Source of the DNA: Paucibacter sp. Y2R2-4
Lineage (GTDB): Bacteria; Pseudomonadota; Gammaproteobacteria; Burkholderiales; Burkholderiaceae_C
Reading direction: 5' to 3'
DNA: 64,000 bases
Assembly (NCBI RefSeq): GCF_025717535.1
Contig: NZ_JAJIRO010000001.1
Span: 310,001-374,000, forward strand
Part shown: in pieces, positions 1-64,000 of the stretch
Layout: the number at the start of each line of letters is the position of its first letter
Numbering within the stretch: the stretch's first letter is position 1
The notes under the pieces: generated by a model
Database searches by the model: none
What the model was told of the DNA's origin: nothing
The model's input: only the letters and a program-made list of their open reading frames with translations
Program-made: the position numbers and the translations under genes

Positions 1-2
1 AC

Positions 3-650
3 CCAACCGGCTACGACCTGAGCAGCGCGCAATGGGCGCAAGTGGTCGAGGTGGTGAAAGCGCGCGGCTTGGTAGCCTTCTTGGACTTGGCCTACCAAGG
101 CTTTGGCGAAGGCATCCAGGAAGACGGCGCTGTGATTCAGCAATTTTTGGCCGCCGGCCTGGATTTCTTTGTGTCCACCAGCTTCTCCAAGAGTTTCTCG
201 CTCTACGGGGAGCGCGTCGGTGCCTTGAGCGTGGTGTGCAGCTCGGCCGAAGAAGCCGCGCGCGTGCTGAGTCAGCTGAAGATCGTGATCCGTACCAATT
301 ATTCCAACCCGCCGACTCATGGCGCGCAGGTGGTGGCGACCGTTTTGTCGACCCCGGCGCTGCGCGAACTGTGGGAAAAAGAACTGGCCGGCATGCGCTT
401 GCGCATCCGCGCCATGCGTGTGGCCTTGGTCGAAGCCCTGCAGGCCGCGGGCGTGCAGCAAGACCTGAGTTTTGTGACGCGCCAAAAAGGCATGTTCAGC
501 TACTCCGGTCTGTCGGCCGCTCAAATGCAGCGCCTGCGTAGCGAGTTCGGCATTTACGGCGTCGACTCGGGCCGCATTTGTGTGGCGGCCTTGAATGAGC
601 AGAACCTGCCCGCCGTCGCTCGCGCGATGGCCACCGTCATCAAAGGCTGA
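3..650 (+). CDS. Aromatic/aspartate-type aminotransferase, C-terminal part (5' end outside window)
   Basis: C-terminal 215 residues of a class I PLP aminotransferase of the TyrB/AspC type, which moves amino groups between aromatic or acidic amino acids and 2-oxoglutarate. The visible part opens with PTGYDLS, the end of the HNPTG substrate loop. The SFSKSFSLYGERVG block carries the Schiff-base lysine (codon 189-191), and DSGRICVAALN near the end holds the arginine that binds the substrate carboxylate. The frame is open to the window edge, so the start is missing. The stop at 648-650 is followed by a leader region for phaZ. Family assignment is firm; the choice of aromatic over aspartate specificity is an inference. 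Confidence 0.9.
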   Translation, partial: PTGYDLSSAQWAQVVEVVKARGLVAFLDLAYQGFGEGIQEDGAVIQQFLAAGLDFFVSTSFSKSFSLYGERVGALSVVCSSAEEAARVLSQLKIVIRTNYSNPPTHGAQVVATVLSTPALRELWEKELAGMRLRIRAMRVALVEALQAAGVQQDLSFVTRQKGMFSYSGLSAAQMQRLRSEFGIYGVDSGRICVAALNEQNLPAVARAMATVIKG

Positions 651-739
651 GCGGTCCAGGCCCCAAAGTCAGCAGGCAAGCTTCAATAAATCACCCTTTA
701 TTGGGGTTTTGCGAAACATACGCGGCCGAGCGGGCCTCG

Positions 740-809
740 TAAAATGCTGCAATGCACAAATTCAGGCAAGATAGATCTTGTGCACGACACGCGGGCCCTC
801 CGCCCGCGT
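740..809 (+). promoter_or_regulatory. phaZ leader: -10-like box, inverted repeat and hairpin
   Basis: Three elements precede phaZ. A TAAAAT -10-like box lies at 740-745, without a convincing -35. An inverted repeat TGCACAA (753-759) / TTGTGCA (778-784) straddles the expected transcript start; TGC/GCA-rich repeats are the kind of site bound by PhaR-type regulators of PHA genes, so this could be an operator. A perfect 8-base stem (789-796 with 802-809, loop CCTCC) follows, 29 bases before the ATG. Sequence elements are seen directly; the regulatory role is inferred. Confidence 0.35.
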
Positions 810-837
810 TCTTATTGCAAGCAAAGGACAGACGACC

Positions 838-2166
838 ATGCTGTATCAACTGTTTGAAACTCAGCGCGCGCTGATGAGTCCTTTCGCGGAGTTCGCGAGT
901 GCGTCGGCCAAGCTCTACAGCCACCCGCTCTCGCCGTTTTCGCATTCGCCGATGGCCCAACGGGTCTCAGCCGGCCTGGACCTGATGCACCGCCTGGGCA
1001 AAGACTACGAAAAGCCGGAATTCGGCATTCGCGGTGTGGAAGTCGACGGCGTGGAAGTGGCTGTGCAGGAACTCGTTCCGCTGACCAAACCGTTTTGCCG
1101 CCTCTTGCGATTCAAGCGCTACACCGACGATCTAACCGTCCTGTCCAAGATGAAGGACCAACCCACCGTCTTGGTGGTTGCGCCTTTGTCCGGCCACCAC
1201 AGCACCCTGCTGCGCGACACGGTGCGCCAACTGCTGAAAGACCACAAGGTCTACATCACCGACTGGACCGACGCTCGCATGGTGCCGCTGGAAGAAGGCC
1301 CCTTCCATCTGGACGACTACATCGCCTATGTGCAGGAGTTCATTCGCCATATTGGCGCGGACTGCCATGTGATCTCGGTTTGCCAGCCCACCGTGCCGGT
1401 GCTGGCCGCCATCTCTTTGATGGCCTCCAACGGCAAACAAACGCCGCGCTCCATGACCATGATGGGCGGCCCCATTGACGCCCGCAAGAGCCCTACCGCG
1501 GTCAACAACCTGGCCATGAACCGCAGCTTCAACTGGTTTGAGTCGAACGTGATCTACCGGGTGCCAACCAATTTCCCGGGTGCATCGCGGGCGGTTTACC
1601 CTGGCTTTTTGCAGCACACCGGTTTTGTGGCCATGAACCCAGACCGCCATCTGAGCTCGCACTACGACTACTTCCTCGACCTGGTGCGTGGCGACGATGA
1701 TGGCGCCGACTCGCACCGCCAGTTCTACGACGAGTACAACGCGGTGCTGGACATGCCGGCCGAGTATTACCTCGACACCATCAAAACCGTGTTCCAGGAC
1801 TTTGCGCTGGTCAACGGCACCTGGATCGTGAAGGGCCAGCTGGTTCGTCCGCAAGACATCACCGGCACTGCCCTGCTGACGGTGGAAGGCGAATTGGACG
1901 ATATCTCTGGCGCTGGGCAAACTCGTGCTGCCCATGAGCTTTGCTCAGGTATTTCGAGTGATCACCAGTACCACTACGACGCCATCGGTGCCGGCCACTA
2001 CGGCATTTTCTCGGGCCGTCGTTGGCGCGAAAAGGTCTATCCCGAAGTTCAAAAGTTCATCGCCAGCTACGACCGGCCTGATGCGCTGAGCTCGGAAGCC
2101 AAGGCAAGCCCAGCGGCAAAGACCCGCAGCGCTGCGCAAAAAACGTCGCGCAGCAAGCAGGCTTGA
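838..2166 (+). CDS. phaZ: Intracellular polyhydroxybutyrate depolymerase PhaZ
   Basis: 442-residue intracellular PHA depolymerase of the Cupriavidus PhaZ1 type, which hydrolyses native PHB granules in the cytoplasm to release 3-hydroxybutyrate units. The start at 838 is chosen over upstream frames because [15 protein letters not shown] matches the family N-terminus (MLYQLxExQRAxLxP) and an AAAGGA ribosome site precedes it. The nucleophile is a cysteine in [11 protein letters not shown] (Cys182), as in the intracellular class, instead of the serine of extracellular depolymerases. The protein has no signal peptide. The last 30 residues are Ala/Lys/Ser-rich and probably disordered. The rsxB-like gene starts 16 bases downstream, but no functional link is evident. 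Confidence 0.93.
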
Positions 2167-2182
2167 GTGTAGGTTCTTTGAC

Positions 2183-2869
2183 TTGAAAGAAAGTACTCTT
2201 GTCGCTTCAGAGCCCTTGCGGTCTTTGATTGCAAGCCTCGATGCGGCCTTGCCGCAAACCCAGTGCACCCGCTGCGGCTACCCTGATTGCCACAGCTATG
2301 CCGAAGCCGTGGCTAAGCAAGAAGCGGCCATCAACCAATGCCCGCCGGGCGGCGCCGAGGGCATTCGGCGGCTTGCTGTATTGACGGGCTTGCCGACTCT
2401 GCCCTTGAGTGCTGAACATGGCCAAGAAGGGCCGCTCAAGCTGGCGGTGATTGATGAAAGCTGGTGCATCGGCTGCACCCTGTGCATCAAGGCCTGCCCG
2501 GTGGACTGCATTGTGGGCGCGCCCAAGCAAATGCACTTGATCGTCAATGAACAGTGCACCGGTTGCGAGCTCTGTGTGCCGGCCTGCCCGGTGGACTGCA
2601 TTTCAATGGTCGAGCTTCAGCCAACGCTCACCGCTTGGGATGCCTGGAGCCCAGCACAGGCCGAACAGGCACGCGGCCGCTACCAGTTCCACCAACTGAA
2701 GCGCAGCCGCGAGACCCGTGAAAACGAGGCCCGCTTGCAGGCCAAGGCTGAGGCCAAGTTGGCCCATCTTGAAGAAGCGTCCAAGATCACCGATCCGCAA
2801 GAGCTGGACCGCAAGCGTGCGGTGATTGAAGCCGCTCTGGCGCGAGCAAGAGCCAAACGCCACGGCTAA
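2183..2869 (+). CDS. rsxB: RnfB/RsxB-like iron-sulfur protein
   Basis: 228-residue ferredoxin-like protein of the RnfB/RsxB group. An N-terminal four-cysteine cluster motif (Cys28, 31, 36, 53; [11 protein letters not shown]) is followed by two 4Fe-4S ferredoxin motifs, [15 protein letters not shown] (Cys95-109) and [15 protein letters not shown] (Cys125-139). The C-terminus is a charged Ala/Glu/Lys helix. The membrane anchor of canonical RnfB is absent, and no other rnf/rsx subunit lies nearby, so this is a solitary form. The likely start is TTG at 2183, as no ATG lies between the upstream stop and Cys28; another TTG at 2216 is possible. The role is probably electron delivery to an oxidoreductase, but the partner is unknown. 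Confidence 0.85.
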
Positions 2870-2898
2870 GCCGGACTGAACATTTGGCGATCGGGCAC

Positions 2899-3696
2899 TC
2901 AAGCCGCCGGCCAGTCCTCGCTCATGCCCAGTTGCACGCCGTGGATCGCCAGCATCTCTCCGGCATCCGCGCTAAGCCAAAACGCTCGTTCTCGCAGGCG
3001 TGCGGCCCGAATGGCATCCGGCCGCGTCCCTGAGGCCTCACGTCCCGGGTGGATCATCAGCAAGCCCGCATCCGGCAAACTGGCCAGGCAGCTCGCAATG
3101 AAGTCAGGCAACAAAGTCTCAGGACCAAAGCCGTAAACACCCGCAAAGTCCTGATTCATGCGCAAGCCTGCTTGGCGCGCACCCAGACGCAGCGCGGCCT
3201 CGCCTAATCCGGCAATCACCGCCGCTTTGAGCCCGCGCCAGTTGCGACTGCGCGTGGACCGCAAGGCGCAATCAACACCATAACGCCGAGTTAAAGCGTC
3301 TAAAACCGCCTCACGCACAACCGGCAGCTGATGCAGGTGCTGATGCCCATCCAGATAGGCCGGAGCGGATTGCATGGCCGACTCAAAGGCATCGAGCTGC
3401 TGCTCCACCCAATCCTTCACTTGCGAGGCCTGCAGCTGACCGAGGTAGCTGGCAGCAATCCATCCCTTCAAGTCTCGCCCTGGTGCGTACAGTGCAAACT
3501 CATTCAGATCGAGATGCAGGCCGTAATCAGCCATGTCAAGTCGATCGCGTAAGGCCGGCGCCCATTCTGACCAGTCCGGCGATAAGACCATGCAGCTGGT
3601 GGCGCTGATGCGCCCCGCATCAATGCACTCCAAAATCCCTAAGCTGACACCGGCATCAAAGCCGTAATCGTCGGCACAAATTTGGATGCGCTTCAA
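2899..3696 (-). CDS. lgmC: ChbG/YdjC-family sugar deacetylase (NaxD/LgmC-like)
   Basis: 265-residue carbohydrate deacetylase of the ChbG/HpnK/YdjC family. Metal and catalytic residues are visible: CADDYGF (Asp9-Asp10), GLHLDLNE (His61) and DGHQHLHQLP (Asp116, His118, His120). The start is the TTG at 3696-3694, which overlaps the upstream stop as TTGA; it gives the family-like N-terminus MKRIQICADDYGF, whereas a longer in-frame start at 3744 would run far into the upstream gene. It is the last gene of a four-gene minus-strand unit with ArnT-like, ArnC-like and GtrA proteins. That context suggests deacetylation of a polyprenyl-phosphate-linked HexNAc, as for NaxD of Francisella and LgmC of Bordetella. 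A hopanoid role (HpnK) is less likely because no hpn genes are near. Confidence 0.8.
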   Translation of the reverse strand: MKRIQICADDYGFDAGVSLGILECIDAGRISATSCMVLSPDWSEWAPALRDRLDMADYGLHLDLNEFALYAPGRDLKGWIAASYLGQLQASQVKDWVEQQLDAFESAMQSAPAYLDGHQHLHQLPVVREAVLDALTRRYGVDCALRSTRSRNWRGLKAAVIAGLGEAALRLGARQAGLRMNQDFAGVYGFGPETLLPDFIASCLASLPDAGLLMIHPGREASGTRPDAIRAARLRERAFWLSADAGEMLAIHGVQLGMSEDWPAA

Positions 3697-4094
3697 ACTT
3701 GCGCCCCGTTGGAGCCGCTCGCGCCATTCGAACGGAAGGCCCAAAAGCGACTCAAAAGCCAGGTCATGCCGGCGACGGCCACCAGCACCAAGAACAGGGC
3801 CAAGCGGTACTCCAAGCCCGCGCGAAGCAGCAAGGCATACAAGGCCTCATTGCTGACAAAGCCCAGCAGCGCCACGGCCGCAAAGCGCGGCAGCGCCTGG
3901 CGAACCTGGGCCTGTTGGGCCGCAAAGCTGAACCGATGATGACCGACAAAACTCACGCAAAAAGCGAGCAGAAAACCCAAGACATTGGCGAGCAAGGCGG
4001 CCAGATGAAACTGTTCCACCAGCCACCAGACCACGCCCAAATGCACCGCGGCAGCACTGGCGCCAACGAGGCCAAACCAAACCAATGAACTCAC
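3693..4094 (-). CDS. GtrA-family membrane protein, candidate lipid-linked sugar flippase
   Basis: 133-residue GtrA-like protein with about four membrane segments (approximately residues 5-25, 35-55, 75-95 and 102-122). GtrA-family proteins are thought to flip polyprenyl-phosphate-linked monosaccharides across the inner membrane. The start is GTG at 4094, overlapping the stop of the upstream glycosyltransferase as GTGA; its own stop overlaps the next gene as TTGA, so all four genes are probably translationally coupled. In this cassette it would move the deacetylated lipid-linked hexosamine outward before the ArnT-like enzyme uses it, the position of LgmD in the Bordetella model. Family call is good; flippase function is inferred. 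Confidence 0.75.
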   Translation of the reverse strand: MSSLVWFGLVGASAAAVHLGVVWWLVEQFHLAALLANVLGFLLAFCVSFVGHHRFSFAAQQAQVRQALPRFAAVALLGFVSNEALYALLLRAGLEYRLALFLVLVAVAGMTWLLSRFWAFRSNGASGSNGAQV

Positions 4095-5140
4095 TTGGAC
4101 TCCGGCGCTTGCAGCGGCGGGGTCAGGTCTTGCGTCACATACAAGGGGCGCTGCTTCACCTCATCAAAAACGCGCCCCAGGTACTCGGCAATGATGCCCA
4201 AGCACAGCAGTTGCACGCCCGCCAGGAAGGTGATGGACGCGGCCAAGGTGGTGAAACCACTCACCGGTTGGCCAAATACGGCCTTTTCCATCACGATCCA
4301 AAAACCAAAGCCGACCGACACCAAGGACACCATCAGACCGAGCACAGACACCAGCCGCAGCGGCATCTTGGTGAAGGCCGTCAGCCCCACGACGGCGAAG
4401 GACAAAAGCTGCATATAGCCAAAGGTCGACTCGCCGTGCAAGCGAGCGTCTGGTACGTACTCGAGAGCCTTGGCCTTGAAGCCCACCCAAGCGAACAAGC
4501 CCTTCATATAACGCGCGCGCTCAGGCAGGCGCCGCAGCACCAAGACCACTTTGCGATCAAGCAAGCGGAAGTCGCCGGCATTAGGCGGCATATCGACCCG
4601 CGAGCCGTGGCGCATCAGCCAGTAAAAAACCTTGGTATAGCTACGACGCGCCAAGGACTGAGATTCGCTGCGGCCCTTTTGTACGGCGTACACCACGTCA
4701 AACCCTGCGCGCCAGTCCTCCAGCATCTGCAGTGCGCTACTGATGGGGTGCTGCCCGTCAGAATCCATGATGATGACCGCGTCTCCATCGGCGGCATCCA
4801 AACCAGCACACAGCGCCGCTTCTTTACCGAAATTGCGCGACAGCCGCAGCAACCGCACGGGCAGGCCCTGGGCCATCAGGCTTTGAACCACCAGGACGGT
4901 GTCGTCGCTGCTGCCATCGTCAATCACCAGCAACTCCAGTTGCTGAGCCTGACCGCTCAATTTCAGGCTCAGTTCTGGCAGCAAGATGGCCAGATTGCGC
5001 GCTTCGTTGAAGGCCGGCAAAACGATGCTGAGCAGCCGCGGCTTGTCGCGAACGCTGTCGCTGAGCAGCCCGCCGGGCCTATCAACGGCCTGCTGCTGAG
5101 GAGTCAAGTTGGAAGTAGTGCTGGTTTGCATCAGAGTCAT
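4091..5140 (-). CDS. lgmA: ArnC/DPM-type glycosyltransferase family 2 (polyprenyl-phosphate sugar synthase)
   Basis: 349-residue GT2 enzyme. A GT-A domain contains LSIVLPAFNEARNL, VIDDGSSDDT and the metal-binding IIMDSDGQHP (DSD at 126-128). Two C-terminal membrane helices (about 230-285 and 290-325) are typical of ArnC/GtrB/DPM1-like polyprenyl-phosphate glycosyltransferases. The start is ATG 5140, which overlaps the upstream stop as ATGA; an in-frame start 11 codons earlier lies inside the upstream gene and is unlikely. The expected reaction is transfer of a sugar, here probably GlcNAc or GalNAc, from a UDP-sugar to undecaprenyl phosphate. The neighbouring deacetylase is the main reason to favour HexNAc over 4-formamido-arabinose. 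Symbol assigned by analogy to Bordetella lgmA. Confidence 0.78.
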   Translation of the reverse strand: MTLMQTSTTSNLTPQQQAVDRPGGLLSDSVRDKPRLLSIVLPAFNEARNLAILLPELSLKLSGQAQQLELLVIDDGSSDDTVLVVQSLMAQGLPVRLLRLSRNFGKEAALCAGLDAADGDAVIIMDSDGQHPISSALQMLEDWRAGFDVVYAVQKGRSESQSLARRSYTKVFYWLMRHGSRVDMPPNAGDFRLLDRKVVLVLRRLPERARYMKGLFAWVGFKAKALEYVPDARLHGESTFGYMQLLSFAVVGLTAFTKMPLRLVSVLGLMVSLVSVGFGFWIVMEKAVFGQPVSGFTTLAASITFLAGVQLLCLGIIAEYLGRVFDEVKQRPLYVTQDLTPPLQAPESK

Positions 5141-6609
5141 TTGCTTTCGGAGCCATCGTCGGGCACCAGGCACTGGTCCTTGTTGCAGGCCAGGGCTGTT
5201 GCGCGCAACTCCGATTGTCTATCGACACGCAGCACTTTGAACGCAGGACGACCCGCTACACCTGGCATGCCCGCATAGAGCCGGCCCGAGGTGTAGAAGT
5301 AGGCCGAGTAATTGGGTTTGCCGGCATAGCTGAGCTTGCAATCTTGCGTCAGGCAAGCCTGGCGATAGGCCTCAATCAAAGGCAGATCTGAATTGGCCCG
5401 GCTGATCTGCGGCAGCTTGAACACAAAGGCCCAGGCGTACAAAAGCGCCAAGGCCGAGAAGCTCAAATAACTGGCGGAGCGACGCAGCCAAGTCTCAGGC
5501 AATAGCGCAATGGCCAGAATCACCAGCCCCGGCAAGGCCGTCATTGCGTAGGTGAAGATCAGGTTCCGAGCAGCGCTGAACAAAAGCAAGGGGGCCAAGG
5601 CAATGCACAGGGCATAGCAGGCCAAGTCAATCTTGCGGCCGGCCTCCAGAGAACTCTGGCTGCCCAGTTGAAGTTGCGCTGTGATCGCGCCCCGCCCTTG
5701 TTTGAAGCGCAGATAGGGCAGACGCCCCAGCAGGACCACGACCGCCGGCAAGGCCGCTACCAAGGTGAACAACCAGATCATGCCCAAGGGCTGGGCATGC
5801 GCGAATCCATAGCGATCGCCCTTCCACCCAGGCTGCAGGAAACGCATCACATGCTCACCCAGCACAAAGTACTCAACAAAGCCGGGGGTCTTCAATTCAG
5901 CCATGACATACCAGGGCAAAGCCACGCCCAAGCAAATCAGCCAAACCCAGAGATCAGAGGCAACGGCGCGCACTTCGGTCCAATGTTTGCGCCAGGCGGC
6001 ATGCATGAACACAGGCAAGAGCGCCAGTACCGCGGCGGCCGGTCCCTTGGTCAACAAGGCCAAGGCCATGCCAAAAGCAAGCCATCGCGCGGCGCGTTGG
6101 CGTGAGGCGCCCTGCGCCGCCAACACCCGCCACCAAGCAGCTTGCACAAAGATCACGGCAGCACCCAGCGTGGCATCGGTCATGACCGCGCCGGCGCTGA
6201 TGAAGAACAAAGGGCACAAAGCCAGCAAAACCTGCGCCGCCAGAATCTGCAAGCGACTGAAGACGCCGTCCAGCATCCAAGCCAGGGCCAGCACACCCAT
6301 CACGCTCCACAGCACCGCGGCCAAACGGCCGGACCATTCGCTGATGCCGAACAGGCTCATCAAGATGGCCTGCCCCCAAGTAGACAAAGGCGGCTTGGCC
6401 CAAAAAACCTCGCTGGGCGTGATGTGGGGGCTGATCCAGTCTGCGGTCTGCACCATCAGCCTAGCGATCTCGGCGTAGCGCGCCTCGGTGTGGTCGGTCA
6501 ATGGCAGCAATGGCAAGGTCAGCAGTCGCAGCAGCAAGATGCAGAGCAGCAAAACAAGCCAGGGTCTGAGCGCGGCGTTTGACGACGTTTTTTCGGACGG
6601 ACGAGACAT
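5137..6609 (-). CDS. lgmB: ArnT/PMT-family glycosyltransferase (lipid A hexosamine transferase candidate)
   Basis: 490-residue polytopic glycosyltransferase of the ArnT/GT39-GT83 type. After the first membrane helix comes the acidic periplasmic loop LTDHTEARYAEIARLM, with the conserved (T/D)E-R-Y pattern of ArnT, followed by EVFWAKPPLSTWGQ. About ten further hydrophobic segments lead to a soluble C-terminal domain of roughly 90 residues. The start at 6609 (MSRPSEKTSSN) sits just before the first membrane helix; longer starts at 6639-6642 are possible. It is the first gene of the four-gene unit, and its stop overlaps the next start as ATGA. The predicted role is transfer of a hexosamine from undecaprenyl phosphate to lipid A phosphate on the periplasmic side, reducing negative charge. 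Acceptor and donor are inferred. Confidence 0.78.
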   Translation of the reverse strand: MSRPSEKTSSNAALRPWLVLLLCILLLRLLTLPLLPLTDHTEARYAEIARLMVQTADWISPHITPSEVFWAKPPLSTWGQAILMSLFGISEWSGRLAAVLWSVMGVLALAWMLDGVFSRLQILAAQVLLALCPLFFISAGAVMTDATLGAAVIFVQAAWWRVLAAQGASRQRAARWLAFGMALALLTKGPAAAVLALLPVFMHAAWRKHWTEVRAVASDLWVWLICLGVALPWYVMAELKTPGFVEYFVLGEHVMRFLQPGWKGDRYGFAHAQPLGMIWLFTLVAALPAVVVLLGRLPYLRFKQGRGAITAQLQLGSQSSLEAGRKIDLACYALCIALAPLLLFSAARNLIFTYAMTALPGLVILAIALLPETWLRRSASYLSFSALALLYAWAFVFKLPQISRANSDLPLIEAYRQACLTQDCKLSYAGKPNYSAYFYTSGRLYAGMPGVAGRPAFKVLRVDRQSELRATALACNKDQCLVPDDGSESK

Positions 6610-6707
6610 GGACAGGGTGAGACGGTGGAATGCCGGCATCATGCCACCGCTTCTCTGCAAATCCAGCGAGCTGTGGTCAGCCCGTCCAGAGGAGACAATG
6701 GCAAGCA

Positions 6708-7349
6708 ATGAACGCTCAGCACATTCAAACTTTCTTCGAAACCTTGCGCGCCGCCAATCCCGCGCCTCAGACCGAACTGGAGTACGCCAGTGTCTTTGAG
6801 CTATTGGCCGCCGTGCTGCTGTCGGCTCAGGCCACCGATGTGGGAGTCAACAAAGCCACGAGGCGCTTGTTTGTGGTGGCCAACACGCCTGAAAAAATGT
6901 TAGCGCTGGGTGAGCCTGGGCTGTGCGAATACATCCGCACGATTGGGCTGTTTCGCAGCAAGGCCAAGCACTTGATCGCCACTTGCCAGATCTTGATCGA
7001 ACAGCATGGCGGCAAGGTGCCCAATACCCGCGAAGCGCTGGAGGCGCTGCCCGGCGTGGGTCGAAAGACCGCCAATGTGGTGCTCAACGTAGCTTTCGGC
7101 CAAGCAGCCATGGCGGTGGATACGCATATTTTTCGAGTGAGCAATCGAACCGGACTCGCGCCAGGAAAAACGCCTCTGGCGGTTGAGTTGGGGCTGATGA
7201 AAAGAATCCCAGCCGAGTTCATGGTGGACGCCCACCATTGGCTGATTCTGCATGGCCGCTATGTCTGCAAGGCTCGCACCCCCTTATGTGCAAGTTGCAG
7301 CGTGGCGGCTCAATGTGATCATGGCCGCCTACAATTCAAGTCTGCCTAG
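6708..7349 (+). CDS. nth: Endonuclease III (Nth), base-excision repair DNA glycosylase/AP lyase
   Basis: 213-residue endonuclease III, which removes oxidised pyrimidines and nicks abasic sites. The helix-hairpin-helix LPGVGRKTANVVLN carries the catalytic lysine, and VDTHIFRVSNR supplies the catalytic aspartate. The C-terminal 4Fe-4S loop is present with spacing C-x6-C-x2-C-x5-C (CKARTPLCASCSVAAQC). The start at 6708 gives MNAQHIQTFFETL and the E. coli length (211); a GGAG lies 13 bases upstream. It is divergent from the lipid A cassette with 98 bases between starts. In E. coli nth follows the rsx operon; here the cassette lies between the rsxB-like gene and nth. Confidence 0.95.
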   Translation: MNAQHIQTFFETLRAANPAPQTELEYASVFELLAAVLLSAQATDVGVNKATRRLFVVANTPEKMLALGEPGLCEYIRTIGLFRSKAKHLIATCQILIEQHGGKVPNTREALEALPGVGRKTANVVLNVAFGQAAMAVDTHIFRVSNRTGLAPGKTPLAVELGLMKRIPAEFMVDAHHWLILHGRYVCKARTPLCASCSVAAQCDHGRLQFKSA

Positions 7350-7365
7350 GGAGCCACGGGGAACC

Positions 7366-7581
7366 ATGCCAAGCATCACCGACTTGATCGACCGCGTCGA
7401 GCGCCTGCTGCTCCGCCACGACGAATTGAAACGCACCAACACCCTCTTGCAGGAGCAGGTGAAGGAGCTGAGCCACGAGCGCGACAACCTGCGCTCGCGT
7501 CTGAACGCAGCCAGAGCACGCATTGACGTACTGTTGGAACGTCTGCCTGTAGAAAACGAATCCGGAAAGAGTTCTTCGTGA
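7366..7581 (+). CDS. Small coiled-coil protein (TIGR02449/ZapB-like) upstream of zapA
   Basis: 71-residue acidic/basic coiled-coil protein starting MPSITDLIDRVERLL after a GGGGA ribosome site. Almost the whole length (residues 5-60) shows heptad hydrophobics with charged flanks. It resembles the short coiled-coil family that commonly precedes zapA in proteobacteria and is ZapB-like in size and architecture. Its stop overlaps the zapA GTG start as GTGA, so the two are probably translated together, suggesting a role in Z-ring organisation. This role is inferred from context. The gene begins 16 bases after nth. Confidence 0.75.
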   Translation: MPSITDLIDRVERLLLRHDELKRTNTLLQEQVKELSHERDNLRSRLNAARARIDVLLERLPVENESGKSSS

Positions 7582-7895
7582 AGCAAATGGAAGTGACCAT
7601 CATGGGCCAGAGCTATCTGCTCGGCTGCCCCGACGGCGGCGAGGCCGCCCTGAGCAAGGCGGTCGGCCAAGTCGACCGAGAAATGAGCGCGATCCGCGAC
7701 GCTGGGCGCGTCAAAGCCCGTGAACGCATCGCCGTTCTTGCCGCATTGAATCTGGCTTATCAGTTGGCGGATGGGTCCGCCCCTGCGCCGAGCGCACCAC
7801 AAGTTGCGGCGAATGGATCCGAATCCCTACCCGACCTTGAAGGTCTGATGCGTCGCCTTGACGAAGCCCTCGGCCACGACGGGCAATTGCTCTAA
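7578..7895 (+). CDS. zapA: Cell division protein ZapA
   Basis: 105-residue ZapA, which binds and cross-links FtsZ filaments at midcell. The N-terminal globular head (MKQMEVTIMGQSYLLGCP) and the alanine-rich coiled-coil tail with ARERIAVLAALNLAYQL are the family features. The start is GTG 7578, in a GTGA overlap with the preceding coiled-coil gene. A 6S RNA gene follows 40 bases after the stop, the zapA-ssrS order seen in many gamma- and betaproteobacteria. The last 25 residues are low-complexity and slightly longer than in short homologues. Confidence 0.9.
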   Translation: MKQMEVTIMGQSYLLGCPDGGEAALSKAVGQVDREMSAIRDAGRVKARERIAVLAALNLAYQLADGSAPAPSAPQVAANGSESLPDLEGLMRRLDEALGHDGQLL

Positions 7896-7923
7896 GGCCA
7901 TCGGTTTGTCACGACGCTGGGCT

Positions 7924-7929
7924 TAGAAT
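7924..7929 (+). promoter_or_regulatory. -10 element of the 6S RNA promoter
   Basis: TAGAAT lies 7 bases before the predicted 5' end of the 6S RNA closing stem, the spacing expected for a sigma-70 -10 box. No good -35 hexamer is visible at 16-18 bases upstream (TTGTCA at 7906 is too close). Confidence 0.5.
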
Positions 7930-7935
7930 CACTTC

Positions 7936-8113
7936 CGTCCATTGCGTTCGCGTGAGCTTTATATGTCCTTGAACCAATGCTCTCTGAGCAAGGGCTTGGA
8001 ATATCGCCCAGCAAGCGTGATCGTCTCGCGTCAGATGAACCCAATGCTCGGCTGACCTCGCCCACCTGAACCCCTGGTTCAGGACTGCGGCTCACGGTTC
8101 GCGGTGGACACCT
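7936..8113 (+). ncRNA. ssrS: 6S RNA
   Basis: About 178 nt of non-coding sequence after zapA folds as 6S RNA, which binds sigma-70 RNA polymerase by mimicking an open promoter. The 5' strand GTCCATTGCG and GTGAGC pairs with the 3' strand GCTCAC and CGCGGTGGAC, forming the long closing stem. A second paired region (GTCC at 7965-7968 with GGAC at 8081-8084) follows, and a large internal bubble lies in the middle. The 3' half ACCTGAACCCCTGGTTCAGG resembles the conserved E. coli segment that follows CACCTTGAACC. Position downstream of zapA and length support the call. Exact ends are approximate. Confidence 0.82.
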
Positions 8114-8198
8114 TATTCCTGATTTCAGGCCAAATCGCAGCACCTTGCGATCCCAAGGCCTGAAGCTTGCTCCCCCAACTTCTCTTGTCGGCACGCTC

Positions 8199-8654
8199 TT
8201 GAACTACTGGCTGATGAAGTCCGAGCCCAGCGAGTGCTCGATCGACGATCTCGAACTTGCGCCCAATCAAACGGTGCCATGGATTGGGGTACGTAACTAT
8301 CAGGCTCGCAACTTCATGCGCGACCAGATGCGCATCGGCGACGGGGTTCTGTTCTATCACTCATCCTGCCTAGCGCCCGGCATTGCTGGTTTGGCCACAG
8401 TGGCCAGCGAGGCCTACCCCGACGCGACGCAGTTCGACCCGAGCAGCCCCTACTTCGACGCCAAGGCCAGCTTGGAATCGCCGCGCTGGTTGCATGTCGA
8501 CGTGAAGTTTGGAAAAAAGACCCGGCTGCTCAGCTTGGCTGAGCTTCGAGCCGACCCCGCTCTGCAAAGCCTAAGAGTGCTGCAACCCGGCAGCCGGCTC
8601 TCGATCACGCCAGTTACGCCGACCGAATGGCAAATGCTGCTGGACAGGCTCTGA
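8199..8654 (+). CDS. EVE-domain protein
   Basis: 151-residue single EVE (PUA-like) domain protein. The N-terminal NYWLMKSEPSECSIDDL and the pocket block WIGVRNYQARNFMRDQMRIGDGVLFYHSSC are characteristic. EVE domains are read as binders of modified bases in DNA or RNA. The start is placed at TTG 8199 because it gives the usual (M)xYWLMKSEP beginning; ATG 8214 inside that motif is the alternative. No clear ribosome site is seen for either. It lies about 85 bases after 6S RNA. A stand-alone EVE gene in this conserved neighbourhood is probably housekeeping, not part of a defence island. Confidence 0.85.
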   Translation: MNYWLMKSEPSECSIDDLELAPNQTVPWIGVRNYQARNFMRDQMRIGDGVLFYHSSCLAPGIAGLATVASEAYPDATQFDPSSPYFDAKASLESPRWLHVDVKFGKKTRLLSLAELRADPALQSLRVLQPGSRLSITPVTPTEWQMLLDRL

Positions 8655-8717
8655 TGCAGGGCGCCGTCTTGCCGATACATAGCAAACGGCCAAGTCGACT
8701 CGATTGACGCAGTGGCG

Positions 8718-9740
8718 TCAGTTGATAAAGGGGATGGAAGCCAATACGACCTGGTTGCCACCACGCCGCTGCGCTTCTTGCACTGCCGCTTCGCTGGCCG
8801 ACACCAGCTCTTCCTGCTTCGAGGCCGTGTGAGGAAAACTCGACACTCCCATCGAAATCGACAGCCCCATATCGACGCCGTTCAGCACGATGATCTGAGC
8901 CGTACATTGGCGACGCAATTGCTCCATGCGGGCATGCGCTGTCGCCAGGCCCACGCCTGACAAGAGCACGGCAAAGCGCGTTTCGCCAATCCGGCAGGCC
9001 GCATCCATGGCGCGTGTATTGGCGCGCAACATGCGTCCCATGCCTTCCAGCAAGCGCTGATTCGCCTCTTCGCCCATGGCCTGCGCGGCTGCTGGCACCG
9101 GATCTAAAGCAATGATGACCAGCGCGAATTCCCGGTGTTCGCGGGTGGAGAGATCAATCTCGCGCAAGAGCTGATCGTCGAACTGGGCGCGCAAATACAG
9201 ACCCGAGGTGTCGTCCCGCCCCGAGCCTTGCTGCAGCTCACGGCGGATTTGCTCGATGGTTTTCTGCTGTTGCTCGATCTGCTGTAAGGCACGCTGCAGA
9301 TGCGTCTCTCGGTGGCGCTCCTCAGTGCGCTCACGCCAAACTGCCAGGATGTGATCCGTTCCCAAGGGCGCTCGGGTGACCGTGAACTCACGCCGACGCC
9401 CAGCCAATTCAAGCCTATGCTCGCTAACGACCATGCTGCGCTGAGCCATGACCGCCTGTTCGACCCGACGCATGCCGATCACTTCGTCGGCTCGCATCAA
9501 ATCGTTGTCCAAGCTTCCGACCAAACTGCCCTGCCCGAATAAATGCTCAAGACCCGCGCTGCCATAGACATAACGCCCTGAGGCCAGTGACTTGATGGCC
9601 GCGAATGCATCCAAAGGTTCGATCAAACTCAGGACCGCTTCCCCCAAGCCCGAAGCCAATTCAGGCTGGCTGGCCAGCCATTGAGCCAAAGACTTCTGTC
9701 CTGGCACGGCATCGTCAAAAGCTGCGGCTGATATGTCCAT
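8718..9740 (-). CDS. PAS-like sensor with degenerate GGDEF domain
   Basis: 340-residue cytoplasmic protein. Residues 30-140 look like a PAS-type sensory fold (GRYVYGSAGLEHLFGQ, FTVTRAPLGTDHILAVW). A coiled coil (about 140-175) follows, then a GGDEF-like domain (175-340). The signature region reads RIGETRFAVLL, so GGDEF is replaced by GETRF (residues 252-256). The metal-binding and catalytic acidic positions are changed, so diguanylate cyclase activity is unlikely. It may bind c-di-GMP or act by protein contact. The start at 9740 has a GAGGA site 5 bases upstream; an in-frame GTG at 9770 is less likely. It is convergent with the EVE gene. Confidence 0.75.
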   Translation of the reverse strand: MDISAAAFDDAVPGQKSLAQWLASQPELASGLGEAVLSLIEPLDAFAAIKSLASGRYVYGSAGLEHLFGQGSLVGSLDNDLMRADEVIGMRRVEQAVMAQRSMVVSEHRLELAGRRREFTVTRAPLGTDHILAVWRERTEERHRETHLQRALQQIEQQQKTIEQIRRELQQGSGRDDTSGLYLRAQFDDQLLREIDLSTREHREFALVIIALDPVPAAAQAMGEEANQRLLEGMGRMLRANTRAMDAACRIGETRFAVLLSGVGLATAHARMEQLRRQCTAQIIVLNGVDMGLSISMGVSSFPHTASKQEELVSASEAAVQEAQRRGGNQVVLASIPFIN

Positions 9741-10109
9741 GAATCCTCGAATGCTCTTTGCCCCGTCCACTGGTCTTGCTGCATCCAGTGCCGGTTGATC
9801 GACCTATGTGTCGGAAATGTAGTGGGCTTCGGCTTGCCTGATCAAGTGGACTTCATCATGCCCGGAGCTCTTCCCCCTAGCTTGGCAGCAAACCGATACC
9901 AGCAAGGATTGAGTGCGATGGTATCAATGCACAAACACTTGAAGCGCCCAGCTGGCTGAACTATCGCACCAGGAGACTCCGTTGAGTGCGAGAGTTAAGG
10001 GGCTCCAGCACCTCATCTGCGGGACAATGCCCGAACTTGGAGGCGCGCATGCCTGCCCAAGAGGGCTGAACCCAAGCCAGACACAGCTTTACTTAGAAAA
10101 ACAAACCCC
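9741..10109. other. Intergenic region between the GGDEF-like gene and the flavoprotein gene
   Basis: 369 bases between two divergent genes. I see no credible coding frame or RNA gene. The only structure noticed is an inverted repeat GATACCA (9895-9901) / TGGTATC (9919-9925) with a 17-base spacer, which could be an operator but is short enough to be chance. Confidence 0.4.
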
Positions 10110-11327
10110 ATGCACAGTTTTGACTTGGTCGTCGTCGGTGCCGGTGCAGCCGGCCTTTTTTGCGCAGGCATGGCCGGTCAAGGCGGTCAGCGCGTGCTCT
10201 TGATCGACCACGCAGAACGGGTCGCCGAGAAGATTCGCATCTCAGGCGGCGGCCGTTGCAACTTCACCAACCGTGACGTCGGGCCTAACAATTTTTTGTC
10301 CGACAACCCTGCTTTTTGCCGATCGGCTTTGGCGCGTTACAGCAGCCAGGACTTCATCGCACTCGTGCAAAAGCACGGCATCGCTTTCCACGAGAAGCAC
10401 AAAGGTCAGCTGTTCTGCGATGACTCCAGCGAACAGATCATTCGCCTGCTTCTGAATGAGTGCGAGGTCGGCGGGGTTGAGCGTTGGCAGCCCTGCACCG
10501 TGCTCGATGTGCAGCAGCAAAGCGAACAAAAAGAGGGTTTCATCATCGAAACCTCGCGTGGCCAGGTTCTTGCTCGCCGACTGGTGATCGCAAGCGGCGG
10601 ACTCTCCATCCCCAAAATTGGCGCCAGCGATTGGGGCTTGCGGCTGGCTAAGCGTTTCGGCCACAAGATTGTGGAGCCTAGGCCTGCGCTGGTGCCCTTG
10701 ACCTTTGACGCCGAAGCTTGGGCGCCCTTCTCCGCCTTGTCGGGACTCTCGCTGCCGGTCACAGTCAGCACCGGCAAAGGTAAGTCTGGCGGGCGCTTTC
10801 TCGAAGACTTGCTGTTCACCCATCGCGGCTTGAGTGGCCCCGCAATTTTGCAAATCTCCAGCTTTTGGACGGAAGGCCAAGCCTTGCAAATCAACCTGGC
10901 CCCCGACGCTGATTTGCAAGAGCAACTCAAGGCCGCCAAATCCGACTCGCGTCGCCAAGTAGGCAATTTGCTGGCCACGATGCTGCCGCAACGCCTGGCT
11001 CAAGCCTGGCTGGAGCGTCTCGGCTTGCCGAGCAATCGGGCCATGCCTGAATGCAAAGACAAAGACCTGCAAAACCTCGCCAAGCAACTACAGGCTTGGA
11101 GCTTGACGCCCAATGGCAGCGAAGGCTGGCGCAAGGCCGAGGTGATGCGTGGCGGCGTTGACACACGCGAATTGAGCTCACAAAGCCTGGAAAGCAAGCG
11201 CGTGCCCGGCCTGCATTTCATTGGAGAAGTGGTGGATGTGACCGGCTGGCTGGGGGGCTATAACTTCCAGTGGGCGTGGTCCAGCGCGGCAGCTTGCGCA
11301 AGATCTATCTGCGAGACTATGGAATAA
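10110..11327 (+). CDS. YhiN/HI0933-family FAD-dependent oxidoreductase
   Basis: 405-residue flavoprotein of the HI0933/YhiN (BaiN-like) family. The N-terminus is a dinucleotide-binding Rossmann motif, LVVVGAGAAGLFCAGMAGQ, followed by the family block KIRISGGGRCNFTN. Near the C-terminus GLHFIGEVVDVTGWLGGYNFQWAWSSA closes the FAD site. Length is normal for the family (about 390-410). The substrate is not established for most members. The gene is monocistronic here, with the rpsU leader beginning right after it. The family call is strong and the function open. Confidence 0.9.
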   Translation: MHSFDLVVVGAGAAGLFCAGMAGQGGQRVLLIDHAERVAEKIRISGGGRCNFTNRDVGPNNFLSDNPAFCRSALARYSSQDFIALVQKHGIAFHEKHKGQLFCDDSSEQIIRLLLNECEVGGVERWQPCTVLDVQQQSEQKEGFIIETSRGQVLARRLVIASGGLSIPKIGASDWGLRLAKRFGHKIVEPRPALVPLTFDAEAWAPFSALSGLSLPVTVSTGKGKSGGRFLEDLLFTHRGLSGPAILQISSFWTEGQALQINLAPDADLQEQLKAAKSDSRRQVGNLLATMLPQRLAQAWLERLGLPSNRAMPECKDKDLQNLAKQLQAWSLTPNGSEGWRKAEVMRGGVDTRELSSQSLESKRVPGLHFIGEVVDVTGWLGGYNFQWAWSSAAACARSICETME

Positions 11328-11342
11328 GTGTGAAAATCAGGC

Positions 11343-11348
11343 TACAAT
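11343..11348 (+). promoter_or_regulatory. Possible -10 element upstream of rpsU
   Basis: TACAAT lies 16 bases after the flavoprotein stop and about 160 bases before the rpsU start. No strong -35 is visible at the expected spacing. If used, it gives a leader that contains the hairpin at 11392-11423 and the small ORF at 11437-11514. Confidence 0.4.
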
Positions 11349-11391
11349 CGCTGTCTTTGCTGGCAAACCCTGCGCGTCGATTCGCAACATT

Positions 11392-11423
11392 TTTGAAGCG
11401 GAATCCGGAAAAGCCGCTTCAAA
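11392..11423 (+). promoter_or_regulatory. Perfect 10-bp hairpin in the rpsU leader
   Basis: TTTGAAGCGG (11392-11401) pairs perfectly with CCGCTTCAAA (11414-11423) around a 12-base loop. No T-run follows, so it is not an intrinsic terminator. It lies 14 bases before the small leader ORF and 88 bases before rpsU. A role in regulating rpsU (for instance feedback by S21) is possible but unproven. Confidence 0.5.
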
Positions 11424-11436
11424 CACGGGGTTCAAA

Positions 11437-11514
11437 ATGATTCTGCAAGGAGTCGATTTGAACGAAGTGATTGACGAACACCGAGCGCATATTGAAGGAA
11501 ATACTTTTTCATGA
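11437..11514 (+). CDS. 25-codon leader ORF overlapping the rpsU start (ATGA)
   Basis: A short ORF begins [16 protein letters not shown] and ends at the TGA of 11512-11514, which overlaps the rpsU ATG (11511-11513) as ATGA. A GGGG lies 7 bases before its ATG, and GAAGGA near its 3' end serves as the rpsU ribosome site, so both could be translated, with coupling. Composition is plausible for a peptide, being acidic and soluble. It could be a coupling or leader peptide or a chance frame; conservation of the ATGA junction in relatives would decide. It is too short to judge by codon use. Confidence 0.4.
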
Positions 11515-11723
11515 CCACGATTCGCGTCAAAGAGAATGAGCCGTTTGATGTGGCTCTGCGCCGTTTCAAGCGCACTATCGAAAAACTGGGCCTGCTGACC
11601 GATCTGCGCGCCCGCGAGTTTTACGAGAAGCCCACGGCTGAGCGTAAGCGCAAGAAGGCTGCTGCCGTCAAGCGTCACTACAAGCGCGTTCGCAGCATGC
11701 AGCTGCCCAAGAAGCTGTACTGA
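11511..11723 (+). CDS. rpsU: 30S ribosomal protein S21
   Basis: 70-residue S21, a basic small-subunit protein near the anti-Shine-Dalgarno region of 16S rRNA that aids initiation. [25 protein letters not shown] and the Arg/Lys-rich C-terminus ([15 protein letters not shown]) are diagnostic, and length matches the family. The ribosome site GAAGGA precedes the ATG. The start overlaps the stop of a 25-codon leader ORF, and a strong terminator lies about 77 bases downstream, so it is expressed largely on its own. It is not followed by dnaG/rpoD as in E. coli, but by yqeY. Confidence 0.97.
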
Positions 11724-11800
11724 TTTTCGACTTTGCTAGCGCCTTTGGGCGCTGAAACGAAAATCGGCTCAAGCCGAAGCAGCTGAACAAGCTCAAGAAC

Positions 11801-11836
11801 AAGGCCCGCACAGGACGCTGTCGCGGGCCTTTTCTT
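11801..11836 (+). terminator. Intrinsic terminator after rpsU
   Basis: AAGGCCCGC (11801-11809) pairs with GCGGGCCTT (11823-11831), followed by TTCTTT. Strong GC stem with 13-base loop. Confidence 0.85.
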
Positions 11837-11928
11837 TGCGCAGCCCACTTTGCTTGGCACGTCTTTGCCTTCATCTATTTGCCCTCACAATTTCACCCAA
11901 GCCCTTTTACCGAGCTAAAGGATTCGCC

Positions 11929-12375
11929 ATGAGTTTGAAAGACCGCATCACCGAAGACATGAAGGCCGCGATGCGCGCCAAAGAGGCTGACAAGCTGGTC
12001 ACCATTCGAGGTCTGCTGGCCGCCGTGAAGCAAAAAGAAGTGGATGAGCGCATCGTTGTAGACGATGTCGCCTTGGTGGCCATCGTTGACAAGCTGATCA
12101 AGCAACGCAAAGACTCCATCAGCCAATTCACCGCCGGCGGTCGCCCGGACTTGGCCGAAAAAGAAGCGGTCGAGTTGAAAGTGCTGGAAGCTTATTTGCC
12201 CCAGCGCATGAGCGCCGAGGAAGTGCAGACAGCGGTCAATGCCATCGTCAGCGAACTGGGCGCCAAGGGCCCGGCCGATATGGGTCGAGTCATGGCCGCC
12301 GTGAAGGCGCAACTGAGCGGCAAGGCTGAGATGTCTTTGGTCTCGGTCGCAGTCAAGCAAGCCCTCAGCCAGTGA
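11929..12375 (+). CDS. yqeY: GatB/YqeY domain protein
   Basis: 148-residue YqeY family protein, homologous to the C-terminal domain of GatB, which contacts tRNA in the amidotransferase. It starts MSLKDRITEDMKAAMRAKE after an AAAGGA site, and contains IRGLLAAVKQKEVDE and ELKVLEAYLPQRMS typical of the family. Length is standard. YqeY is commonly linked to rpsU in bacteria, as here. Its exact function is unknown; an accessory role in tRNA or translation is assumed. Confidence 0.92.
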   Translation: MSLKDRITEDMKAAMRAKEADKLVTIRGLLAAVKQKEVDERIVVDDVALVAIVDKLIKQRKDSISQFTAGGRPDLAEKEAVELKVLEAYLPQRMSAEEVQTAVNAIVSELGAKGPADMGRVMAAVKAQLSGKAEMSLVSVAVKQALSQ

Positions 12376-12385
12376 GCATCAAGCC

Positions 12386-12727
12386 ATGAGCTTAACTATC
12401 CAAGCCCTGACGCCCGAGGTTTGTGTAGCACCGCAGTTGGAGCCTGCAGCGATGGCCGAGGCGGCAGCTGCAGGTTTTCGCAGCGTGATCAACAATCGCC
12501 CAGACTTTGAGGGCGGGCCCGATCAGCCGACCAGCGCGCAGATCGAAGCCGCGGCCTTGGATGCCGGTCTGGCCTATTGCCACCTGCCGGTCAATGGGGG
12601 CTATCAATCTCCCGAAGAGATCGAGCAATTCAAGCAATTGCTGGCCGAGCTGCCTCGACCTATTCTGGCTTTTTGCCGCTCGGGCGCACGCTCTACGCGA
12701 CTGTTTAACGCGGCAACTGCCGCCTGA
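12386..12727 (+). CDS. TIGR01244-family rhodanese/phosphatase-like protein
   Basis: 113-residue small protein of the TIGR01244 (DUF442, Blh-type sulfurtransferase/phosphatase) family. SVINNRPDFEGGPDQPTSAQ and the active-site loop FCRSGARST with Cys97 are diagnostic; the six-residue CRSGAR loop is of rhodanese type. The start follows yqeY by 10 bases, so the two may be co-transcribed. Some family members are fused to a persulfide dioxygenase-type beta-lactamase fold, hinting at sulfide or persulfide metabolism, but no such partner is near. Confidence 0.8.
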   Translation: MSLTIQALTPEVCVAPQLEPAAMAEAAAAGFRSVINNRPDFEGGPDQPTSAQIEAAALDAGLAYCHLPVNGGYQSPEEIEQFKQLLAELPRPILAFCRSGARSTRLFNAATAA

Positions 12728-12787
12728 ACTCGAGGGCACGGGCAAAGGGCGCCAACAAGCGCCAGCCCCAAGCATCGACTCGGTGCT

Positions 12788-12865
12788 TTCCCTGAATCTC
12801 AGGGAATTTGAGGCTTCATGCAGTTCCGACTGGCTACAGTGCGGCTGGGGTCTTTTTTTGACCCC
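12788..12865. repeat. Two hairpins in the gap before the TRAP genes
   Basis: TTCCCTGA (12788-12795) and TCAGGGAA (12799-12806) form a tight 8-bp stem followed by a short T tract, possibly a weak terminator for the upstream pair. GGGGTC (12847-12852) and GACCCC (12860-12865) flank a loop of seven T. The rest of 12728-12946 shows no gene. Confidence 0.45.
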
Positions 12866-12946
12866 GGCGCGTCAGTTGCCACAAGCCCTGTGATCTTGGG
12901 TTTGTAGCGCTGCCTCGCATGGCCCAATCTTTCAGTCGGACTCCAG

Positions 12947-13551
12947 ATGCAAGCCCTCCTCGCCCTCGCCAGAGGCATTGATGCTCTAACAGCCCGCTTC
13001 GGCGTCATTGCCAAGTGGGCAGTTCTGATCTCATGCCTGGTCAGCGCCGCCAATGCGGTTGTGCGCTACGCCTTTGACTACAGCTCCAACTCCTTCTTGG
13101 AGATCCAGTGGTACATGTTCGCCGTGTGCGTGATGTTTGGCGCTGCGCAGGTGCTGAAGGTCAATGAACATGTGCGAGTCGACCTGTTCTACAGCCGCCT
13201 CTCCGGACACGGCAAGGTCTATGTGGACCTATTCGGCTTGCTGGTGTTTCTGCTGCCGGTGATTGCCTATATGGCCTGGCTCTCCTGGGCCCTCTTCATG
13301 GTCAAACTGACCACAGGAATGCGGCCTGAAGACAGCGTCGCAAGCCTCGGATTCTTGGGTTATGTCTGGAAGCTATTCAGCAGCGGCGAGATGTCCAACA
13401 ACTCGGGCGGTTTGATCCGCTGGCCCGCCATGTTGACCCTGCCTCTGGGCTTTGCCCTGGTCTGGCTGCAAGGGCTGGCTGAGTTGATCAAACGCATCGG
13501 CTGGCTGACCCATAGCTACGAGATGGACACCCACTACGAGAGGCCGCTGCA

Positions 13552-13555
<4 letters not shown>
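12947..13555 (+). CDS. dctQ: TRAP transporter small permease DctQ
   Basis: 202-residue four-helix membrane protein of the DctQ family. Hydrophobic spans lie near residues 20-40, 60-80, 90-115 and 160-185, with VNEHVRVDLFYSRLS in the second half of the conserved core. It forms the small membrane subunit of a TRAP transporter that uses a sodium gradient and a periplasmic binding protein. Its stop overlaps the dctM ATG as ATGA. The nearby binding protein resembles TakP, so 2-oxo acids or related monocarboxylates are the likely substrates. Confidence 0.88.
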
Positions 13556-15150
<1,595 letters not shown>

Positions 15151-15172
15151 GTTATTCAGACTGCCATGAAAC

Positions 15173-15207
15173 AAGGCCGTTTGCCGACACTCGAAAACGG
15201 CCTTTCC
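15173..15207 (+). terminator. Terminator for dctQM
   Basis: AAGGCCGTTT (15173-15182) pairs with AAACGGCCTT (15195-15204), then TC. Located 22 bases after the dctM stop. Confidence 0.7.
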
Positions 15208-15212
15208 CATTG

Positions 15213-15245
15213 AAAAAGCCCTGAGGCCTTTCGGCCCCAGGGCTT
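15213..15245 (-). terminator. Terminator for dctP (minus strand)
   Basis: On the minus strand GAAGCCCTGGGGCC and GGCCTCAGGGCTT form a long stem closed by a GAAA-like loop, followed by TTTTC. It lies 20 bases after the dctP stop. Confidence 0.8.
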
Positions 15246-15264
15246 CATTCTTTGCGGACTGGAG

Positions 15265-16347
15265 TTACAGCTTTTGCGCTTGCATAAAGTCGTCAAAACC
15301 CGCTTCTGCGAAACGGAACCACAGGTTTTGGTCACGCCGGAAGTTTGAATAGTCTTCGTAGACCTTTTTCCAGTTCGGGTTCTTGCTGGACAACTCGCTG
15401 TAAAGCGCCATCGACTCTTTGAAGGCCGAATCCAGCACATCCTTGGGGAACTTGAACAGCTTGGTGCCCGAGCCCACCAACTGCTTCAAAGCCGCCGGAT
15501 TCTTGGCGTCGTACTTGGCTTGCATATCGATATGGGCCACAGCAGAAGCCGCCTCCACAATCGCCTTGTACTCAGGGTTCAAAGCCTCGTAAGCCTTGAT
15601 GTTGATGAAGAAGTCCAGCTCGGGGCCGCCTTCCCACCAGCCTGGGTAATAGTAGTTGGGCGCCACTTTATTGAAACCCAGCTTTTGATCGTCATAGGGG
15701 CCAACCCATTCTGCGGCATCAATCGTGCCCTTCTCCAAGGCCGAGTAAATTTCACCCCCGGGGATGTTCTGCGGCACGCCACCCATGCGCTCCAGCACTT
15801 TGCCGGCAAAGCCACCAATGCGCATCTTCATGCCCTTGATGTCGGCCACCGACTTGATTTCTTTTCGATACCAGCCGCCCATCTGCGCACCGGTATTGCC
15901 GCCCGGGAAACTGATGATGTTGTAGTTGCGATAGAACTCTCGCATCAGTTTCAGACCATTGCCCTCAACCATCCAGGCCGTCATCTGACGGCTGTTCAAG
16001 CCAAAGGGTACGGCGCAACCAAGCGCAAAAGTCTCATCCTTGCCGAAGAAATAGTAAGGCGCCGTGTGAGCCATTTCCACCGTGCCGTTTTGCACCCCGT
16101 CGACCACGCCAAAGGCGGGCATCAACTCGCCGCCCGCGTGCACGGCCACCTGGAACTTGCCGCCCGAAAGCTCATTCACTTTTTTGGCGAACACATCGGC
16201 TGCACCAAAAATCGTGTCCAAGGACTTGGGGAAACTCGAGGCCAAACGCCAACGAACATTGGCCTGGGCATGCACGACAGCGGGTGCCGCACCTGCAGCC
16301 AACACACCGGCCAGACCTGCTTGCCGAACAAAGGAACGACGCTCCAT
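15265..16347 (-). CDS. dctP: TRAP substrate-binding protein, TakP-like, Tat-exported
   Basis: 360-residue periplasmic solute-binding protein. The N-terminus MERRSFVRQAGLAGVLAAGA has a twin-arginine motif (RRSFV) before a hydrophobic segment and an AxA-type cleavage site (VVHAQA), suggesting Tat export. FGAADVFAKKVNELSGGKF, MRIGGFAGKVLERMGGVPQ and DAAEWVGPYDD match the TakP/lactate-binding subgroup of DctP proteins, which bind 2-oxo acids or lactate. AGGAG precedes the ATG, and a TAGAAT -10-like box lies on the minus strand at 16395-16390. The gene faces dctQM instead of joining their operon. Confidence 0.9.
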   Translation of the reverse strand: MERRSFVRQAGLAGVLAAGAAPAVVHAQANVRWRLASSFPKSLDTIFGAADVFAKKVNELSGGKFQVAVHAGGELMPAFGVVDGVQNGTVEMAHTAPYYFFGKDETFALGCAVPFGLNSRQMTAWMVEGNGLKLMREFYRNYNIISFPGGNTGAQMGGWYRKEIKSVADIKGMKMRIGGFAGKVLERMGGVPQNIPGGEIYSALEKGTIDAAEWVGPYDDQKLGFNKVAPNYYYPGWWEGGPELDFFINIKAYEALNPEYKAIVEAASAVAHIDMQAKYDAKNPAALKQLVGSGTKLFKFPKDVLDSAFKESMALYSELSSKNPNWKKVYEDYSNFRRDQNLWFRFAEAGFDDFMQAQKL

Positions 16348-16513
16348 CTTGGGGACTCCTGGTTGATGAACTGCGCGAAATGCGAGCCGATTCTAGGGTG
16401 CCCCAAAACAATGCTCACCGGTGCAAACCCGGTCAAAAAACGCCCTTTCTTGGGGCGGCAATGCAGAGCCAAAAACGCCTGAGTCGAAGCTGACTGTCAG
16501 CTGACAATTCGCA

Positions 16514-17938
16514 TTAGCTGCCCGCTAATTTCATCCGAGAAATCAGCACCGAACCCATGGTCTTGCCACCCATGGTGTAGCGATCGCAACCAATGCCAAT
16601 GATGTTTTGGAACATCTCGCTCAGATTGCCGGCAATGGTCAATTCATGCACCGGGAAAGCGATTTCGCCCTTTTCCACCCAATAGCCACTGACGCCTCGG
16701 GAATAGTCGCCGGTCACGTAATTGACGCCCTGCCCCATCAGCTCGGTCACAAACAATCCGGTGCCCAAGCGGCGCAGCATGGTTTGCAAATCGTCGCCCG
16801 GCGCGGTCAAGCGGGAAGTCATGCGCAGATTGTGTGAACCGCCGGCATGCCCGGTGGTGCGCATGCCCAGTTTGCGCGCGGAATAGGTGCTCAAGAAATA
16901 GCCCTGCAGCACACCACCTTCGACCACATGGCGCGGACGAGTAATCACGCCTTCGTCGTCAAAAGGCGCACTGCCCTTGCCCTTGAGCTCATGCGGATTC
17001 TCATGAATGTCGATATGCGAGGCTAAGACCGGTTTACCCAAGCTATCGAGCAAGAAGCTGGCGCGGCGGTACAAGGCGCCACCACTGGCTGCTTGCACCA
17101 AAGCGCCCAGCAAGCCCGCGGCCACCGTGCTTTCAAACAGCACCGGCACTTCGGCCGTCGGCACGCGGCGCGATTTCAATCGGGCCAATGCGCGTTCAGC
17201 TGCGTAACGGCCAATTGCTTCGGCAGAAGCCAAGTCGTTGGCATCGCGCATCGAGCTGTACCAAGAGTCGCGCTGCATTTGCGCGCCGCGGCCGGCAATC
17301 GGCGCGACCGAAATCGAATGGCGCGAACTGGCATAGCCACCCCGAAAACCACGGCTATTGCCGGTGAAGAAATGCGATTGCTGCGCCGAAACCGCAGCAC
17401 CTTCACTATTGCTGATGCGGCGGTCTACCGCAAAGGCAGCGGCTTCGCAGCGCAGCGCCAATTCCGCTGCCGCCTGCGCATCGATGGCCCACGGGTGGAA
17501 CAGGTCGAGCTCGGGGCGGCTGGACGCGTCCCGCGACAAATCTTCCTCATCCGGCAAACCAGCCACCGGATCTTCGGCAGTGAAGCGCGCGATGTCGAAG
17601 GCCGCGCGCACCGTATCGCGCAGGGCTTGCGGTGAAAAGTCCGAGGTACTGGCATTGCCGCGACGCTGGCCCACATAGACGGAAACCCCCAAGGACTTAT
17701 CGCGGTTGCGCTCGACGTTCTCCAACTCACCCATACGGGTTGAAACGGACAAACCACAGCCTTCGGAGACTTCCGCGCCGGCGTCCGAGGCGCCGAGCTT
17801 TTTGGCCTCGGCCAAGACGTCTTCAATCAATTGCTGGAATTGCTCGCTCCGGTAGGCAAAGCCACTGCCGCTGGAAACTCCCGAACTCGCGGGCTTGTCG
17901 GCGCTTTGACTGAAAGAAGACTTGAGGAGCTTGGACAT
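16514..17938 (-). CDS. pmbA: Metalloprotease-like protein PmbA/TldE
   Basis: 474-residue TldE/PmbA, which with TldD degrades unfolded peptides and matures ribosomally made peptides. YVGQRRGNASTSDFS, IAGRGAQMQRDSWYSSMRD and GYWVEKGEIAFPVHELTIAGNL are family blocks; as usual for TldE the HExxxH zinc motif of TldD is missing. The start at 17938 (MSKLLKSSFSQ) is preferred over one 11 codons upstream. The N-terminal 30 residues are Ser-rich and extend beyond the E. coli form (450). It is divergent from darP; tldD is not in the window. Confidence 0.92.
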   Translation of the reverse strand: MSKLLKSSFSQSADKPASSGVSSGSGFAYRSEQFQQLIEDVLAEAKKLGASDAGAEVSEGCGLSVSTRMGELENVERNRDKSLGVSVYVGQRRGNASTSDFSPQALRDTVRAAFDIARFTAEDPVAGLPDEEDLSRDASSRPELDLFHPWAIDAQAAAELALRCEAAAFAVDRRISNSEGAAVSAQQSHFFTGNSRGFRGGYASSRHSISVAPIAGRGAQMQRDSWYSSMRDANDLASAEAIGRYAAERALARLKSRRVPTAEVPVLFESTVAAGLLGALVQAASGGALYRRASFLLDSLGKPVLASHIDIHENPHELKGKGSAPFDDEGVITRPRHVVEGGVLQGYFLSTYSARKLGMRTTGHAGGSHNLRMTSRLTAPGDDLQTMLRRLGTGLFVTELMGQGVNYVTGDYSRGVSGYWVEKGEIAFPVHELTIAGNLSEMFQNIIGIGCDRYTMGGKTMGSVLISRMKLAGS

Positions 17939-18171
17939 GGATAAAGGTGCCGTAGAAAAGAATGGCCGCACAGCGCGAGCTCAATAAGAGCCTGCTGCAC
18001 TGAGAATCAGAACTGGGGGACAATCATACGAGCCGCCGAGCATCCGCGTGCGCAGCAGCACTTATCAACAGTGCCCGCTTCCCAGACGACTTGAGCCTTT
18101 CAAAAGCTCGGGCGTCCTGGGCGCGCCGCCCGCCCCATCTGCCTATCCGCACGACAAGCAAGACCCGCATC

Positions 18172-18741
18172 ATGAGAACACAAGAAGAATTTCCGGCCGA
18201 CGAAGACGATGACTTCGATCGCCCCAGCAAAAGCCAGCTTAAGCGCGACATGACCGAACTGCAGGCGCTGGGCGAAGAACTGTTGACGCTGCCTGCCAGC
18301 AGGCTTGAGCCCCTGGCACTGCCTGAGATCCTGGCGGACGCTTTGCGCGCCGCCAAGAAAATCACCTCGCACGAAGGCCGGCGGCGCCAGATGCAGTACA
18401 TCGGCAAGCTGATGCGCCGCGTGGACCCAGAACCGCTGCGCGAAGCGGTTGCCGCCTACAAGCTCGGCCACGCCAAAGACAGCTTGGCCCTGCACCAGAG
18501 CGAACGCTGGCGCGAACGCCTGCTGGCCGATGACTCGGCCTTGCAGCAGTTCATTGCCGAACATGAAGGCATTGATGTTCAGCAACTGCGCAGCCTGGTT
18601 CGTGCCGCTCGCAAAGACGCGGCCGCCGCACCTGAGCAACGCTCCGGCCGAGCCTTCCGTGATCTGTTTCAGTTCATCAAAACGGAACAGCTGCGCGTGT
18701 CACCTGCGGACGAATCGGCTGAGGACGAGACGGATGAGTGA
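18172..18741 (+). CDS. darP: DarP/YjgA (DUF615) ribosome-associated protein
   Basis: 189-residue DUF615 protein. DDDFDRPSKSQLKRDMTELQALGEEL and HEGRRRQMQYIGKLMR are hallmark segments. DarP associates with late 50S assembly intermediates in E. coli. The start at ATG 18172 (MRTQEEFPADED) is typical of the family, with an acidic beginning. The end overlaps the mog start by 8 bases, so the two are probably co-transcribed. In E. coli yjgA neighbours pmbA divergently, the same arrangement seen here. Confidence 0.93.
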   Translation: MRTQEEFPADEDDDFDRPSKSQLKRDMTELQALGEELLTLPASRLEPLALPEILADALRAAKKITSHEGRRRQMQYIGKLMRRVDPEPLREAVAAYKLGHAKDSLALHQSERWRERLLADDSALQQFIAEHEGIDVQQLRSLVRAARKDAAAAPEQRSGRAFRDLFQFIKTEQLRVSPADESAEDETDE

Positions 18742-19348
18742 GGCCTTGCCGCCCCCGGACATGCTACGCATCGGCATTGTTTCGATCAGTGACCGGGCTT
18801 CTGAGGGCGTCTACGAAGACAAAGGACTACCGGCCCTGCAAGCTTGGCTGGGTTCGGCGCTGATCAACCCCATCACGTACGAAGCGCGCTTGATTCCTGA
18901 CGAGCGGGCTCTGATTGCCAAGACCCTGCGTGAACTGGTGGACGAGAAGTCCTGCGACCTGGTCTTGACCACCGGCGGAACCGGCCCGGCGCTGCGCGAC
19001 GTCACGCCAGAAGCCACCCTGGATGTGGCCGACAAAGAAATGCCGGGCTTTGGCGAACAAATGCGGCAGATCTCGCTGCGCTTTGTGCCGACGGCAATTT
19101 TGTCGCGCCAAGTGGCGGTGATCCGCGGCAAAGCGCTGATCATCAATCTGCCGGGCCAACCCAAATCGATTGCTGAAACCCTGGGCGGTTTGAAGGACGC
19201 GCAGGGCAAGCAGGAGGTTGACGGCATTTTTGCTGCCGTACCTTATTGCATCGATCTGATCGGCGGGCCGTATATGGAAACTCGCGAAGCTGTGGTGAAA
19301 GCCTTTCGCCCCAAGGCTGCGCAGCGGCCTGCACGCAGCGCAAGCTGA
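18734..19348 (+). CDS. mog: Molybdopterin adenylyltransferase Mog
   Basis: 204-residue MogA-type enzyme that adenylates molybdopterin before molybdenum insertion. LRIGIVSISDRASEGVYEDKG, LVLTTGGTGPALRDVTPEAT (with the catalytic aspartate) and ALIINLPGQPKSIAETL are diagnostic. The start is ATG 18734, inside the end of darP in another frame, giving MSEALPPPDML. The length suits Mog (E. coli 195). No other moa/moe gene is in the window, although the darP-mog pairing is common in Burkholderiales. Confidence 0.92.
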   Translation: MSEALPPPDMLRIGIVSISDRASEGVYEDKGLPALQAWLGSALINPITYEARLIPDERALIAKTLRELVDEKSCDLVLTTGGTGPALRDVTPEATLDVADKEMPGFGEQMRQISLRFVPTAILSRQVAVIRGKALIINLPGQPKSIAETLGGLKDAQGKQEVDGIFAAVPYCIDLIGGPYMETREAVVKAFRPKAAQRPARSAS

Positions 19349-19359
19349 TGGGTTGGTGA

Positions 19360-19374
19360 CCGGGCTCTGCCCGG
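19360..19374. terminator. Hairpin between convergent mog and cysE
   Basis: CCGGGC (19360-19365) and GCCCGG (19369-19374) form a 6-bp perfect stem with loop TCT. There is no T-run on either side, so termination is uncertain. Confidence 0.35.
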
Positions 19375-19393
19375 CCGGCGCCACTAGCCGCAA

Positions 19394-20173
19394 CTACTCT
19401 TTGACCAGGCGGCTCAAAGAGGCCGCATCAAAGGCTTCGTCTTGCTGGGCGTCTTGTGGAACGCAGTCCCCAACGGGCGAGCGCGAGGCGGCAGACAGCT
19501 TGCAAACCGCCTGCCACAACAAGGCGATTTGATGTTCATGACCGGCGGCGTTGTCAATCAAGCCGCGCAGGGCCTGTGCCATCGGGTCATCGCCTTGGCT
19601 GACTCCGTAGGCTGAGAAACCCATCTTGGCTGCAGCTTCTTCGCGCAGCACATCGGCCTTGGCCTCGATGATGCGAGCAGGGTTGCCCACGGCCGTGGCA
19701 CCCGCCGGGACTGGTTTGGTCACCACCGCACCTGAACCGACCCGCGCGCCCGCGCCCACGGTAAAACCGCCCAAGACACAGGCATTGGCACCAATGATGA
19801 CGCCGGCCTCCAAAGTGGGGTGTCGCTTGGCCCCCTTCACCAATGCGGTGCCGCCCAGAGTCACACCTTGATAAATGGTGCAGCCCTCGCCGATTTCGGC
19901 CATCTCACCGATGACGATGCCCATGCCGTGGTCGATGAAGACCTTGCGAGCAATCGTTGCGCCCGGGTGAATCTCGATCCCCGTCAAGAAGCGAGTGCAA
20001 TGTGAGATGAAGCGACCCAGCCACTTCAGCCCATGCGTCCAGCACCAATGCGCCCGGCGATGCAGGATCAGCGCATGCAGCCCTGGGTAGCAGGTCAGCA
20101 CTTCCCAGGCCGTGCGTGCGGCCGGGTCACGTTCAAGAATGCAGGCAATGTCTTCGCGGATGCGCTGGAACAT
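19394..20173 (-). CDS. cysE: Serine O-acetyltransferase CysE
   Basis: 259-residue serine acetyltransferase, first step of cysteine synthesis (serine plus acetyl-CoA to O-acetylserine). A short N-terminal helical part ([19 protein letters not shown]) precedes the left-handed beta-helix, with [25 protein letters not shown] (catalytic Asp-His) and [10 protein letters not shown]. The protein is of the short-N-terminus type common in Burkholderiales. The C-terminal 60 residues beyond the hexapeptide repeats are variable. It is on the same strand as trmJ with 44 bases between, the trmJ-cysE order seen in many bacteria. Confidence 0.93.
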
Positions 20174-20217
20174 GGAGACTCAAAGCAAGAGAGGGTCGGC
20201 CAGTTTAGCGGTGCGAT

Positions 20218-20973
20218 TCAATCTTCGCTGGCGGTGAGGCTTGCGCCTGGCTTGGCATGAGGGCTGCGAGGCGCTTCCACCATGGCGCGAGCAATGCCTC
20301 GGAAGATGTGCACCTCTTCGCTCGTCAGTCCGGCGCGATTGAAGAGCTGGTTGAGCCGAGGGATTAACTTCTTGGGCGCGGCGGGGTTCAGATAGCCAAT
20401 CGCTTCCAAAGAGCTTTGCAAGTGCTGCAGCAAGCCTTGCACCGCCTTCGCGTCCGCAAAGTTCGGTTCGTCGGTTCGTGGCGCCACAGAAAAACCGCCC
20501 AAGGCTTGCCGCCAGTCATAGGCCAAAAGTTGCACGGCCTGGGCCAGATTCAATGAGCCGTAGTCAGGATGGGTCGGTATCGACAGCACCGCATGGCAGC
20601 GGTACACATCCTCATTGCTCATGCCGTAGCGCTCGGAGCCGAACACCAGACCAACTTTGTGCGGGCTGGCGGCCAACTCACCAAACAAAGCGCGCGGCTC
20701 GCGCACGGGCGGGCCAAAGTCACGCGGCGTCATGGCCGTGGCGCAAGCAAAGGTCACGCCGTCGAGCGCCTCTTCCAGCGTCTCCACAATGCGGGCGCGA
20801 ACCAAAATGTCTGCAGCACCGCTGGCCATGGCCACCGTTTCCTCCTGGCTCAGCACATCCGCAAAACGCGGCTTGACCAAGACCAGTTCAGAAAAACCCA
20901 TCACCTTCATGGCGCGAGCCGTGGCGCCGACATTGCCGGGATGGCTGGTTTGAATCAGGATAAATCGTGTCAT
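20218..20973 (-). CDS. trmJ: tRNA (cytidine/uridine-2'-O-)-methyltransferase TrmJ
   Basis: 251-residue SPOUT methyltransferase that 2'-O-methylates position 32 of several tRNAs. FILIQTSHPGNVGATARAMK, VGLVFGSERYGMSNEDVYRC and GSLNLAQAVQLLAYD make up the knotted SAM site. The start at 20973 (MTRFILIQ) gives the normal length (E. coli 246); an extended frame to 21063 has no homologous look. It is divergent from suhB with 195 bases between and upstream of cysE. Confidence 0.93.
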   Translation of the reverse strand: MTRFILIQTSHPGNVGATARAMKVMGFSELVLVKPRFADVLSQEETVAMASGAADILVRARIVETLEEALDGVTFACATAMTPRDFGPPVREPRALFGELAASPHKVGLVFGSERYGMSNEDVYRCHAVLSIPTHPDYGSLNLAQAVQLLAYDWRQALGGFSVAPRTDEPNFADAKAVQGLLQHLQSSLEAIGYLNPAAPKKLIPRLNQLFNRAGLTSEEVHIFRGIARAMVEAPRSPHAKPGASLTASED

Positions 20974-21032
20974 ATCTACGCCGGCATCACATCCCGCTGA
21001 GCTGGAATTTGGAGGAATCGGCAAGGCTCGGC

Positions 21033-21038
21033 TAAAAT
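21033..21038 (+). promoter_or_regulatory. Candidate -10 box for suhB
   Basis: TAAAAT in the trmJ-suhB gap, with a partial -35 (TTGGAG, 21009-21014) 18 bases upstream. The transcript would have a leader of about 125 bases before the suhB ATG. Confidence 0.4.
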
Positions 21039-21168
21039 ACGGGATTATCCTGAGTCCGGCCAAACATTGACCGCGAAACCCAACTCAGGTCGCTCTTTTT
21101 TTCCGCCAGTTCACCTCCCGAGCCCATGGTGCAAAGCCATGTGCGCCGGCCAACCAAGGTTTTCACGA

Positions 21169-22119
21169 ATGACGCAGCAAGCTTCACTCCATCCCATGCT
21201 CAATGTCGCCATCAAGGCGGCGCGTGCGGCCGGTGCCATCATCAACCGCGCCTCCATGGACCTCGACATTCTGAAGATCAACACCAAGTCGCCCAATGAC
21301 TTTGTGACCGAGGTGGACCAAGCTGCTGAAAAAATCATCATTGAAACGCTGCTGCAAGCCTACCCCGACCACGGCATCCTCGCCGAAGAGTCGGGCCGCG
21401 AGTATGGCGCCAAGCATTCTGAATTCGTTTGGATCATCGATCCGCTGGACGGCACCACCAATTTCATCCACGGCCTGCCGATGTACTGCGTGTCGATCGC
21501 GCTGGCGCATCGCGGCGTGGTGCAGCAAGCCGTCGTTTACGACCCCACCCGCAACGACCTGTTCTACGCCACCAAGGGTCGCGGCGCCTTCATGAACGAC
21601 CGCCGCCTGCGTGTCTCCAAGCGCACCCGCTTGAGCGACGCCCTGATCGGCACCGGCTTCCCCTTCCGCCGCGGCGACAACTTCAAGCGCTATATGAAGA
21701 TGTTCGAGGCCGTGATGGTGGAATGCGCCGGCCTGCGCCGCCCCGGCGCTGCCGCACTCGATCTTTGCTATGTGGCCGCCGGCTACTACGACGCCTTCTT
21801 TGAAACCGGCCTGCAACCCTGGGACGTGGCAGCCGGCTCGCTGATCATCACCGAAGCAGGTGGCCTGATTGGCAACTTCACCGGCGAATCCGACTTCTTG
21901 CATCAGCGAGAAGTGGTGGCCGGCAGCCCCAAGATCTACGGCCAATTGGTCACCATCTTGGCACCCTACACCCGCGTGATCAGCGCCGAGGACGAGGCCA
22001 AGGCCGAGAGTGGCGACGCTGAAGGCAAGACCTCTGCCGTAGACGCGCTTGCCGCCGCTGCAGCGCCAGCCACCAAGAAGCGCGCCGCAGTACGCATTAA
22101 GAAAACCGACACTGAGTAA
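21169..22119 (+). CDS. suhB: Inositol-1-monophosphatase family protein SuhB
   Basis: 316-residue Mg-dependent phosphatase. Metal-site motifs are complete: [22 protein letters not shown] and [17 protein letters not shown]. SuhB also joins the ribosomal RNA antitermination complex with NusB/NusE in E. coli. The start at 21169 ([15 protein letters not shown]) has AAGG 9 bases upstream; ATG 21196 is the other option. The last 50 residues ([10 protein letters not shown] onward) form an Ala/Lys-rich tail absent from E. coli SuhB (267). Confidence 0.92.
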
Positions 22120-22137
22120 CCGAACCCAGTGCCGGTA

Positions 22138-22158
22138 GCAACTCAGCTGCTGAGTTGC
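22138..22158. repeat. Perfect inverted repeat after suhB
   Basis: GCAACTCAG (22138-22146) and CTGAGTTGC (22150-22158) with loop CTG. It sits just ahead of the terminator and has no T-run of its own. Confidence 0.5.
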
Positions 22159-22166
22159 AAATGACG

Positions 22167-22192
22167 AGGCCCTCTTACGGAGGGCCTTTTTT
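22167..22192 (+). terminator. Terminator after suhB
   Basis: AGGCCCTC (22167-22174) pairs with GAGGGCCT (22180-22187), followed by a run of T to 22192. The T-run touches the stop codon of the convergent gene. Confidence 0.88.
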
Positions 22193-23280
22193 CATGGCTG
22201 AGCCGCAAGCGCCTCCCGGAGTCTTGCGCGTTCAGCCTGCACTTGGAAGCTTGCTACGGGCTGCAACTGCCCATCCTTGAGCAGAAACAGGCTCACCAAA
22301 GTCACCGTGCTTTCACGCCAAGCCACGCCCGCCTGTCCGACCACGGCGAGCACCCATTGGCCATTGAGCAACAAGGGCACTTTGCGGACATCGACATTGG
22401 CATAGCTGCTGATGAACACGTCGAGTGAGCGAGGGTCTGCGTCGAAACTCGGGAACTCAATGGACTGAGGCGCTTCGATCTGACTGTCCATGCGCCGAAG
22501 CGCCTGCGAAAACTCTTCATCGGGGACTCGCCCCTCGGCCCAGCGCGAAGTGTCAAGACCCCGCTCTTCCATCGCCTTGTCGTGCGCTTCTTGCTCAAGC
22601 TCTGGCTCTCGTGTCTTGCTATAGGCCCTGGCCAGGGCCAGCGCTGTTTGGCGGGTCGAAGCACACAGCGCCGGGTCCGCACAGAACTCTCGGCTGATAC
22701 GGTAGGCGATTTTGAAACTCAAACTGAGCTTGCATACTGCGCCCCACCCACGCCCCGTCCACGGCGCCAACTGAATCACTTCGTCTTGACTCAGCGCACT
22801 GCTGCTTCCGTACACCACATAAGCCGCTTGCCCCAAAGGATGGCCAAACGCGCCCGACTGCGTGGCGCAAAGCGAGTCCTCAAACGGCGCATCAATGCGC
22901 TTGGGTTTGCCCTTGGGCTTGATTTGATAGAAGACCGATGACTGGCAGTTGGCGCTTCCGCCAAAGGCATCCACTCGGTAGACCTGGGTGCCTGAGAGTC
23001 GCTCAATTTCAAAAGCCGAGTCGCTTGTGATCCCGAGCGCCTCTCGCATGTCTGGGCTGTGGCGCAGTTCTCGCAGCAATGCCGCAGGCACTCGCCCCTG
23101 CGGCCGAGACTCAAAACGCAAAAGCTCGCGCATGGGCGAATTCACCGCCCGCCAGGCCGTTTCCGGCAGGCCTCGCGCTTGACTGGCCAGTTGCTCACAC
23201 AAAGGCGCGGCGACTGCCGCTCCCAATGGCGCCAATGCAAGCAAAGCCGATCCCCAAACACGCCCCGTCCAATTCGCCAT
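22192..23280 (-). CDS. Secreted protein of unknown function
   Basis: 362-residue protein that I do not recognise. The N-terminus has a short charged start, a hydrophobic stretch ([16 protein letters not shown]) and a likely AxA cleavage site, so export to the periplasm is expected. Six cysteines lie in the mature part (for example [43 protein letters not shown]), enough for disulfides. A GGAGGG ribosome site precedes the ATG, which supports a real gene. It is divergent from mutS and convergent with suhB. Composition resembles the neighbours. No domain motif or catalytic signature is evident. Confidence 0.75.
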
Positions 23281-23343
23281 TGTTCCCTCCTGCGGCGCGA
23301 GACGATAACAGGGCCAGCGCCGCTTAAACTACGGCTCCACCTC

Positions 23344-23366
23344 AAAGCCCTCCACCCGAGGGCTTT
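23344..23366 (+). promoter_or_regulatory. Hairpin covering the mutS ribosome binding site
   Basis: AAAGCCCTC (23344-23352) pairs perfectly with GAGGGCTTT (23358-23366), loop CACCC. The 3' arm contains GAGGG, the only good Shine-Dalgarno sequence for the ATG at 23371 (8-base spacing). When folded, this would hide the ribosome site. No T-run follows, so a terminator is less likely. Confidence 0.5.
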
Positions 23367-23370
23367 GTTC

Positions 23371-25977
23371 ATGTTTGAAAGCCCCATGAGCCAGACCCCA
23401 GATTTCAGCGCCCATACACCCGTGATGGCGCAGTACCTTCGCATCAAGGCCGAGCACCCCGATGAGTTGGTGTTCTTTCGCATGGGTGACTTCTACGAGG
23501 TCTTCTTTGATGACGCTCGCAAGGCCAATGCGCTGCTGGACATCACCCTGACCGCCCGCGGCCAAAGCGCCGGCCAACCTGTGGTGATGGCGGGCATTCC
23601 GGTCAGCGCTTTAGAGAGCTATTTGGCCAAGCTGATCAAGCTGGGCGAAGCGGTGGCAATTGCGGAACAGGTCGGCGATGTAGCCACCAGCAAAGGGCCG
23701 GTTGAGCGCAAGGTGGTGCGCGTGGTCACCCCAGGCACGGTCACGGACAGCGAGTTGCTGGCCGACAAGCAGGATTCGGTCTTGCTGGCGGTGGTGCAGC
23801 AAGGCAAGAACCACGGGCTGGCCTGGTTGTCGATGACCCAAGGGCAACTCGGTCTGGCCGAATGCAACGACAAAGAGCTGCCCTCCTGGCTGGCGCGCCT
23901 GAGCCCGGCCGAAGTGCTGGTGGACCGGGAGCGGCAACCCGCCGGTGTGCTGGCCGCGCATGTGGCCATCACCAATCGACCCAGTTGGCAGTTCGACAGC
24001 AATCTGGGCGCGCGCAAGCTGTGCGAGCAGCTGGGCGTGGCCAGCTTGGCCGGCTTCAATGCGCAAGAACTCAGCGCGGCCCAAGCGGCCGCCGCTGCCT
24101 TGCTCAGTTATGCCGAACACACACAGGGTCGGGCACTCGCCCACGTCAAGAGCCTGCAGGTGCAGCGCAGCAGCGATTTACTGGACTTGCCGCCCGCCAC
24201 GCAGCGCAATCTGGAACTCACACAAACGCTGCGCGGAGAAAGCTCGCCCACCCTGATGTCGCTGCTGGACAGCTGCCGCACCGGCATGGGCAGCCGCGCG
24301 CTGCGCCACTGGTTGCTTCATCCCAAGCGTGAGCGAGGCGAGGCCCTGGCGCGACACGGTGCCATCGAGGCCTTCATGCGCGCCTCGCCTGAGGCACTGC
24401 GGGAAGGCTTGCGTCAAGTCTCCGATGTGGAGCGCATTGCCGCGCGCATTGCGCTACGCCAAGTGCGCCCGCGCGAGTTGACCGGCCTGCGCAACACTTT
24501 GCAGGTTTTGCCCGCGCTGCAACAGACCTTGCCCGGCGGCAGCGCCCTGCTCGACAGCCTGGCACAAGGGCTTCGCGCCTCGCCGCATATCGAAGAGCTG
24601 CTGCGCCATGCGATTGCCGAAGAGCCAGCCGTACTGGTGCGGGATGGCGGCGTGATCGCCGATGGTTTTGATGCCGAGTTGGACGAGTTGCGCGGCATCC
24701 AAAGCAATTGCGATGCCTTCTTGCTGGACCTGGAAACCCGCGAACGTGCCCGCACCGGCATTCCCAATTTGCGGGTGCAGTTCAACAAGGTGCATGGCTT
24801 CTATATCGAGGTCACCCAAGGACAGGTCGACAAAGTGCCGCTGGACTATCAGCGCCGCCAAACGCTGAAGAACGCCGAGCGCTACATCACGCCGGAGTTG
24901 AAGGCGTTTGAAGACAAGGCCTTGTCCGCCCAAGAGCGCGCCCTGGCGCGCGAGAAGCTCTTGTTCGAAATGTTGCTGGACCAACTGACCGAAGAACTGC
25001 AGGCCTTGACCGCACTCGGCCGGGCGCTGGCCAGCCTAGATGCCTTGGCCGCGCTGGCCGAGCGGGCGCACAGCCTGCGCTGGTGCCGGCCGGAGTTCGT
25101 CAATCAACCTTGCATCGACATCATGGCCGGCCGCCACCCGGTGGTGGAAGCACGGCTGCGCGAAACCGGTGCCGGCGAGTTCATGGCCAATGATTGCCGG
25201 CTGGATGCGCGCACCCGCATGTTGATGATTACCGGCCCGAATATGGGCGGTAAGAGCACCTTTATGCGGCAGGTGGCCCTGATCAGCCTGCTGGCCGCCA
25301 TGGGCAGCTATGTACCGGCCAGCGCCTGCCGCTTAGGCCCCATGGATGCCATCCACACCCGCATTGGCGCTGCCGATGATTTGGCTAACGCCCAGTCCAC
25401 CTTCATGCTGGAGATGACCGAAGGCGCGGCGATTCTGCACAGCGCCACCGAGCACTCGCTGGTCTTGATGGACGAGATCGGGCGCGGCACCTCCACCTTT
25501 GACGGCCTGGCCCTGGCCGGCGCCATCGCCAGCCATTTGCATGACAAGACCCGCGCTTTCACGCTCTTTGCTACCCATTACTTTGAGCTGACCGAATTCC
25601 CCACCAAGCATCAGCAGGCCATCAATTGCCATGTGGGCGCGGTGGAAAGCGGCGACTCCATCGTCTTCCTGCACGAGATACAGCCCGGCCCGGCCAGCCG
25701 CAGCTATGGCGTGCAAGTGGCGCGTTTGGCCGGCATGCCGGCCAGCTTGGTGCGTCAGGCGCGCTCGACCTTGGAAGCGCTGGAAGCCAAGGCCTCGGAC
25801 AGCAAACTGCAAATTGATTTGTTTGCTGCTCCCGCAACACCGGAGCCCGCTGTCACCCAGGAGACCCACGCTTTGGTCTTGGCCATGGAAGATGTGGACC
25901 CCGACGCCCTCAGCCCGCGCGATGCGCTGGCGCTGGTCTATCAATTGAAGAAGCTGAGCAAATCCAAGCCCAGCTGA
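23371..25977 (+). CDS. mutS: DNA mismatch repair protein MutS
   Basis: 868-residue MutS, the mismatch-recognition ATPase. The N-terminal domain contains the mismatch-contacting [12 protein letters not shown] (Phe-x-Glu). The ATPase has Walker [10 protein letters not shown], and [16 protein letters not shown] and [11 protein letters not shown] follow. The start is placed at 23371 because a GAGGG site precedes it; ATG 23386 ([12 protein letters not shown]) would give 863 residues and cannot be excluded. An upstream in-frame extension to 23059 runs into the divergent gene and is rejected. An alpha/beta hydrolase gene follows by 18 bases. Confidence 0.96.
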
Positions 25978-25995
25978 AACACAGTCGAAGTCCCG

Positions 25996-26871
25996 ATGAA
26001 ACGCGCCCCCGGCATTTCCAAGACCCTTGTTTTTTCGCACGCCAATGGTTTTGGCGCCGGTTGCTATCGCGTGCTGTTCGAGGCCTGGCAGCGCGCCGGT
26101 TGGACGGTGCATGCCCTGCCGCAGATTGGCCACGACCCGGTCTTTCCCATCACCAGCAACTGGCCGCATCTGCGCGAGCAGCTGATTCAGTTCATCGAAC
26201 AGCAGGTCCAGCCCTCCATGCCTGAGCCTGGCCCCGTCACCTTGGTCGGGCATTCGCTGGGCGGCTTGCTCAGCCTGATGGCGGCCTGCCGCCGCCCCGA
26301 TCTGGCGCAATCGCTGCTGATGCTGGACTCTCCCTTGGTGACTGGCTGGCGCGCGCACAGTGTGCAGGTCATCAAGGCCACAGGCCTGATGCCCCGGGTG
26401 TCGCCGGGTCGCGTGTCCAGGCAGCGCCGCCACACGTGGCCCAACCGCGAGGCGGTGCTGACGCATTTTGCTGGCAAGCACAAATTCGCCCGCTGGGACC
26501 CGCGCGTGCTGCAAGACTATGTCGACAGCGGCTTTGAAGAAGGCGCCGACGGCAGCACTCATCTGCGCTTTCGGCGCGAATTGGAAACCCGCATTTACGA
26601 GACCCTGCCCCACCACCTCGGTCGACTCATGCAAAAGCACCCGCCGCAATGCCCTGTCGGCTTCATTGCAGGAACCCAATCGGAAGAGTTGCGCCAAGCA
26701 GGCTCGGCCGCCAGCAAGGCGCTGGCCCACCCGCACTTTGTCTGGATGGAGGGCTCGCACCTCTACCCCTTCGAGCGCCCCGACGACACCGCCGCTTTGG
26801 TGCTGCAAATGCTGGAAGTGATGCACTTGCCTCACGCCGCGCCTGAAACCCAAGGTTCGCCTCCTCTATAA
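25996..26871 (+). CDS. Alpha/beta hydrolase
   Basis: 291-residue cytoplasmic alpha/beta-hydrolase. TLVFSHANGFGAGCYRVLFEAW holds the oxyanion-loop HxNGF pattern, LVGHSLGGLLSLMAA the nucleophile elbow with the catalytic serine, and WMEGSHLYPFERPDDTA the likely catalytic histidine. It follows mutS by 18 bases and ends within the pyrG -10 box. Substrate unknown: esterase, peptidase or lipase activity is possible. The mutS-hydrolase pair is common in related Burkholderiales, probably only a shared transcript. Confidence 0.85.
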   Translation: MKRAPGISKTLVFSHANGFGAGCYRVLFEAWQRAGWTVHALPQIGHDPVFPITSNWPHLREQLIQFIEQQVQPSMPEPGPVTLVGHSLGGLLSLMAACRRPDLAQSLLMLDSPLVTGWRAHSVQVIKATGLMPRVSPGRVSRQRRHTWPNREAVLTHFAGKHKFARWDPRVLQDYVDSGFEEGADGSTHLRFRRELETRIYETLPHHLGRLMQKHPPQCPVGFIAGTQSEELRQAGSAASKALAHPHFVWMEGSHLYPFERPDDTAALVLQMLEVMHLPHAAPETQGSPPL

Positions 26872-26872
26872 T
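26867..26872 (+). promoter_or_regulatory. -10 box of the pyrG promoter
   Basis: A consensus TATAAT overlaps the hydrolase stop codon. The -35 at 17-base spacing is weak (TGAAAC, 26844-26849). The pyrG start lies 43 bases downstream, so the transcript leader would be about 35 bases. Confidence 0.6.
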
Positions 26873-26899
26873 CGCGCTTTACCACCACAGCGTTTTTGA

Positions 26900-28558
<1,659 letters not shown>

Positions 28559-28571
28559 AGGAATCTAGCCC

Positions 28572-29429
28572 ATGAAGCTTTGCGGTTTTGAGGTCGGCAT
28601 CGACCGGCCTTTCTTCCTGATCGCCGGTACCTGCTCGATCGAGGGCCTGGAGATGTCGATGGACGTCGCTGGCCAACTGAAGGAAGCCTGCACGGCTCTG
28701 GGCATTCCACTGATCTACAAGGGCTCCTTCGACAAGGCCAACCGCTCCTCGGGCTCGACCCGTCGCGGTGTGGGCATTGACGCGGGCCTGAAGATCCTGG
28801 ACGAGGTCCGCAAGCAGTTGCAGCTGCCCATCATCACCGATGTGCATGATGAGTCGCAGGTGGCCGAGGTGGCCAGTGTGGTGGACGTGCTGCAGACGCC
28901 GGCGTTTTTGTGCCGGCAGACCGACTTCATTCGCGCGGTGGCCAAGTCCGGCAAGCCGGTGAATATCAAGAAGGGCCAGTTCCTGGCCCCTTGGGATATG
29001 AAGAACGTCATCGACAAGGCCCGCGACGCTGCGCGCGAAGCCGGCCTGTCGGAAGACCGTTTCCTGGCCTGCGAGCGTGGCGTTAGCTTTGGTTACAACA
29101 ACCTGGTGGCCGACATGAGCAGCCTGGCCGAGATGCGCAAGTCTGGCGCGCCGGTGGTGTTCGATGTGACCCACTCGGTGCAAAAGCCCGGCGGCCAAGG
29201 CACCAGCAGCGGCGGCGCCCGCGAGATGGTGCCGGTGTTGGCCCGTGCTGGCGTCGCCGCCGGTGTGGCGGGTCTCTTCATGGAAACCCATCCCTGCCCG
29301 GCTGAAGCATGGTCCGATGGGCCAAACGCCGTGCCGCTGAAGCATATGCGCGCTTTGCTGGAGCAATTGGTGGCCCTGGACCGCGTGGTCAAGAGCCAGC
29401 CCCTGCTCGAGAACGACTTCACCGCCTGA
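28572..29429 (+). CDS. kdsA: 2-dehydro-3-deoxyphosphooctonate aldolase (KDO-8-phosphate synthase)
   Basis: 285-residue KdsA, which condenses phosphoenolpyruvate with arabinose-5-phosphate for LPS inner core synthesis. [49 protein letters not shown] and [15 protein letters not shown] are family signatures. The absence of the metal-site cysteine (KANRS in place of a Cys motif) suggests the non-metal type. It is in operon with pyrG (13 bases). Length is standard. Confidence 0.96.
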
Positions 29430-29542
29430 ATTGAATCGCCCGCCTTGCGGGGCGGACGCCGCGCAAGATTGTTCAGCGCCGGTAACTGCCAGCTGGCAAG
29501 ATGCGCGCCGAACCCGAATTTTTGACCTTTTGGAGAGCTTGA

Positions 29543-30829
<1,287 letters not shown>

Positions 30830-30884
30830 TCGGGTCGGGCCCGGCGGCACAAGACTCGTCTTGCCGCTGGGCTAAACTTCGCGT

Positions 30885-31154
30885 GTGAAAACGATCAGCC
30901 TGCTCCTCGTCGCTTTTTTGCTGGCCGTCCAGGCCCAACTCTGGTTGGGCAAGGGCGGCTTGCCGCGTGGCGTGCAGTTGCGCGCAGAGCTGGCCCAGGT
31001 CGAGAGCGAGAACGACAAGGCGCGCCAGCGCAATGCTCAGCTTGAAGCCGAACTGCGCGATCTGCGCGAGGGCCTGGAAATGGTCGAAGAAAAGGCCCGC
31101 TACGAGCTCGGCATGATCAAGCCGGACGAAATCTACGTCCAGGTGCGGCGCTGA
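30885..31154 (+). CDS. ftsB: Cell division protein FtsB
   Basis: 89-residue bitopic divisome protein. A single N-terminal membrane helix (residues 4-20, SLLLVAFLLAVQAQLWLG) is followed by a periplasmic coiled coil (about 28-65, AELAQVESENDKARQRNAQLEAEL) and the conserved end ARYELGMIKPDEIYVQV. FtsB joins FtsL and FtsQ to regulate septal wall synthesis. The start is GTG 30885. The eno-ftsB order is conserved widely. A CAAGAC/GTCTTG hairpin lies in the gap before it. Confidence 0.93.
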   Translation: MKTISLLLVAFLLAVQAQLWLGKGGLPRGVQLRAELAQVESENDKARQRNAQLEAELRDLREGLEMVEEKARYELGMIKPDEIYVQVRR

Positions 31155-31210
31155 GCGGCGGCCCTTCTTGAACTTCCCGCTTTCCCTCCATATCTCCTAC
31201 TCCTTCCCGC

Positions 31211-31864
31211 ATGGACGCGCTGCTGCTGACGCTGCAACCGCTGCTCTTGCCGGCTTTTGAGCTGCTGGGCAGCCCGATCACTTGGGTAGAGCTGCTTGCT
31301 TTTGCGCTGGCGGTCTGGATGGTGGTTTGCAATATGCGCGTGCATATGCTGGCCTGGCCCTTGGCCATCACGAGTTCGCTGCTGTACTTCCTCTTGTTTT
31401 GGAGCGGCAAGCTTTACGGCGAAGCCTCTTTGCAATTGCTCTTTGCGGCCTTGGCTTTGTGGGGCTGGTGGCAATGGCTGCGCGGTAAGGGCGAGGATGG
31501 GTCGGCGCTCAAAGTACGCAGGCTCAGCCCTCAGGGTTTGGCGATATCGGTCGCCATCACTTTGCTCGCCTGGCCCGCTCTGGGCTTTTTTCTGAAACAT
31601 CAAACCGATTCACCGTTGCCCTTTTGGGATGCCTTGCCCACCGTGGCCAGCCTTTTGGGCCAATGGCTCTTAGCGCGCAAGTACCAGGAAAACTGGAGCG
31701 TCTGGGTGCTGGTCAATGTCATCAGCGTTGCCCTGTTTGCCTACAAGGGCTATTGGTTGACCGTGTTGCTTTACGCCGTTTTCATCCCCATGTCGGTGGC
31801 CGGTTGGCGCGCCTGGGATCGCCATATGCGACCAGCCCCGGCCTCTGCAGCCATTGGCGTTTGA
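31211..31864 (+). CDS. pnuC: PnuC-family nicotinamide riboside transporter
   Basis: 217-residue membrane protein with about seven hydrophobic segments, matching PnuC. The family segments WVELLAFALAVWMVVCNMR, GEASLQLLFAALALWGWWQW and KYQENWSVWVLVNVISVALF are present. PnuC lets nicotinamide riboside enter by facilitated diffusion, with trapping by phosphorylation. The next gene encodes an NadR-type kinase, which supplies that trapping step. The 56-base gap after ftsB suggests possible separate expression. No NAD-related riboswitch was recognised upstream. Confidence 0.92.
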   Translation: MDALLLTLQPLLLPAFELLGSPITWVELLAFALAVWMVVCNMRVHMLAWPLAITSSLLYFLLFWSGKLYGEASLQLLFAALALWGWWQWLRGKGEDGSALKVRRLSPQGLAISVAITLLAWPALGFFLKHQTDSPLPFWDALPTVASLLGQWLLARKYQENWSVWVLVNVISVALFAYKGYWLTVLLYAVFIPMSVAGWRAWDRHMRPAPASAAIGV

Positions 31865-31892
31865 GCCCATTGGGCCCCGCGGCACACCCATC

Positions 31893-32555
31893 TTGACTGC
31901 CACCCTGATCGCCATCGTCGGCGCCGAGAGCACCGGCAAGAGCACGCTGGCGCAAGACCTGACCCTGCACCTGAGTCAAGCCACAGGACTGCGCTGCACC
32001 CTGGTGCCGGAATACTTGCGTGAATGGTGCGAAGTTCAACAACGCACACCGCGCATAGCGGAGCAGGCCGGCATCGCCGCCGAACAAACAGCACGTATCG
32101 AGGCTGCCGCACAAACCCATGATCTGGTTATTTGTGACACCAGTGCGCTGATGACCGCCATTTACAGCCAGTACCTGTTTTCCGACGCGTCGCTGTTAGC
32201 GGAGGCCTTAGCTTTTCACCGCCGCTGCGCCCTCACCCTGCTGACCGCGCTCGATTTACCTTGGGTGGCCGATGGGCTGCAGAGAGACGGTGCCCATGTG
32301 CGGCGGCCTATCGATACCGCTATTCGCGCCGCTTTGCTGAACGGCGGTCTGAACTGGTCGGTGGTGGCCGGCAGCGGCATGGCTCGCTTGGAAGCTGCGC
32401 TGAACGCCATCACGCCCTTGTTGAAGCACCAACGACAAGCTCGACAGGGTCTGTTCACCCGCCTGAATGCGCGGCAAGACGCCTTGCCCGAATGGCGCTG
32501 GGCCTGTGAGAACTGCGATGTGCCGGAATGCGAACACCAAGCCTTCAAGCGCTGA
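31893..32555 (+). CDS. NadR-type ribosylnicotinamide kinase with C-terminal Cys cluster
   Basis: 220-residue P-loop kinase like the C-terminal domain of NadR. Walker A AIVGAESTGKSTLAQDL, LVPEYLREWCE and LVICDTSALMTAIYS are the kinase features. It probably phosphorylates nicotinamide riboside entering through PnuC. The helix-turn-helix and NMN adenylyltransferase domains of full NadR are absent. The C-terminus has a possible metal site, WACENCDVPECEH (Cys205, Cys208, Cys213, His215). The start is taken as TTG 31893 (MTATLIAIVGAES), 28 bases after the pnuC stop; an in-frame TTG at 31854 overlaps pnuC. Confidence 0.85.
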   Translation: MTATLIAIVGAESTGKSTLAQDLTLHLSQATGLRCTLVPEYLREWCEVQQRTPRIAEQAGIAAEQTARIEAAAQTHDLVICDTSALMTAIYSQYLFSDASLLAEALAFHRRCALTLLTALDLPWVADGLQRDGAHVRRPIDTAIRAALLNGGLNWSVVAGSGMARLEAALNAITPLLKHQRQARQGLFTRLNARQDALPEWRWACENCDVPECEHQAFKR

Positions 32556-32567
32556 GCCTGGCCCCGA

Positions 32568-33629
32568 TCACTGCCCCAGACTGAGCCCCAAGCCATGCGC
32601 TGCCTGCAGCAGCGGATGATCCAGCGGCACCCGCCGGTTGCCACCCGCCACCTCGGCCAGCGACACATCGGTCAAGGCCCCCGCCTGCAAGGCCACCATG
32701 CGACCAAAGCGGCCGTGCTTTAGCAGTTGGGCGGCATAACTGCCAAACTGAGTAGCCAAGATTCGATCAAAAGCCGTCGGGGTGCCGCCGCGCTGTACAT
32801 GACCCAAAAGCGTGGAGCGAACTTCGCTGCCCAGGCGCTCTTGCAGCTGATGCGCCAACACTGCCCCCACCCCACCCAAGCGCAGGGGATCAGGGCTGTC
32901 CTTCAGTTTTTGGTGAACCACCATCCCGGCGTCCCGCGGATGGGCACCTTCGGCGATACAGATCAAGGTGTAGCCCGGCTCCGCCTCACGGGCCCGGCAG
33001 AACTCAGCCACCGCCTCGAGCTCATAAGGCAGCTCGGGCAACAGAATCACATCGGCAGCGCCGGCAATGCCGCCTTCCAAGGCGATCCAGCCGGCATAGC
33101 GCCCCATGGTCTCGGCAATCATCACGCGGCCATGGCTGCGCGCGGTGGTGGCCAAGCGATCCAAGGCCTCTGCGACTACGGCCACAGCGCTATCAAAACC
33201 AAAACTGCGCTCGGTCAGTGGCAGGTCGTTATCAATCGTCTTGGGCACCCCCACCACCGGCAAGCCCAGACGACTCAGTCGCTCGGCAATCGCCATGGTG
33301 CCATCGCCGCCAATGACCACCACAGCATCCAGCTGCAACTCGGCCACATAGGCCAGCAACTGCGCGGACACATCGGCACCGCCAGCCGCAAAGTAGTGGA
33401 AAGGGTCGCAGCGATTGTGCGTGCCGAGGATGGTGCCGCCCTGAGCCAGGATGCCGCTCACGACCAAGCTGTCCAACTCCAGCGTTCGCTTCTCAATCAG
33501 ACCCAGAAAACCCTGCCGAATGCCGCTGACCTTGGCGCCGCATTCATTGATCAGCGCCAAGCTGACGGCGCGTATGACTGCGTTCAATCCGGGGCAATCG
33601 CCGCCGCCGGTCAAGATGCCGATATGCAT
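32568..33629 (-). CDS. pfkA: 6-phosphofructokinase
   Basis: 353-residue phosphofructokinase of the family A type. GILTGGGDCPGLNAVIR, VVVIGGDGTMAIAERLS, VGVPKTIDNDLPLTE and AETMGRYAGWIALEGG are the substrate motifs. Gly after GGD (GGDGT, not GGDDT) suggests ATP rather than pyrophosphate as donor, while PKTIDND is the group III arrangement also seen in actinobacterial and PPi-type enzymes. The C-terminal part has GHVQRGGTPTAFDR. It is convergent with the kinase gene, 12 bases apart. Family sure; the phosphoryl donor is an inference. Confidence 0.92.
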   Translation of the reverse strand: MHIGILTGGGDCPGLNAVIRAVSLALINECGAKVSGIRQGFLGLIEKRTLELDSLVVSGILAQGGTILGTHNRCDPFHYFAAGGADVSAQLLAYVAELQLDAVVVIGGDGTMAIAERLSRLGLPVVGVPKTIDNDLPLTERSFGFDSAVAVVAEALDRLATTARSHGRVMIAETMGRYAGWIALEGGIAGAADVILLPELPYELEAVAEFCRAREAEPGYTLICIAEGAHPRDAGMVVHQKLKDSPDPLRLGGVGAVLAHQLQERLGSEVRSTLLGHVQRGGTPTAFDRILATQFGSYAAQLLKHGRFGRMVALQAGALTDVSLAEVAGGNRRVPLDHPLLQAAHGLGLSLGQ

Positions 33630-33677
33630 CGATGCACTCCCTCAACACATGAAGGCCAGAGCTGCCAACTTGCTTGC

Positions 33678-34292
33678 TTACTTACTGATCGCCAGCTTGA
33701 TGCCAAAGCCGATCAAGAACACACCGGCCACGCGATTCAGCCAAGCACCCACACGCGGGTTGGCGCGCATGCGTTCCGCCAAGAAATGAGTCAACAAGAC
33801 CATGACCAAGCCATAGAGAAAAGTCAGGGCCGCAATCGTCAGCGCCATGGCTGCGAAGGTCAGCAAACCCAAGTGCCGTTTAGGATCGACAAAAAGCGGA
33901 AAGAAGGCCATGTAGAACACGATGGCCTTGGGGTTCAGCAAGGTGATCAGCACTGTCTGGCGAAAGAACTGCCGGGGCTGCATGCTCAAGACCGGCGCAT
34001 CGCCGGGCTTGGCCAACAGCATCTTGAATCCCAGCCAAGCCAGATAGGCCGCACCTATCCACTGCACCGCATGAAAAGCCGCCGGATAGGCAGCCAGCAA
34101 GGCGGCCACACCGGCCACGGCCAGCCACATCAAGACCTGGTCACCAGCAATCACACCCAGCGTAGCTGCCAGGCCGCCGCGAATACCTCCCTTGCCGGTG
34201 GAGGTGATCAAGGCCAGATTGCCCGGCCCTGGGATCAACAAGAACACGATGATGGCGATGACGAAGGCGCTGTAGTCCGCAATTCCAAACAT
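33678..34292 (-). CDS. LysE/RhtB-family amino acid exporter
   Basis: 204-residue membrane protein of the LysE/RhtB family with about six hydrophobic segments. The diagnostic FLLIPGPGNLALITSTGKGG lies near residues 17-36, with GALLAAYP- and FLNPKAIVFYMAFFPLF-like conserved segments following. Members export amino acids or derivatives such as homoserine, threonine or leucine. The substrate cannot be told from sequence. It lies 89 bases after hslO on the same strand, and 48 bases before pfkA. Confidence 0.88.
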   Translation of the reverse strand: MFGIADYSAFVIAIIVFLLIPGPGNLALITSTGKGGIRGGLAATLGVIAGDQVLMWLAVAGVAALLAAYPAAFHAVQWIGAAYLAWLGFKMLLAKPGDAPVLSMQPRQFFRQTVLITLLNPKAIVFYMAFFPLFVDPKRHLGLLTFAAMALTIAALTFLYGLVMVLLTHFLAERMRANPRVGAWLNRVAGVFLIGFGIKLAISK

Positions 34293-34381
34293 GCTGTGTC
34301 CTTTGCTGATGCGTGCCCCGCCATCTTAGTCATGCGCGGACCTCCGACCGTGGGATCAGCAATGCAAGCGCCGACAGAACA

Positions 34382-35344
34382 TTACTGCACCGTGCCACTA
34401 CCTCCGGCTTGCGCATGGTCGGCTGCGAACAACTCACCCACATCGACCGCATCGAAGTGATATTGCTGGCCGCAGAACTCGCAGCCAATCTCCACATTGC
34501 CGCGCTCGGCCAGCACCGAATCGACCTCCTCGCGGCCCAGGCCCTTGAGCATCTGGCCGACTCGCCCGGTCGAACAACTGCAGGCAAACTTGGGCGCTAG
34601 CGGTTCAAAACGACGCACCGTTTCTTCCCAGAACAGGCGGCGCAAGACGGTGTCGGCATCCAAGCCCAGCAGCTCTTCGGCGGTCAAGGTCGAGGCCAGC
34701 ATGCTGATGCGATTGAAGGCATCCGACAGGCCGATGTCGTCCTCATCGCGCCTGCCCTGCCCCTCCAAATTCCCTTCGCCCTGAATCGGCAGTCGCTGAA
34801 TCAAGAGCCCGGCGGCGATTTCGTCATTGGCGAACAAAATCATCTTGGTATCGAGCTGTTCGGACTGCAGCATGTAGTGCTCCAAGACCTCCGAGAGCTT
34901 TTGCAGCGGCTCTTTGTGGTCGCCATGCAGGGGCACCACGCCTTGATAGGGCTGCTGGCCGGGCAAGCGGTCCTTGGGGTCCAGCGTGATGGCGCAGCGT
35001 CCTTGGCCATGCACATTCAACATGGCCTCCAGCTTGGCGCCCACGGGCACCTCGCCGACCAGCTTGGCGGTGGCGCGAAAGCTCAGGTCCGGTTGCACCT
35101 CAGCCACGGCCAGCTTGACCGGTCCATCACCAAAGACCTGCAAAACCAGCGCGCCATTGAACTTGATGTTGGACTGCATCAACACCGCTGCGGCTGCCAT
35201 CTCGCCCATCAAGGCGCGCAACTCGGGCGGATGCGCACCCACCACCTCGCGGCGCTTCAAGACCTCGCGCCAGCTGTCGGTCAAACGCACCAACATGCCG
35301 CGCACCGGCAGGCCTTCGAACAAAAATTTATGCAGTTCGCTCAT
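34382..35344 (-). CDS. hslO: Redox-regulated chaperone Hsp33
   Basis: 320-residue Hsp33, a holdase activated by oxidation. The C-terminal redox switch is complete: [15 protein letters not shown] (CxC) and [15 protein letters not shown] (CxxC). The N-terminal domain has [16 protein letters not shown] and [17 protein letters not shown]. The ATG overlaps the stop of the upstream gamma carbonic anhydrase gene as ATGA, indicating an operon. The C-terminal 15 residues extend beyond E. coli Hsp33 (292). Confidence 0.95.
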
Positions 35345-35874
35345 TCAGAGCTTTCTTTCTTCTTCAGGCCTTGCGCATAGCGCCGGCCATTGGCTATGTA
35401 ATGCAGAGCACTGGCCTTCAGGCCCATGATCTGCTCGGGAGTCAATTCACGCAGTACCTTGGCAGGGCTGCCGACGATCAAGCTGCCATCCGGGAACTCT
35501 TTGCCCTCGGTCACCAAAGCGCCTGCGCCGACCAAACAGTTGCGGCCGATACGTGCGCCATTCAAGACCACCGCACCGATTCCGATCAAAGAATGATCAC
35601 CCACGCTGCAACCATGCAACATGACCTTGTGGCCCACCGTGACGCCCTCGCCCAAGACCAGAGGAAAACCATGGTCGGCGTGCAGCACCGAACCGTCTTG
35701 AATATTGCTGCCGGCGCCAATCGTCAATTGCTCGCTGTCGCCGCGCAACACGGCTTGAAACCAGACAGACACATCGGCGCCCAAGCTCACTCGGCCAATC
35801 ACCTCGGCGCTCTCGGCCACCCAGGCCGACTCATCCACTTGGGGGCAATGCTCGTCCAACTGATAAACAGCCAT
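35341..35874 (-). CDS. Gamma carbonic anhydrase family protein (YrdA-like)
   Basis: 177-residue left-handed beta-helix protein. Zinc-ligand histidines lie in [27 protein letters not shown], and the hexapeptide repeats run from about residue 15 to 140. E. coli YrdA/PaaY relatives bind zinc; carbonic anhydrase or thioesterase activity has been reported for some. The gene shares an ATGA overlap with hslO. A hairpin lies 27-45 bases upstream of the start. Enzymatic activity is not predictable. Confidence 0.88.
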
Positions 35875-35900
35875 ATCGTCCCTTCTGCCTTTGATGAAGT

Positions 35901-35919
35901 CTTGGGCCTTTGGCCCAAG
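35901..35919 (-). repeat. Hairpin upstream of the gamma carbonic anhydrase gene
   Basis: CTTGGGCC (35901-35908) and GGCCCAAG (35912-35919), loop TTT, an 8-bp perfect stem in the predicted leader (minus strand). A TAAAAT (-10-like) lies just upstream on the minus strand at 35931-35926. The remainder of 35920-36145 shows no gene. Confidence 0.4.
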
Positions 35920-36145
35920 GGCGGGATTTTAGGCTGGCATCTGTAGCAACACAGATTTTCGGATGGGGAGCCCGCACATGGAGGCTTGGGGACGAATGGA
36001 TTCAACTGAGCAGCGCAGACCTCCGGCGATTCACTTGTTTGTGACAGCACATACCCACCGCGAGTATTCAAGAACGCCTTGTTGGCCAGTTCAACCCTAG
36101 CAATTTGGGTTCACTCTCGGCCGCTCGCTCAGTCAACTCAGCCGC

Positions 36146-38119
36146 TCAAATCTGTGATCGCTTGAAGGCCAGGGCGGCATCGGTACTCAGATGTCGCAGC
36201 ATGCCTTGCTCACGCACGCCCCAGGGGCGCGCCGGGTCCAAGTCGAGGGCTAGCACACCGGGTGTGGCATCGTCGCCGACCATTGGAGCGAAGACTCGGG
36301 TCAGGCCGGAGGGCAGCAAGAGCTGCTGCTCGGACCAGTCACGGCTGCACTTGGCACCGGGGTGCTGCGCATCATTGAGGGCGATGCTCAGCGGCAATCC
36401 CTCGTGCTCACCTTTGGATGATTCGCCCAGTTGCAGTGCTTGGCCCGCGGCATTGGGCCGATAAGTAGCCAGCAGTTCAACGCCCAACACCGACCTCAAG
36501 GCGCGCCCCAGGGCGGTGAAGATCAGGCCCGGACTGGGCTGCCGCCAGAGTTCCCGACTCAAGATGACCAGCTGCTGCAAGTCCTCATGCGCCGCCTGCA
36601 GTTTGTTCATGCGCGTCTCTTTTGCATGCGCCAAGGCCCGCGCATGCTGCCGCTCATTGCGGGCGATATCAACCTGCTGACGCCCATGCTTGGCCGCGAT
36701 AGTCCAACTCGCCTGCTGCGCCAGCGAAGCCCGCCTTGCCATGGCGTAGGCTTCTTGCGGTCGACCGGCTTGGTCCAGCGCTTCGGCGGCGGCTTCCAAA
36801 AGGCGCGGCGGCGCTTGGAAGCCTTCCAAGGCTTGGGCTTGCTCGAGCGCCAAATTCAACCAATGCAGCACCGCCTCGGGCGTACCGGCGCAGCGTTTCT
36901 CGATCTCAGCGAGCACTTGCCAGAGTTCCACCAAGCTGGATTTTTGTTGCTGGATTGCTGCGGCCTTGGCGGCTTCCAGCGCCACCTCGCGCGCTTCATC
37001 GATGCGATTCAGATGCATCAGCGCACGCGCGCGACCCAGCACAACGTTGTTGCGCATATCGCTTGCGTGGGCCTGCATCTCGCGTTCGCCAAGCGTTTCA
37101 AAGTGCTTCAGGGCCGCTTCAAAATGGCCCTCATCCATCTCAGTGAGGCCCAGGTAATTCAGGGCCAGCATGGAGGTGTGGTTGTTCGGGTGTTGCGCCA
37201 AGGATTGCAGGCATTCACGCAAGAGCTCACGGGCGGAAGCGGTCTGGCCGACGCGACGCAAGGCTTCCCCGGTATGGGCCAGGCACATGCCGATGGCGCC
37301 CGGCCAACGAACCTTACGCGCCAGTGTCAGGCCCTTCTTCAGCCAAGCCAGAGCGGTCTCAAAGTCCGCGATTTGGGTGTAGGTGTAGCCTTGATTGGAT
37401 GCCACCGAAATCGCGCGACGTACCTGACCCGACTCCAGGCTGGCGTCATACGCCAAGTTCAGCCAGCGGGCGGCTTCCAGGTAGTCGGATGCCAGGCCAT
37501 GCTCCAGTGCGCGGTAGTCGGCCAGTGCCGCGCTGCTCTGGGTTCTCAGGCCGTCGAGACTGTGAGGCAGTTGTTCAGACCAGGTGACACGGGCCAACTC
37601 GAAGTCGCGAAACAAATCAGACCGGGCCAGGCTGGCTCGAAAGTAAAGCTGGCGCTCTGCGTCCAAGGCCTGGTCGGCCAGATCCACAGCCTGCTGCATG
37701 GCCTCGCGATGGGCGTCGACCTCGCCTTTGTCGGCATGCACACAGGAGCGCAGCCAAACCATGTCGGCCAGCGCGACAAGATTCGGATGGGCCTCCAACT
37801 CGGTCCGCGCTTGGGTCAAGCGTTGCTCGGCTTCGTCCAAGCTCATCATCAACATCGCGACTTCGGCCTGAATCAAAAACAAGCGCCCGCGCATATGACT
37901 CAAGACCGCCGGGTCGACGAAAGCGACCTGCTCCACTTCCCGCTCGAGCTCGGCTTGCAGCCCGGTCGCCAACTCCAGTGCACGCGGGCTGTTGAGCTGC
38001 CGCAACCCCCAGGCGACATACAGGCGCGAGTTCCAATCTGACTGCTCAGTCAGCAGTGTGCTGGCTGCAAGCACATCCCGCTCCAGCGGGAACAGATCGA
38101 ATTCATTTGCTATTGCCAT
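36146..38119 (-). CDS. TPR protein with C-terminal GAF-like domain, no output domain
   Basis: 657-residue cytoplasmic protein. Residues 20-430 are helical with TPR-like repeats (for example NQGYTYTQIADFETALAWLKKGLTLA, LNYLGLTEMDEGHFEAALKHFETLGE). A coiled coil follows (about 455-520), then a GAF-like domain (about 520-655; SPGLIFTALGRALRSVLGVELL, TRVFAPMVGDDATPGVLALDLD). Homologous architectures usually continue into a GGDEF, kinase or cyclase domain, but here a stop follows the GAF-like domain directly (AALAFKRSQI). GAGGG precedes the ATG. It lies downstream of the chemoreceptor on the same strand with a long gap. Function unknown, possibly a sensory adaptor. Confidence 0.75.
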   Translation of the reverse strand: MAIANEFDLFPLERDVLAASTLLTEQSDWNSRLYVAWGLRQLNSPRALELATGLQAELEREVEQVAFVDPAVLSHMRGRLFLIQAEVAMLMMSLDEAEQRLTQARTELEAHPNLVALADMVWLRSCVHADKGEVDAHREAMQQAVDLADQALDAERQLYFRASLARSDLFRDFELARVTWSEQLPHSLDGLRTQSSAALADYRALEHGLASDYLEAARWLNLAYDASLESGQVRRAISVASNQGYTYTQIADFETALAWLKKGLTLARKVRWPGAIGMCLAHTGEALRRVGQTASARELLRECLQSLAQHPNNHTSMLALNYLGLTEMDEGHFEAALKHFETLGEREMQAHASDMRNNVVLGRARALMHLNRIDEAREVALEAAKAAAIQQQKSSLVELWQVLAEIEKRCAGTPEAVLHWLNLALEQAQALEGFQAPPRLLEAAAEALDQAGRPQEAYAMARRASLAQQASWTIAAKHGRQQVDIARNERQHARALAHAKETRMNKLQAAHEDLQQLVILSRELWRQPSPGLIFTALGRALRSVLGVELLATYRPNAAGQALQLGESSKGEHEGLPLSIALNDAQHPGAKCSRDWSEQQLLLPSGLTRVFAPMVGDDATPGVLALDLDPARPWGVREQGMLRHLSTDAALAFKRSQI

Positions 38120-38858
38120 CGCAGCGACCCTCAGGTTCAGTCAGCGCCCACAAGATAGAACGGCTCAGTTCCCGCAGTCTGCCGCTTTCAATGCAAAAAG
38201 CCAGGACACCGCGCGCAACAGAAAATTAACACAAGCCGTGAAGACAAATGAAGACAAAGAATCCGCTGGTGCTCGCCTTGTTTGCTTCGAGGCCAAATTG
38301 AGCAAGCGCTGGTCGCTGCTACGGCGCTACCTTTTGATCTGCTTGAAATTCTGAGAACAATTGAACTTGATACGCAGATTGGGGCTCTGCGGGTTCCTCG
38401 CTTGCAGGAAGTATCGGGCCACGAATTCGGCCTGCCGAATCAAGCTGGATTTCGATTCCGCCAGGGTTGCGCCAGCAACAAACCGATATGGGCCGCTGGT
38501 TTCAACGGTCCTGGACCGGGCGTCTCCATCGCGCCCATCTCCGACATTCGCGCCACAAGGTCGCTCGAGAGTTGCTGACCCACTAGCTGACCTTCCCTGC
38601 TTGCGGTGCATCGCCCGAATGCGGCCGTGCAGCGTTTGAGCTGATGGGCCGGAAGCACTTGGCCTCGCAGACCTGAAAACATACAGGCTGCATTCTTGGC
38701 TATCGCTTGGTCCAAGCCCAGGAAGATTGATCGCTTGACCCAGCTTCCTTCGCGTCCAGTGAGTCAACGATGTCGGCGAGACCAGGGCTTGATACATGCG
38801 AAAGCGAGTCGGACTGGGGCGAAAAGCACATCTGGGAATCGATCTCGGCCGCTTGTCG
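38120..38858. other. 739-base intergenic region without a convincing gene
   Basis: Between the TPR/GAF gene and the chemoreceptor gene, both on the minus strand. Open frames occur on both strands (38282-38578 plus; 38327-38956 and 38440-38715 minus) but none has a good ribosome site, familiar motif or natural composition; two of the minus frames are Arg/Pro/Ser-rich as expected for shadow frames. A short direct repeat GAAGACAAA/GAAGACAAAG is at about 38240-38259. It might hold regulatory sequence, an RNA gene or a decayed gene, which cannot be decided here. Confidence 0.5.
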
Positions 38859-40832
38859 TCACGGCAGTTTGAATGCGTCGACCGCGCGGGCCAACTGATC
38901 GGCTTGCTGGCGCATACCACTGGAAGCGGCGGCCGTTTCCTCAACCAAGGCGGCATTTTGCTGCGTCATTTGGTCGAGTTCGTGGATGGCCTTGCCGACC
39001 TGGTCGATGCCCAGGGCTTGCTCGCGTGCGCCACTGGAGATGCCTTGCAGCAAGCTACCGACCTTGCTGGTGCTCTCGACAATGGCGCGCATGGTGGTGC
39101 CGGCTTCGCTGACAATGCGGTTGCCCAATTCGACCCGTTCTCCGCTGGCAACGATCAACTGCTTGATCTCGCGCGCGGCCTCGGCACTGCGCTGAGCCAG
39201 GGCCCGCACCTCGCTGGCCACCACGGCAAAGCCGCGGCCTTGTTCACCGGCGCGGGCGGCTTCGACCGCTGCATTCAGGGCCAGGATATTGGTCTGGAAT
39301 GCGATGCTGTCGATCACGCCGATGATCTCGCCGATGCGGCGGCTGGAGTCCTGGATCTCGGACATGGTGGTGACCACCTGCTCAATCACCTGCCCGCCTT
39401 GACCCGCCAGCTTGACGTTCTGCGCGGCTACGCCGGCGGCCTGTGCGGCGCCGTCGGTGGTGTTGTTCACGGTGGAGCCAATCTCCTCCATGGCCGAGGC
39501 AGTTTCCTCAAGATTGGCGGCGGCCTGCTCGGTACGCTGCGAAAGGTCCATGCTGCCGGTGGCCACCTCGTCGGACGAGAGCTTGATGGCATCGGCCGCT
39601 TCGCGCACCTCGCGGACGGTGGCCCGCAAGGACAGCTGCATCTCGGCCAGCGCGCCCATCAATAGAGAAGTTTCGTCACGGCCCTTGGGCGTGAGGGTGT
39701 CGGTCAAGTCGCCGCCGGCCATGGCACGCATGCGCTGAATCAGGGTGCGGATGCCCGAGTTCATGACGCGGTAGAAGCAGTAGAAGAAGTAGAGCCCGGC
39801 CAGCAACAGGGCTAGGGCGCTGCTGGCCCCGAAAACGATGCCATCCAACAGTCGCTGCTGGCGGGCTTCAAGCAGCTGGTCTAGTTGCTTGGCGGTGGCC
39901 TTCTGCATGGCACTCAGTTCGACCAGGATCGCGCTGGCTTCCTGCACAATGACGGCGGGCTTGTGCTCGCTGACTTCGTCCTGCAGCAGCAAAGCTTCGT
40001 AGCGCGTAACGAAGGCCTGTGTGCCGGCCAATTTCTCTTCCAGCTTGAGTTTGCTCAAGGCGGGATTGAACTCGGTGGCATGGGCGAGGTCCTCGTACAA
40101 ATTGCCGAGTAGAGCTTTGTCGACGGCCAGGCTGGCAGCGGCGGTGGCCAGGCGCTGCGACTTCGGGTCTTGTACATAAGCGGCCAAAGCGCCGCGGCTC
40201 AGCCCCAGGTTCTCCATCAGCTGGGGCAGGTTGACGGTGCTCGCCAACATCAGGTAGTAGCTGTCGCCCTCGGGGTCCAGGGCCAGACCGCTGGCATCCA
40301 CCACATGCTTGACCAGCTCGCCCAAGTGGCCGCTGATCTCGACATAGGGCTTGCGCACCTCGGCGGCGCTCAGGCCCTGGCTGTTCTGGCGCGAGGCGCT
40401 GTCCAGTGCGGCCATCAAGGGTTTCCAGTGCTCATCGCCCTTGTCCGCAAAGCTCTCCAGCCGTGGCTTGGCTTCCTTGTGCATCAGCGCTATGGCCTGC
40501 TTGAACTTGTCTTGCAGGGCCGGCAGATCGCTGCGCTCCACACCGTTAGCGCGGTCGACCAGACCGCGGCGCAGCAGCTGGGTTGCCTCCATGGCCGGCA
40601 GCAAGGCCTGAATCGTGGCCAGGCCCGTACGCTCGGCCGCCGTGCTCTGCCGGGCGGCCTGCCGATCCGAGATCAGCACACCCAAGGTCAGCAGCATGGG
40701 CAGCACCAGCAACAGCAAAATCACCGCGGCCTTGGCCGGGAACATCATCTTGCGGAACCAGTTCACGCCGGGGCGGGCCCATGCTGGAGTACTGGGGACC
40801 GAGTCTGTCTGCGATGAAGGGTGTTGGCGCAT
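38859..40832 (-). CDS. Methyl-accepting chemotaxis protein
   Basis: 657-residue membrane chemoreceptor. A first membrane helix (about 33-53, AAVILLLLVLPMLLTLGVLI) and a second (about 330-352, GIVFGASSALALLLAGLYFF) flank a helical periplasmic sensor. HAMP (MNSGIRTLIQRMRAMAGGDL) and the long cytoplasmic signalling domain follow, with the hairpin tip IDSIAFQTNILALNAAVEAARAGEQGRGFAVVASEVR that contacts CheW/CheA. The C-terminus ends AVDAFKLP, without the NWETF-like pentapeptide for CheR/CheB tethering. No che genes are adjacent. The ligand is unknown. Confidence 0.93.
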   Translation of the reverse strand: MRQHPSSQTDSVPSTPAWARPGVNWFRKMMFPAKAAVILLLLVLPMLLTLGVLISDRQAARQSTAAERTGLATIQALLPAMEATQLLRRGLVDRANGVERSDLPALQDKFKQAIALMHKEAKPRLESFADKGDEHWKPLMAALDSASRQNSQGLSAAEVRKPYVEISGHLGELVKHVVDASGLALDPEGDSYYLMLASTVNLPQLMENLGLSRGALAAYVQDPKSQRLATAAASLAVDKALLGNLYEDLAHATEFNPALSKLKLEEKLAGTQAFVTRYEALLLQDEVSEHKPAVIVQEASAILVELSAMQKATAKQLDQLLEARQQRLLDGIVFGASSALALLLAGLYFFYCFYRVMNSGIRTLIQRMRAMAGGDLTDTLTPKGRDETSLLMGALAEMQLSLRATVREVREAADAIKLSSDEVATGSMDLSQRTEQAAANLEETASAMEEIGSTVNNTTDGAAQAAGVAAQNVKLAGQGGQVIEQVVTTMSEIQDSSRRIGEIIGVIDSIAFQTNILALNAAVEAARAGEQGRGFAVVASEVRALAQRSAEAAREIKQLIVASGERVELGNRIVSEAGTTMRAIVESTSKVGSLLQGISSGAREQALGIDQVGKAIHELDQMTQQNAALVEETAAASSGMRQQADQLARAVDAFKLP

Positions 40833-41075
40833 GAGCTTGACTGGAAGTTGAGGTGCTGGCGGAGAGGCTCAAAGGTGCATAGGAAATGCGATGCCTAGGC
40901 GCACTCGCTTGAAATGGTATTGCAGAGGCTCGCAAGCTTTCGCTTTCGGCAGGCGGTACTACAAACTTGAGCACAGCGGAGACTGCCATGAGTGCTTACG
41001 TTTTCCGGACATCAAGTCCGAGACGTTTAGACAGGCACACGGGCCACAAGTAGGCACAACGTGATAATCCTGCCC

Positions 41076-41882
41076 ATGGAAATTCGCGCTGCTGCTCTCG
41101 ATATTCTTTGCTTCAAAGTTCCCAGCGCCAAGGCTCAAGCGGTGCGCGACTTGTATGACTTGGCACAGCAGGGACGCACGACATTGAATGAGGCCCAGCG
41201 CTTCGAATGCCCGGCGGAGCTCCCGGGCCGGCCCGAACGGCCGCGTCTGCTGTCGGCACTGCAAGTGCCCAACCGCTCGCCCTTCACCCCCGAGGGCCGC
41301 GCCGCCTTGCTGCATGCAATTGCGCATATCGAATTCAATGCGATCAACCTGGCGCTTGACGCCGTCTGGCGTTTCCCCGATATGCCGGCAGCGTTTTACT
41401 TGGATTGGCTCAAGGTTGCGGCCGAAGAGGCTTTTCATTTCGATCTCTTGCATCAGCACCTGCAAAGCAGTCTGGGCCGCAGCTATGGCGAGTTTGACGC
41501 CCATGACGGCCTGTGGACCATGGCCGAGCGCACCGCAGGCGATGTGCTGGCCCGCATGGCCCTGGTGCCGCGCACGCTAGAAGCGCGCGGACTGGACGCC
41601 ACCCCGCCGCTGCAAGCCAAGTTGGCGCGCGCCGGGGATCACAAAGCGGTCGAGATTCTCGACATCATCTTGCGCGACGAGGTCGGCCATGTGCTGATCG
41701 GCAACCGCTGGTACCGCCACTGCTGCCAGTTGCAGGGCTTGGACCCGATCGCCATCTACCCCGATCTGGTGCGCCGGTATGAGGCACCCCGATTGCGCGC
41801 GCCTTTCAATCTGGAGGCCCGAGAAGCGGCCGGCTTCAGCGCCGAAGAAATCGCCTATCTGCAGGCTTGGGCGCAGCCCTGA
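41076..41882 (+). CDS. DUF455 ferritin-like di-iron protein
   Basis: 268-residue DUF455 family protein, thought to have a ferritin-like four-helix fold with a metal pair. Conserved EExxH-type elements are visible: HIEFNAINLALDAVWRF, KVAAEEAFHFDLLHQHL and IILRDEVGHVLIGNRWY. The start at ATG 41076 (MEIRAAALDIL) is taken over GTG 41061. It is divergent from the chemoreceptor gene with 243 bases between. The function is unknown; related proteins include MiaE-like hydroxylases, so an oxidative role is possible. Confidence 0.85.
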   Translation: MEIRAAALDILCFKVPSAKAQAVRDLYDLAQQGRTTLNEAQRFECPAELPGRPERPRLLSALQVPNRSPFTPEGRAALLHAIAHIEFNAINLALDAVWRFPDMPAAFYLDWLKVAAEEAFHFDLLHQHLQSSLGRSYGEFDAHDGLWTMAERTAGDVLARMALVPRTLEARGLDATPPLQAKLARAGDHKAVEILDIILRDEVGHVLIGNRWYRHCCQLQGLDPIAIYPDLVRRYEAPRLRAPFNLEAREAAGFSAEEIAYLQAWAQP

Positions 41883-41985
41883 GGCGGGCGGAGCCCTACC
41901 CAGCAGCGCTGTCTGGGCGGGCATGCTCGATAATTGAGGGTTTTCACCTGTCGGGCCAAGCCCGCGTTCACCGGGCCAGCCCTTC

Positions 41986-42903
41986 ATGAGCCGCATCCGC
42001 GCCAATCTCTTGTTGATTTTTATTGCCGTGATCTGGGGCTCGGCCTTTGTGGCGCAAAGCCATGGCATGGAGCATCTCGGCCCGATGGCCTTCACCGGCA
42101 TTCGCTTTCTGATCGGCGCCCTGGTGGTGGCGCCCTTGATGTGGCGCGAGTGGCAGGGTTTGAAAGCCCAAGATCGCGCTTTGCGCCCGGTGGACGGCGC
42201 CAAGATCGCCGGCCTGGGCAGTCTTTTGCTGATGGGCGCGGCGATGCAGCAGATTGGCATCGTCAGCACCACCGTCACCAACGCGGGCTTTTTGACGGCG
42301 CTGTATGTGCCCCTGGTGCCGGTGCTGGGTTGGTTGCTGTGGCGCCATCTGCCGCATTGGTCGGTCTGGCCGGGTGCGCTGGCTTGCTTGGTCGGCGCCT
42401 ATTTGCTGTCGGGCGCCCAGTCGCTGAGCATTGGCCGGGGCGATCTTTGGGTGATTTTGTCGGCCCTGCCCTGGGCCTTCCATGTGGTCTTGGTCGGACG
42501 GGTTGCGGACCGCATGGCCGCACCCTTCTTGGTGGCCGGCGGTCAATTTGCGGTGTGCGGCCTGCTCGCCCTGGGCTGGGCCTTGCTGAACGAGCCCATC
42601 AGTGCCAGCGGCTTGCAAGCGGCGGTGGGTTCGCTGCTCTACACCGGCGTGTTCTCGGTCGGCATCGCCTTCACCGCGCAAGTGGTTGCGCAGCGCTACG
42701 CGCATGCGGCAGACGCAGCCATCATCTTGTCCTCCGAAACGCTGTTTGCCGCCTTGTTCGGCTACTTCATGATGGGCGACCGCCTGAGCCCCGCCGGGCT
42801 GCTCGGTTGTGCGCTGATCTTCGCCAGCATGATGTTGATTCAGCTGATCCCCATGTTTTCCATGCTGCAAAAGAGCATTAATTCACGAATTCTTCAAAAC
42901 TAG
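41986..42903 (+). CDS. EamA/DMT-family transporter
   Basis: 305-residue membrane protein with ten hydrophobic segments in two EamA halves (AVIWGSAFVAQSHGMEHLGPMAFTGIRFLIGAL in the first; VLVGRVADRMAAPFLVAGGQFAVCGLLALGWALL in the second). Members export or exchange small metabolites such as amino acids. It is just upstream of the regulator and polyamine island but separated by a hairpin region, so membership is uncertain. Substrate unknown. Confidence 0.88.
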   Translation: MSRIRANLLLIFIAVIWGSAFVAQSHGMEHLGPMAFTGIRFLIGALVVAPLMWREWQGLKAQDRALRPVDGAKIAGLGSLLLMGAAMQQIGIVSTTVTNAGFLTALYVPLVPVLGWLLWRHLPHWSVWPGALACLVGAYLLSGAQSLSIGRGDLWVILSALPWAFHVVLVGRVADRMAAPFLVAGGQFAVCGLLALGWALLNEPISASGLQAAVGSLLYTGVFSVGIAFTAQVVAQRYAHAADAAIILSSETLFAALFGYFMMGDRLSPAGLLGCALIFASMMLIQLIPMFSMLQKSINSRILQN

Positions 42904-42955
42904 GGTAATCCCTGATTTTTGTCATAGGGTTTTCACTAATCTCTGTGACACTCAC

Positions 42956-42989
42956 GGCCGTGATGCAGCAATTGATGCATCAAACGGCC
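42956..42989 (+). promoter_or_regulatory. Long hairpin before the small membrane protein gene
   Basis: GGCCGTGATGCA (42956-42967) pairs with TGCATC (42976-42981) and ACGGCC (42984-42989), with an AA bulge and an 8-base loop, giving 12 paired bases. It lies 53 bases after the EamA stop and 76 before the small ORF. No T-run follows, so this is more likely a leader structure than a terminator. Confidence 0.45.
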
Positions 42990-43065
42990 TGAGCCAAGTG
43001 GATGTTTTGCTTTGCCTCGGGCCTCTTCAGAAAACTTCGAACAACTCATCTGAAAGAGCACCGAC

Positions 43066-43275
43066 ATGTTTGCACTGTCCCACTTCATCGCCACTTCGCA
43101 ACACTACTTCGTGTCGCCCATGCCCGCCGCCGATGCGCGCTTGGCCGGCCAGAGCGCAGCCGTAGCCAGCTTTGGCCGCCAAAGCTTGAGCTCCAAGGGC
43201 GAAGAATGGGTGATGGCCGCCGCCTTCACCTTGGCTTGGTTGACCTCCTTGACCGCCGTGGTCGCCGCTGCCTGA
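43066..43275 (+). CDS. Small predicted membrane protein (69 aa)
   Basis: 69-residue ORF not recognised as a known family. The ATG is preceded by GAAAGAG with suitable spacing. The first 45 residues are polar and the last 24 form one hydrophobic helix (VMAAAFTLAWLTSLTAVVAAA), resembling a tail-anchored small protein. It ends 62 bases before the 3' end of the convergent Lrp-type regulator gene. An overlapping minus frame (43104-43310) lacks a ribosome site and looks like a shadow. It could be a small stress or regulatory membrane protein. Existence is moderately supported. Confidence 0.5.
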   Translation: MFALSHFIATSQHYFVSPMPAADARLAGQSAAVASFGRQSLSSKGEEWVMAAAFTLAWLTSLTAVVAAA

Positions 43276-43337
43276 TTGGCAGCTCGGTCGGCAGCTTGAT
43301 CGGCAGCCAAATCGGCGAACTCAAAACACGAGACGGC

Positions 43338-43808
43338 TCAAAGATTGAACGCCGTGGTCCTCTTGATGGTGCGCAGCACCAGCATGGAGTTGGACCTTGC
43401 CACCTCGGGCAGTTGCATCAAGACGTCGGTATGGAAGCGCTCCAGCTCCTCGGCGTCTTTGTAGGCAAAGCGGATCACATAGTCATTGGTCCCCGCCACA
43501 TAGAAGCAGTCCAGGATGTCTGGACTGTCTTGCACCGCTTGCTCAAAGGCCGCCAAGGCGGCGGTCGTCATCCGCTCCAGATTGATGATGGTGTAGCTGG
43601 TGCCCTGCTTGCCCACCGCCTTGGGGTTCAGCAGCGCCACATACTGGGCAATCACGCCTGACTCCTCCAAATGCTTGACGCGCCTTAAACAGGCCGAGGG
43701 CGAGAGGTGCACCCGCTGCGCCAGCTCAATATTGGGCAAACGACCATCCCGCTGCAGTTCGTTCAGGATGTTGCGGTCGATCGCATCCAATTTCACTTCA
43801 GAACTCAT
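43338..43808 (-). CDS. Lrp/AsnC-family transcriptional regulator
   Basis: 156-residue Lrp-type regulator. The N-terminal helix-turn-helix (LDAIDRNILNELQRDGRLPNIELAQRVHLSPSACLRRVKHLEE) is followed by the RAM effector domain (NLERMTTAALAAFEQAV, DCFYVAGTNDYVIRFAYKD). It is divergent from the polyamine island. An inverted AT-rich repeat begins 4 bases upstream of its start (43813-43845), a likely binding site. It probably senses an amino acid or a related amine and controls the transaminase operon and itself. The ligand is not predictable. Confidence 0.93.
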   Translation of the reverse strand: MSSEVKLDAIDRNILNELQRDGRLPNIELAQRVHLSPSACLRRVKHLEESGVIAQYVALLNPKAVGKQGTSYTIINLERMTTAALAAFEQAVQDSPDILDCFYVAGTNDYVIRFAYKDAEELERFHTDVLMQLPEVARSNSMLVLRTIKRTTAFNL

Positions 43809-43812
43809 AAAT

Positions 43813-43845
43813 CGAATAATTCGTCGTTTTGTCGATGAATTATCG
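43813..43845. promoter_or_regulatory. Candidate Lrp-type operator
   Basis: CGAATAATTCG (43813-43823), itself a palindrome, is followed by CGATGAATTATCG (43833-43845), which mirrors it with small changes. AT-rich inverted repeats of this size are typical Lrp/AsnC sites. It lies between the regulator gene and the polyamine island, next to the regulator start. Confidence 0.55.
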
Positions 43846-43980
43846 CAGCGGATTGCAAATCCACGGGTTTATCGGGTCCCAATGCGCTCGCACATTGCGT
43901 CACCGCTTGACTAGACTGTTAGGCAGAAGAGGGGCAGATCCAGGGCCCCTTCGCCCCATCAGATCTAGGAGTACCCGCCC

Positions 43981-45288
43981 ATGTCCAGCCCCCGTGACGC
44001 TTATTGGATGCCGTTCACCGCGAACCGCCAGTTCAAAAAGTCACCGCGCCTGATCACCCGTGCCGACGGCATGTATTTCCACGATGACCAAGGCCGCCAA
44101 GTGCTGGACGGTATCGCCGGCCTGTGGTGCGTCAACGCCGGCCACAACCGGCCGCGCATCGTGGAGGCGATTCAAAAGCAAGCCGCCGAGCTGGACTTTG
44201 CCCCGCCGTTTCAAATGGGCCACCCCAAAGCCTTCGAGTTGGCCGAGCGCCTGACCGCCCTGGCGCCCGCCGGCATGAGCAAGGCTTTTTTCACCAACTC
44301 GGGCTCGGAGTCGGTGGACACCGCGCTGAAGATGGCGATTGCCTACCACCGCGTCCGCGGCGAAGGCGCGCGAACCCGGCTGATCGGACGCGAGCGCGGC
44401 TATCACGGCGTCAACTTTGGCGGCATCTCGGTCGGCGGCATGGTCGGCAACCGCAAGATGTTCGGCCAGATGCTGGGCGGCGTGGACCACATCCGCCACA
44501 CCCACGACCCCGCGCGCAATGCCTTCTCGGTGGGACAGCCGGCTTACGGGGCCGAGTTCGCCAATGACTTAGAGAACGTCATCGCCCTGCATGACGCCTC
44601 CACCATCGCAGCCGTCATCGTCGAGCCGGTGGCCGGCTCCACCGGCGTGCTGATCCCGCCGCAAGGCTATCTGCAACGCTTGCGTGAGATCTGCGACAAG
44701 CACGGCATCTTGTTGATCTTTGACGAGGTCATCACCGGCTTTGGCCGCACCGGCAATCCTTTTGGCGCCCAGACCTTTGGCGTCACGCCCGACCTGATGA
44801 CCGTGGCCAAGGGCCTCACCAACGGCTGCGTGCCCATGGGCGCAGTGCTGGCCAAGGACTTCATCTACGACGCCTTTATGCAAGGCCCTGAGCACCTGAT
44901 CGAGTTCTTCCACGGCTACACCTACTCGGCCCACCCACTGGCCTGCGCCGCCGCGCTGGGCACGCTGGACACCTATGCCGAAGACGGCCTGCTGACCCGC
45001 GCCACCGAAATGCAGGGTTACTTCGCCGAAGCCTTGCATTCGCTCAAAGACGCGCCGCATGTGATCGACATCCGCAATATCGGTCTGGTCGGCGGCGTGG
45101 AATTGGCGCCGCTGCCGGGCGAGCCCGGCAAGCGCGCCTTCTCGGTCTTTTTGGACTGCTGGGAGAAAGGCGTCTTGATCCGCACCACCGGCGACACCAT
45201 CGCCCTGAGCCCGCCGCTGATCATCGAGCGTCAGCACATCGATCACATCGTCGACACCGTGCGCGGCGCACTCAAACGGGCGGCTTGA
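43981..45288 (+). CDS. bauA: Omega-amino acid:pyruvate aminotransferase (BauA-like)
   Basis: 435-residue class III PLP aminotransferase close to Pseudomonas omega-amino acid:pyruvate aminotransferase. PFTANRQFKKSPRLITRADG, FFTNSGSESVDTALK, IFDEVITGFGRTG and the PLP-lysine block MTVAKGLTNGCVPMG are present. It would move the amino group of beta-alanine or 4-aminobutyrate to pyruvate. As the first gene of the polyamine island, it probably handles beta-alanine or GABA from spermidine/putrescine. The puuB-like gene starts 9 bases after it. Confidence 0.88.
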   Translation: MSSPRDAYWMPFTANRQFKKSPRLITRADGMYFHDDQGRQVLDGIAGLWCVNAGHNRPRIVEAIQKQAAELDFAPPFQMGHPKAFELAERLTALAPAGMSKAFFTNSGSESVDTALKMAIAYHRVRGEGARTRLIGRERGYHGVNFGGISVGGMVGNRKMFGQMLGGVDHIRHTHDPARNAFSVGQPAYGAEFANDLENVIALHDASTIAAVIVEPVAGSTGVLIPPQGYLQRLREICDKHGILLIFDEVITGFGRTGNPFGAQTFGVTPDLMTVAKGLTNGCVPMGAVLAKDFIYDAFMQGPEHLIEFFHGYTYSAHPLACAAALGTLDTYAEDGLLTRATEMQGYFAEALHSLKDAPHVIDIRNIGLVGGVELAPLPGEPGKRAFSVFLDCWEKGVLIRTTGDTIALSPPLIIERQHIDHIVDTVRGALKRAA

Positions 45289-45297
45289 TTTTTCAAT

Positions 45298-46626
45298 ATG
45301 AGTTCGCTGCTCGACTCAGACCGCAAACTGGCGCAAGACAGCTACTATGCTGCCAGCGCGCCGCGCAAGCAGCAGTTCGCTCCCTTGCAGGGCAGCATCG
45401 CTTGTGACATTGCCATCGTCGGCGGCGGCCTAGCGGGACTTTCGGCCGCCATCGAATTGGCGGATCGCGGCATGACGGTGGTCTTGCTGGAAGCGGGCCA
45501 AGTTGGCGGCGGTGCCTCGGGCCGCAATGGTGGCCAAGCCCTGGCCGGCCTGGCCTGCGAGCAAGCGAACATCGAGGCGCAACTTGGCCTGGCCGAGTCG
45601 CAACGCATCTGGGCCATGAGCCTGGAAGCCATTGCCTTGATCCAGCAGCGCTGCCAGCGCTTTGGCATTGACTGCGAATGGCAAGAGGGCTATCTCAGCC
45701 TGGCCACCAGCCCTCGCAAAGCACGGCAATTGCAGGACTGGAACGAAGGCATGGCGCGCGACTATGGGCACCAGCAACGCTGGCTGACGGCCGCCGAGAT
45801 GCCCAACTGGATCGCCAGTGAACGCTTCCACGGCGGTGTGTACGACAGCGCCTCCGGCCATTTGCACCCCCTCAAATACTGCCTGGGTTTGGCCCAAGCA
45901 GCGGCTGCGCTGAAGGTAAGCTTGTTTGAGCACAGCGCAGTTTCGTCCATGCAAGAAGCCCAAGGACAGATCACACTGAGCACCGCATCACCCAGCGGCC
46001 CTGGGCAAGTCAAGGCCAAGCAAGTGCTGCTGGCAGGCAACGTCTATCTGCCGGAGATTGCGCCACAGTTGGCCCCGAGTTTGAGCGCCCGCATCATGCC
46101 GGTGGGCACCTATATCGCCTGCACCGAGACCCTGCCGGAAGAGCGACTGCGGGCACTGATTCCCTCGCGCGCGGCGGTCTGCGACACCAATTTCGTGCTC
46201 GACTACTTCCGCCCCACCGCCGACCAGCGCTTGCTCTACGGCGGTCGGGTCAGCTACAGCACGCTCTCTCCGCGCGACCTGAAGGCCAGCATGCGTGAGC
46301 GCATGCTGCTGAGCTTCCCGCAAATGGCGGACGTGCAAATGCAATACGGCTGGGGCGGCTTTGTCGACATCTCGATGAACCGCGCCCCTGATTTTGGTCG
46401 ACTGGGCGGCCAACAAAACATTTACTACCTGCAAGGCTTCTCGGGCCATGGCCTGGCTTTGAGCGGCATGGCCGGCAAATTGGTCGCCGAAGCCATGCTG
46501 GGCGACGCCGGCCGCTTTGACACCTTTGCTCGCCTGAAACACCGCCCCTTCCCTGGCGGCCGATTGATGCGCATGCCGGCCTTGGTGCTGGGCATGAGCT
46601 ACTACCGATTGAGGGACATGCTTTGA
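45298..46626 (+). CDS. puuB: Gamma-glutamylputrescine oxidoreductase PuuB
   Basis: 442-residue FAD-dependent oxidoreductase of the DAO family. The dinucleotide motif is CDIAIVGGGLAGLSAAIELA, with VGGGASGRNGGQALAGLACEQ typical of the PuuB/OrdL group and QNIYYLQGFSGHGLALSGMAGKL near the end. PuuB oxidises gamma-glutamylputrescine to gamma-glutamyl-gamma-aminobutyraldehyde, releasing ammonia and H2O2. It lies 9 bases after bauA. The downstream puuD, puuA and puuC genes support the Puu pathway. Confidence 0.9.
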   Translation: MSSLLDSDRKLAQDSYYAASAPRKQQFAPLQGSIACDIAIVGGGLAGLSAAIELADRGMTVVLLEAGQVGGGASGRNGGQALAGLACEQANIEAQLGLAESQRIWAMSLEAIALIQQRCQRFGIDCEWQEGYLSLATSPRKARQLQDWNEGMARDYGHQQRWLTAAEMPNWIASERFHGGVYDSASGHLHPLKYCLGLAQAAAALKVSLFEHSAVSSMQEAQGQITLSTASPSGPGQVKAKQVLLAGNVYLPEIAPQLAPSLSARIMPVGTYIACTETLPEERLRALIPSRAAVCDTNFVLDYFRPTADQRLLYGGRVSYSTLSPRDLKASMRERMLLSFPQMADVQMQYGWGGFVDISMNRAPDFGRLGGQQNIYYLQGFSGHGLALSGMAGKLVAEAMLGDAGRFDTFARLKHRPFPGGRLMRMPALVLGMSYYRLRDML

Positions 46627-46676
46627 CTTCGCTAACTGCTGAAACCCGCGTCATTCTGAAAAAGCAATCATCAGTC

Positions 46677-47444
46677 ATGCAGGGCAAGCCGGTCGTGCTG
46701 GTGCCCGCCTGCAACCGCATGGTGGGGGATCACCCCTTTCACATCGCCGGCAAAAAGTACATCGACGCGGTGCGTCTGGCCGGCTGCCTGCCGCTGATCG
46801 TGCCGTCCAGCACACCTGAAGAGTTGGATGAACTGTTGGCGCTGGCCGACGGCGTGCTGCTGACAGGTTCGCCCTCCAATGTGCACCCCAGCCATTTCGA
46901 TGAAACGGTGCACAACCCCGCCCTGCCGCTGGATGCTGAGCGCGACGCCTGGACCCTGCCCCTGGTGCCCAAAGCCCTGGCCCTGGGTATGCCCCTGTTC
47001 GCCATTTGCCGCGGCTTTCAAGAAGCCAATGTGGCGCTGGGCGGCTCGCTGCATCAGGCGGTGCAGGAGCAAAGCGGCTTGAACGATCACCGCGCACCCG
47101 AGGGCCAACCGCCCGAGGTGCAGTACGCCGAGCAACACCAGGTGCAAGTGCTGCCGGGCGGCTTGCTGGCCGACTTGCTGGGGCGCGAAGCCTTCGCGGT
47201 CAACTCCCTGCATGGTCAAGGGGTCAAGCAGTTGGCCCCCGGCTTGCGCATCGAGGCGGTGGCGGAAGACGGCTTGGTCGAAGCCTTCTCCCATGCGGAC
47301 TCAAAGGGCTTCAATCTCTGCGTGCAGTGGCACCCGGAGTGGCGCGCCGCCAGCAACCCGGTGTCCATGGCCTTGTTGAAGGCTTTCGGCCAGGCCTGCA
47401 GCAACTACCAAAGCAGCAAACATGGCTTAGAGCCAGAAACCTAG
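46677..47444 (+). CDS. puuD: Gamma-glutamyl-GABA hydrolase PuuD
   Basis: 255-residue class I glutamine amidotransferase-like hydrolase, which releases GABA and glutamate from gamma-glutamyl-GABA. The nucleophile cysteine lies in FAICRGFQEANVALGG, and QWHPEWRA carries the catalytic His-Glu. VLLTGSPSNVHPSHFDE is typical of PuuD. The start at ATG 46677 gives MQGKPVVLVPACN and the E. coli length (254); an upstream TTG at 46623 overlapping puuB is less likely. It is the last step of the Puu route. Confidence 0.92.
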   Translation: MQGKPVVLVPACNRMVGDHPFHIAGKKYIDAVRLAGCLPLIVPSSTPEELDELLALADGVLLTGSPSNVHPSHFDETVHNPALPLDAERDAWTLPLVPKALALGMPLFAICRGFQEANVALGGSLHQAVQEQSGLNDHRAPEGQPPEVQYAEQHQVQVLPGGLLADLLGREAFAVNSLHGQGVKQLAPGLRIEAVAEDGLVEAFSHADSKGFNLCVQWHPEWRAASNPVSMALLKAFGQACSNYQSSKHGLEPET

Positions 47445-47498
47445 CGCCAAGCCTCCACTCCCTTCGGTCTCAAGAACACAGCTTCAAGGTGAATCACG

Positions 47499-48866
47499 AT
47501 GGTGAATCGAACGCAATTTTCTTTCAGCGAGTTGGAACAGTGGCTGCAACAACAAAGGGTGACCGAGATCGAGTGTCTGGTCCCTGACCTGACCGGGGTG
47601 GCGCGCGGCAAGATCCTGCCGCGCCAAAAGTTCACCGAAGACCGCGGCATGCGCTTGCCCGAAGCGGTGGTAGCCATGGGCGTGACCGGCGAGTTCCCCG
47701 AAGAAGGGCCTTACTACGACGTCATCAGCCCGAACGACCGCGATATGCATCTGCGCGCCGACCCGACCACGGCCCGCCTGGTGCCCTGGGCCATCGACCC
47801 GACCGCGCAAATCATCCACGACTGCTTTGATCGCCATGGCGAGTTGGTGCCTTTTGCACCGCGCTCGGTCTTGCGCCGCGTCTGCGGCTTGTTTGAAGCC
47901 GAGGGTTGGGACCCGGTGGTGGCACCCGAGTTGGAGTTCTATCTGGTGGCCCGAAACAGCGACCCCGACATGCCGCTGAAGCCGCCCATCGGCCGCTCCG
48001 GCCGCGCCGAAACTTCGCGCCAGGCCTACTCCATCGACGCGGTCAATGAGTTCGATCCGCTGTTCGAAGACGTCTACGACTACTGCGAGAAGATGGAACT
48101 CAACGTCGACACCTTGATCCATGAGGTGGGCGCCGGGCAGATGGAGATCAACTTCTTCCACGCCCACCCCATGGGCTTGGCCGACGAGGTGTTCTTCTTC
48201 AAGCGCACGGTGCGCGAGGCGGCACTGCGCCACGATATGTTTGCCACCTTCATGGCCAAGCCGATTGCCGGCGAACCCGGCAGCGCCATGCATGTGCATC
48301 AAAGCGTGATCAATAAGAAAACCGGCCGCAACCTCTTCAGCAATGAAGACGGCTCGCCCAGCCAAGAGTTCTTTTGGTACATCGGCGGCTTACAAAAATA
48401 CATTCCGGCTGCCATGGCCTTGTTCGCCCCCTATGTGAACAGCTACCGACGCCTGGCCCGCTTCACTGCAGCGCCCATCAATATTCAATGGGGCACGGAT
48501 AACCGCACCGTCGGCATCCGCTCACCGCTGGCCGAGCCGAATGCGCGCCGCATCGAGAACCGCGTCATCGGCGCCGATGCCAACCCCTATGTGGCACTCG
48601 CCGCCACGCTGGCCTGCGGCTACCTGGGCATCAAGAACAAGGTCGAGCCCTCGCCGGAGTGCAAGGGGGACGCGTATTTGGGCGACTTCCAACTGCCGCG
48701 TAGCCTGGGCGAAGCCCTCAATCTGCTGCGCGCCGAGAAGGACTTGGCGGCCGTGCTGGGTGAATCCTTTGTGACCGTGTATTCCGAGGTCAAAGAGATC
48801 GAGTACGCGGAGTTCATGAAGGTCATTTCGCCCTGGGAACGCGAGCACCTGCTGCTGCATGTTTGA
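47499..48866 (+). CDS. puuA: Gamma-glutamylputrescine synthetase PuuA
   Basis: 455-residue glutamine synthetase-like enzyme, joining glutamate to putrescine with ATP. GS signature elements are visible: APELEFYLV, GAGQMEINFFHA, GEPGSAMHVHQSV, ARFTAAPINIQWGTDNR and ENRVIGADANPYVALAA. The Trp-Gly-Thr-Asp region replaces the glutamine synthetase ammonia-site pattern, fitting the PuuA/SpuI subgroup. It is in the same strand run, 54 bases after puuD and 18 before spuC. Spermidine could also be a substrate. Confidence 0.9.
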   Translation: MVNRTQFSFSELEQWLQQQRVTEIECLVPDLTGVARGKILPRQKFTEDRGMRLPEAVVAMGVTGEFPEEGPYYDVISPNDRDMHLRADPTTARLVPWAIDPTAQIIHDCFDRHGELVPFAPRSVLRRVCGLFEAEGWDPVVAPELEFYLVARNSDPDMPLKPPIGRSGRAETSRQAYSIDAVNEFDPLFEDVYDYCEKMELNVDTLIHEVGAGQMEINFFHAHPMGLADEVFFFKRTVREAALRHDMFATFMAKPIAGEPGSAMHVHQSVINKKTGRNLFSNEDGSPSQEFFWYIGGLQKYIPAAMALFAPYVNSYRRLARFTAAPINIQWGTDNRTVGIRSPLAEPNARRIENRVIGADANPYVALAATLACGYLGIKNKVEPSPECKGDAYLGDFQLPRSLGEALNLLRAEKDLAAVLGESFVTVYSEVKEIEYAEFMKVISPWEREHLLLHV

Positions 48867-48884
48867 TGCACAAGGAATGAAGTC

Positions 48885-50285
48885 ATGACGACAACGACAA
48901 CAACACGTAGCACCCAGGCTTGGCAGGCCGCGGATGCCAGCCACTTTCTGCACCCTTTCACCGACTTTCAAGGCCTGGCCAAAAAAGGCTCACGCATCAT
49001 CACGCGGGCCGACAACATCTATCTCTGGGACAGCGAGGGCCACAAGATTCTTGACGGCATGAGCGGTCTTTGGTGCGTGAACATCGGCTACGGGCAACAA
49101 AGCCTGATCGATGCCGCCGCCGAGCAGATGAAGCAACTGCCCTTCTACAACGCCTTCTTCCAAACCGCCACCATGCCGGCCATCGAGTTGGCCGAGGTGT
49201 TGGCCGAGATTGCGCCGGCGGGCTTTGAGCATGTGTTCTTCACCGGCTCGGGCTCGGAAGGTAACGACACCATTGTGCGCATGGTGCGGCGCTACTGGGA
49301 TGTGTTGGGGCAACCGGAGCGGCAGGTCATCATTGGCCGCAACAACGGCTATCACGGCTCCACCATGGCGGGGGCCTCGCTGGGCGGCATGAGCGGCATG
49401 CATGCGCAAGGCGGACTGCCCATTCCCAATATCAGCCATATCGAGCAGCCGCATTGGTTTGAGCATGGCCAGGGCATGAGCCGCGAAGACTTCGGCATCA
49501 AGGCCGCCCGCTGGCTGGAAGACAAGATCCTGGCCCTGGGCGCCAACCGGATCGCGGCCTTCATTGGCGAGCCGGTGCAAGGCGCGGGCGGTGTGATCGT
49601 GCCGCCCTCGACCTACTGGCCCGAGATCCAGCGCATTTGCAACAAGTACGGCATCTTGCTGGTCAGTGACGAAGTGATCTGCGGCTTTGGCCGCACCGGC
49701 AACTGGTTTGGCTGCGAGACCCTGGGCTTCAAGCCCGATCTGATGACTTTTGCCAAGGGCGTCACGTCCGGCTACATCCCCTTGGGCGGTGTGCTGGTGG
49801 GCGAACGAGTGGCAAAGGTCTTGATCGAGCAAGGCGGGGAGTTCAACCACGGCTTCACCTATTCAGGCCACCCCACCGCTTGCGCCGTGGCCCTGGCCAA
49901 TTTGAAGCTGCTGCGCGAGCAAAAAGTGGTGGAGCATGTGCGCGAAGACATCGGACCCTACCTTGCTCAGCGCTTTGCAGAGCTGAACGAGCATCCGCTG
50001 GTGGGCGAAACCCAGAGCTGCGGAATGATGGCCGCGGTGCAATTGGTGAAGAAAAAAGCCTCTGCCCAACAAGCCGCCCAGGTCTTCGACCCGGCGCTGG
50101 AGGTCGGCATGATGTGCCGCGCCCATTGCTTCGGCAACGGCTTGATCATGCGCGCCGTGGGTGACCGCATGATCGTGGCGCCACCGCTGGTGATGACGCG
50201 GGCACAGATCGACGAAATGATGACCCTGGTTCGCCGCTGCCTGGATTTGACGCTGGAGGAATTGATGCGTCGAGATTTGCTGTAA
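48885..50285 (+). CDS. spuC: Putrescine:pyruvate aminotransferase (SpuC-like)
   Basis: 466-residue class III aminotransferase. FTGSGSEGNDTIVRMVRRYWDV, ISDEVICGFGRTG-like (VSDEVICGFGRTGNWF) and MTFAKGVTSGYIPLGG with the PLP lysine are present. It matches SpuC, which transaminates putrescine (and related diamines) directly to 4-aminobutyraldehyde. With PuuA-PuuB-PuuC-PuuD, the island thus holds both known bacterial putrescine routes. It is 18 bases after puuA and 133 before potF. Confidence 0.9.
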   Translation: MTTTTTTRSTQAWQAADASHFLHPFTDFQGLAKKGSRIITRADNIYLWDSEGHKILDGMSGLWCVNIGYGQQSLIDAAAEQMKQLPFYNAFFQTATMPAIELAEVLAEIAPAGFEHVFFTGSGSEGNDTIVRMVRRYWDVLGQPERQVIIGRNNGYHGSTMAGASLGGMSGMHAQGGLPIPNISHIEQPHWFEHGQGMSREDFGIKAARWLEDKILALGANRIAAFIGEPVQGAGGVIVPPSTYWPEIQRICNKYGILLVSDEVICGFGRTGNWFGCETLGFKPDLMTFAKGVTSGYIPLGGVLVGERVAKVLIEQGGEFNHGFTYSGHPTACAVALANLKLLREQKVVEHVREDIGPYLAQRFAELNEHPLVGETQSCGMMAAVQLVKKKASAQQAAQVFDPALEVGMMCRAHCFGNGLIMRAVGDRMIVAPPLVMTRAQIDEMMTLVRRCLDLTLEELMRRDLL

Positions 50286-50418
50286 GCCCCAGTGCTGCGG
50301 CGGTGTCTTGTCCGCCACAACTGCGGGTTTCGGTGGATGGGCAGCGCGCCCACAAACCCTAGACTCATTGCAGATCCTTGCTTGTTTTTGCTCAGCCCTA
50401 TTTGAGAGGAAACCTTCC

Positions 50419-51570
50419 ATGAACTTGATCGCTTCGCGTCGCCCCCTCCCCCGTTTCGGCGCGACTTTGAATTCGGTGATGTCGGCCGCTTTGCTGGCTG
50501 CGGCCAGCTTGATGAGCCCGGTGGCGCAGGCGCAAGAGGAAGAAAAAGTCCTCAATGTCTACAACTGGTCCGACTACATCGCCGAAGACACGATCAAGAA
50601 CTTCGAGAAAGAAACCGGCATCAAGGTGCGTTACGACAATTTCGACAACAACGAAATCGTCCACGCCAAGCTGGTGGCCGGCAAGACCGGCTACGACATC
50701 GTCGTGCCCTCCAGCTACTGGGCCAAGCTGCAGGCCGACGGCGGCTTGCTGCGCAAGATCGACAAGAGCCAGATCCCCAACTACAAAAACCTCGACCCCG
50801 AGGTGCAGGCGCAGCTCGCCAAGCTGGACCCCGGCAATGAATTCTTCGTCAACTGGCTCTGGGGCTTCACCACCGTCGGCATCAATGTGGACAAGGTCAA
50901 GGCGGCACTCGGCGGCATGCCCATGCCCGAGAACGCTTGGGACCTGCTCTTCAAGCCTGAGTACATCAGCAAGCTCAAGAGCTGCGGTGTGAGCATGTTG
51001 GACTCGGCCACCGAGGTGGTACCCGCCGCCCTGCACTATCTGGGCAAGCCGCCCTACACCAAGTCCATCGGCGACTTTGCGGCTGTACCGGCCTTGCTGA
51101 AGGCGATTCGCCCCAGCGTCACCTTGTTCAGCTCATCTGGCTATATCAATGACCTGGCCAATGGCTCGATCTGCCTGGCGCTGGGCTTCTCGGGCGACAT
51201 CAATATCGCGCGCCAGCGTGCCATCGACGGCAAGACCGGCCAGAAGATCGAAGCCCTGATCCCCAAGACCGGCGGCATCATCTTCATGGATGTGATGGTG
51301 ATCCCGGCCGACGCACCTCGCCCCGGCAACGCCCACAAATTCATCAACTACATCCTGCGCCCCGAGGTGCACGCCAACCTCAGCAACAAGGTCTTCTACG
51401 CCAACCCGAACAAGGAGGCCAAGAAGTTCGTCAAGCCTGAGGTGGCCAACAACCCCAGCGTCTTCCTGAGCGATGCAGACATGAAGAAGATGGCGGCGCC
51501 CGACTCCATCAACAACGACATCCGGCGCCAGATGACCCGCATCTACACCTCCTTCAAGACCGGTCTGTAA
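50419..51570 (+). CDS. potF: Polyamine ABC transporter substrate-binding protein PotF/SpuD
   Basis: 383-residue periplasmic binding protein. The N-terminal signal (about 1-40) ends SPVAQAQEEEK. KVLNVYNWSDYIAEDTI and VVPSSYWAKLQADGGLLRKIDKS are core PotF/SpuD blocks, and the putrescine-site residues (Trp, Ser, Asp around NWSDY and SGYINDLANGSICLALGFSGD) are present. A GAGAGGA site precedes the ATG. It begins the transporter part of the island, with the ATPase gene 38 bases downstream. Preference for putrescine over spermidine is likely but not certain. Confidence 0.93.
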   Translation: MNLIASRRPLPRFGATLNSVMSAALLAAASLMSPVAQAQEEEKVLNVYNWSDYIAEDTIKNFEKETGIKVRYDNFDNNEIVHAKLVAGKTGYDIVVPSSYWAKLQADGGLLRKIDKSQIPNYKNLDPEVQAQLAKLDPGNEFFVNWLWGFTTVGINVDKVKAALGGMPMPENAWDLLFKPEYISKLKSCGVSMLDSATEVVPAALHYLGKPPYTKSIGDFAAVPALLKAIRPSVTLFSSSGYINDLANGSICLALGFSGDINIARQRAIDGKTGQKIEALIPKTGGIIFMDVMVIPADAPRPGNAHKFINYILRPEVHANLSNKVFYANPNKEAKKFVKPEVANNPSVFLSDADMKKMAAPDSINNDIRRQMTRIYTSFKTGL

Positions 51571-51608
51571 ACCCGCCCTGCCACGGCCTCAGCTGGAATC
51601 CTTCACCG

Positions 51609-52697
51609 ATGAGCAGCAACTACCTCCAAATCGACAATGTGGTGAAGGACTTCGGCGGTGGCGCCGTGGCCGTGGACCGCGTATCCATCGACATTGCCAA
51701 GGGCGAGATCTTCGCCCTGCTGGGCTCCTCCGGCTGCGGCAAGACCACCTTGCTGCGCATGTTGGCGGGCTTTGAAACTCCCAGCAGCGGCCGCATCATC
51801 TTGAATGGCCAAGACCTGGCGGGCCTGCCGCCTTATGCGCGGCCCATCAATATGATGTTCCAGAGCTATGCGCTATTTCCGCACCTCAGCGTGTGGGACA
51901 ACATCGCCTTCGGCCTGCGCCGCGATGGCTTGCCCACAGATCAAATCGCGACTCAGGTCGAGGCCATGCTCAAGCTGGTGCAGCTGGGCAAGTATGCACA
52001 GCGCAAGCCGCACCAACTCTCGGGCGGCCAACAGCAACGGGTCGCCCTGGCGCGCAGCCTGGCCAAGAAACCGCAGCTGCTTTTGCTTGACGAACCGCTG
52101 GGTGCGCTGGACAAAAAGCTGCGCGAGCAAACCCAGATCGAGTTGGTCAACATCATCGAAAGCGTGGGCGTGACTTGCGTGATGGTCACCCATGACCAAG
52201 AAGAAGCCATGACCATGGCCACCCGCATCGCGGTGATGAGTGAAGGCCGCATCCTGCAAATCGGCGCACCGGCGGATATTTACGAAACCCCGTCCAGCCG
52301 CTTCGTGGCCGACTTCATCGGCAATGTCAATTTGATGGAAGGCACGCTCAGCGTCGATGAACCCGACCATGTGGTGATCGCCTGCGCCGACTGCCAGCAC
52401 TATGTGGGCCATGGCATCACCGGCACCGCCGGCATGGCAGTGAGCGTGGCCTTGCGACCCGAGAAAATCCGCCTCAGCAGCGACAAGCCCGAGGGTGATT
52501 TCAACCAGGTGCGCGCCAAGGTGCGGGAGCTGTCTTACTTCGGCGCCTTCACCGTCTATCACTTGCAACTGCCCAGCGGACAACTGATCAAGGTCAGCGA
52601 GAGCAATCTGGCACGTTACCGCGAGCATCCACTGACCTGGGATCAAGAGGTCTGGGCCTCCTGGTCGCCCAGCTCGCAAGTGGTGCTCACGCACTGA
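51609..52697 (+). CDS. potG: Polyamine ABC transporter ATP-binding protein PotG
   Basis: 362-residue ABC ATPase. Walker A is LLGSSGCGKTTLLRML, the Q-loop follows, the signature LSGGQQQRVALARSLA and Walker B LLLLDEPLGALD are intact, and the C-terminal TOBE-like regulatory region has VALRPEKIRLSSDKP. PotG energises putrescine import with PotH/PotI. It sits between potF and potH, 15 bases before the latter. Confidence 0.93.
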   Translation: MSSNYLQIDNVVKDFGGGAVAVDRVSIDIAKGEIFALLGSSGCGKTTLLRMLAGFETPSSGRIILNGQDLAGLPPYARPINMMFQSYALFPHLSVWDNIAFGLRRDGLPTDQIATQVEAMLKLVQLGKYAQRKPHQLSGGQQQRVALARSLAKKPQLLLLDEPLGALDKKLREQTQIELVNIIESVGVTCVMVTHDQEEAMTMATRIAVMSEGRILQIGAPADIYETPSSRFVADFIGNVNLMEGTLSVDEPDHVVIACADCQHYVGHGITGTAGMAVSVALRPEKIRLSSDKPEGDFNQVRAKVRELSYFGAFTVYHLQLPSGQLIKVSESNLARYREHPLTWDQEVWASWSPSSQVVLTH

Positions 52698-52712
52698 AGC
52701 CGGGGCAAGCAC

Positions 52713-53675
52713 ATGAAGCCAGTTCAAGGTCTGCGGGCTCGCCTCTCTCAGCTGTTCTCGGGCCGGCATGCGGTGATTGCCTTGCCCTACAGCTGGTTGT
52801 TGCTGTTCTTTGCCCTGCCCTTCCTGATCGTCATGAAGATCAGCGTCTCGGAAATGGAGACGGTGCATTTCAAAGACCTGATTACTTACGCCGATGGGGT
52901 CTGGCGCCTAGCGATTAAGACCAGCAACTATGTCTTCATCACCGAAGATGATCTCTACATCAAGGCCTATCTGGCCAGCCTCAAATACGCGGCCATCACC
53001 ACCGCCGGCTGCCTGCTGATCGGCTATCCCTTTGCCTACTTCATGGCGCGCGCCCTGGCCTCGCTGCAACCGGCCCTGCTGATGTTGGTGATGCTGCCCT
53101 TTTGGACCAGCTTTCTCTTGCGAGTCTATGCCTGGAAGGGCTTGCTGGGTGAGCACGGCTGGGTGGCCGAGGCGATTGAGGCCTTGGGCTTGGATCAACT
53201 GCTCCTGGCTGCCGGCATGATCCCCGCCCTGGGCAAGCTGCTCAACACGCCGTTCTCCTTGGTGGTCGGCATGGTCTACACCTATCTGCCCTTTATGGTG
53301 CTGCCGCTCTATGCCAATCTGGCCAAGATGGATCTGCGCCTGCTGGAAGCGGCCAGCGATTTGGGTGCCACGCCTTGGCAGGCCTTTTGGCGCATCACCG
53401 TGCCGCTGTCGAAGGCCGGCATCATCGCCGGCTCGATGTTGGTCTTCATCCCCTGCGTCGGTGAGTTCGTGATCCCCGAGTTGCTGGGCGGCCCGCAGAC
53501 CTTGATGATTGGCCGCGTGCTCTGGGATGAGTTCTTCAGCAATAACGACTGGCCCATGGCCTCGGCGGTGGCCGTGGTGATGGTGCTCTTGATCATCGTG
53601 CCGCTGGCCCTGTTCAACCGCTATCAGGCCGAGAGCCAAAGCAAGGGCCCAAGCGCCGCAGGAGGCCGGCCATGA
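52713..53675 (+). CDS. potH: Polyamine ABC transporter permease PotH
   Basis: 320-residue inner-membrane permease with six hydrophobic segments. The EAA loop is LRLLEAASDLGATPWQAFWRITVPLSKAGI. The large periplasmic loop between the first and second segments (about 45-85) is typical of PotH. It pairs with PotI; the potI ATG overlaps its stop as ATGA. Confidence 0.92.
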   Translation: MKPVQGLRARLSQLFSGRHAVIALPYSWLLLFFALPFLIVMKISVSEMETVHFKDLITYADGVWRLAIKTSNYVFITEDDLYIKAYLASLKYAAITTAGCLLIGYPFAYFMARALASLQPALLMLVMLPFWTSFLLRVYAWKGLLGEHGWVAEAIEALGLDQLLLAAGMIPALGKLLNTPFSLVVGMVYTYLPFMVLPLYANLAKMDLRLLEAASDLGATPWQAFWRITVPLSKAGIIAGSMLVFIPCVGEFVIPELLGGPQTLMIGRVLWDEFFSNNDWPMASAVAVVMVLLIIVPLALFNRYQAESQSKGPSAAGGRP

Positions 53676-54529
53676 AGCGCGCGCTGCTAGGCCCCAAGGG
53701 CAGCCGCCGGTTTGGCATCGGCTGGATGGTGATGGCCTTCGCCTTTCTCTACCTGCCCATCCTGACCCTGATCATCTACTCCTTCAATGACTCCAAGCTG
53801 CCCTCGGTCTGGGGTGGTTTCACCCTCAAGTGGTACACGGCCCTGGCCAGCGATACCGAGTTGCTGAGCGGCCTGAAGCTTTCGCTGGAGATTGCAGTGG
53901 CCACCGCTACCGCCTCGGTCTTGCTCGGTTGCTTTGCCGCCTTTGCCTTGGTCAAGTACAAGCGCTTCCGCGGCCGCACCTTGTTCGCCGGCATGATCAA
54001 TGCACCGCTGGTGATGCCCGAGGTGATCGTGGGACTTTCCTTGCTCTTGATGTTGGTGTCCATGCAGCGGGCGCTGGGATTTCCGGAGCGTGGCGTTATG
54101 ACCATCTGGCTGGGACATCTGCTGTTGGGCATGGCCTATGCCACGGTGGTCATCCAGGCGCGTCTGAGCGAGTTGAGTCCGCAGTTGGAGGAGGCCGCCA
54201 TGAATCTGGGGGCGCGGCCGCATCAGGTTTTTTATCTGGTCACCTTGCCGATGATTTCGCAGTCCATGTTGTCGGCCTGGCTCTTGACCTTCTCGCTCTC
54301 GCTGGACGATGTGGTGCTGTCGGCCTTTTTGTCGGGCCCGGGTTCCACCACGCTGCCTTTGGTGATCTTCTCCAGAGCAAGGCTGGGCGTCAGCCCCAGC
54401 ATCAATGCGGTGGCCACCGTCATCATTGTGGTCGTGGCCATTGGCGTGGTGCTGGCCAGTTACTTGATCGCCAAGGCCGAACGCCGACGCAGCGCCGAGA
54501 TGGCCGCGGCCATGCGTGGCGGCCACTGA
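53672..54529 (+). CDS. potI: Polyamine ABC transporter permease PotI
   Basis: 285-residue permease with six hydrophobic segments. MVMAFAFLYLPILTLIIYSFNDSKLPSVWGGFT is the PotI/PotC N-terminal pattern, and LEEAAMNLGARPHQVFYLVTLPMI is the EAA loop. It is coupled to potH by ATGA. The next gene, a porin, starts 54 bases downstream. Confidence 0.92.
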   Translation: MKRALLGPKGSRRFGIGWMVMAFAFLYLPILTLIIYSFNDSKLPSVWGGFTLKWYTALASDTELLSGLKLSLEIAVATATASVLLGCFAAFALVKYKRFRGRTLFAGMINAPLVMPEVIVGLSLLLMLVSMQRALGFPERGVMTIWLGHLLLGMAYATVVIQARLSELSPQLEEAAMNLGARPHQVFYLVTLPMISQSMLSAWLLTFSLSLDDVVLSAFLSGPGSTTLPLVIFSRARLGVSPSINAVATVIIVVVAIGVVLASYLIAKAERRRSAEMAAAMRGGH

Positions 54530-54583
54530 TAGCACTTCCCCTTTTTCCTCCCTCCTCCTCGCTCTAAAAAAAGGAAGACGATC

Positions 54584-55969
54584 TTGAAACATTCCTTCAC
54601 GCTCGCCGCGCTGACGATGGCTCTTGCCGCGGCCTTCCCCAGCTTCGCCCTGGCCCAGACCAATGATGAAGTACTGAAAGAGTTGCGCGCGCTGCGCGAA
54701 CGGGTCAATCAGTTGGAAGAGAAACTCAAAGCGGCCGAAGCCAAAGCTCCGGCCGCCGCGCAGTGGGGCATGACGCCGCAGCAAGCCCAGGAGTTCAACC
54801 GCATTGCGGTCAAGACCGAGGCCTTGGAAGACGCGGCCGAAGCCATGGGCACCAAGAACTTAAAAATCAGCGGCTTCATCGATCCGGCCTTTATCTATAA
54901 CCGCGCTCAAGACAGCGCGGGCTTTCAACTGCTCAACAAAGACCCCTACGCCTACGACAACGGCTATTTCGGCATGGCCTTGATCGACTTCCAAAAGGAA
55001 ATGGAAGGCGGCACCAAATGGCGTCTGACCCTGGCCCCCGAGCGCGGCACGGGGGCGGTCTTCAATGGCGGCTCCATCGTGCACGAAGCCTCGGTCAACA
55101 TCCCCTTGGGCGATTTGCAAACCCGGCTCTGGCTGGGCCAGATCCCTGACTGGACCGGCTATGAGATGACGCTGTCGCCGCTGAACAAGCTGGTTACTCA
55201 CAACCTCTTGTTTGACTTCACCGCGCCCACGGCCTACACCGGCGCGGTGCTGGATCTGACCCTGGGAAAATGGCTGGTCAAGGCCGGACTGGCCAATGTC
55301 AACAATGCCCGCAAGTCCAGTGGCAACACCACGCCGGCGCTGATTTACCGCGTCGACTATGCCAAGGGTGAGTTCCAGGGCTTTGGTTTCACCGGCCTGC
55401 ATGGCAAGGCCTACAACTACGCGGCCGACGCCCTCTTGGCCGAAGGCGAGCGCGCGCGCGACACCCGGGTGGATCTGCTGGAAGCCGATGCCTACTTCAT
55501 CCGCGGCGACTGGACCCTGCAAGGCCAAGTCAGCTGGGGCCGCCAAAAAGGTAGCGCCATCTTCCACGACGACGGGCAACTGCGTGATGCCAGCTGGACC
55601 GGCCTGTCCGCCCTGGCCGCCTACAAATTCATCCCGCGCTGGGAAGCCGTGGCGCGCTTGGACTACCTGAGCAATAGCAAGAACGGCGGCGGCTTGTTTG
55701 GCTACAGCGACAATGACGGCCGTAACGGCCTGGGCCGTGGCAATGGCTTCACCTGGGACGAAGCCAACCCTGACCCAATTGGCGCCGCCAAGGGCGCAGA
55801 CCGTTATGCCCTGACCCTGGGCCTGAACTATCTGTTCAACCCAACCACGCTGTTCAAGCTGGAATACCGCATGGACGCTGCCAGCGAGGCCGTCTTCTTG
55901 AACCGCAGCGACAACAGCTGGGGCAAGCGCAACCACCTGCTGGGCACCTCGATGGTGGTCAGCTTCTGA
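54584..55969 (+). CDS. DUF3138-family outer membrane porin-like protein
   Basis: 461-residue outer-membrane protein. A signal peptide (1-25, ending FALAQ) precedes a coiled coil (about 27-50, DEVLKELRALRERVNQLEEKLKAAE). The rest shows alternating beta strands ending in the outer-membrane terminal Phe (GTSMVVSF). The KNLKISGFIDPAFIYNRAQD segment and general layout match DUF3138 proteins of betaproteobacteria. A TTG start at 54584 has a strong AAGGAAG site 6 bases upstream. It lies between potI and puuC, so it is probably a polyamine-entry channel. That function is inferred from context. Confidence 0.8.
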   Translation: MKHSFTLAALTMALAAAFPSFALAQTNDEVLKELRALRERVNQLEEKLKAAEAKAPAAAQWGMTPQQAQEFNRIAVKTEALEDAAEAMGTKNLKISGFIDPAFIYNRAQDSAGFQLLNKDPYAYDNGYFGMALIDFQKEMEGGTKWRLTLAPERGTGAVFNGGSIVHEASVNIPLGDLQTRLWLGQIPDWTGYEMTLSPLNKLVTHNLLFDFTAPTAYTGAVLDLTLGKWLVKAGLANVNNARKSSGNTTPALIYRVDYAKGEFQGFGFTGLHGKAYNYAADALLAEGERARDTRVDLLEADAYFIRGDWTLQGQVSWGRQKGSAIFHDDGQLRDASWTGLSALAAYKFIPRWEAVARLDYLSNSKNGGGLFGYSDNDGRNGLGRGNGFTWDEANPDPIGAAKGADRYALTLGLNYLFNPTTLFKLEYRMDAASEAVFLNRSDNSWGKRNHLLGTSMVVSF

Positions 55970-55979
55970 GGTCTTTTCT

Positions 55980-57488
55980 ATGAGTGACACCCGTAAAGCT
56001 GCCATCGATTGGCACAGCCGTGCCCAAGGCCTGAGCATCGACGGCCGCCCCGTCATCGGCGGTCGCCGCGTCGATACGGCAGCCGGTCTGCAGTTCGACT
56101 GCATCTCGCCGCTGAACGGGCAAAGCCTGGGCGCAGTGTCCCGCGGCCAGGCCGCCGATATCGACAGCGCCGTTGCCAGTGCTCGCGCCGCCTTTGAAGA
56201 CGGCCGCTGGGCCGGCCGATCACCGGCCCAGCGCAAACGGGTGTTGCAAAACTTCTCCGAAAAAATCTTGCAGGCCAAGGAAGAACTAGCCCTGCTGGAG
56301 ACGCTGGACATGGGCAAGCCCATCCAGTATTCGCTGAGCGTCGATGTGCCTTCCACCGCGCGCTGCATCGCCTGGTATGCCGAGGCCATCGACAAGGTCT
56401 ATGACGAAATCGCCCCCACCGGCCGCAATGCCCTGGCCCTGATCCAGCGCGAAGCCATGGGCGTCATCGGCGCCATCGTGCCCTGGAACTACCCCATGAT
56501 CATGGCCGCCTGGAAGCTCGGGCCGGCGCTGGCGGCGGGCAATTCGGTGGTCTTGAAGCCCAGCGAAAAATCGCCGCTGACGGCGCTGCGACTGGCCGAG
56601 TTGGCGCTCGAAGCCGGCTTGCCGGACGGCGTCTTCAATGTGGTGCCGGGCTACGGCCATGAGGCCGGCGAAGCCCTGGCCCTGCATATGGATGTGGACG
56701 CCATCGGCTTTACCGGCTCCACCCGAGTGGGCCGCAAGATGCTGGAGTACGCGGGACGCTCCAACCTCAAGCGGGTCTACAACGAGCTGGGCGGCAAGTC
56801 CGCTTTCTTGGTCTTCCCTGACTTTGAGGACCTGAAGCGTGCCGCGCAGACGGTCGCTGGCAGCATGTTCTTCAACCAAGGCGAGTCCTGCAATGCGCCT
56901 TCACGCGTCTTGGTGCATGAGAGCATTGCCGACGAGTTCGTGGCCCTGCTCACCGCTGAAGCGCCGCGTTACCAGGCCGGCGACCCGCTGGACCCTGCCA
57001 CGGTCATGGGCGCCCTGGTGGACGCCGGCCAACTCGGCACGGTGATGGGCTATATCGAATCGGGCCGAGAAGAAGGTGCGCGAATGGCTGCAGGTGGCGG
57101 GCAATCGCGCGCCGACAGCGGCGGCTATTTTGTTCAGCCCACGGTGTTCGACGGCGTCACGCCGCAGATGAAAATCGCTCGCGAGGAGATCTTTGGCCCA
57201 GTGATGAGTGTGCTGCGCTTCAAGGACGAAGCCGAAGCGGTGCGTATCGCCAACGACAGCCCTTACGGCCTGCAAGCCAGCGTCTGGAGCCAGCACATCG
57301 ACCGCGCCCACCGGGTGGCCCGCGCGCTTCGCGCCGGCACGGTGCATGTGAATCAGTACGACGAAGATGACATGACCGTGCCTTTTGGCGGCTACAAGCA
57401 AAGCGGCAATGGGCGCGACAAATCGCTGCATGCTTTTGACAAATACACCGAGCTGAAAACCACCTGGCTGCGTATCAACAACAGCTGA
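55980..57488 (+). CDS. puuC: Gamma-glutamyl-gamma-aminobutyraldehyde dehydrogenase PuuC
   Basis: 502-residue NAD(P)-dependent aldehyde dehydrogenase. The glutamate site VYNELGGKSAFLVF, the nucleophile cysteine in FFNQGESCNAPSRVLVHE and the C-terminal NQYDEDDMTVPFGGYKQSGNGRDKSLHAFDKY are characteristic of the PuuC group. It oxidises gamma-glutamyl-gamma-aminobutyraldehyde, and probably 4-aminobutyraldehyde from SpuC. It begins 10 bases after the porin gene, placing the porin inside the pathway operon. Confidence 0.92.
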   Translation: MSDTRKAAIDWHSRAQGLSIDGRPVIGGRRVDTAAGLQFDCISPLNGQSLGAVSRGQAADIDSAVASARAAFEDGRWAGRSPAQRKRVLQNFSEKILQAKEELALLETLDMGKPIQYSLSVDVPSTARCIAWYAEAIDKVYDEIAPTGRNALALIQREAMGVIGAIVPWNYPMIMAAWKLGPALAAGNSVVLKPSEKSPLTALRLAELALEAGLPDGVFNVVPGYGHEAGEALALHMDVDAIGFTGSTRVGRKMLEYAGRSNLKRVYNELGGKSAFLVFPDFEDLKRAAQTVAGSMFFNQGESCNAPSRVLVHESIADEFVALLTAEAPRYQAGDPLDPATVMGALVDAGQLGTVMGYIESGREEGARMAAGGGQSRADSGGYFVQPTVFDGVTPQMKIAREEIFGPVMSVLRFKDEAEAVRIANDSPYGLQASVWSQHIDRAHRVARALRAGTVHVNQYDEDDMTVPFGGYKQSGNGRDKSLHAFDKYTELKTTWLRINNS

Positions 57489-57528
57489 GGCGACACGCTG
57501 GGCTGCGGACTCGGCTAGAGTCAGGCCC

Positions 57529-58167
57529 ATGCGTATCGATTTTGTCTCCGACGTTTCCTGCCCCTGGTGCGCCATCGGGCTCAAGTCTCTTGAACAAGCC
57601 TTGGCGCGAATGCCCGAGCTTCAGGTGGACCTGCATTTCCAACCCTTTGAGTTGAATCCGCAAATGGCGGCCGAAGGCGAAGAGATCAATGCCCACCTGG
57701 CCCGCAAATACGGCGCGGCGCCGGTCCAGCTGGCGCAAACCCGCGAAACGATTCGTCAGCGTGGCGCCGAATTGGGCTTTACCTTCACCAAGGGCGCCCG
57801 CGACCGCATCTACAACACCTTCGATGCGCATCGCCTCTTGCATTGGGCCGAGTTACAAGGCGGGCATTTCCAGCGCGACTTGAAGTTAGCGCTGCTGAAG
57901 GCCTATTTCACCGAGGGGCAGAACCCCAGCTCGCATGAAGTGCTGCTCAAGGCCGCCGGCGAGGTGGGCCTGGACGCACAGGCGGCAGCAAGCGTCTTGA
58001 GCACGAATCAGTTCGAGGAAGAAGTCCGCCAGGCCGAGAGTTTTTGGCAGGCCCAAGGCATTCAGTCGGTGCCGGCCATCGTCATCAATCAGCGCCACCT
58101 GATTTCTGGTGGTCAGCCACCCGAAGTCTTTGAGCAGGCGCTGCGGCAGATCGCCGCTGCAGGTTGA
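57529..58167 (+). CDS. DsbA-family FrnE-like oxidoreductase
   Basis: 212-residue thioredoxin-fold protein, FrnE-type DsbA family. The CPWC active site (Cys11-Cys14 in DVSCPWCAIGLKSLEQAL) sits right at the N-terminus without a signal peptide, so it is cytoplasmic. The helical insertion and GVPAIVINQ-like cis-proline region (QSVPAIVINQRHLISGGQP) follow. Members serve as disulfide isomerases or 2-hydroxychromene-carboxylate isomerase-like enzymes. It lies 40 bases after puuC, perhaps read through. Confidence 0.88.
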   Translation: MRIDFVSDVSCPWCAIGLKSLEQALARMPELQVDLHFQPFELNPQMAAEGEEINAHLARKYGAAPVQLAQTRETIRQRGAELGFTFTKGARDRIYNTFDAHRLLHWAELQGGHFQRDLKLALLKAYFTEGQNPSSHEVLLKAAGEVGLDAQAAASVLSTNQFEEEVRQAESFWQAQGIQSVPAIVINQRHLISGGQPPEVFEQALRQIAAAG

Positions 58168-58190
58168 AGGCGAAAGCCCCAGGACTCGCC

Positions 58191-58655
58191 ATGACCATGG
58201 TTTGGCCCCAACACGGCAGCTTCAGCTTGCGATGGCAAGGCGATGTCTTGATCGCGAGCTACTGCGGCACCTGGAACGAAGTGGCCTCGCGCAATCTGCA
58301 CCGCCAGGCTCGCGCACTCTGGGTCGAGCGCGGACTTCAAGCGAATGGACAGCCGCAGGCCTGGGGCCTGCTCAGCGACGCCCGCGAATGGGAAGGCGGC
58401 ACGCCTGAGGCCTTGGCCGAATGGTGGGCCTTCTTCGAGGACGGCGTGCGCCACGGCATGGTCGCCGTCACCGACGTCCTGCCCTCGCAGTTTCATGAAG
58501 CGATGGTCAAGTCATTGGCCGAGCGAGCCGGCCGGCTGACGCGTTACCAGCTCAGTGCAAGGCCAGAAGACGGCCTGGCATGGCTGGCGCAGCAAGGCCT
58601 ACAGGCGAAGCAGATTGAGCCGCAAGTCCGGAGCCAAGACACAAGCCCCGGTTGA
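58191..58655 (+). CDS. Protein of unknown function (154 aa)
   Basis: 154-residue protein not recognised. It has a Trp-rich centre (GLLSDAREWEGGTPEALAEWWAFFEDGV) and no signal peptide or membrane helix. The start is ATG 58191, 23 bases after the FrnE-like gene; a TTG at 58164 overlapping that gene's stop as TTGA is the alternative. The fold may resemble STAS-like or small ligand-binding proteins, but I cannot support a family. It is convergent with eda, 6 bases apart. Confidence 0.65.
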   Translation: MTMVWPQHGSFSLRWQGDVLIASYCGTWNEVASRNLHRQARALWVERGLQANGQPQAWGLLSDAREWEGGTPEALAEWWAFFEDGVRHGMVAVTDVLPSQFHEAMVKSLAERAGRLTRYQLSARPEDGLAWLAQQGLQAKQIEPQVRSQDTSPG

Positions 58656-58661
58656 AGGGAC

Positions 58662-59297
58662 TCAGGGGCGAGGAATCGCCGCAGCTTCTTTCGCCAAACG
58701 GGTGATGCGAGCCCAATCGCCCGCATCCACCGCGTCTTGCGGCGTCAGCCAAGAGCCGCCGCAGACCTTCACATTGGGCAAACTGAGGAACTGCGGGGCA
58801 GTTTCCAGGCTGATGCCGCCGGTCGGGCAGAAGGCCACATCTGGGAATGGGCCGCCCAAGGCCTTGAGCAAATTGACGCCACCCACCGCCACTGCAGGAA
58901 AGAGCTTCAAGAAGTTGTAACCCGCGGCATTGGCTTGCATCACTTCGCTGGCGGTGGACACGCCAGGCAGCAGCGGCAGGCCATGTTCTTGGCAAGCCGA
59001 GCCAATCGCCTCGGTGAAGCCAGGGCTGACGCCGAACTGGCAGCCGGCATTCTTAGCTGCCAGCACATCGGCGGCGCTGCGCAAGGTACCGGCGCCGACG
59101 ATGGCCTCGGGCACGGCGCGCGCCATCGCTTCCATGGCCTGCAGCGCGCAGGCGGTACGCAGGGTCACTTCCAAGACGCGCACACCACCGGCCACCAAGG
59201 CCTGGGCCAGCGGCACTGCGTCTTCCAGACGTTGAATCACGATGACGGGAATGACGGGGCCGTGGCTGGCCAGGCTGAGGGTGTTGCTATTGCTCAT
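58662..59297 (-). CDS. eda: KDPG/KHG aldolase
   Basis: 211-residue Entner-Doudoroff aldolase that splits 2-keto-3-deoxy-6-phosphogluconate to pyruvate and glyceraldehyde-3-phosphate. VIVGAGTLRSAADVLAAKNAG and the Schiff-base region AAGYNFLKLFPAVAVGG are conserved, with CPTGGISLETAPQFL as the phosphate site. It lies 64 bases after edd on the same strand, so the pair forms an operon. Confidence 0.95.
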   Translation of the reverse strand: MSNSNTLSLASHGPVIPVIVIQRLEDAVPLAQALVAGGVRVLEVTLRTACALQAMEAMARAVPEAIVGAGTLRSAADVLAAKNAGCQFGVSPGFTEAIGSACQEHGLPLLPGVSTASEVMQANAAGYNFLKLFPAVAVGGVNLLKALGGPFPDVAFCPTGGISLETAPQFLSLPNVKVCGGSWLTPQDAVDAGDWARITRLAKEAAAIPRP

Positions 59298-59361
59298 GGC
59301 TTTGTTTCTCTGCTGTGTTCTCGGATCGAGTGAACGAGGTCGTGGCGCTTGCGGGGCTCGT

Positions 59362-61179
59362 TCAGAGCCAGCTGACCGCGCCCTCTTCGGCGCTCTTCAC
59401 ATTGCGGCGCAGACCGGCAAACAAGTCGCGACCCAGGCCGTGGCCGTTTTCGTCCACTTGAGCGTCGCTGATTTGCGCCAATTCGCGCGCCGCCCACTCA
59501 GCGGCAGGCACCAAGGCCAACAGTTCGCCGCTGACGGCGTCCATGCGCACGATGTCGCCATCGCGCAGCTTGGCCAAGGGGCCGCCTGCCAAAGCCTCGG
59601 GCGAGACATGAATGGCAGCAGGCACCTTGCCCGAAGCGCCGCTCATGCGGCCATCGGTCACCAAGGCCACCTTGAAGCCCTTGCCCTGCAAAACTGCCAG
59701 CGGCGGGGTCAGCTTGTGCAGCTCGGGCATGCCATTCGCCTGTGGGCCTTGGAAGCGCACCACCACGACCACATCGCGCTCCAGCTCACCGGCCTTGAAG
59801 GCGGCCAGCATCGATTCTTGGTCGCTAAAAATTCGGGCCGGGGCTTCAACAATATGGCGGTCGTCTGGCACGGCCGAGGTCTTGATGACAGCGCGGCCCA
59901 GATTGCCGTCCAGCAGCTTCAAACCACCGCTGCTGCTAAACGGCGCTGTGGCCTTGCGCACCACGGTCTCGTCGCCACTCTCTGGGGCCAGGTCTTGCCA
60001 GACCACGGCAGCACCCTCGCCCTGCGAAGGCAGGCGCGCAAAGGGCCGCAAGGAATCGCCAGCCACGCTCAGCACGTCTTCGTGCATCAAGCCCGCGTCC
60101 AAGAGTTCGCGGATCACAAAGGCCGGGCCACCGGCTTCTTGGAACTGGTTCACGTCGGCCGCGCCGTTCGGATAGACGCGCGACAGCAAAGGCACCACGC
60201 CGGACAACTCCGAGAAGTCGCTCCAGTCGATGATGATGCCAGCGGCACGTGCCACAGCCACCCAGTGAATCAGGTGATTGGTCGACCCGCCGGTGGCCAG
60301 CAAGGCCACCATGGCATTGACGATGACGCGCTCATCCACCAGCCGGCCGATGGGTGTGTAGCGAGCCTTGTGAGTGATTGCCAAGGCATTGCGCACCGCT
60401 TCGCGGGTGAGCGACTCGCGCAGGGGATCGTGCGGATGCACAAAGGCTGCGCCCGGCACATGCAGACCCATGGCCTCCAGCAGCATTTGGTTGCTATTAG
60501 CCGTGCCGTAAAAGGTGCAAGTTCCGGCGCCGTGGTAGGCGGCGGATTCGGCCTTCAGCAACTCATCGCGGCCAACCTTGCCTTGGGCAAACAGTTCGCG
60601 AACCTTGGCTTTTTCATTGTTCGGCAGGCCGCTACTCATCGGTCCAGCCGGCACAAAGATGCAAGGCAGGTGGCCGAAATGCAAAGCGCCGATCAAGAGA
60701 CCGGGCACGATCTTGTCGCAAATGCCCAGCAGCAGCGCGGCGTCAAACACATCATGGCTCAGACCGATGGCGGTGCTCATGGCGATGTTGTCGCGCGAGA
60801 ACAGGCTCAGCTCCATGCCGGGCAGGCCTTGGGTGACGCCGTCACACATGGCGGGCACGCCGCCAGCCACTTGCGCTGTCGCGCCTTGCTTGTGGGCCTC
60901 GTCGCGGATCAGCGCGGGATAAGCCTCGTAAGGCTGGTGCGCCGACAACATATCGTTGTAGGCGGTAATGATGGCCAGATGCGGCGCCTTCTCGGCCACG
61001 ATGCGCAGCTTGTCATTCGCCGGCATGGCTGCCACCGCATGCGCCACATTGGCGCAACCCATGCGCTCCACGCCCCGCTTGCGCCCGCCCATGCGCTCAA
61101 GTCGCTGCAAATAGTCGCCCCGAGTCGAGGCGCTGCGCTGACGAATGCGCTCGGTAACGGCAAGAAGGGTTTGGTTCAT
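59362..61179 (-). CDS. edd: Phosphogluconate dehydratase
   Basis: 605-residue IlvD/Edd dehydratase that converts 6-phosphogluconate to KDPG. Cluster and metal regions are [33 protein letters not shown] and [16 protein letters not shown]. The start at 61179 ([15 protein letters not shown]) gives the E. coli length (603). Longer in-frame starts add residues unlike the family. It heads the edd-eda operon. A TGGTAACCA palindrome lies about 35 bases upstream. Confidence 0.95.
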
Positions 61180-61210
61180 ACGCACGGCCGTGTAACTCGG
61201 CATGGTGAAA

Positions 61211-61222
61211 ATTGGTAACCAT
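61211..61222. promoter_or_regulatory. Candidate operator upstream of edd
   Basis: ATTGGTAACCAT contains TGGT-A-ACCA, an odd-length palindrome, in the divergent region 61180-61471. GntR-type regulators bind TGGT(n)ACCA-like sites; identity of any regulator is unknown. Short enough that chance remains possible. Confidence 0.35.
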
Positions 61223-61312
61223 ATTACACGATCCCTCTCAACAAGCACACCCGTCCCGCGCCAAATCCGGGTACAGCGCTGTTACATCGACGCAAAGTGT
61301 CGGCCGGCTCAC

Positions 61313-61337
61313 TTTGCCGCCCAAATTTGCCGCCCAA
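61313..61337 (+). repeat. Tandem direct repeat (TTTGCCGCCCAA x2)
   Basis: TTTGCCGCCCAA occurs at 61313-61324 and again at 61326-61337, separated by one base. A flanking inverted repeat CAAAGTG (61293-61299) / CACTTTG (61310-61316) overlaps the first copy. The region is otherwise non-coding. Confidence 0.55.
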
Positions 61338-61378
61338 GGTTTCCGCATAACCTTGATGCCGCACGGCAGGGCCAGTCA

Positions 61379-61430
61379 GCCGAGCGAAGTTCCAAGGCCC
61401 GCCGCTTCGCCGCAGAATCGCTCGGCTTTT
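61379..61430 (+). terminator. Terminator- or attenuator-like hairpin before the PLD gene
   Basis: GCCGAGCGA (61379-61387) pairs with TCGCTCGGC (61418-61426), followed by TTTT. A GC-rich inner stem is also possible in the 30-base loop. Located 41 bases before the PLD-like start, with no annotated plus-strand gene upstream, so it might end a small RNA or attenuate the PLD transcript. Confidence 0.55.
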
Positions 61431-61471
61431 CACTGACAATGCTTCGCAAAGCGTTTCATGAGTGCAACCGC

Positions 61472-63103
61472 ATGCGTTCTGTAATGGGCTTGCTGCCTTC
61501 GTTCCTGCACGGCCTGAGTCTGCAAGGCTTGCGCCGTGTTTCGGTCTTTGCTCTGGCTGCACCCTTGGCCCTCTTGCTGGCGGCTTGCGCCAGTGCACCG
61601 CCACCTGGACCCAGGCCGCCACCGGCCTTTGCGATAGCGCCGCAGAGTTCCGGCGTGTGGGCGCAGACCGAGACGCAAGTGGCGGCGCAACATGGCCCCG
61701 AGCTCTCGGGCTTTCGTTTGCTGGACAGGAACGCGGAGGGTCTGAAATGGCGTCTGGCCCTGATCGACCAAGCCAAGCACAGCATGGACCTGCAGTACTA
61801 CGTCTGGTTTGGCGATGCCAGCGGCCAGTTGCTGATGGCGCGGGTGATTGCGGCGGCCGAGCGCGGCGTGAAGGTGCGCCTGCTTTTCGATGACTTGAGC
61901 ACCATGCTGCGCCATATGTCGGCGCCGGAGTTGCGCGACGAGATGCTGGCCGCCATTGACTCACACCCGAACATCCAGGTGCGCACCTTCAATGCTTGGC
62001 AGAAACGCGACTGGTTGGGCCGAGTCTTCGAGGGCGCCAGCGAGTTCAGTCGCATCAACCGACGCATGCACAACAAGCAGATGGTGGTGGACAACCGCGT
62101 GGCCATCATCGGCGGGCGCAATATTGGCGACGAGTACTTCGGCATGAATGCCGAATTCAACTTCCACGATCTGGATGTGCTGGGCGTGGGGCCGGTGGCC
62201 CGCCAAGCCAGCGCCGTGTTTGATCGCTACTGGAACAGCGATTGGGTGCAGCCGATTCCCGCCAGCGCTGCGCCCACGCATTTCAGCACACGCGCTCGCC
62301 GCATCACCGCCGCCGACATCGAACTGCCAGCAGCCGCCGCCGCCCACCCGGCCATGAAGGAATTGCTGGCCGGCCGACACAGCTGGGCTGCGGAACAAGA
62401 AGCGCTGAGCCCCATGCTGGCGGCCGGACGTAGCGTGGTACATACCGACTCTCCGTCACGCGCCGAGGGCGTACAAAACCACATGCCCGAGGCCTTCAGG
62501 GCCTTGATGCGCTCGGCCCAAAAAGAAGTGCTGATCACCAACGCCTACATCATCCCCGACCCCCACTTCATGCAAGACCTGGCGGACTTGCAGTCGCGCG
62601 GCGTGCGGGTGCGCATCCTGACCAATTCCCTGGCCTCCCATGATGTGCCGGCCGTCAACGCGCATTACGAAGATTGGCGCGCGCCGATTTTGAAGACCGG
62701 CGCCGCCTTGCATGAGTTGAAACCTGACCCCGCCATCAAGAGCGAGTTCGTCGATTCCGCCCCGGTGCGCTCGGGCTTCTCCGGCCTGCACAGCAAGGCC
62801 ATGGTGATTGACCGTCAGCGCAGCTTCATCGGCTCGATGAACTTGGACCCGCGCTCTGAAATCATCAATTCAGAAATGGGCGTGATCATCGACAGCCCTG
62901 CGCTGGCCGAGCGCCTGGCGCAGCGCATGGAGCGGGACATGAGCAGCGACAACAGCTGGCACTTAGACCTCCAAGGCCTGCAGGGCGATCAGCAAGTGGT
63001 CTGGCGCAGCGCCGATCAGCTGCTGGAGCGCGCACCGGCTCGCAGCAACTGGCAGCGGCTGCAGAGCTGGTTCTTCAAGCTCATGCCCTCCAGCTATTAC
63101 TGA
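61472..63103 (+). CDS. Phospholipase D-family lipoprotein (cardiolipin synthase-like)
   Basis: 543-residue PLD-superfamily protein with two HKD motifs, HNKQMVVDNRVAIIGGRN (His200) and HSKAMVIDRQRSFIGSMNLD (His440), as in ClsC-type cardiolipin synthases. A lipobox, ALLLAACASAPP, follows the signal helix, so it is a predicted lipoprotein, unlike the usual Cls membrane anchors. The start is ATG 61472; ATG 61439 and 61484 are alternatives. GGRNIGDEYF is typical of the family. The next gene, 13 bases downstream, is another lipoprotein with phosphoesterase motifs. Phospholipid synthesis or turnover in the envelope is likely. Confidence 0.85.
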   Translation: MRSVMGLLPSFLHGLSLQGLRRVSVFALAAPLALLLAACASAPPPGPRPPPAFAIAPQSSGVWAQTETQVAAQHGPELSGFRLLDRNAEGLKWRLALIDQAKHSMDLQYYVWFGDASGQLLMARVIAAAERGVKVRLLFDDLSTMLRHMSAPELRDEMLAAIDSHPNIQVRTFNAWQKRDWLGRVFEGASEFSRINRRMHNKQMVVDNRVAIIGGRNIGDEYFGMNAEFNFHDLDVLGVGPVARQASAVFDRYWNSDWVQPIPASAAPTHFSTRARRITAADIELPAAAAAHPAMKELLAGRHSWAAEQEALSPMLAAGRSVVHTDSPSRAEGVQNHMPEAFRALMRSAQKEVLITNAYIIPDPHFMQDLADLQSRGVRVRILTNSLASHDVPAVNAHYEDWRAPILKTGAALHELKPDPAIKSEFVDSAPVRSGFSGLHSKAMVIDRQRSFIGSMNLDPRSEIINSEMGVIIDSPALAERLAQRMERDMSSDNSWHLDLQGLQGDQQVVWRSADQLLERAPARSNWQRLQSWFFKLMPSSYY

Positions 63104-63116
63104 GCATGGACCAGCC

Positions 63117-64000
63117 ATGAGGCATCAACTCATCAGACTCGCAAGCTTGGCCGGAGCTTTGACCTTAAGTGCTTGCGCCAGCTTCGCGCCGCAACCTGCG
63201 CCCGACACCTCAGCATCAGGCAAAGACAACTTCCAGACCCTGACCACGCCCATCGTGGCCCTGGGCGACACCCAAGAGCATGAACCCACCGGCTGGCCGC
63301 TGTACGACAACGACAGCGCGGTCGATGCCTATGTGGAGGTGGCGCAGCGCCCGCCCGAGCAGCCCTTGTTTGGCCGCCGCATCATGGAGTGGGCGCTACA
63401 AGCCCACCCGGATGAGAATTTCCTGCATATGGGCGATGTGCTGGACATGTCTTGCCGCTCGGAAGCGCAGCGCATGAGCAAGGTCTTCAATGCCGCAGGC
63501 CGCGCCGGCGCCATCCTGCCGGGCAATCACGACGGACTGATGTTTGGCATCTACGGCTACAGCATCTTGGACGACATCCTGAATCGCGATGCGCAGAAAT
63601 GGAACCAAGCCTGCCGCCGTGGTGCCAGCGTGGAGGACAAGAAGCACAAGACCGAGAACGAGGCTTTCAGCAAGCGCGACTTCATCCAGATGTATTTGGC
63701 CGGCCAGGCGGCGGTGCCCAGTCAGCCCGGCATCGTGCTGCCGCCCGTCAAAGGCTCGCATCGCGTCAGCTGGCGCAACCCCAATCCTGAGGCATTTCTC
63801 AGCGGCATCGAAGCCCATGTGCTGGACGGCTTTGCCTATGCCGACTCCTTCTTGGCCCAGCGCATCAAGCTGCCGCGCGCAGCCGGCGCCAGCCGCGATG
63901 TGATCGTGATCGGCCTGGACACCAACCAAGCCGGTGCCTTGGTCAGCAGCTGGGACACCTTGATGGGCCGCAGTCCCGGCAGCATTGGCCATGTCAACCT
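63117..64000 (+). CDS. Metallophosphoesterase lipoprotein, partial (3' end outside window)
   Basis: Open frame from ATG 63117 to the window edge (294 full codons), starting 13 bases after the PLD-like gene. The signal segment ends in the lipobox LTLSACASF, predicting a lipoprotein. Calcineurin-type metal motifs follow: VALGDTQEH, LHMGDVLDMS and LPGNHDG. A further IVIGLDTNQAG block is seen. The protein is incomplete at the C-terminus, so total length is unknown. With the PLD-like partner it suggests a membrane-lipid or phosphodiester processing pair at the envelope. Confidence 0.82.
   Translation, partial: MRHQLIRLASLAGALTLSACASFAPQPAPDTSASGKDNFQTLTTPIVALGDTQEHEPTGWPLYDNDSAVDAYVEVAQRPPEQPLFGRRIMEWALQAHPDENFLHMGDVLDMSCRSEAQRMSKVFNAAGRAGAILPGNHDGLMFGIYGYSILDDILNRDAQKWNQACRRGASVEDKKHKTENEAFSKRDFIQMYLAGQAAVPSQPGIVLPPVKGSHRVSWRNPNPEAFLSGIEAHVLDGFAYADSFLAQRIKLPRAAGASRDVIVIGLDTNQAGALVSSWDTLMGRSPGSIGHVN

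What the first reader, a model, noticed from the sequence alone, without database searches (positions are those of the whole stretch)
2899..6609. Four-gene overlapping cassette resembling a lipid A hexosamine (lgm/naxD) pathway, between rsxB and nth
Seen: an ArnT-like transferase, an ArnC-like GT2, GtrA and a ChbG/YdjC deacetylase in one strand with three 4-base overlaps (ATGA, GTGA, TTGA). Known: in Francisella (FlmF2, NaxD, FlmK) and Bordetella (Lgm proteins) these families load undecaprenyl phosphate with HexNAc, deacetylate it, flip it and attach hexosamine to lipid A phosphates, giving resistance to cationic peptides. Inference: this organism decorates lipid A with glucosamine or galactosamine. 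The cassette lies between two genes (rsxB, nth) that neighbour each other in many genomes, hinting at insertion.
Basis: partly seen in the sequence, partly recalled or inferred. Interest (0 to 1): 0.72.

Follow-up and report, generated by a model that had tools for sequence, protein, structure and literature searches.

The report
Sugar-decoration cassette with a swapped transferase
Four overlapping genes look like a pathway that makes a positively charged sugar on a lipid carrier, flips it outward and attaches it to the cell envelope, as known lipid A systems do, but the last enzyme comes from a different branch, so its target is open.

Summary
In detail: an ArnT-like GT-C, a GtrB/ArnC-type GT2, GtrA and a YdjC deacetylase lie on the minus strand at 6609-2899 with three 4-base overlaps, between rsxB and nth. 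The deacetylase lies on the NaxD/LgmC side, not with HpnK or ChbG, and the GT2 in the group of the Bordetella and Acinetobacter cassettes. The gene set is common in Burkholderiales, so the system is not new. The terminal transferase, however, is not LgmB-type. It falls in another clade (100/100; AU p 6.7e-5) with a displaced first-loop Asp; the relatives examined outside Burkholderiales, 14 genome and 5 plasmid loci, have no deacetylase beside them. The genome also holds a stand-alone LgmB-side transferase about 160 kb away. Insertion is supported: two of 18 same-genus genomes have rsxB directly beside nth. Best reading: undecaprenyl-phosphate-hexosamine is made, flipped and put on the envelope, most likely on LPS; whether on lipid A phosphate is unproven. 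A new variant of a known kind.

The parts
5137..6609 (-). Terminal GT-C glycosyltransferase (ArnT-like, GT39 in annotations; motif LTDHTEARYAEIA...FWAKPPLSTW), here called clade II
   Evidence: Pfam PF02366 57.7 bits; C. metallidurans ArnT 5ezm E 2.2e-14; trees
4091..5140 (-). GT2 polyprenyl-phosphate sugar synthase (GtrB/ArnC-type), group found with deacetylases
   Evidence: Pfam PF00535 91.3 bits; GtrB sll0501 258 bits; trees
3693..4094 (-). GtrA-type membrane protein, candidate flippase (GTG start)
   Evidence: Pfam PF04138 74.6 bits
2899..3696 (-). YdjC/NaxD-type carbohydrate deacetylase (TTG start); D9, D10, H61, D116, H118, H120, R146, H216 identical in 70 of 70 NaxD-side rows
   Evidence: Pfam PF04794 146.5 bits; below the HpnK and ChbG cut-offs; conservation (one Sphingomonas row left out); trees
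5137..5140 (-). ATGA overlap, GT-C stop / GT2 start
   Evidence: sequence
4091..4094 (-). GTGA overlap, GT2 stop / GtrA start
   Evidence: sequence
3693..3696 (-). TTGA overlap, GtrA stop / YdjC start
   Evidence: sequence
2183..2869 (+). Left flank: RsxB-like Fe-S protein (convergent with the cassette)
   Evidence: Pfam Fer4_21 and FeS
6708..7349 (+). Right flank: endonuclease III, nth (divergent from the cassette)
   Evidence: Pfam HhH-GPD

Best explanation
The cassette is a NaxD/Lgm-type envelope amino-sugar pathway with an exchanged last enzyme. The GT2 loads N-acetylhexosamine from its UDP-sugar onto undecaprenyl phosphate; the YdjC enzyme removes the acetyl group on the cytoplasmic side; GtrA helps the lipid cross the membrane; the GT-C transfers the free hexosamine to a periplasmic acceptor, most likely LPS (lipid A phosphate or inner core), which lowers the negative surface charge. 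Shown here: gene families, overlaps, the groups in which GT2 and deacetylase fall, conserved polar residues of the deacetylase, the different clade of the GT-C, and empty sites in relatives. Inferred: every substrate, the flipping step, the acceptor and the physiological effect.
For: Families. The deacetylase lies with A. baumannii NaxD and the Bordetella/Achromobacter cassette deacetylases, split from HpnK and ChbG by a 100/100 branch and 98 in the larger quick tree. The GT2 sits in the group with the Bordetella, Achromobacter and A. baumannii GT2s (100/99); of the 66 rows of that group, 64 come from deacetylase loci (most rows were sampled through the deacetylase), and joining the window clade to four gtrB rows is rejected (AU p 3e-63). 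Of 68 loci with a NaxD-type YdjC, 66 carry the GT2, 59 GtrA and 46 an ArnT-like gene in the stretch fetched. Same four families in Bordetella genomosp. 2 and Achromobacter veterisilvae and in A. baumannii. In B. pertussis lgmA-C are required for GlcN on lipid A and lgmD is not essential (PMC4993483, passages).
Against: The GT-C that decides the acceptor is not in the clade of the Bordetella and A. baumannii enzymes. The position of ArnT Asp55 is a threonine, with an Asp two residues earlier, and Glu84 is an alanine (alignment, residues counted by me). Clade-II relatives outside Burkholderiales have no deacetylase beside them (0 of 14 loci; none annotated at 5 plasmid loci, and no match of the deacetylase on those plasmids), so their sugar may be neutral. 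No lipid A chemistry of this organism was available.
Confidence: 0.6

Rival explanations
1. Sub-case of the best reading: a plain Lgm/Arn-like system, in which the clade-II transferase, despite its sequence, puts hexosamine on lipid A phosphates as LgmB does, giving cationic-peptide resistance.
For: Same gene set as in Bordetella and A. baumannii; ArnT is the only relevant relative among solved structures.
Against: Separate clade (AU p 6.7e-5); displaced first-loop Asp; a stand-alone LgmB-side transferase exists elsewhere in this genome.
Confidence: 0.4
2. Two-target system: the cassette makes the Und-P-hexosamine; the stand-alone LgmB-side GT-C uses it for lipid A, the cassette GT-C for another acceptor such as LPS core, another polysaccharide or protein.
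For: The only strong GtrB/ArnC-type GT2 found in the genome is the cassette's (760 bits; next 32 bits). The stand-alone GT-C groups with GT-Cs of two deacetylase cassettes (100/99) and has no GT2, GtrA or YdjC match in the 14 kb around it. 8 of 17 genomes with the cassette deacetylase have such an LgmB-side extra GT-C.
Against: 9 of the 17 show none, so it is not obligatory; the extra GT-C could use a donor made by an unrelated enzyme.
Confidence: 0.2
3. A GtrA-GT2-GT39 system whose final sugar is neutral: the deacetylase acts on something else, for example a free oligosaccharide.
For: Outside Burkholderiales, clade II was found without a deacetylase (0 of 14 loci; 5 plasmid loci).
Against: The window's GT2 is of the type found with deacetylases; the deacetylase gene overlaps GtrA by 4 bases and is kept in 7 of 7 site-mates.
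Confidence: 0.1

Closest known systems
Bordetella lgmABCD (lipid A glucosamine modification)
   Same: The same four families (GT2, ArnT-like, YdjC, GtrA) in one cluster of Bordetella genomosp. 2 and of Achromobacter veterisilvae; GT2s in one 100/99 group and deacetylases on one side of a 100/100 branch.
   Different: The transferase is from another clade; here all genes are on one strand with overlaps, in those two loci GtrA points the other way. B. pertussis itself did not appear, and I took the two loci for lgm from their gene content.
Acinetobacter baumannii naxD operon (naxD-GT2-GtrA-GT39 before gyrA)
   Same: The same four families on one strand, overlapping or closely spaced; GT2s in one group, deacetylases on one side.
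   Different: The GT39 there is LgmB-side (PDEGRY...HKPPL), here clade II; gene order differs. That this gene is the published naxD rests on its being the only YdjC place at E <= 1e-8 in each of four records.
Francisella NaxD, FlmF2, FlmK
   Same: FlmF2 and FlmK are tied to galactosamine on lipid A (PMC4688374, passages); naxD was first found in F. novicida (PMC9431647, passages).
   Different: No Francisella sequence was compared here.
Three-gene GtrA-GT2-GT39 cassettes on plasmids (Marinobacter, Paracoccus, Sulfitobacter, Pantoea, Pseudomonas kurunegalensis), called gtrABM-like after the P. putida locus in PMC3056050 (passages)
   Same: Their GT39 is in the same clade II.
   Different: No deacetylase annotated beside them; most of their GT2s lie in another group, the Paracoccus and Sulfitobacter ones being exceptions. 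The P. putida locus of the paper was not compared, and the cassette GT39 of C. metallidurans pMOL30 (L159) is not in clade II, so the name gtrM does not define the clade.
E. coli ArnC/ArnT (L-Ara4N on lipid A)
   Same: Fold family and pathway logic.
   Different: P0001 scores 92.6 against a cut-off of 567 for the ArnT equivalog, P0002 141 against 529 for ArnC.

Membership tests
Lgm (Bordetella lipid A glucosamine) system | Cluster of GT2, ArnT-like GT-C, YdjC deacetylase and GtrA | tested here: met
Lgm (Bordetella lipid A glucosamine) system | LgmB-type terminal transferase | tested here: not met
   Window's clade apart from that of the Bordetella/Achromobacter enzymes, 100/100; AU p 6.7e-5 (groups named)
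Lgm (Bordetella lipid A glucosamine) system | LgmA-type GT2 | tested here: met
   Same 28-row group, 100/99
Lgm (Bordetella lipid A glucosamine) system | Glucosamine on lipid A phosphate, BvgAS control | not testable with these tools
   needs mass spectrometry and expression data
NaxD/LgmC deacetylase | Groups with NaxD/LgmC rather than HpnK or ChbG | tested here: met
   100/100 branch, 98. Not excluded: that the window clade is the deepest branch of the NaxD side (AU p 0.109)
NaxD/LgmC deacetylase | Conserved polar residues of the NaxD side | tested here: met
   D9, D10, H61, D116, H118, H120, R146, H216 identical in 70 of 70 rows
NaxD/LgmC deacetylase | Deacetylates Und-P-HexNAc | not testable with these tools
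   enzyme assay needed
HpnK (TIGR03473) | Score over the curated cut-off 232.6 | tested here: not met
   36.1 bits; three HpnKs from related genomes score 359-399
ChbG (NF002559) | Score over the curated cut-off 227 | tested here: not met
   44.0 bits
ArnT (NF009784) | Score over the curated cut-off 567 | tested here: not met
   92.6 bits
Three-gene GtrA-GT2-GT39 (gtrABM-like) cassette | GT39 of the clade found in such plasmid and gammaproteobacterial cassettes | tested here: met
   26-row clade, 100/100; the C. metallidurans pMOL30 GT39 lies outside it
Three-gene GtrA-GT2-GT39 (gtrABM-like) cassette | gtrB-group GT2 and no deacetylase | tested here: not met
   GT2 in the other group, AU p 3e-63; YdjC present

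The most novel reading that the evidence does not exclude
A modular pathway in which one Und-P-hexosamine supply serves two transferases of different clades: a stand-alone LgmB-side enzyme for lipid A and the cassette's clade-II enzyme, with a shifted first-loop Asp, for a second acceptor not known to be modified by a hexosamine system.
Probability: 0.18. Interest if true: 0.55.

Novelty: new variant of a known kind. Interest (0 to 1): 0.4.

Why it matters
It suggests that envelope amino-sugar pathways are modular: donor synthesis and deacetylation are of one type while the acceptor-choosing enzyme is exchanged. Calling such cassettes 'lipid A modification' from the gene set alone is therefore unsafe. 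The two GT-C clades give a testable sequence rule, and the empty sites within one genus offer natural comparisons with and without the cassette.

Tried and rejected
Recent acquisition by base composition: no sign, GC is 0.59-0.62 across the cassette and similar in the flanks. HpnK or ChbG identity: rejected. A second strong GT2 of this type in the genome: none found. Rfam match in window 1-12000 at gathering score: none. Promoter or terminator evidence: 0 promoter-like sites (shuffles 0.8) and 2 terminator-like sites (shuffles 5.4), so no statement on transcription.

B. pertussis, Francisella and Chromobacterium sequences were not compared. Paper searches: 10 of 10 used; 'gtra' with 'glycosyltransferase family 39' and 'lipid a' gave 0 papers, 'gtrabm' gave 1.

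Dropped rows and limits: one search left out 11 ArnT rows and E. coli ArnT; one search used 42 of the 89 GT2 rows, which itself left out E. coli ArnC and two rows; one search used 36 of 79 YdjC rows; one search left out one Sphingomonas row; one search used 36 of 75 GT39 rows for its tree. The motif pattern was written after seeing the motifs (34 type II, 40 type I, 1 other of 75), and the groups of the AU tests were named after seeing trees. Loci were sampled through the deacetylase or the GT39, so co-occurrence counts are not population frequencies. Trees are quick ones. One mis-framed query ('ZapB') was replaced; one search was an idle script.
Full report
OBSERVATION. On the minus strand the window holds an ArnT-like protein (6609-5137), a GT2 (5140-4091), GtrA (4094-3693, GTG start) and a YdjC protein (3696-2899, TTG start), with ATGA, GTGA and TTGA overlaps. 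Pfam confirms PMT, Glycos_transf_2, GtrA_DPMS_TM and YdjC well above the gathering cut-offs. The flanks are an RsxB-like Fe-S protein (2183-2869) with a PHB depolymerase-like gene before it, and nth (6708-7349) followed by zapA and an EVE-domain gene.

WHERE ELSE IT OCCURS. A search with the deacetylase hit 79 of 200 genomes of the same family, own included; 8, own included, have a protein at least 57% identical. All 7 others carry the four genes in the same order between PhaZ-RsxB and Nth; they span five genera counting the window's own. More distant deacetylases also come with the same partners. I fetched stretches around 74 further loci: 51 of the 78 non-own genomes, 20 of the 30 non-own genomes (31 of 200 genomes of the order matched), and 3 from Bordetella and Achromobacter. 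With the window that makes 75 loci, of which 68 have a NaxD-type YdjC (over 250 bits to my model) and 7 another kind. Of the 68, 66 have the GT2, 59 GtrA and 46 an ArnT-like gene in the stretch. The gene set is therefore common in Burkholderiales.

NAMED COMPARATORS. Bordetella genomosp. 2 and Achromobacter veterisilvae (genomes reached through) carry GT2, ArnT-like, GtrA on the opposite strand, and YdjC. I take these as lgm loci from gene content; I saw no paper testing them, and B. pertussis did not appear. In B. pertussis, lgmA, lgmB and lgmC are needed for glucosamine on lipid A and lgmD is not essential (PMC4993483, passages). That the GtrA gene corresponds to lgmD is my inference. A. baumannii has YdjC, GT2, GtrA and GT39 in a row before gyrA; each of four A. 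baumannii records has one YdjC place at E <= 1e-8, so I take it as naxD. A 2022 paper states that the enzymes moving and attaching the sugar there had not been identified (PMC9431647, passages).

DEACETYLASE. It scores 36 bits against HpnK (cut-off 232.6) and 44 against ChbG (cut-off 227); three HpnKs from related genomes score 359-399. In a 36-row tree a 100/100 branch separates HpnK, ChbG and two relatives from all 30 NaxD-side rows, window included; the 79-row quick tree gives 98 for the corresponding split. The order inside the NaxD side is not resolved: holding the window clade together with the HpnK/ChbG rows is not rejected (AU p 0.109), meaning that the window clade could be its deepest branch. 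D9, D10, H61, D116, H118, H120, R146 and H216 are identical in 70 of 70 NaxD-side rows (one Sphingomonas row left out).

GT2. The quick tree splits into a group of 66 rows, 64 of them from deacetylase loci (the Paracoccus and Sulfitobacter plasmid rows are the other two), and gtrB rows, of which four (L083, L089, L109, L112) are from deacetylase loci. Rows were sampled through the deacetylase or through the GT39, so these are not population frequencies. The window is in the first group with the Bordetella, Achromobacter and A. baumannii GT2s (100/99 in the 42-row tree). Forcing six window-clade rows and L082 together with four gtrB rows is strongly rejected (AU p 3e-63).

TERMINAL TRANSFERASE. 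In the 48-row tree the ArnT-like proteins form two clades beside E. coli ArnT: 32 rows with the Bordetella, Achromobacter and A. baumannii enzymes (100/99), and 15 rows with the window and its site-mates (100/100). With relatives from elsewhere added, the window's clade has 26 of 60 rows at 100/100, and joining the window clade to the LgmB side is rejected (AU p 6.7e-5; groups named). The motifs differ: PDEGRY...HKPPL in the first, mostly D-x-T-E-A-R-Y...FW[A/G]KPPL in the second. Against C. metallidurans ArnT the window's T41 lies under the catalytic-site Asp (D55 in the published numbering), with D39 two residues earlier, and A71 under E84 (alignment, residues counted by me). A paper on this fold calls the D55/E56 position the active site and E84/K85 metal contacts (PMC7801869, passages). 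The LgmB-side enzymes keep the Asp but have His at the E84 place. A shifted alignment in which D39 takes the role of D55 is possible.

CLADE II ELSEWHERE. In a sample of 299 genomes of the phylum, 72, own included, matched at E <= 1e-10. I fetched 20 stretches. The 14 strongest, none from the window's order, all carry the clade-II motif; 0 of 14 have a YdjC gene, 13 of 14 a strong GT2 and 12 of 14 a GtrA match in the stretch (one GtrA lies several kilobases away, and one stretch is only 4.8 kb). Five plasmid relatives show GtrA, GT2 and GT39 beside two-component or metal-efflux genes, none with an annotated deacetylase (the gene tables are incomplete), and none of these plasmids is among the 20 records matched by the deacetylase at E <= 1e-8. 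A P. putida review calls such a set gtrABM, near czc genes (PMC3056050, passages); its locus was not compared here. The name is not the clade: the GT39 of the cassette on C. metallidurans pMOL30 (L159) lies on the other side of the tree. The window's cassette thus looks like deacetylase-type donor genes joined to a clade-II transferase. Seven other deacetylase loci outside the window's clade also have a clade-II transferase (L082, L083, L089, L109, L136-L138).

A SECOND TRANSFERASE. The genome has another GT39 at G000:C1:474776-476413, outside the window, about 160 kb away, with the LgmB-side motif. It groups at 100/99 with transferases of two deacetylase cassettes. No GT2, GtrA or YdjC match lies in the 14 kb around it, and the only strong GtrB/ArnC-type GT2 found in the genome is the cassette's. 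Among 21 genomes searched, 17 have the cassette deacetylase; 8 of the 17 have an LgmB-side extra GT39 (this one, one 80% identical, and 6 of another subgroup at 38-40% identity), 9 do not. This makes a shared donor possible, not shown.

INSERTION. Of 18 same-genus genomes, 11 have the cassette's ArnT-like gene beside nth, 2 (G793, G794) have RsxB directly beside Nth, 4 have other genes beside nth, and 1 is at a contig edge. In G793 and G794 the tblastn ends of RsxB and Nth are 73 and 87 bases apart, and neither genome has a match to the deacetylase. Three of the four with other neighbours have the deacetylase elsewhere; the fourth, G785, has no match. Of 12 loci outside the genus, 4 have RsxB beside Nth. 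I infer an old insertion into an rsxB-nth junction, followed by losses and rearrangement. GC content gives no sign of a recent event.

MECHANISM AND SCORES. Best reading (0.6): Und-P-HexNAc synthesis, deacetylation, flipping and transfer of hexosamine to an envelope acceptor, most likely LPS. Lipid A phosphate in particular stays open because the acceptor-choosing enzyme is not of the LgmB type. The sugar (GlcN or GalN) cannot be told. Interest 0.4: a common pathway kind, with a clear, testable exchange of the last enzyme.

Noticed in passing
L149:6001-9808 (A. baumannii CP040041.1): The only YdjC place (E <= 1e-8) of this record is followed by GT2, GtrA and GT39 genes before gyrA: candidates for the flipping and attachment enzymes that PMC9431647 calls unidentified.
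   Followed up: partly
L149 and hits H16-H19: Four A. baumannii records in the plasmid collection (0.56-4.1 Mb; the first has serC and gyrA beside the match) look, by size or genes, like chromosomes or pieces of them filed as plasmids.
   Followed up: no
L074 (G783:C8:197000-208000): Bordetella genomosp. 2 has a second LgmC-like deacetylase without GT2, GtrA or ArnT-like matches in the 11 kb around it; it is sister to the one in the cluster (100/97).
   Followed up: partly
L153-L157: GtrA-GT2-GT39 cassettes with clade-II transferases on plasmids, beside two-component systems or metal efflux genes, one with an IS26.
   Followed up: partly
L084, L085, L090, L095, L098, L113, L126: GT2-GtrA-YdjC loci without a strong ArnT-like match in the stretch fetched (L098 has a 33-bit one); their terminal transferase is unknown.
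   Followed up: no
window 838-2869: The PHB depolymerase-like gene and rsxB stay together in the cassette-bearing site-mates and in the two empty-site genomes.
   Followed up: partly
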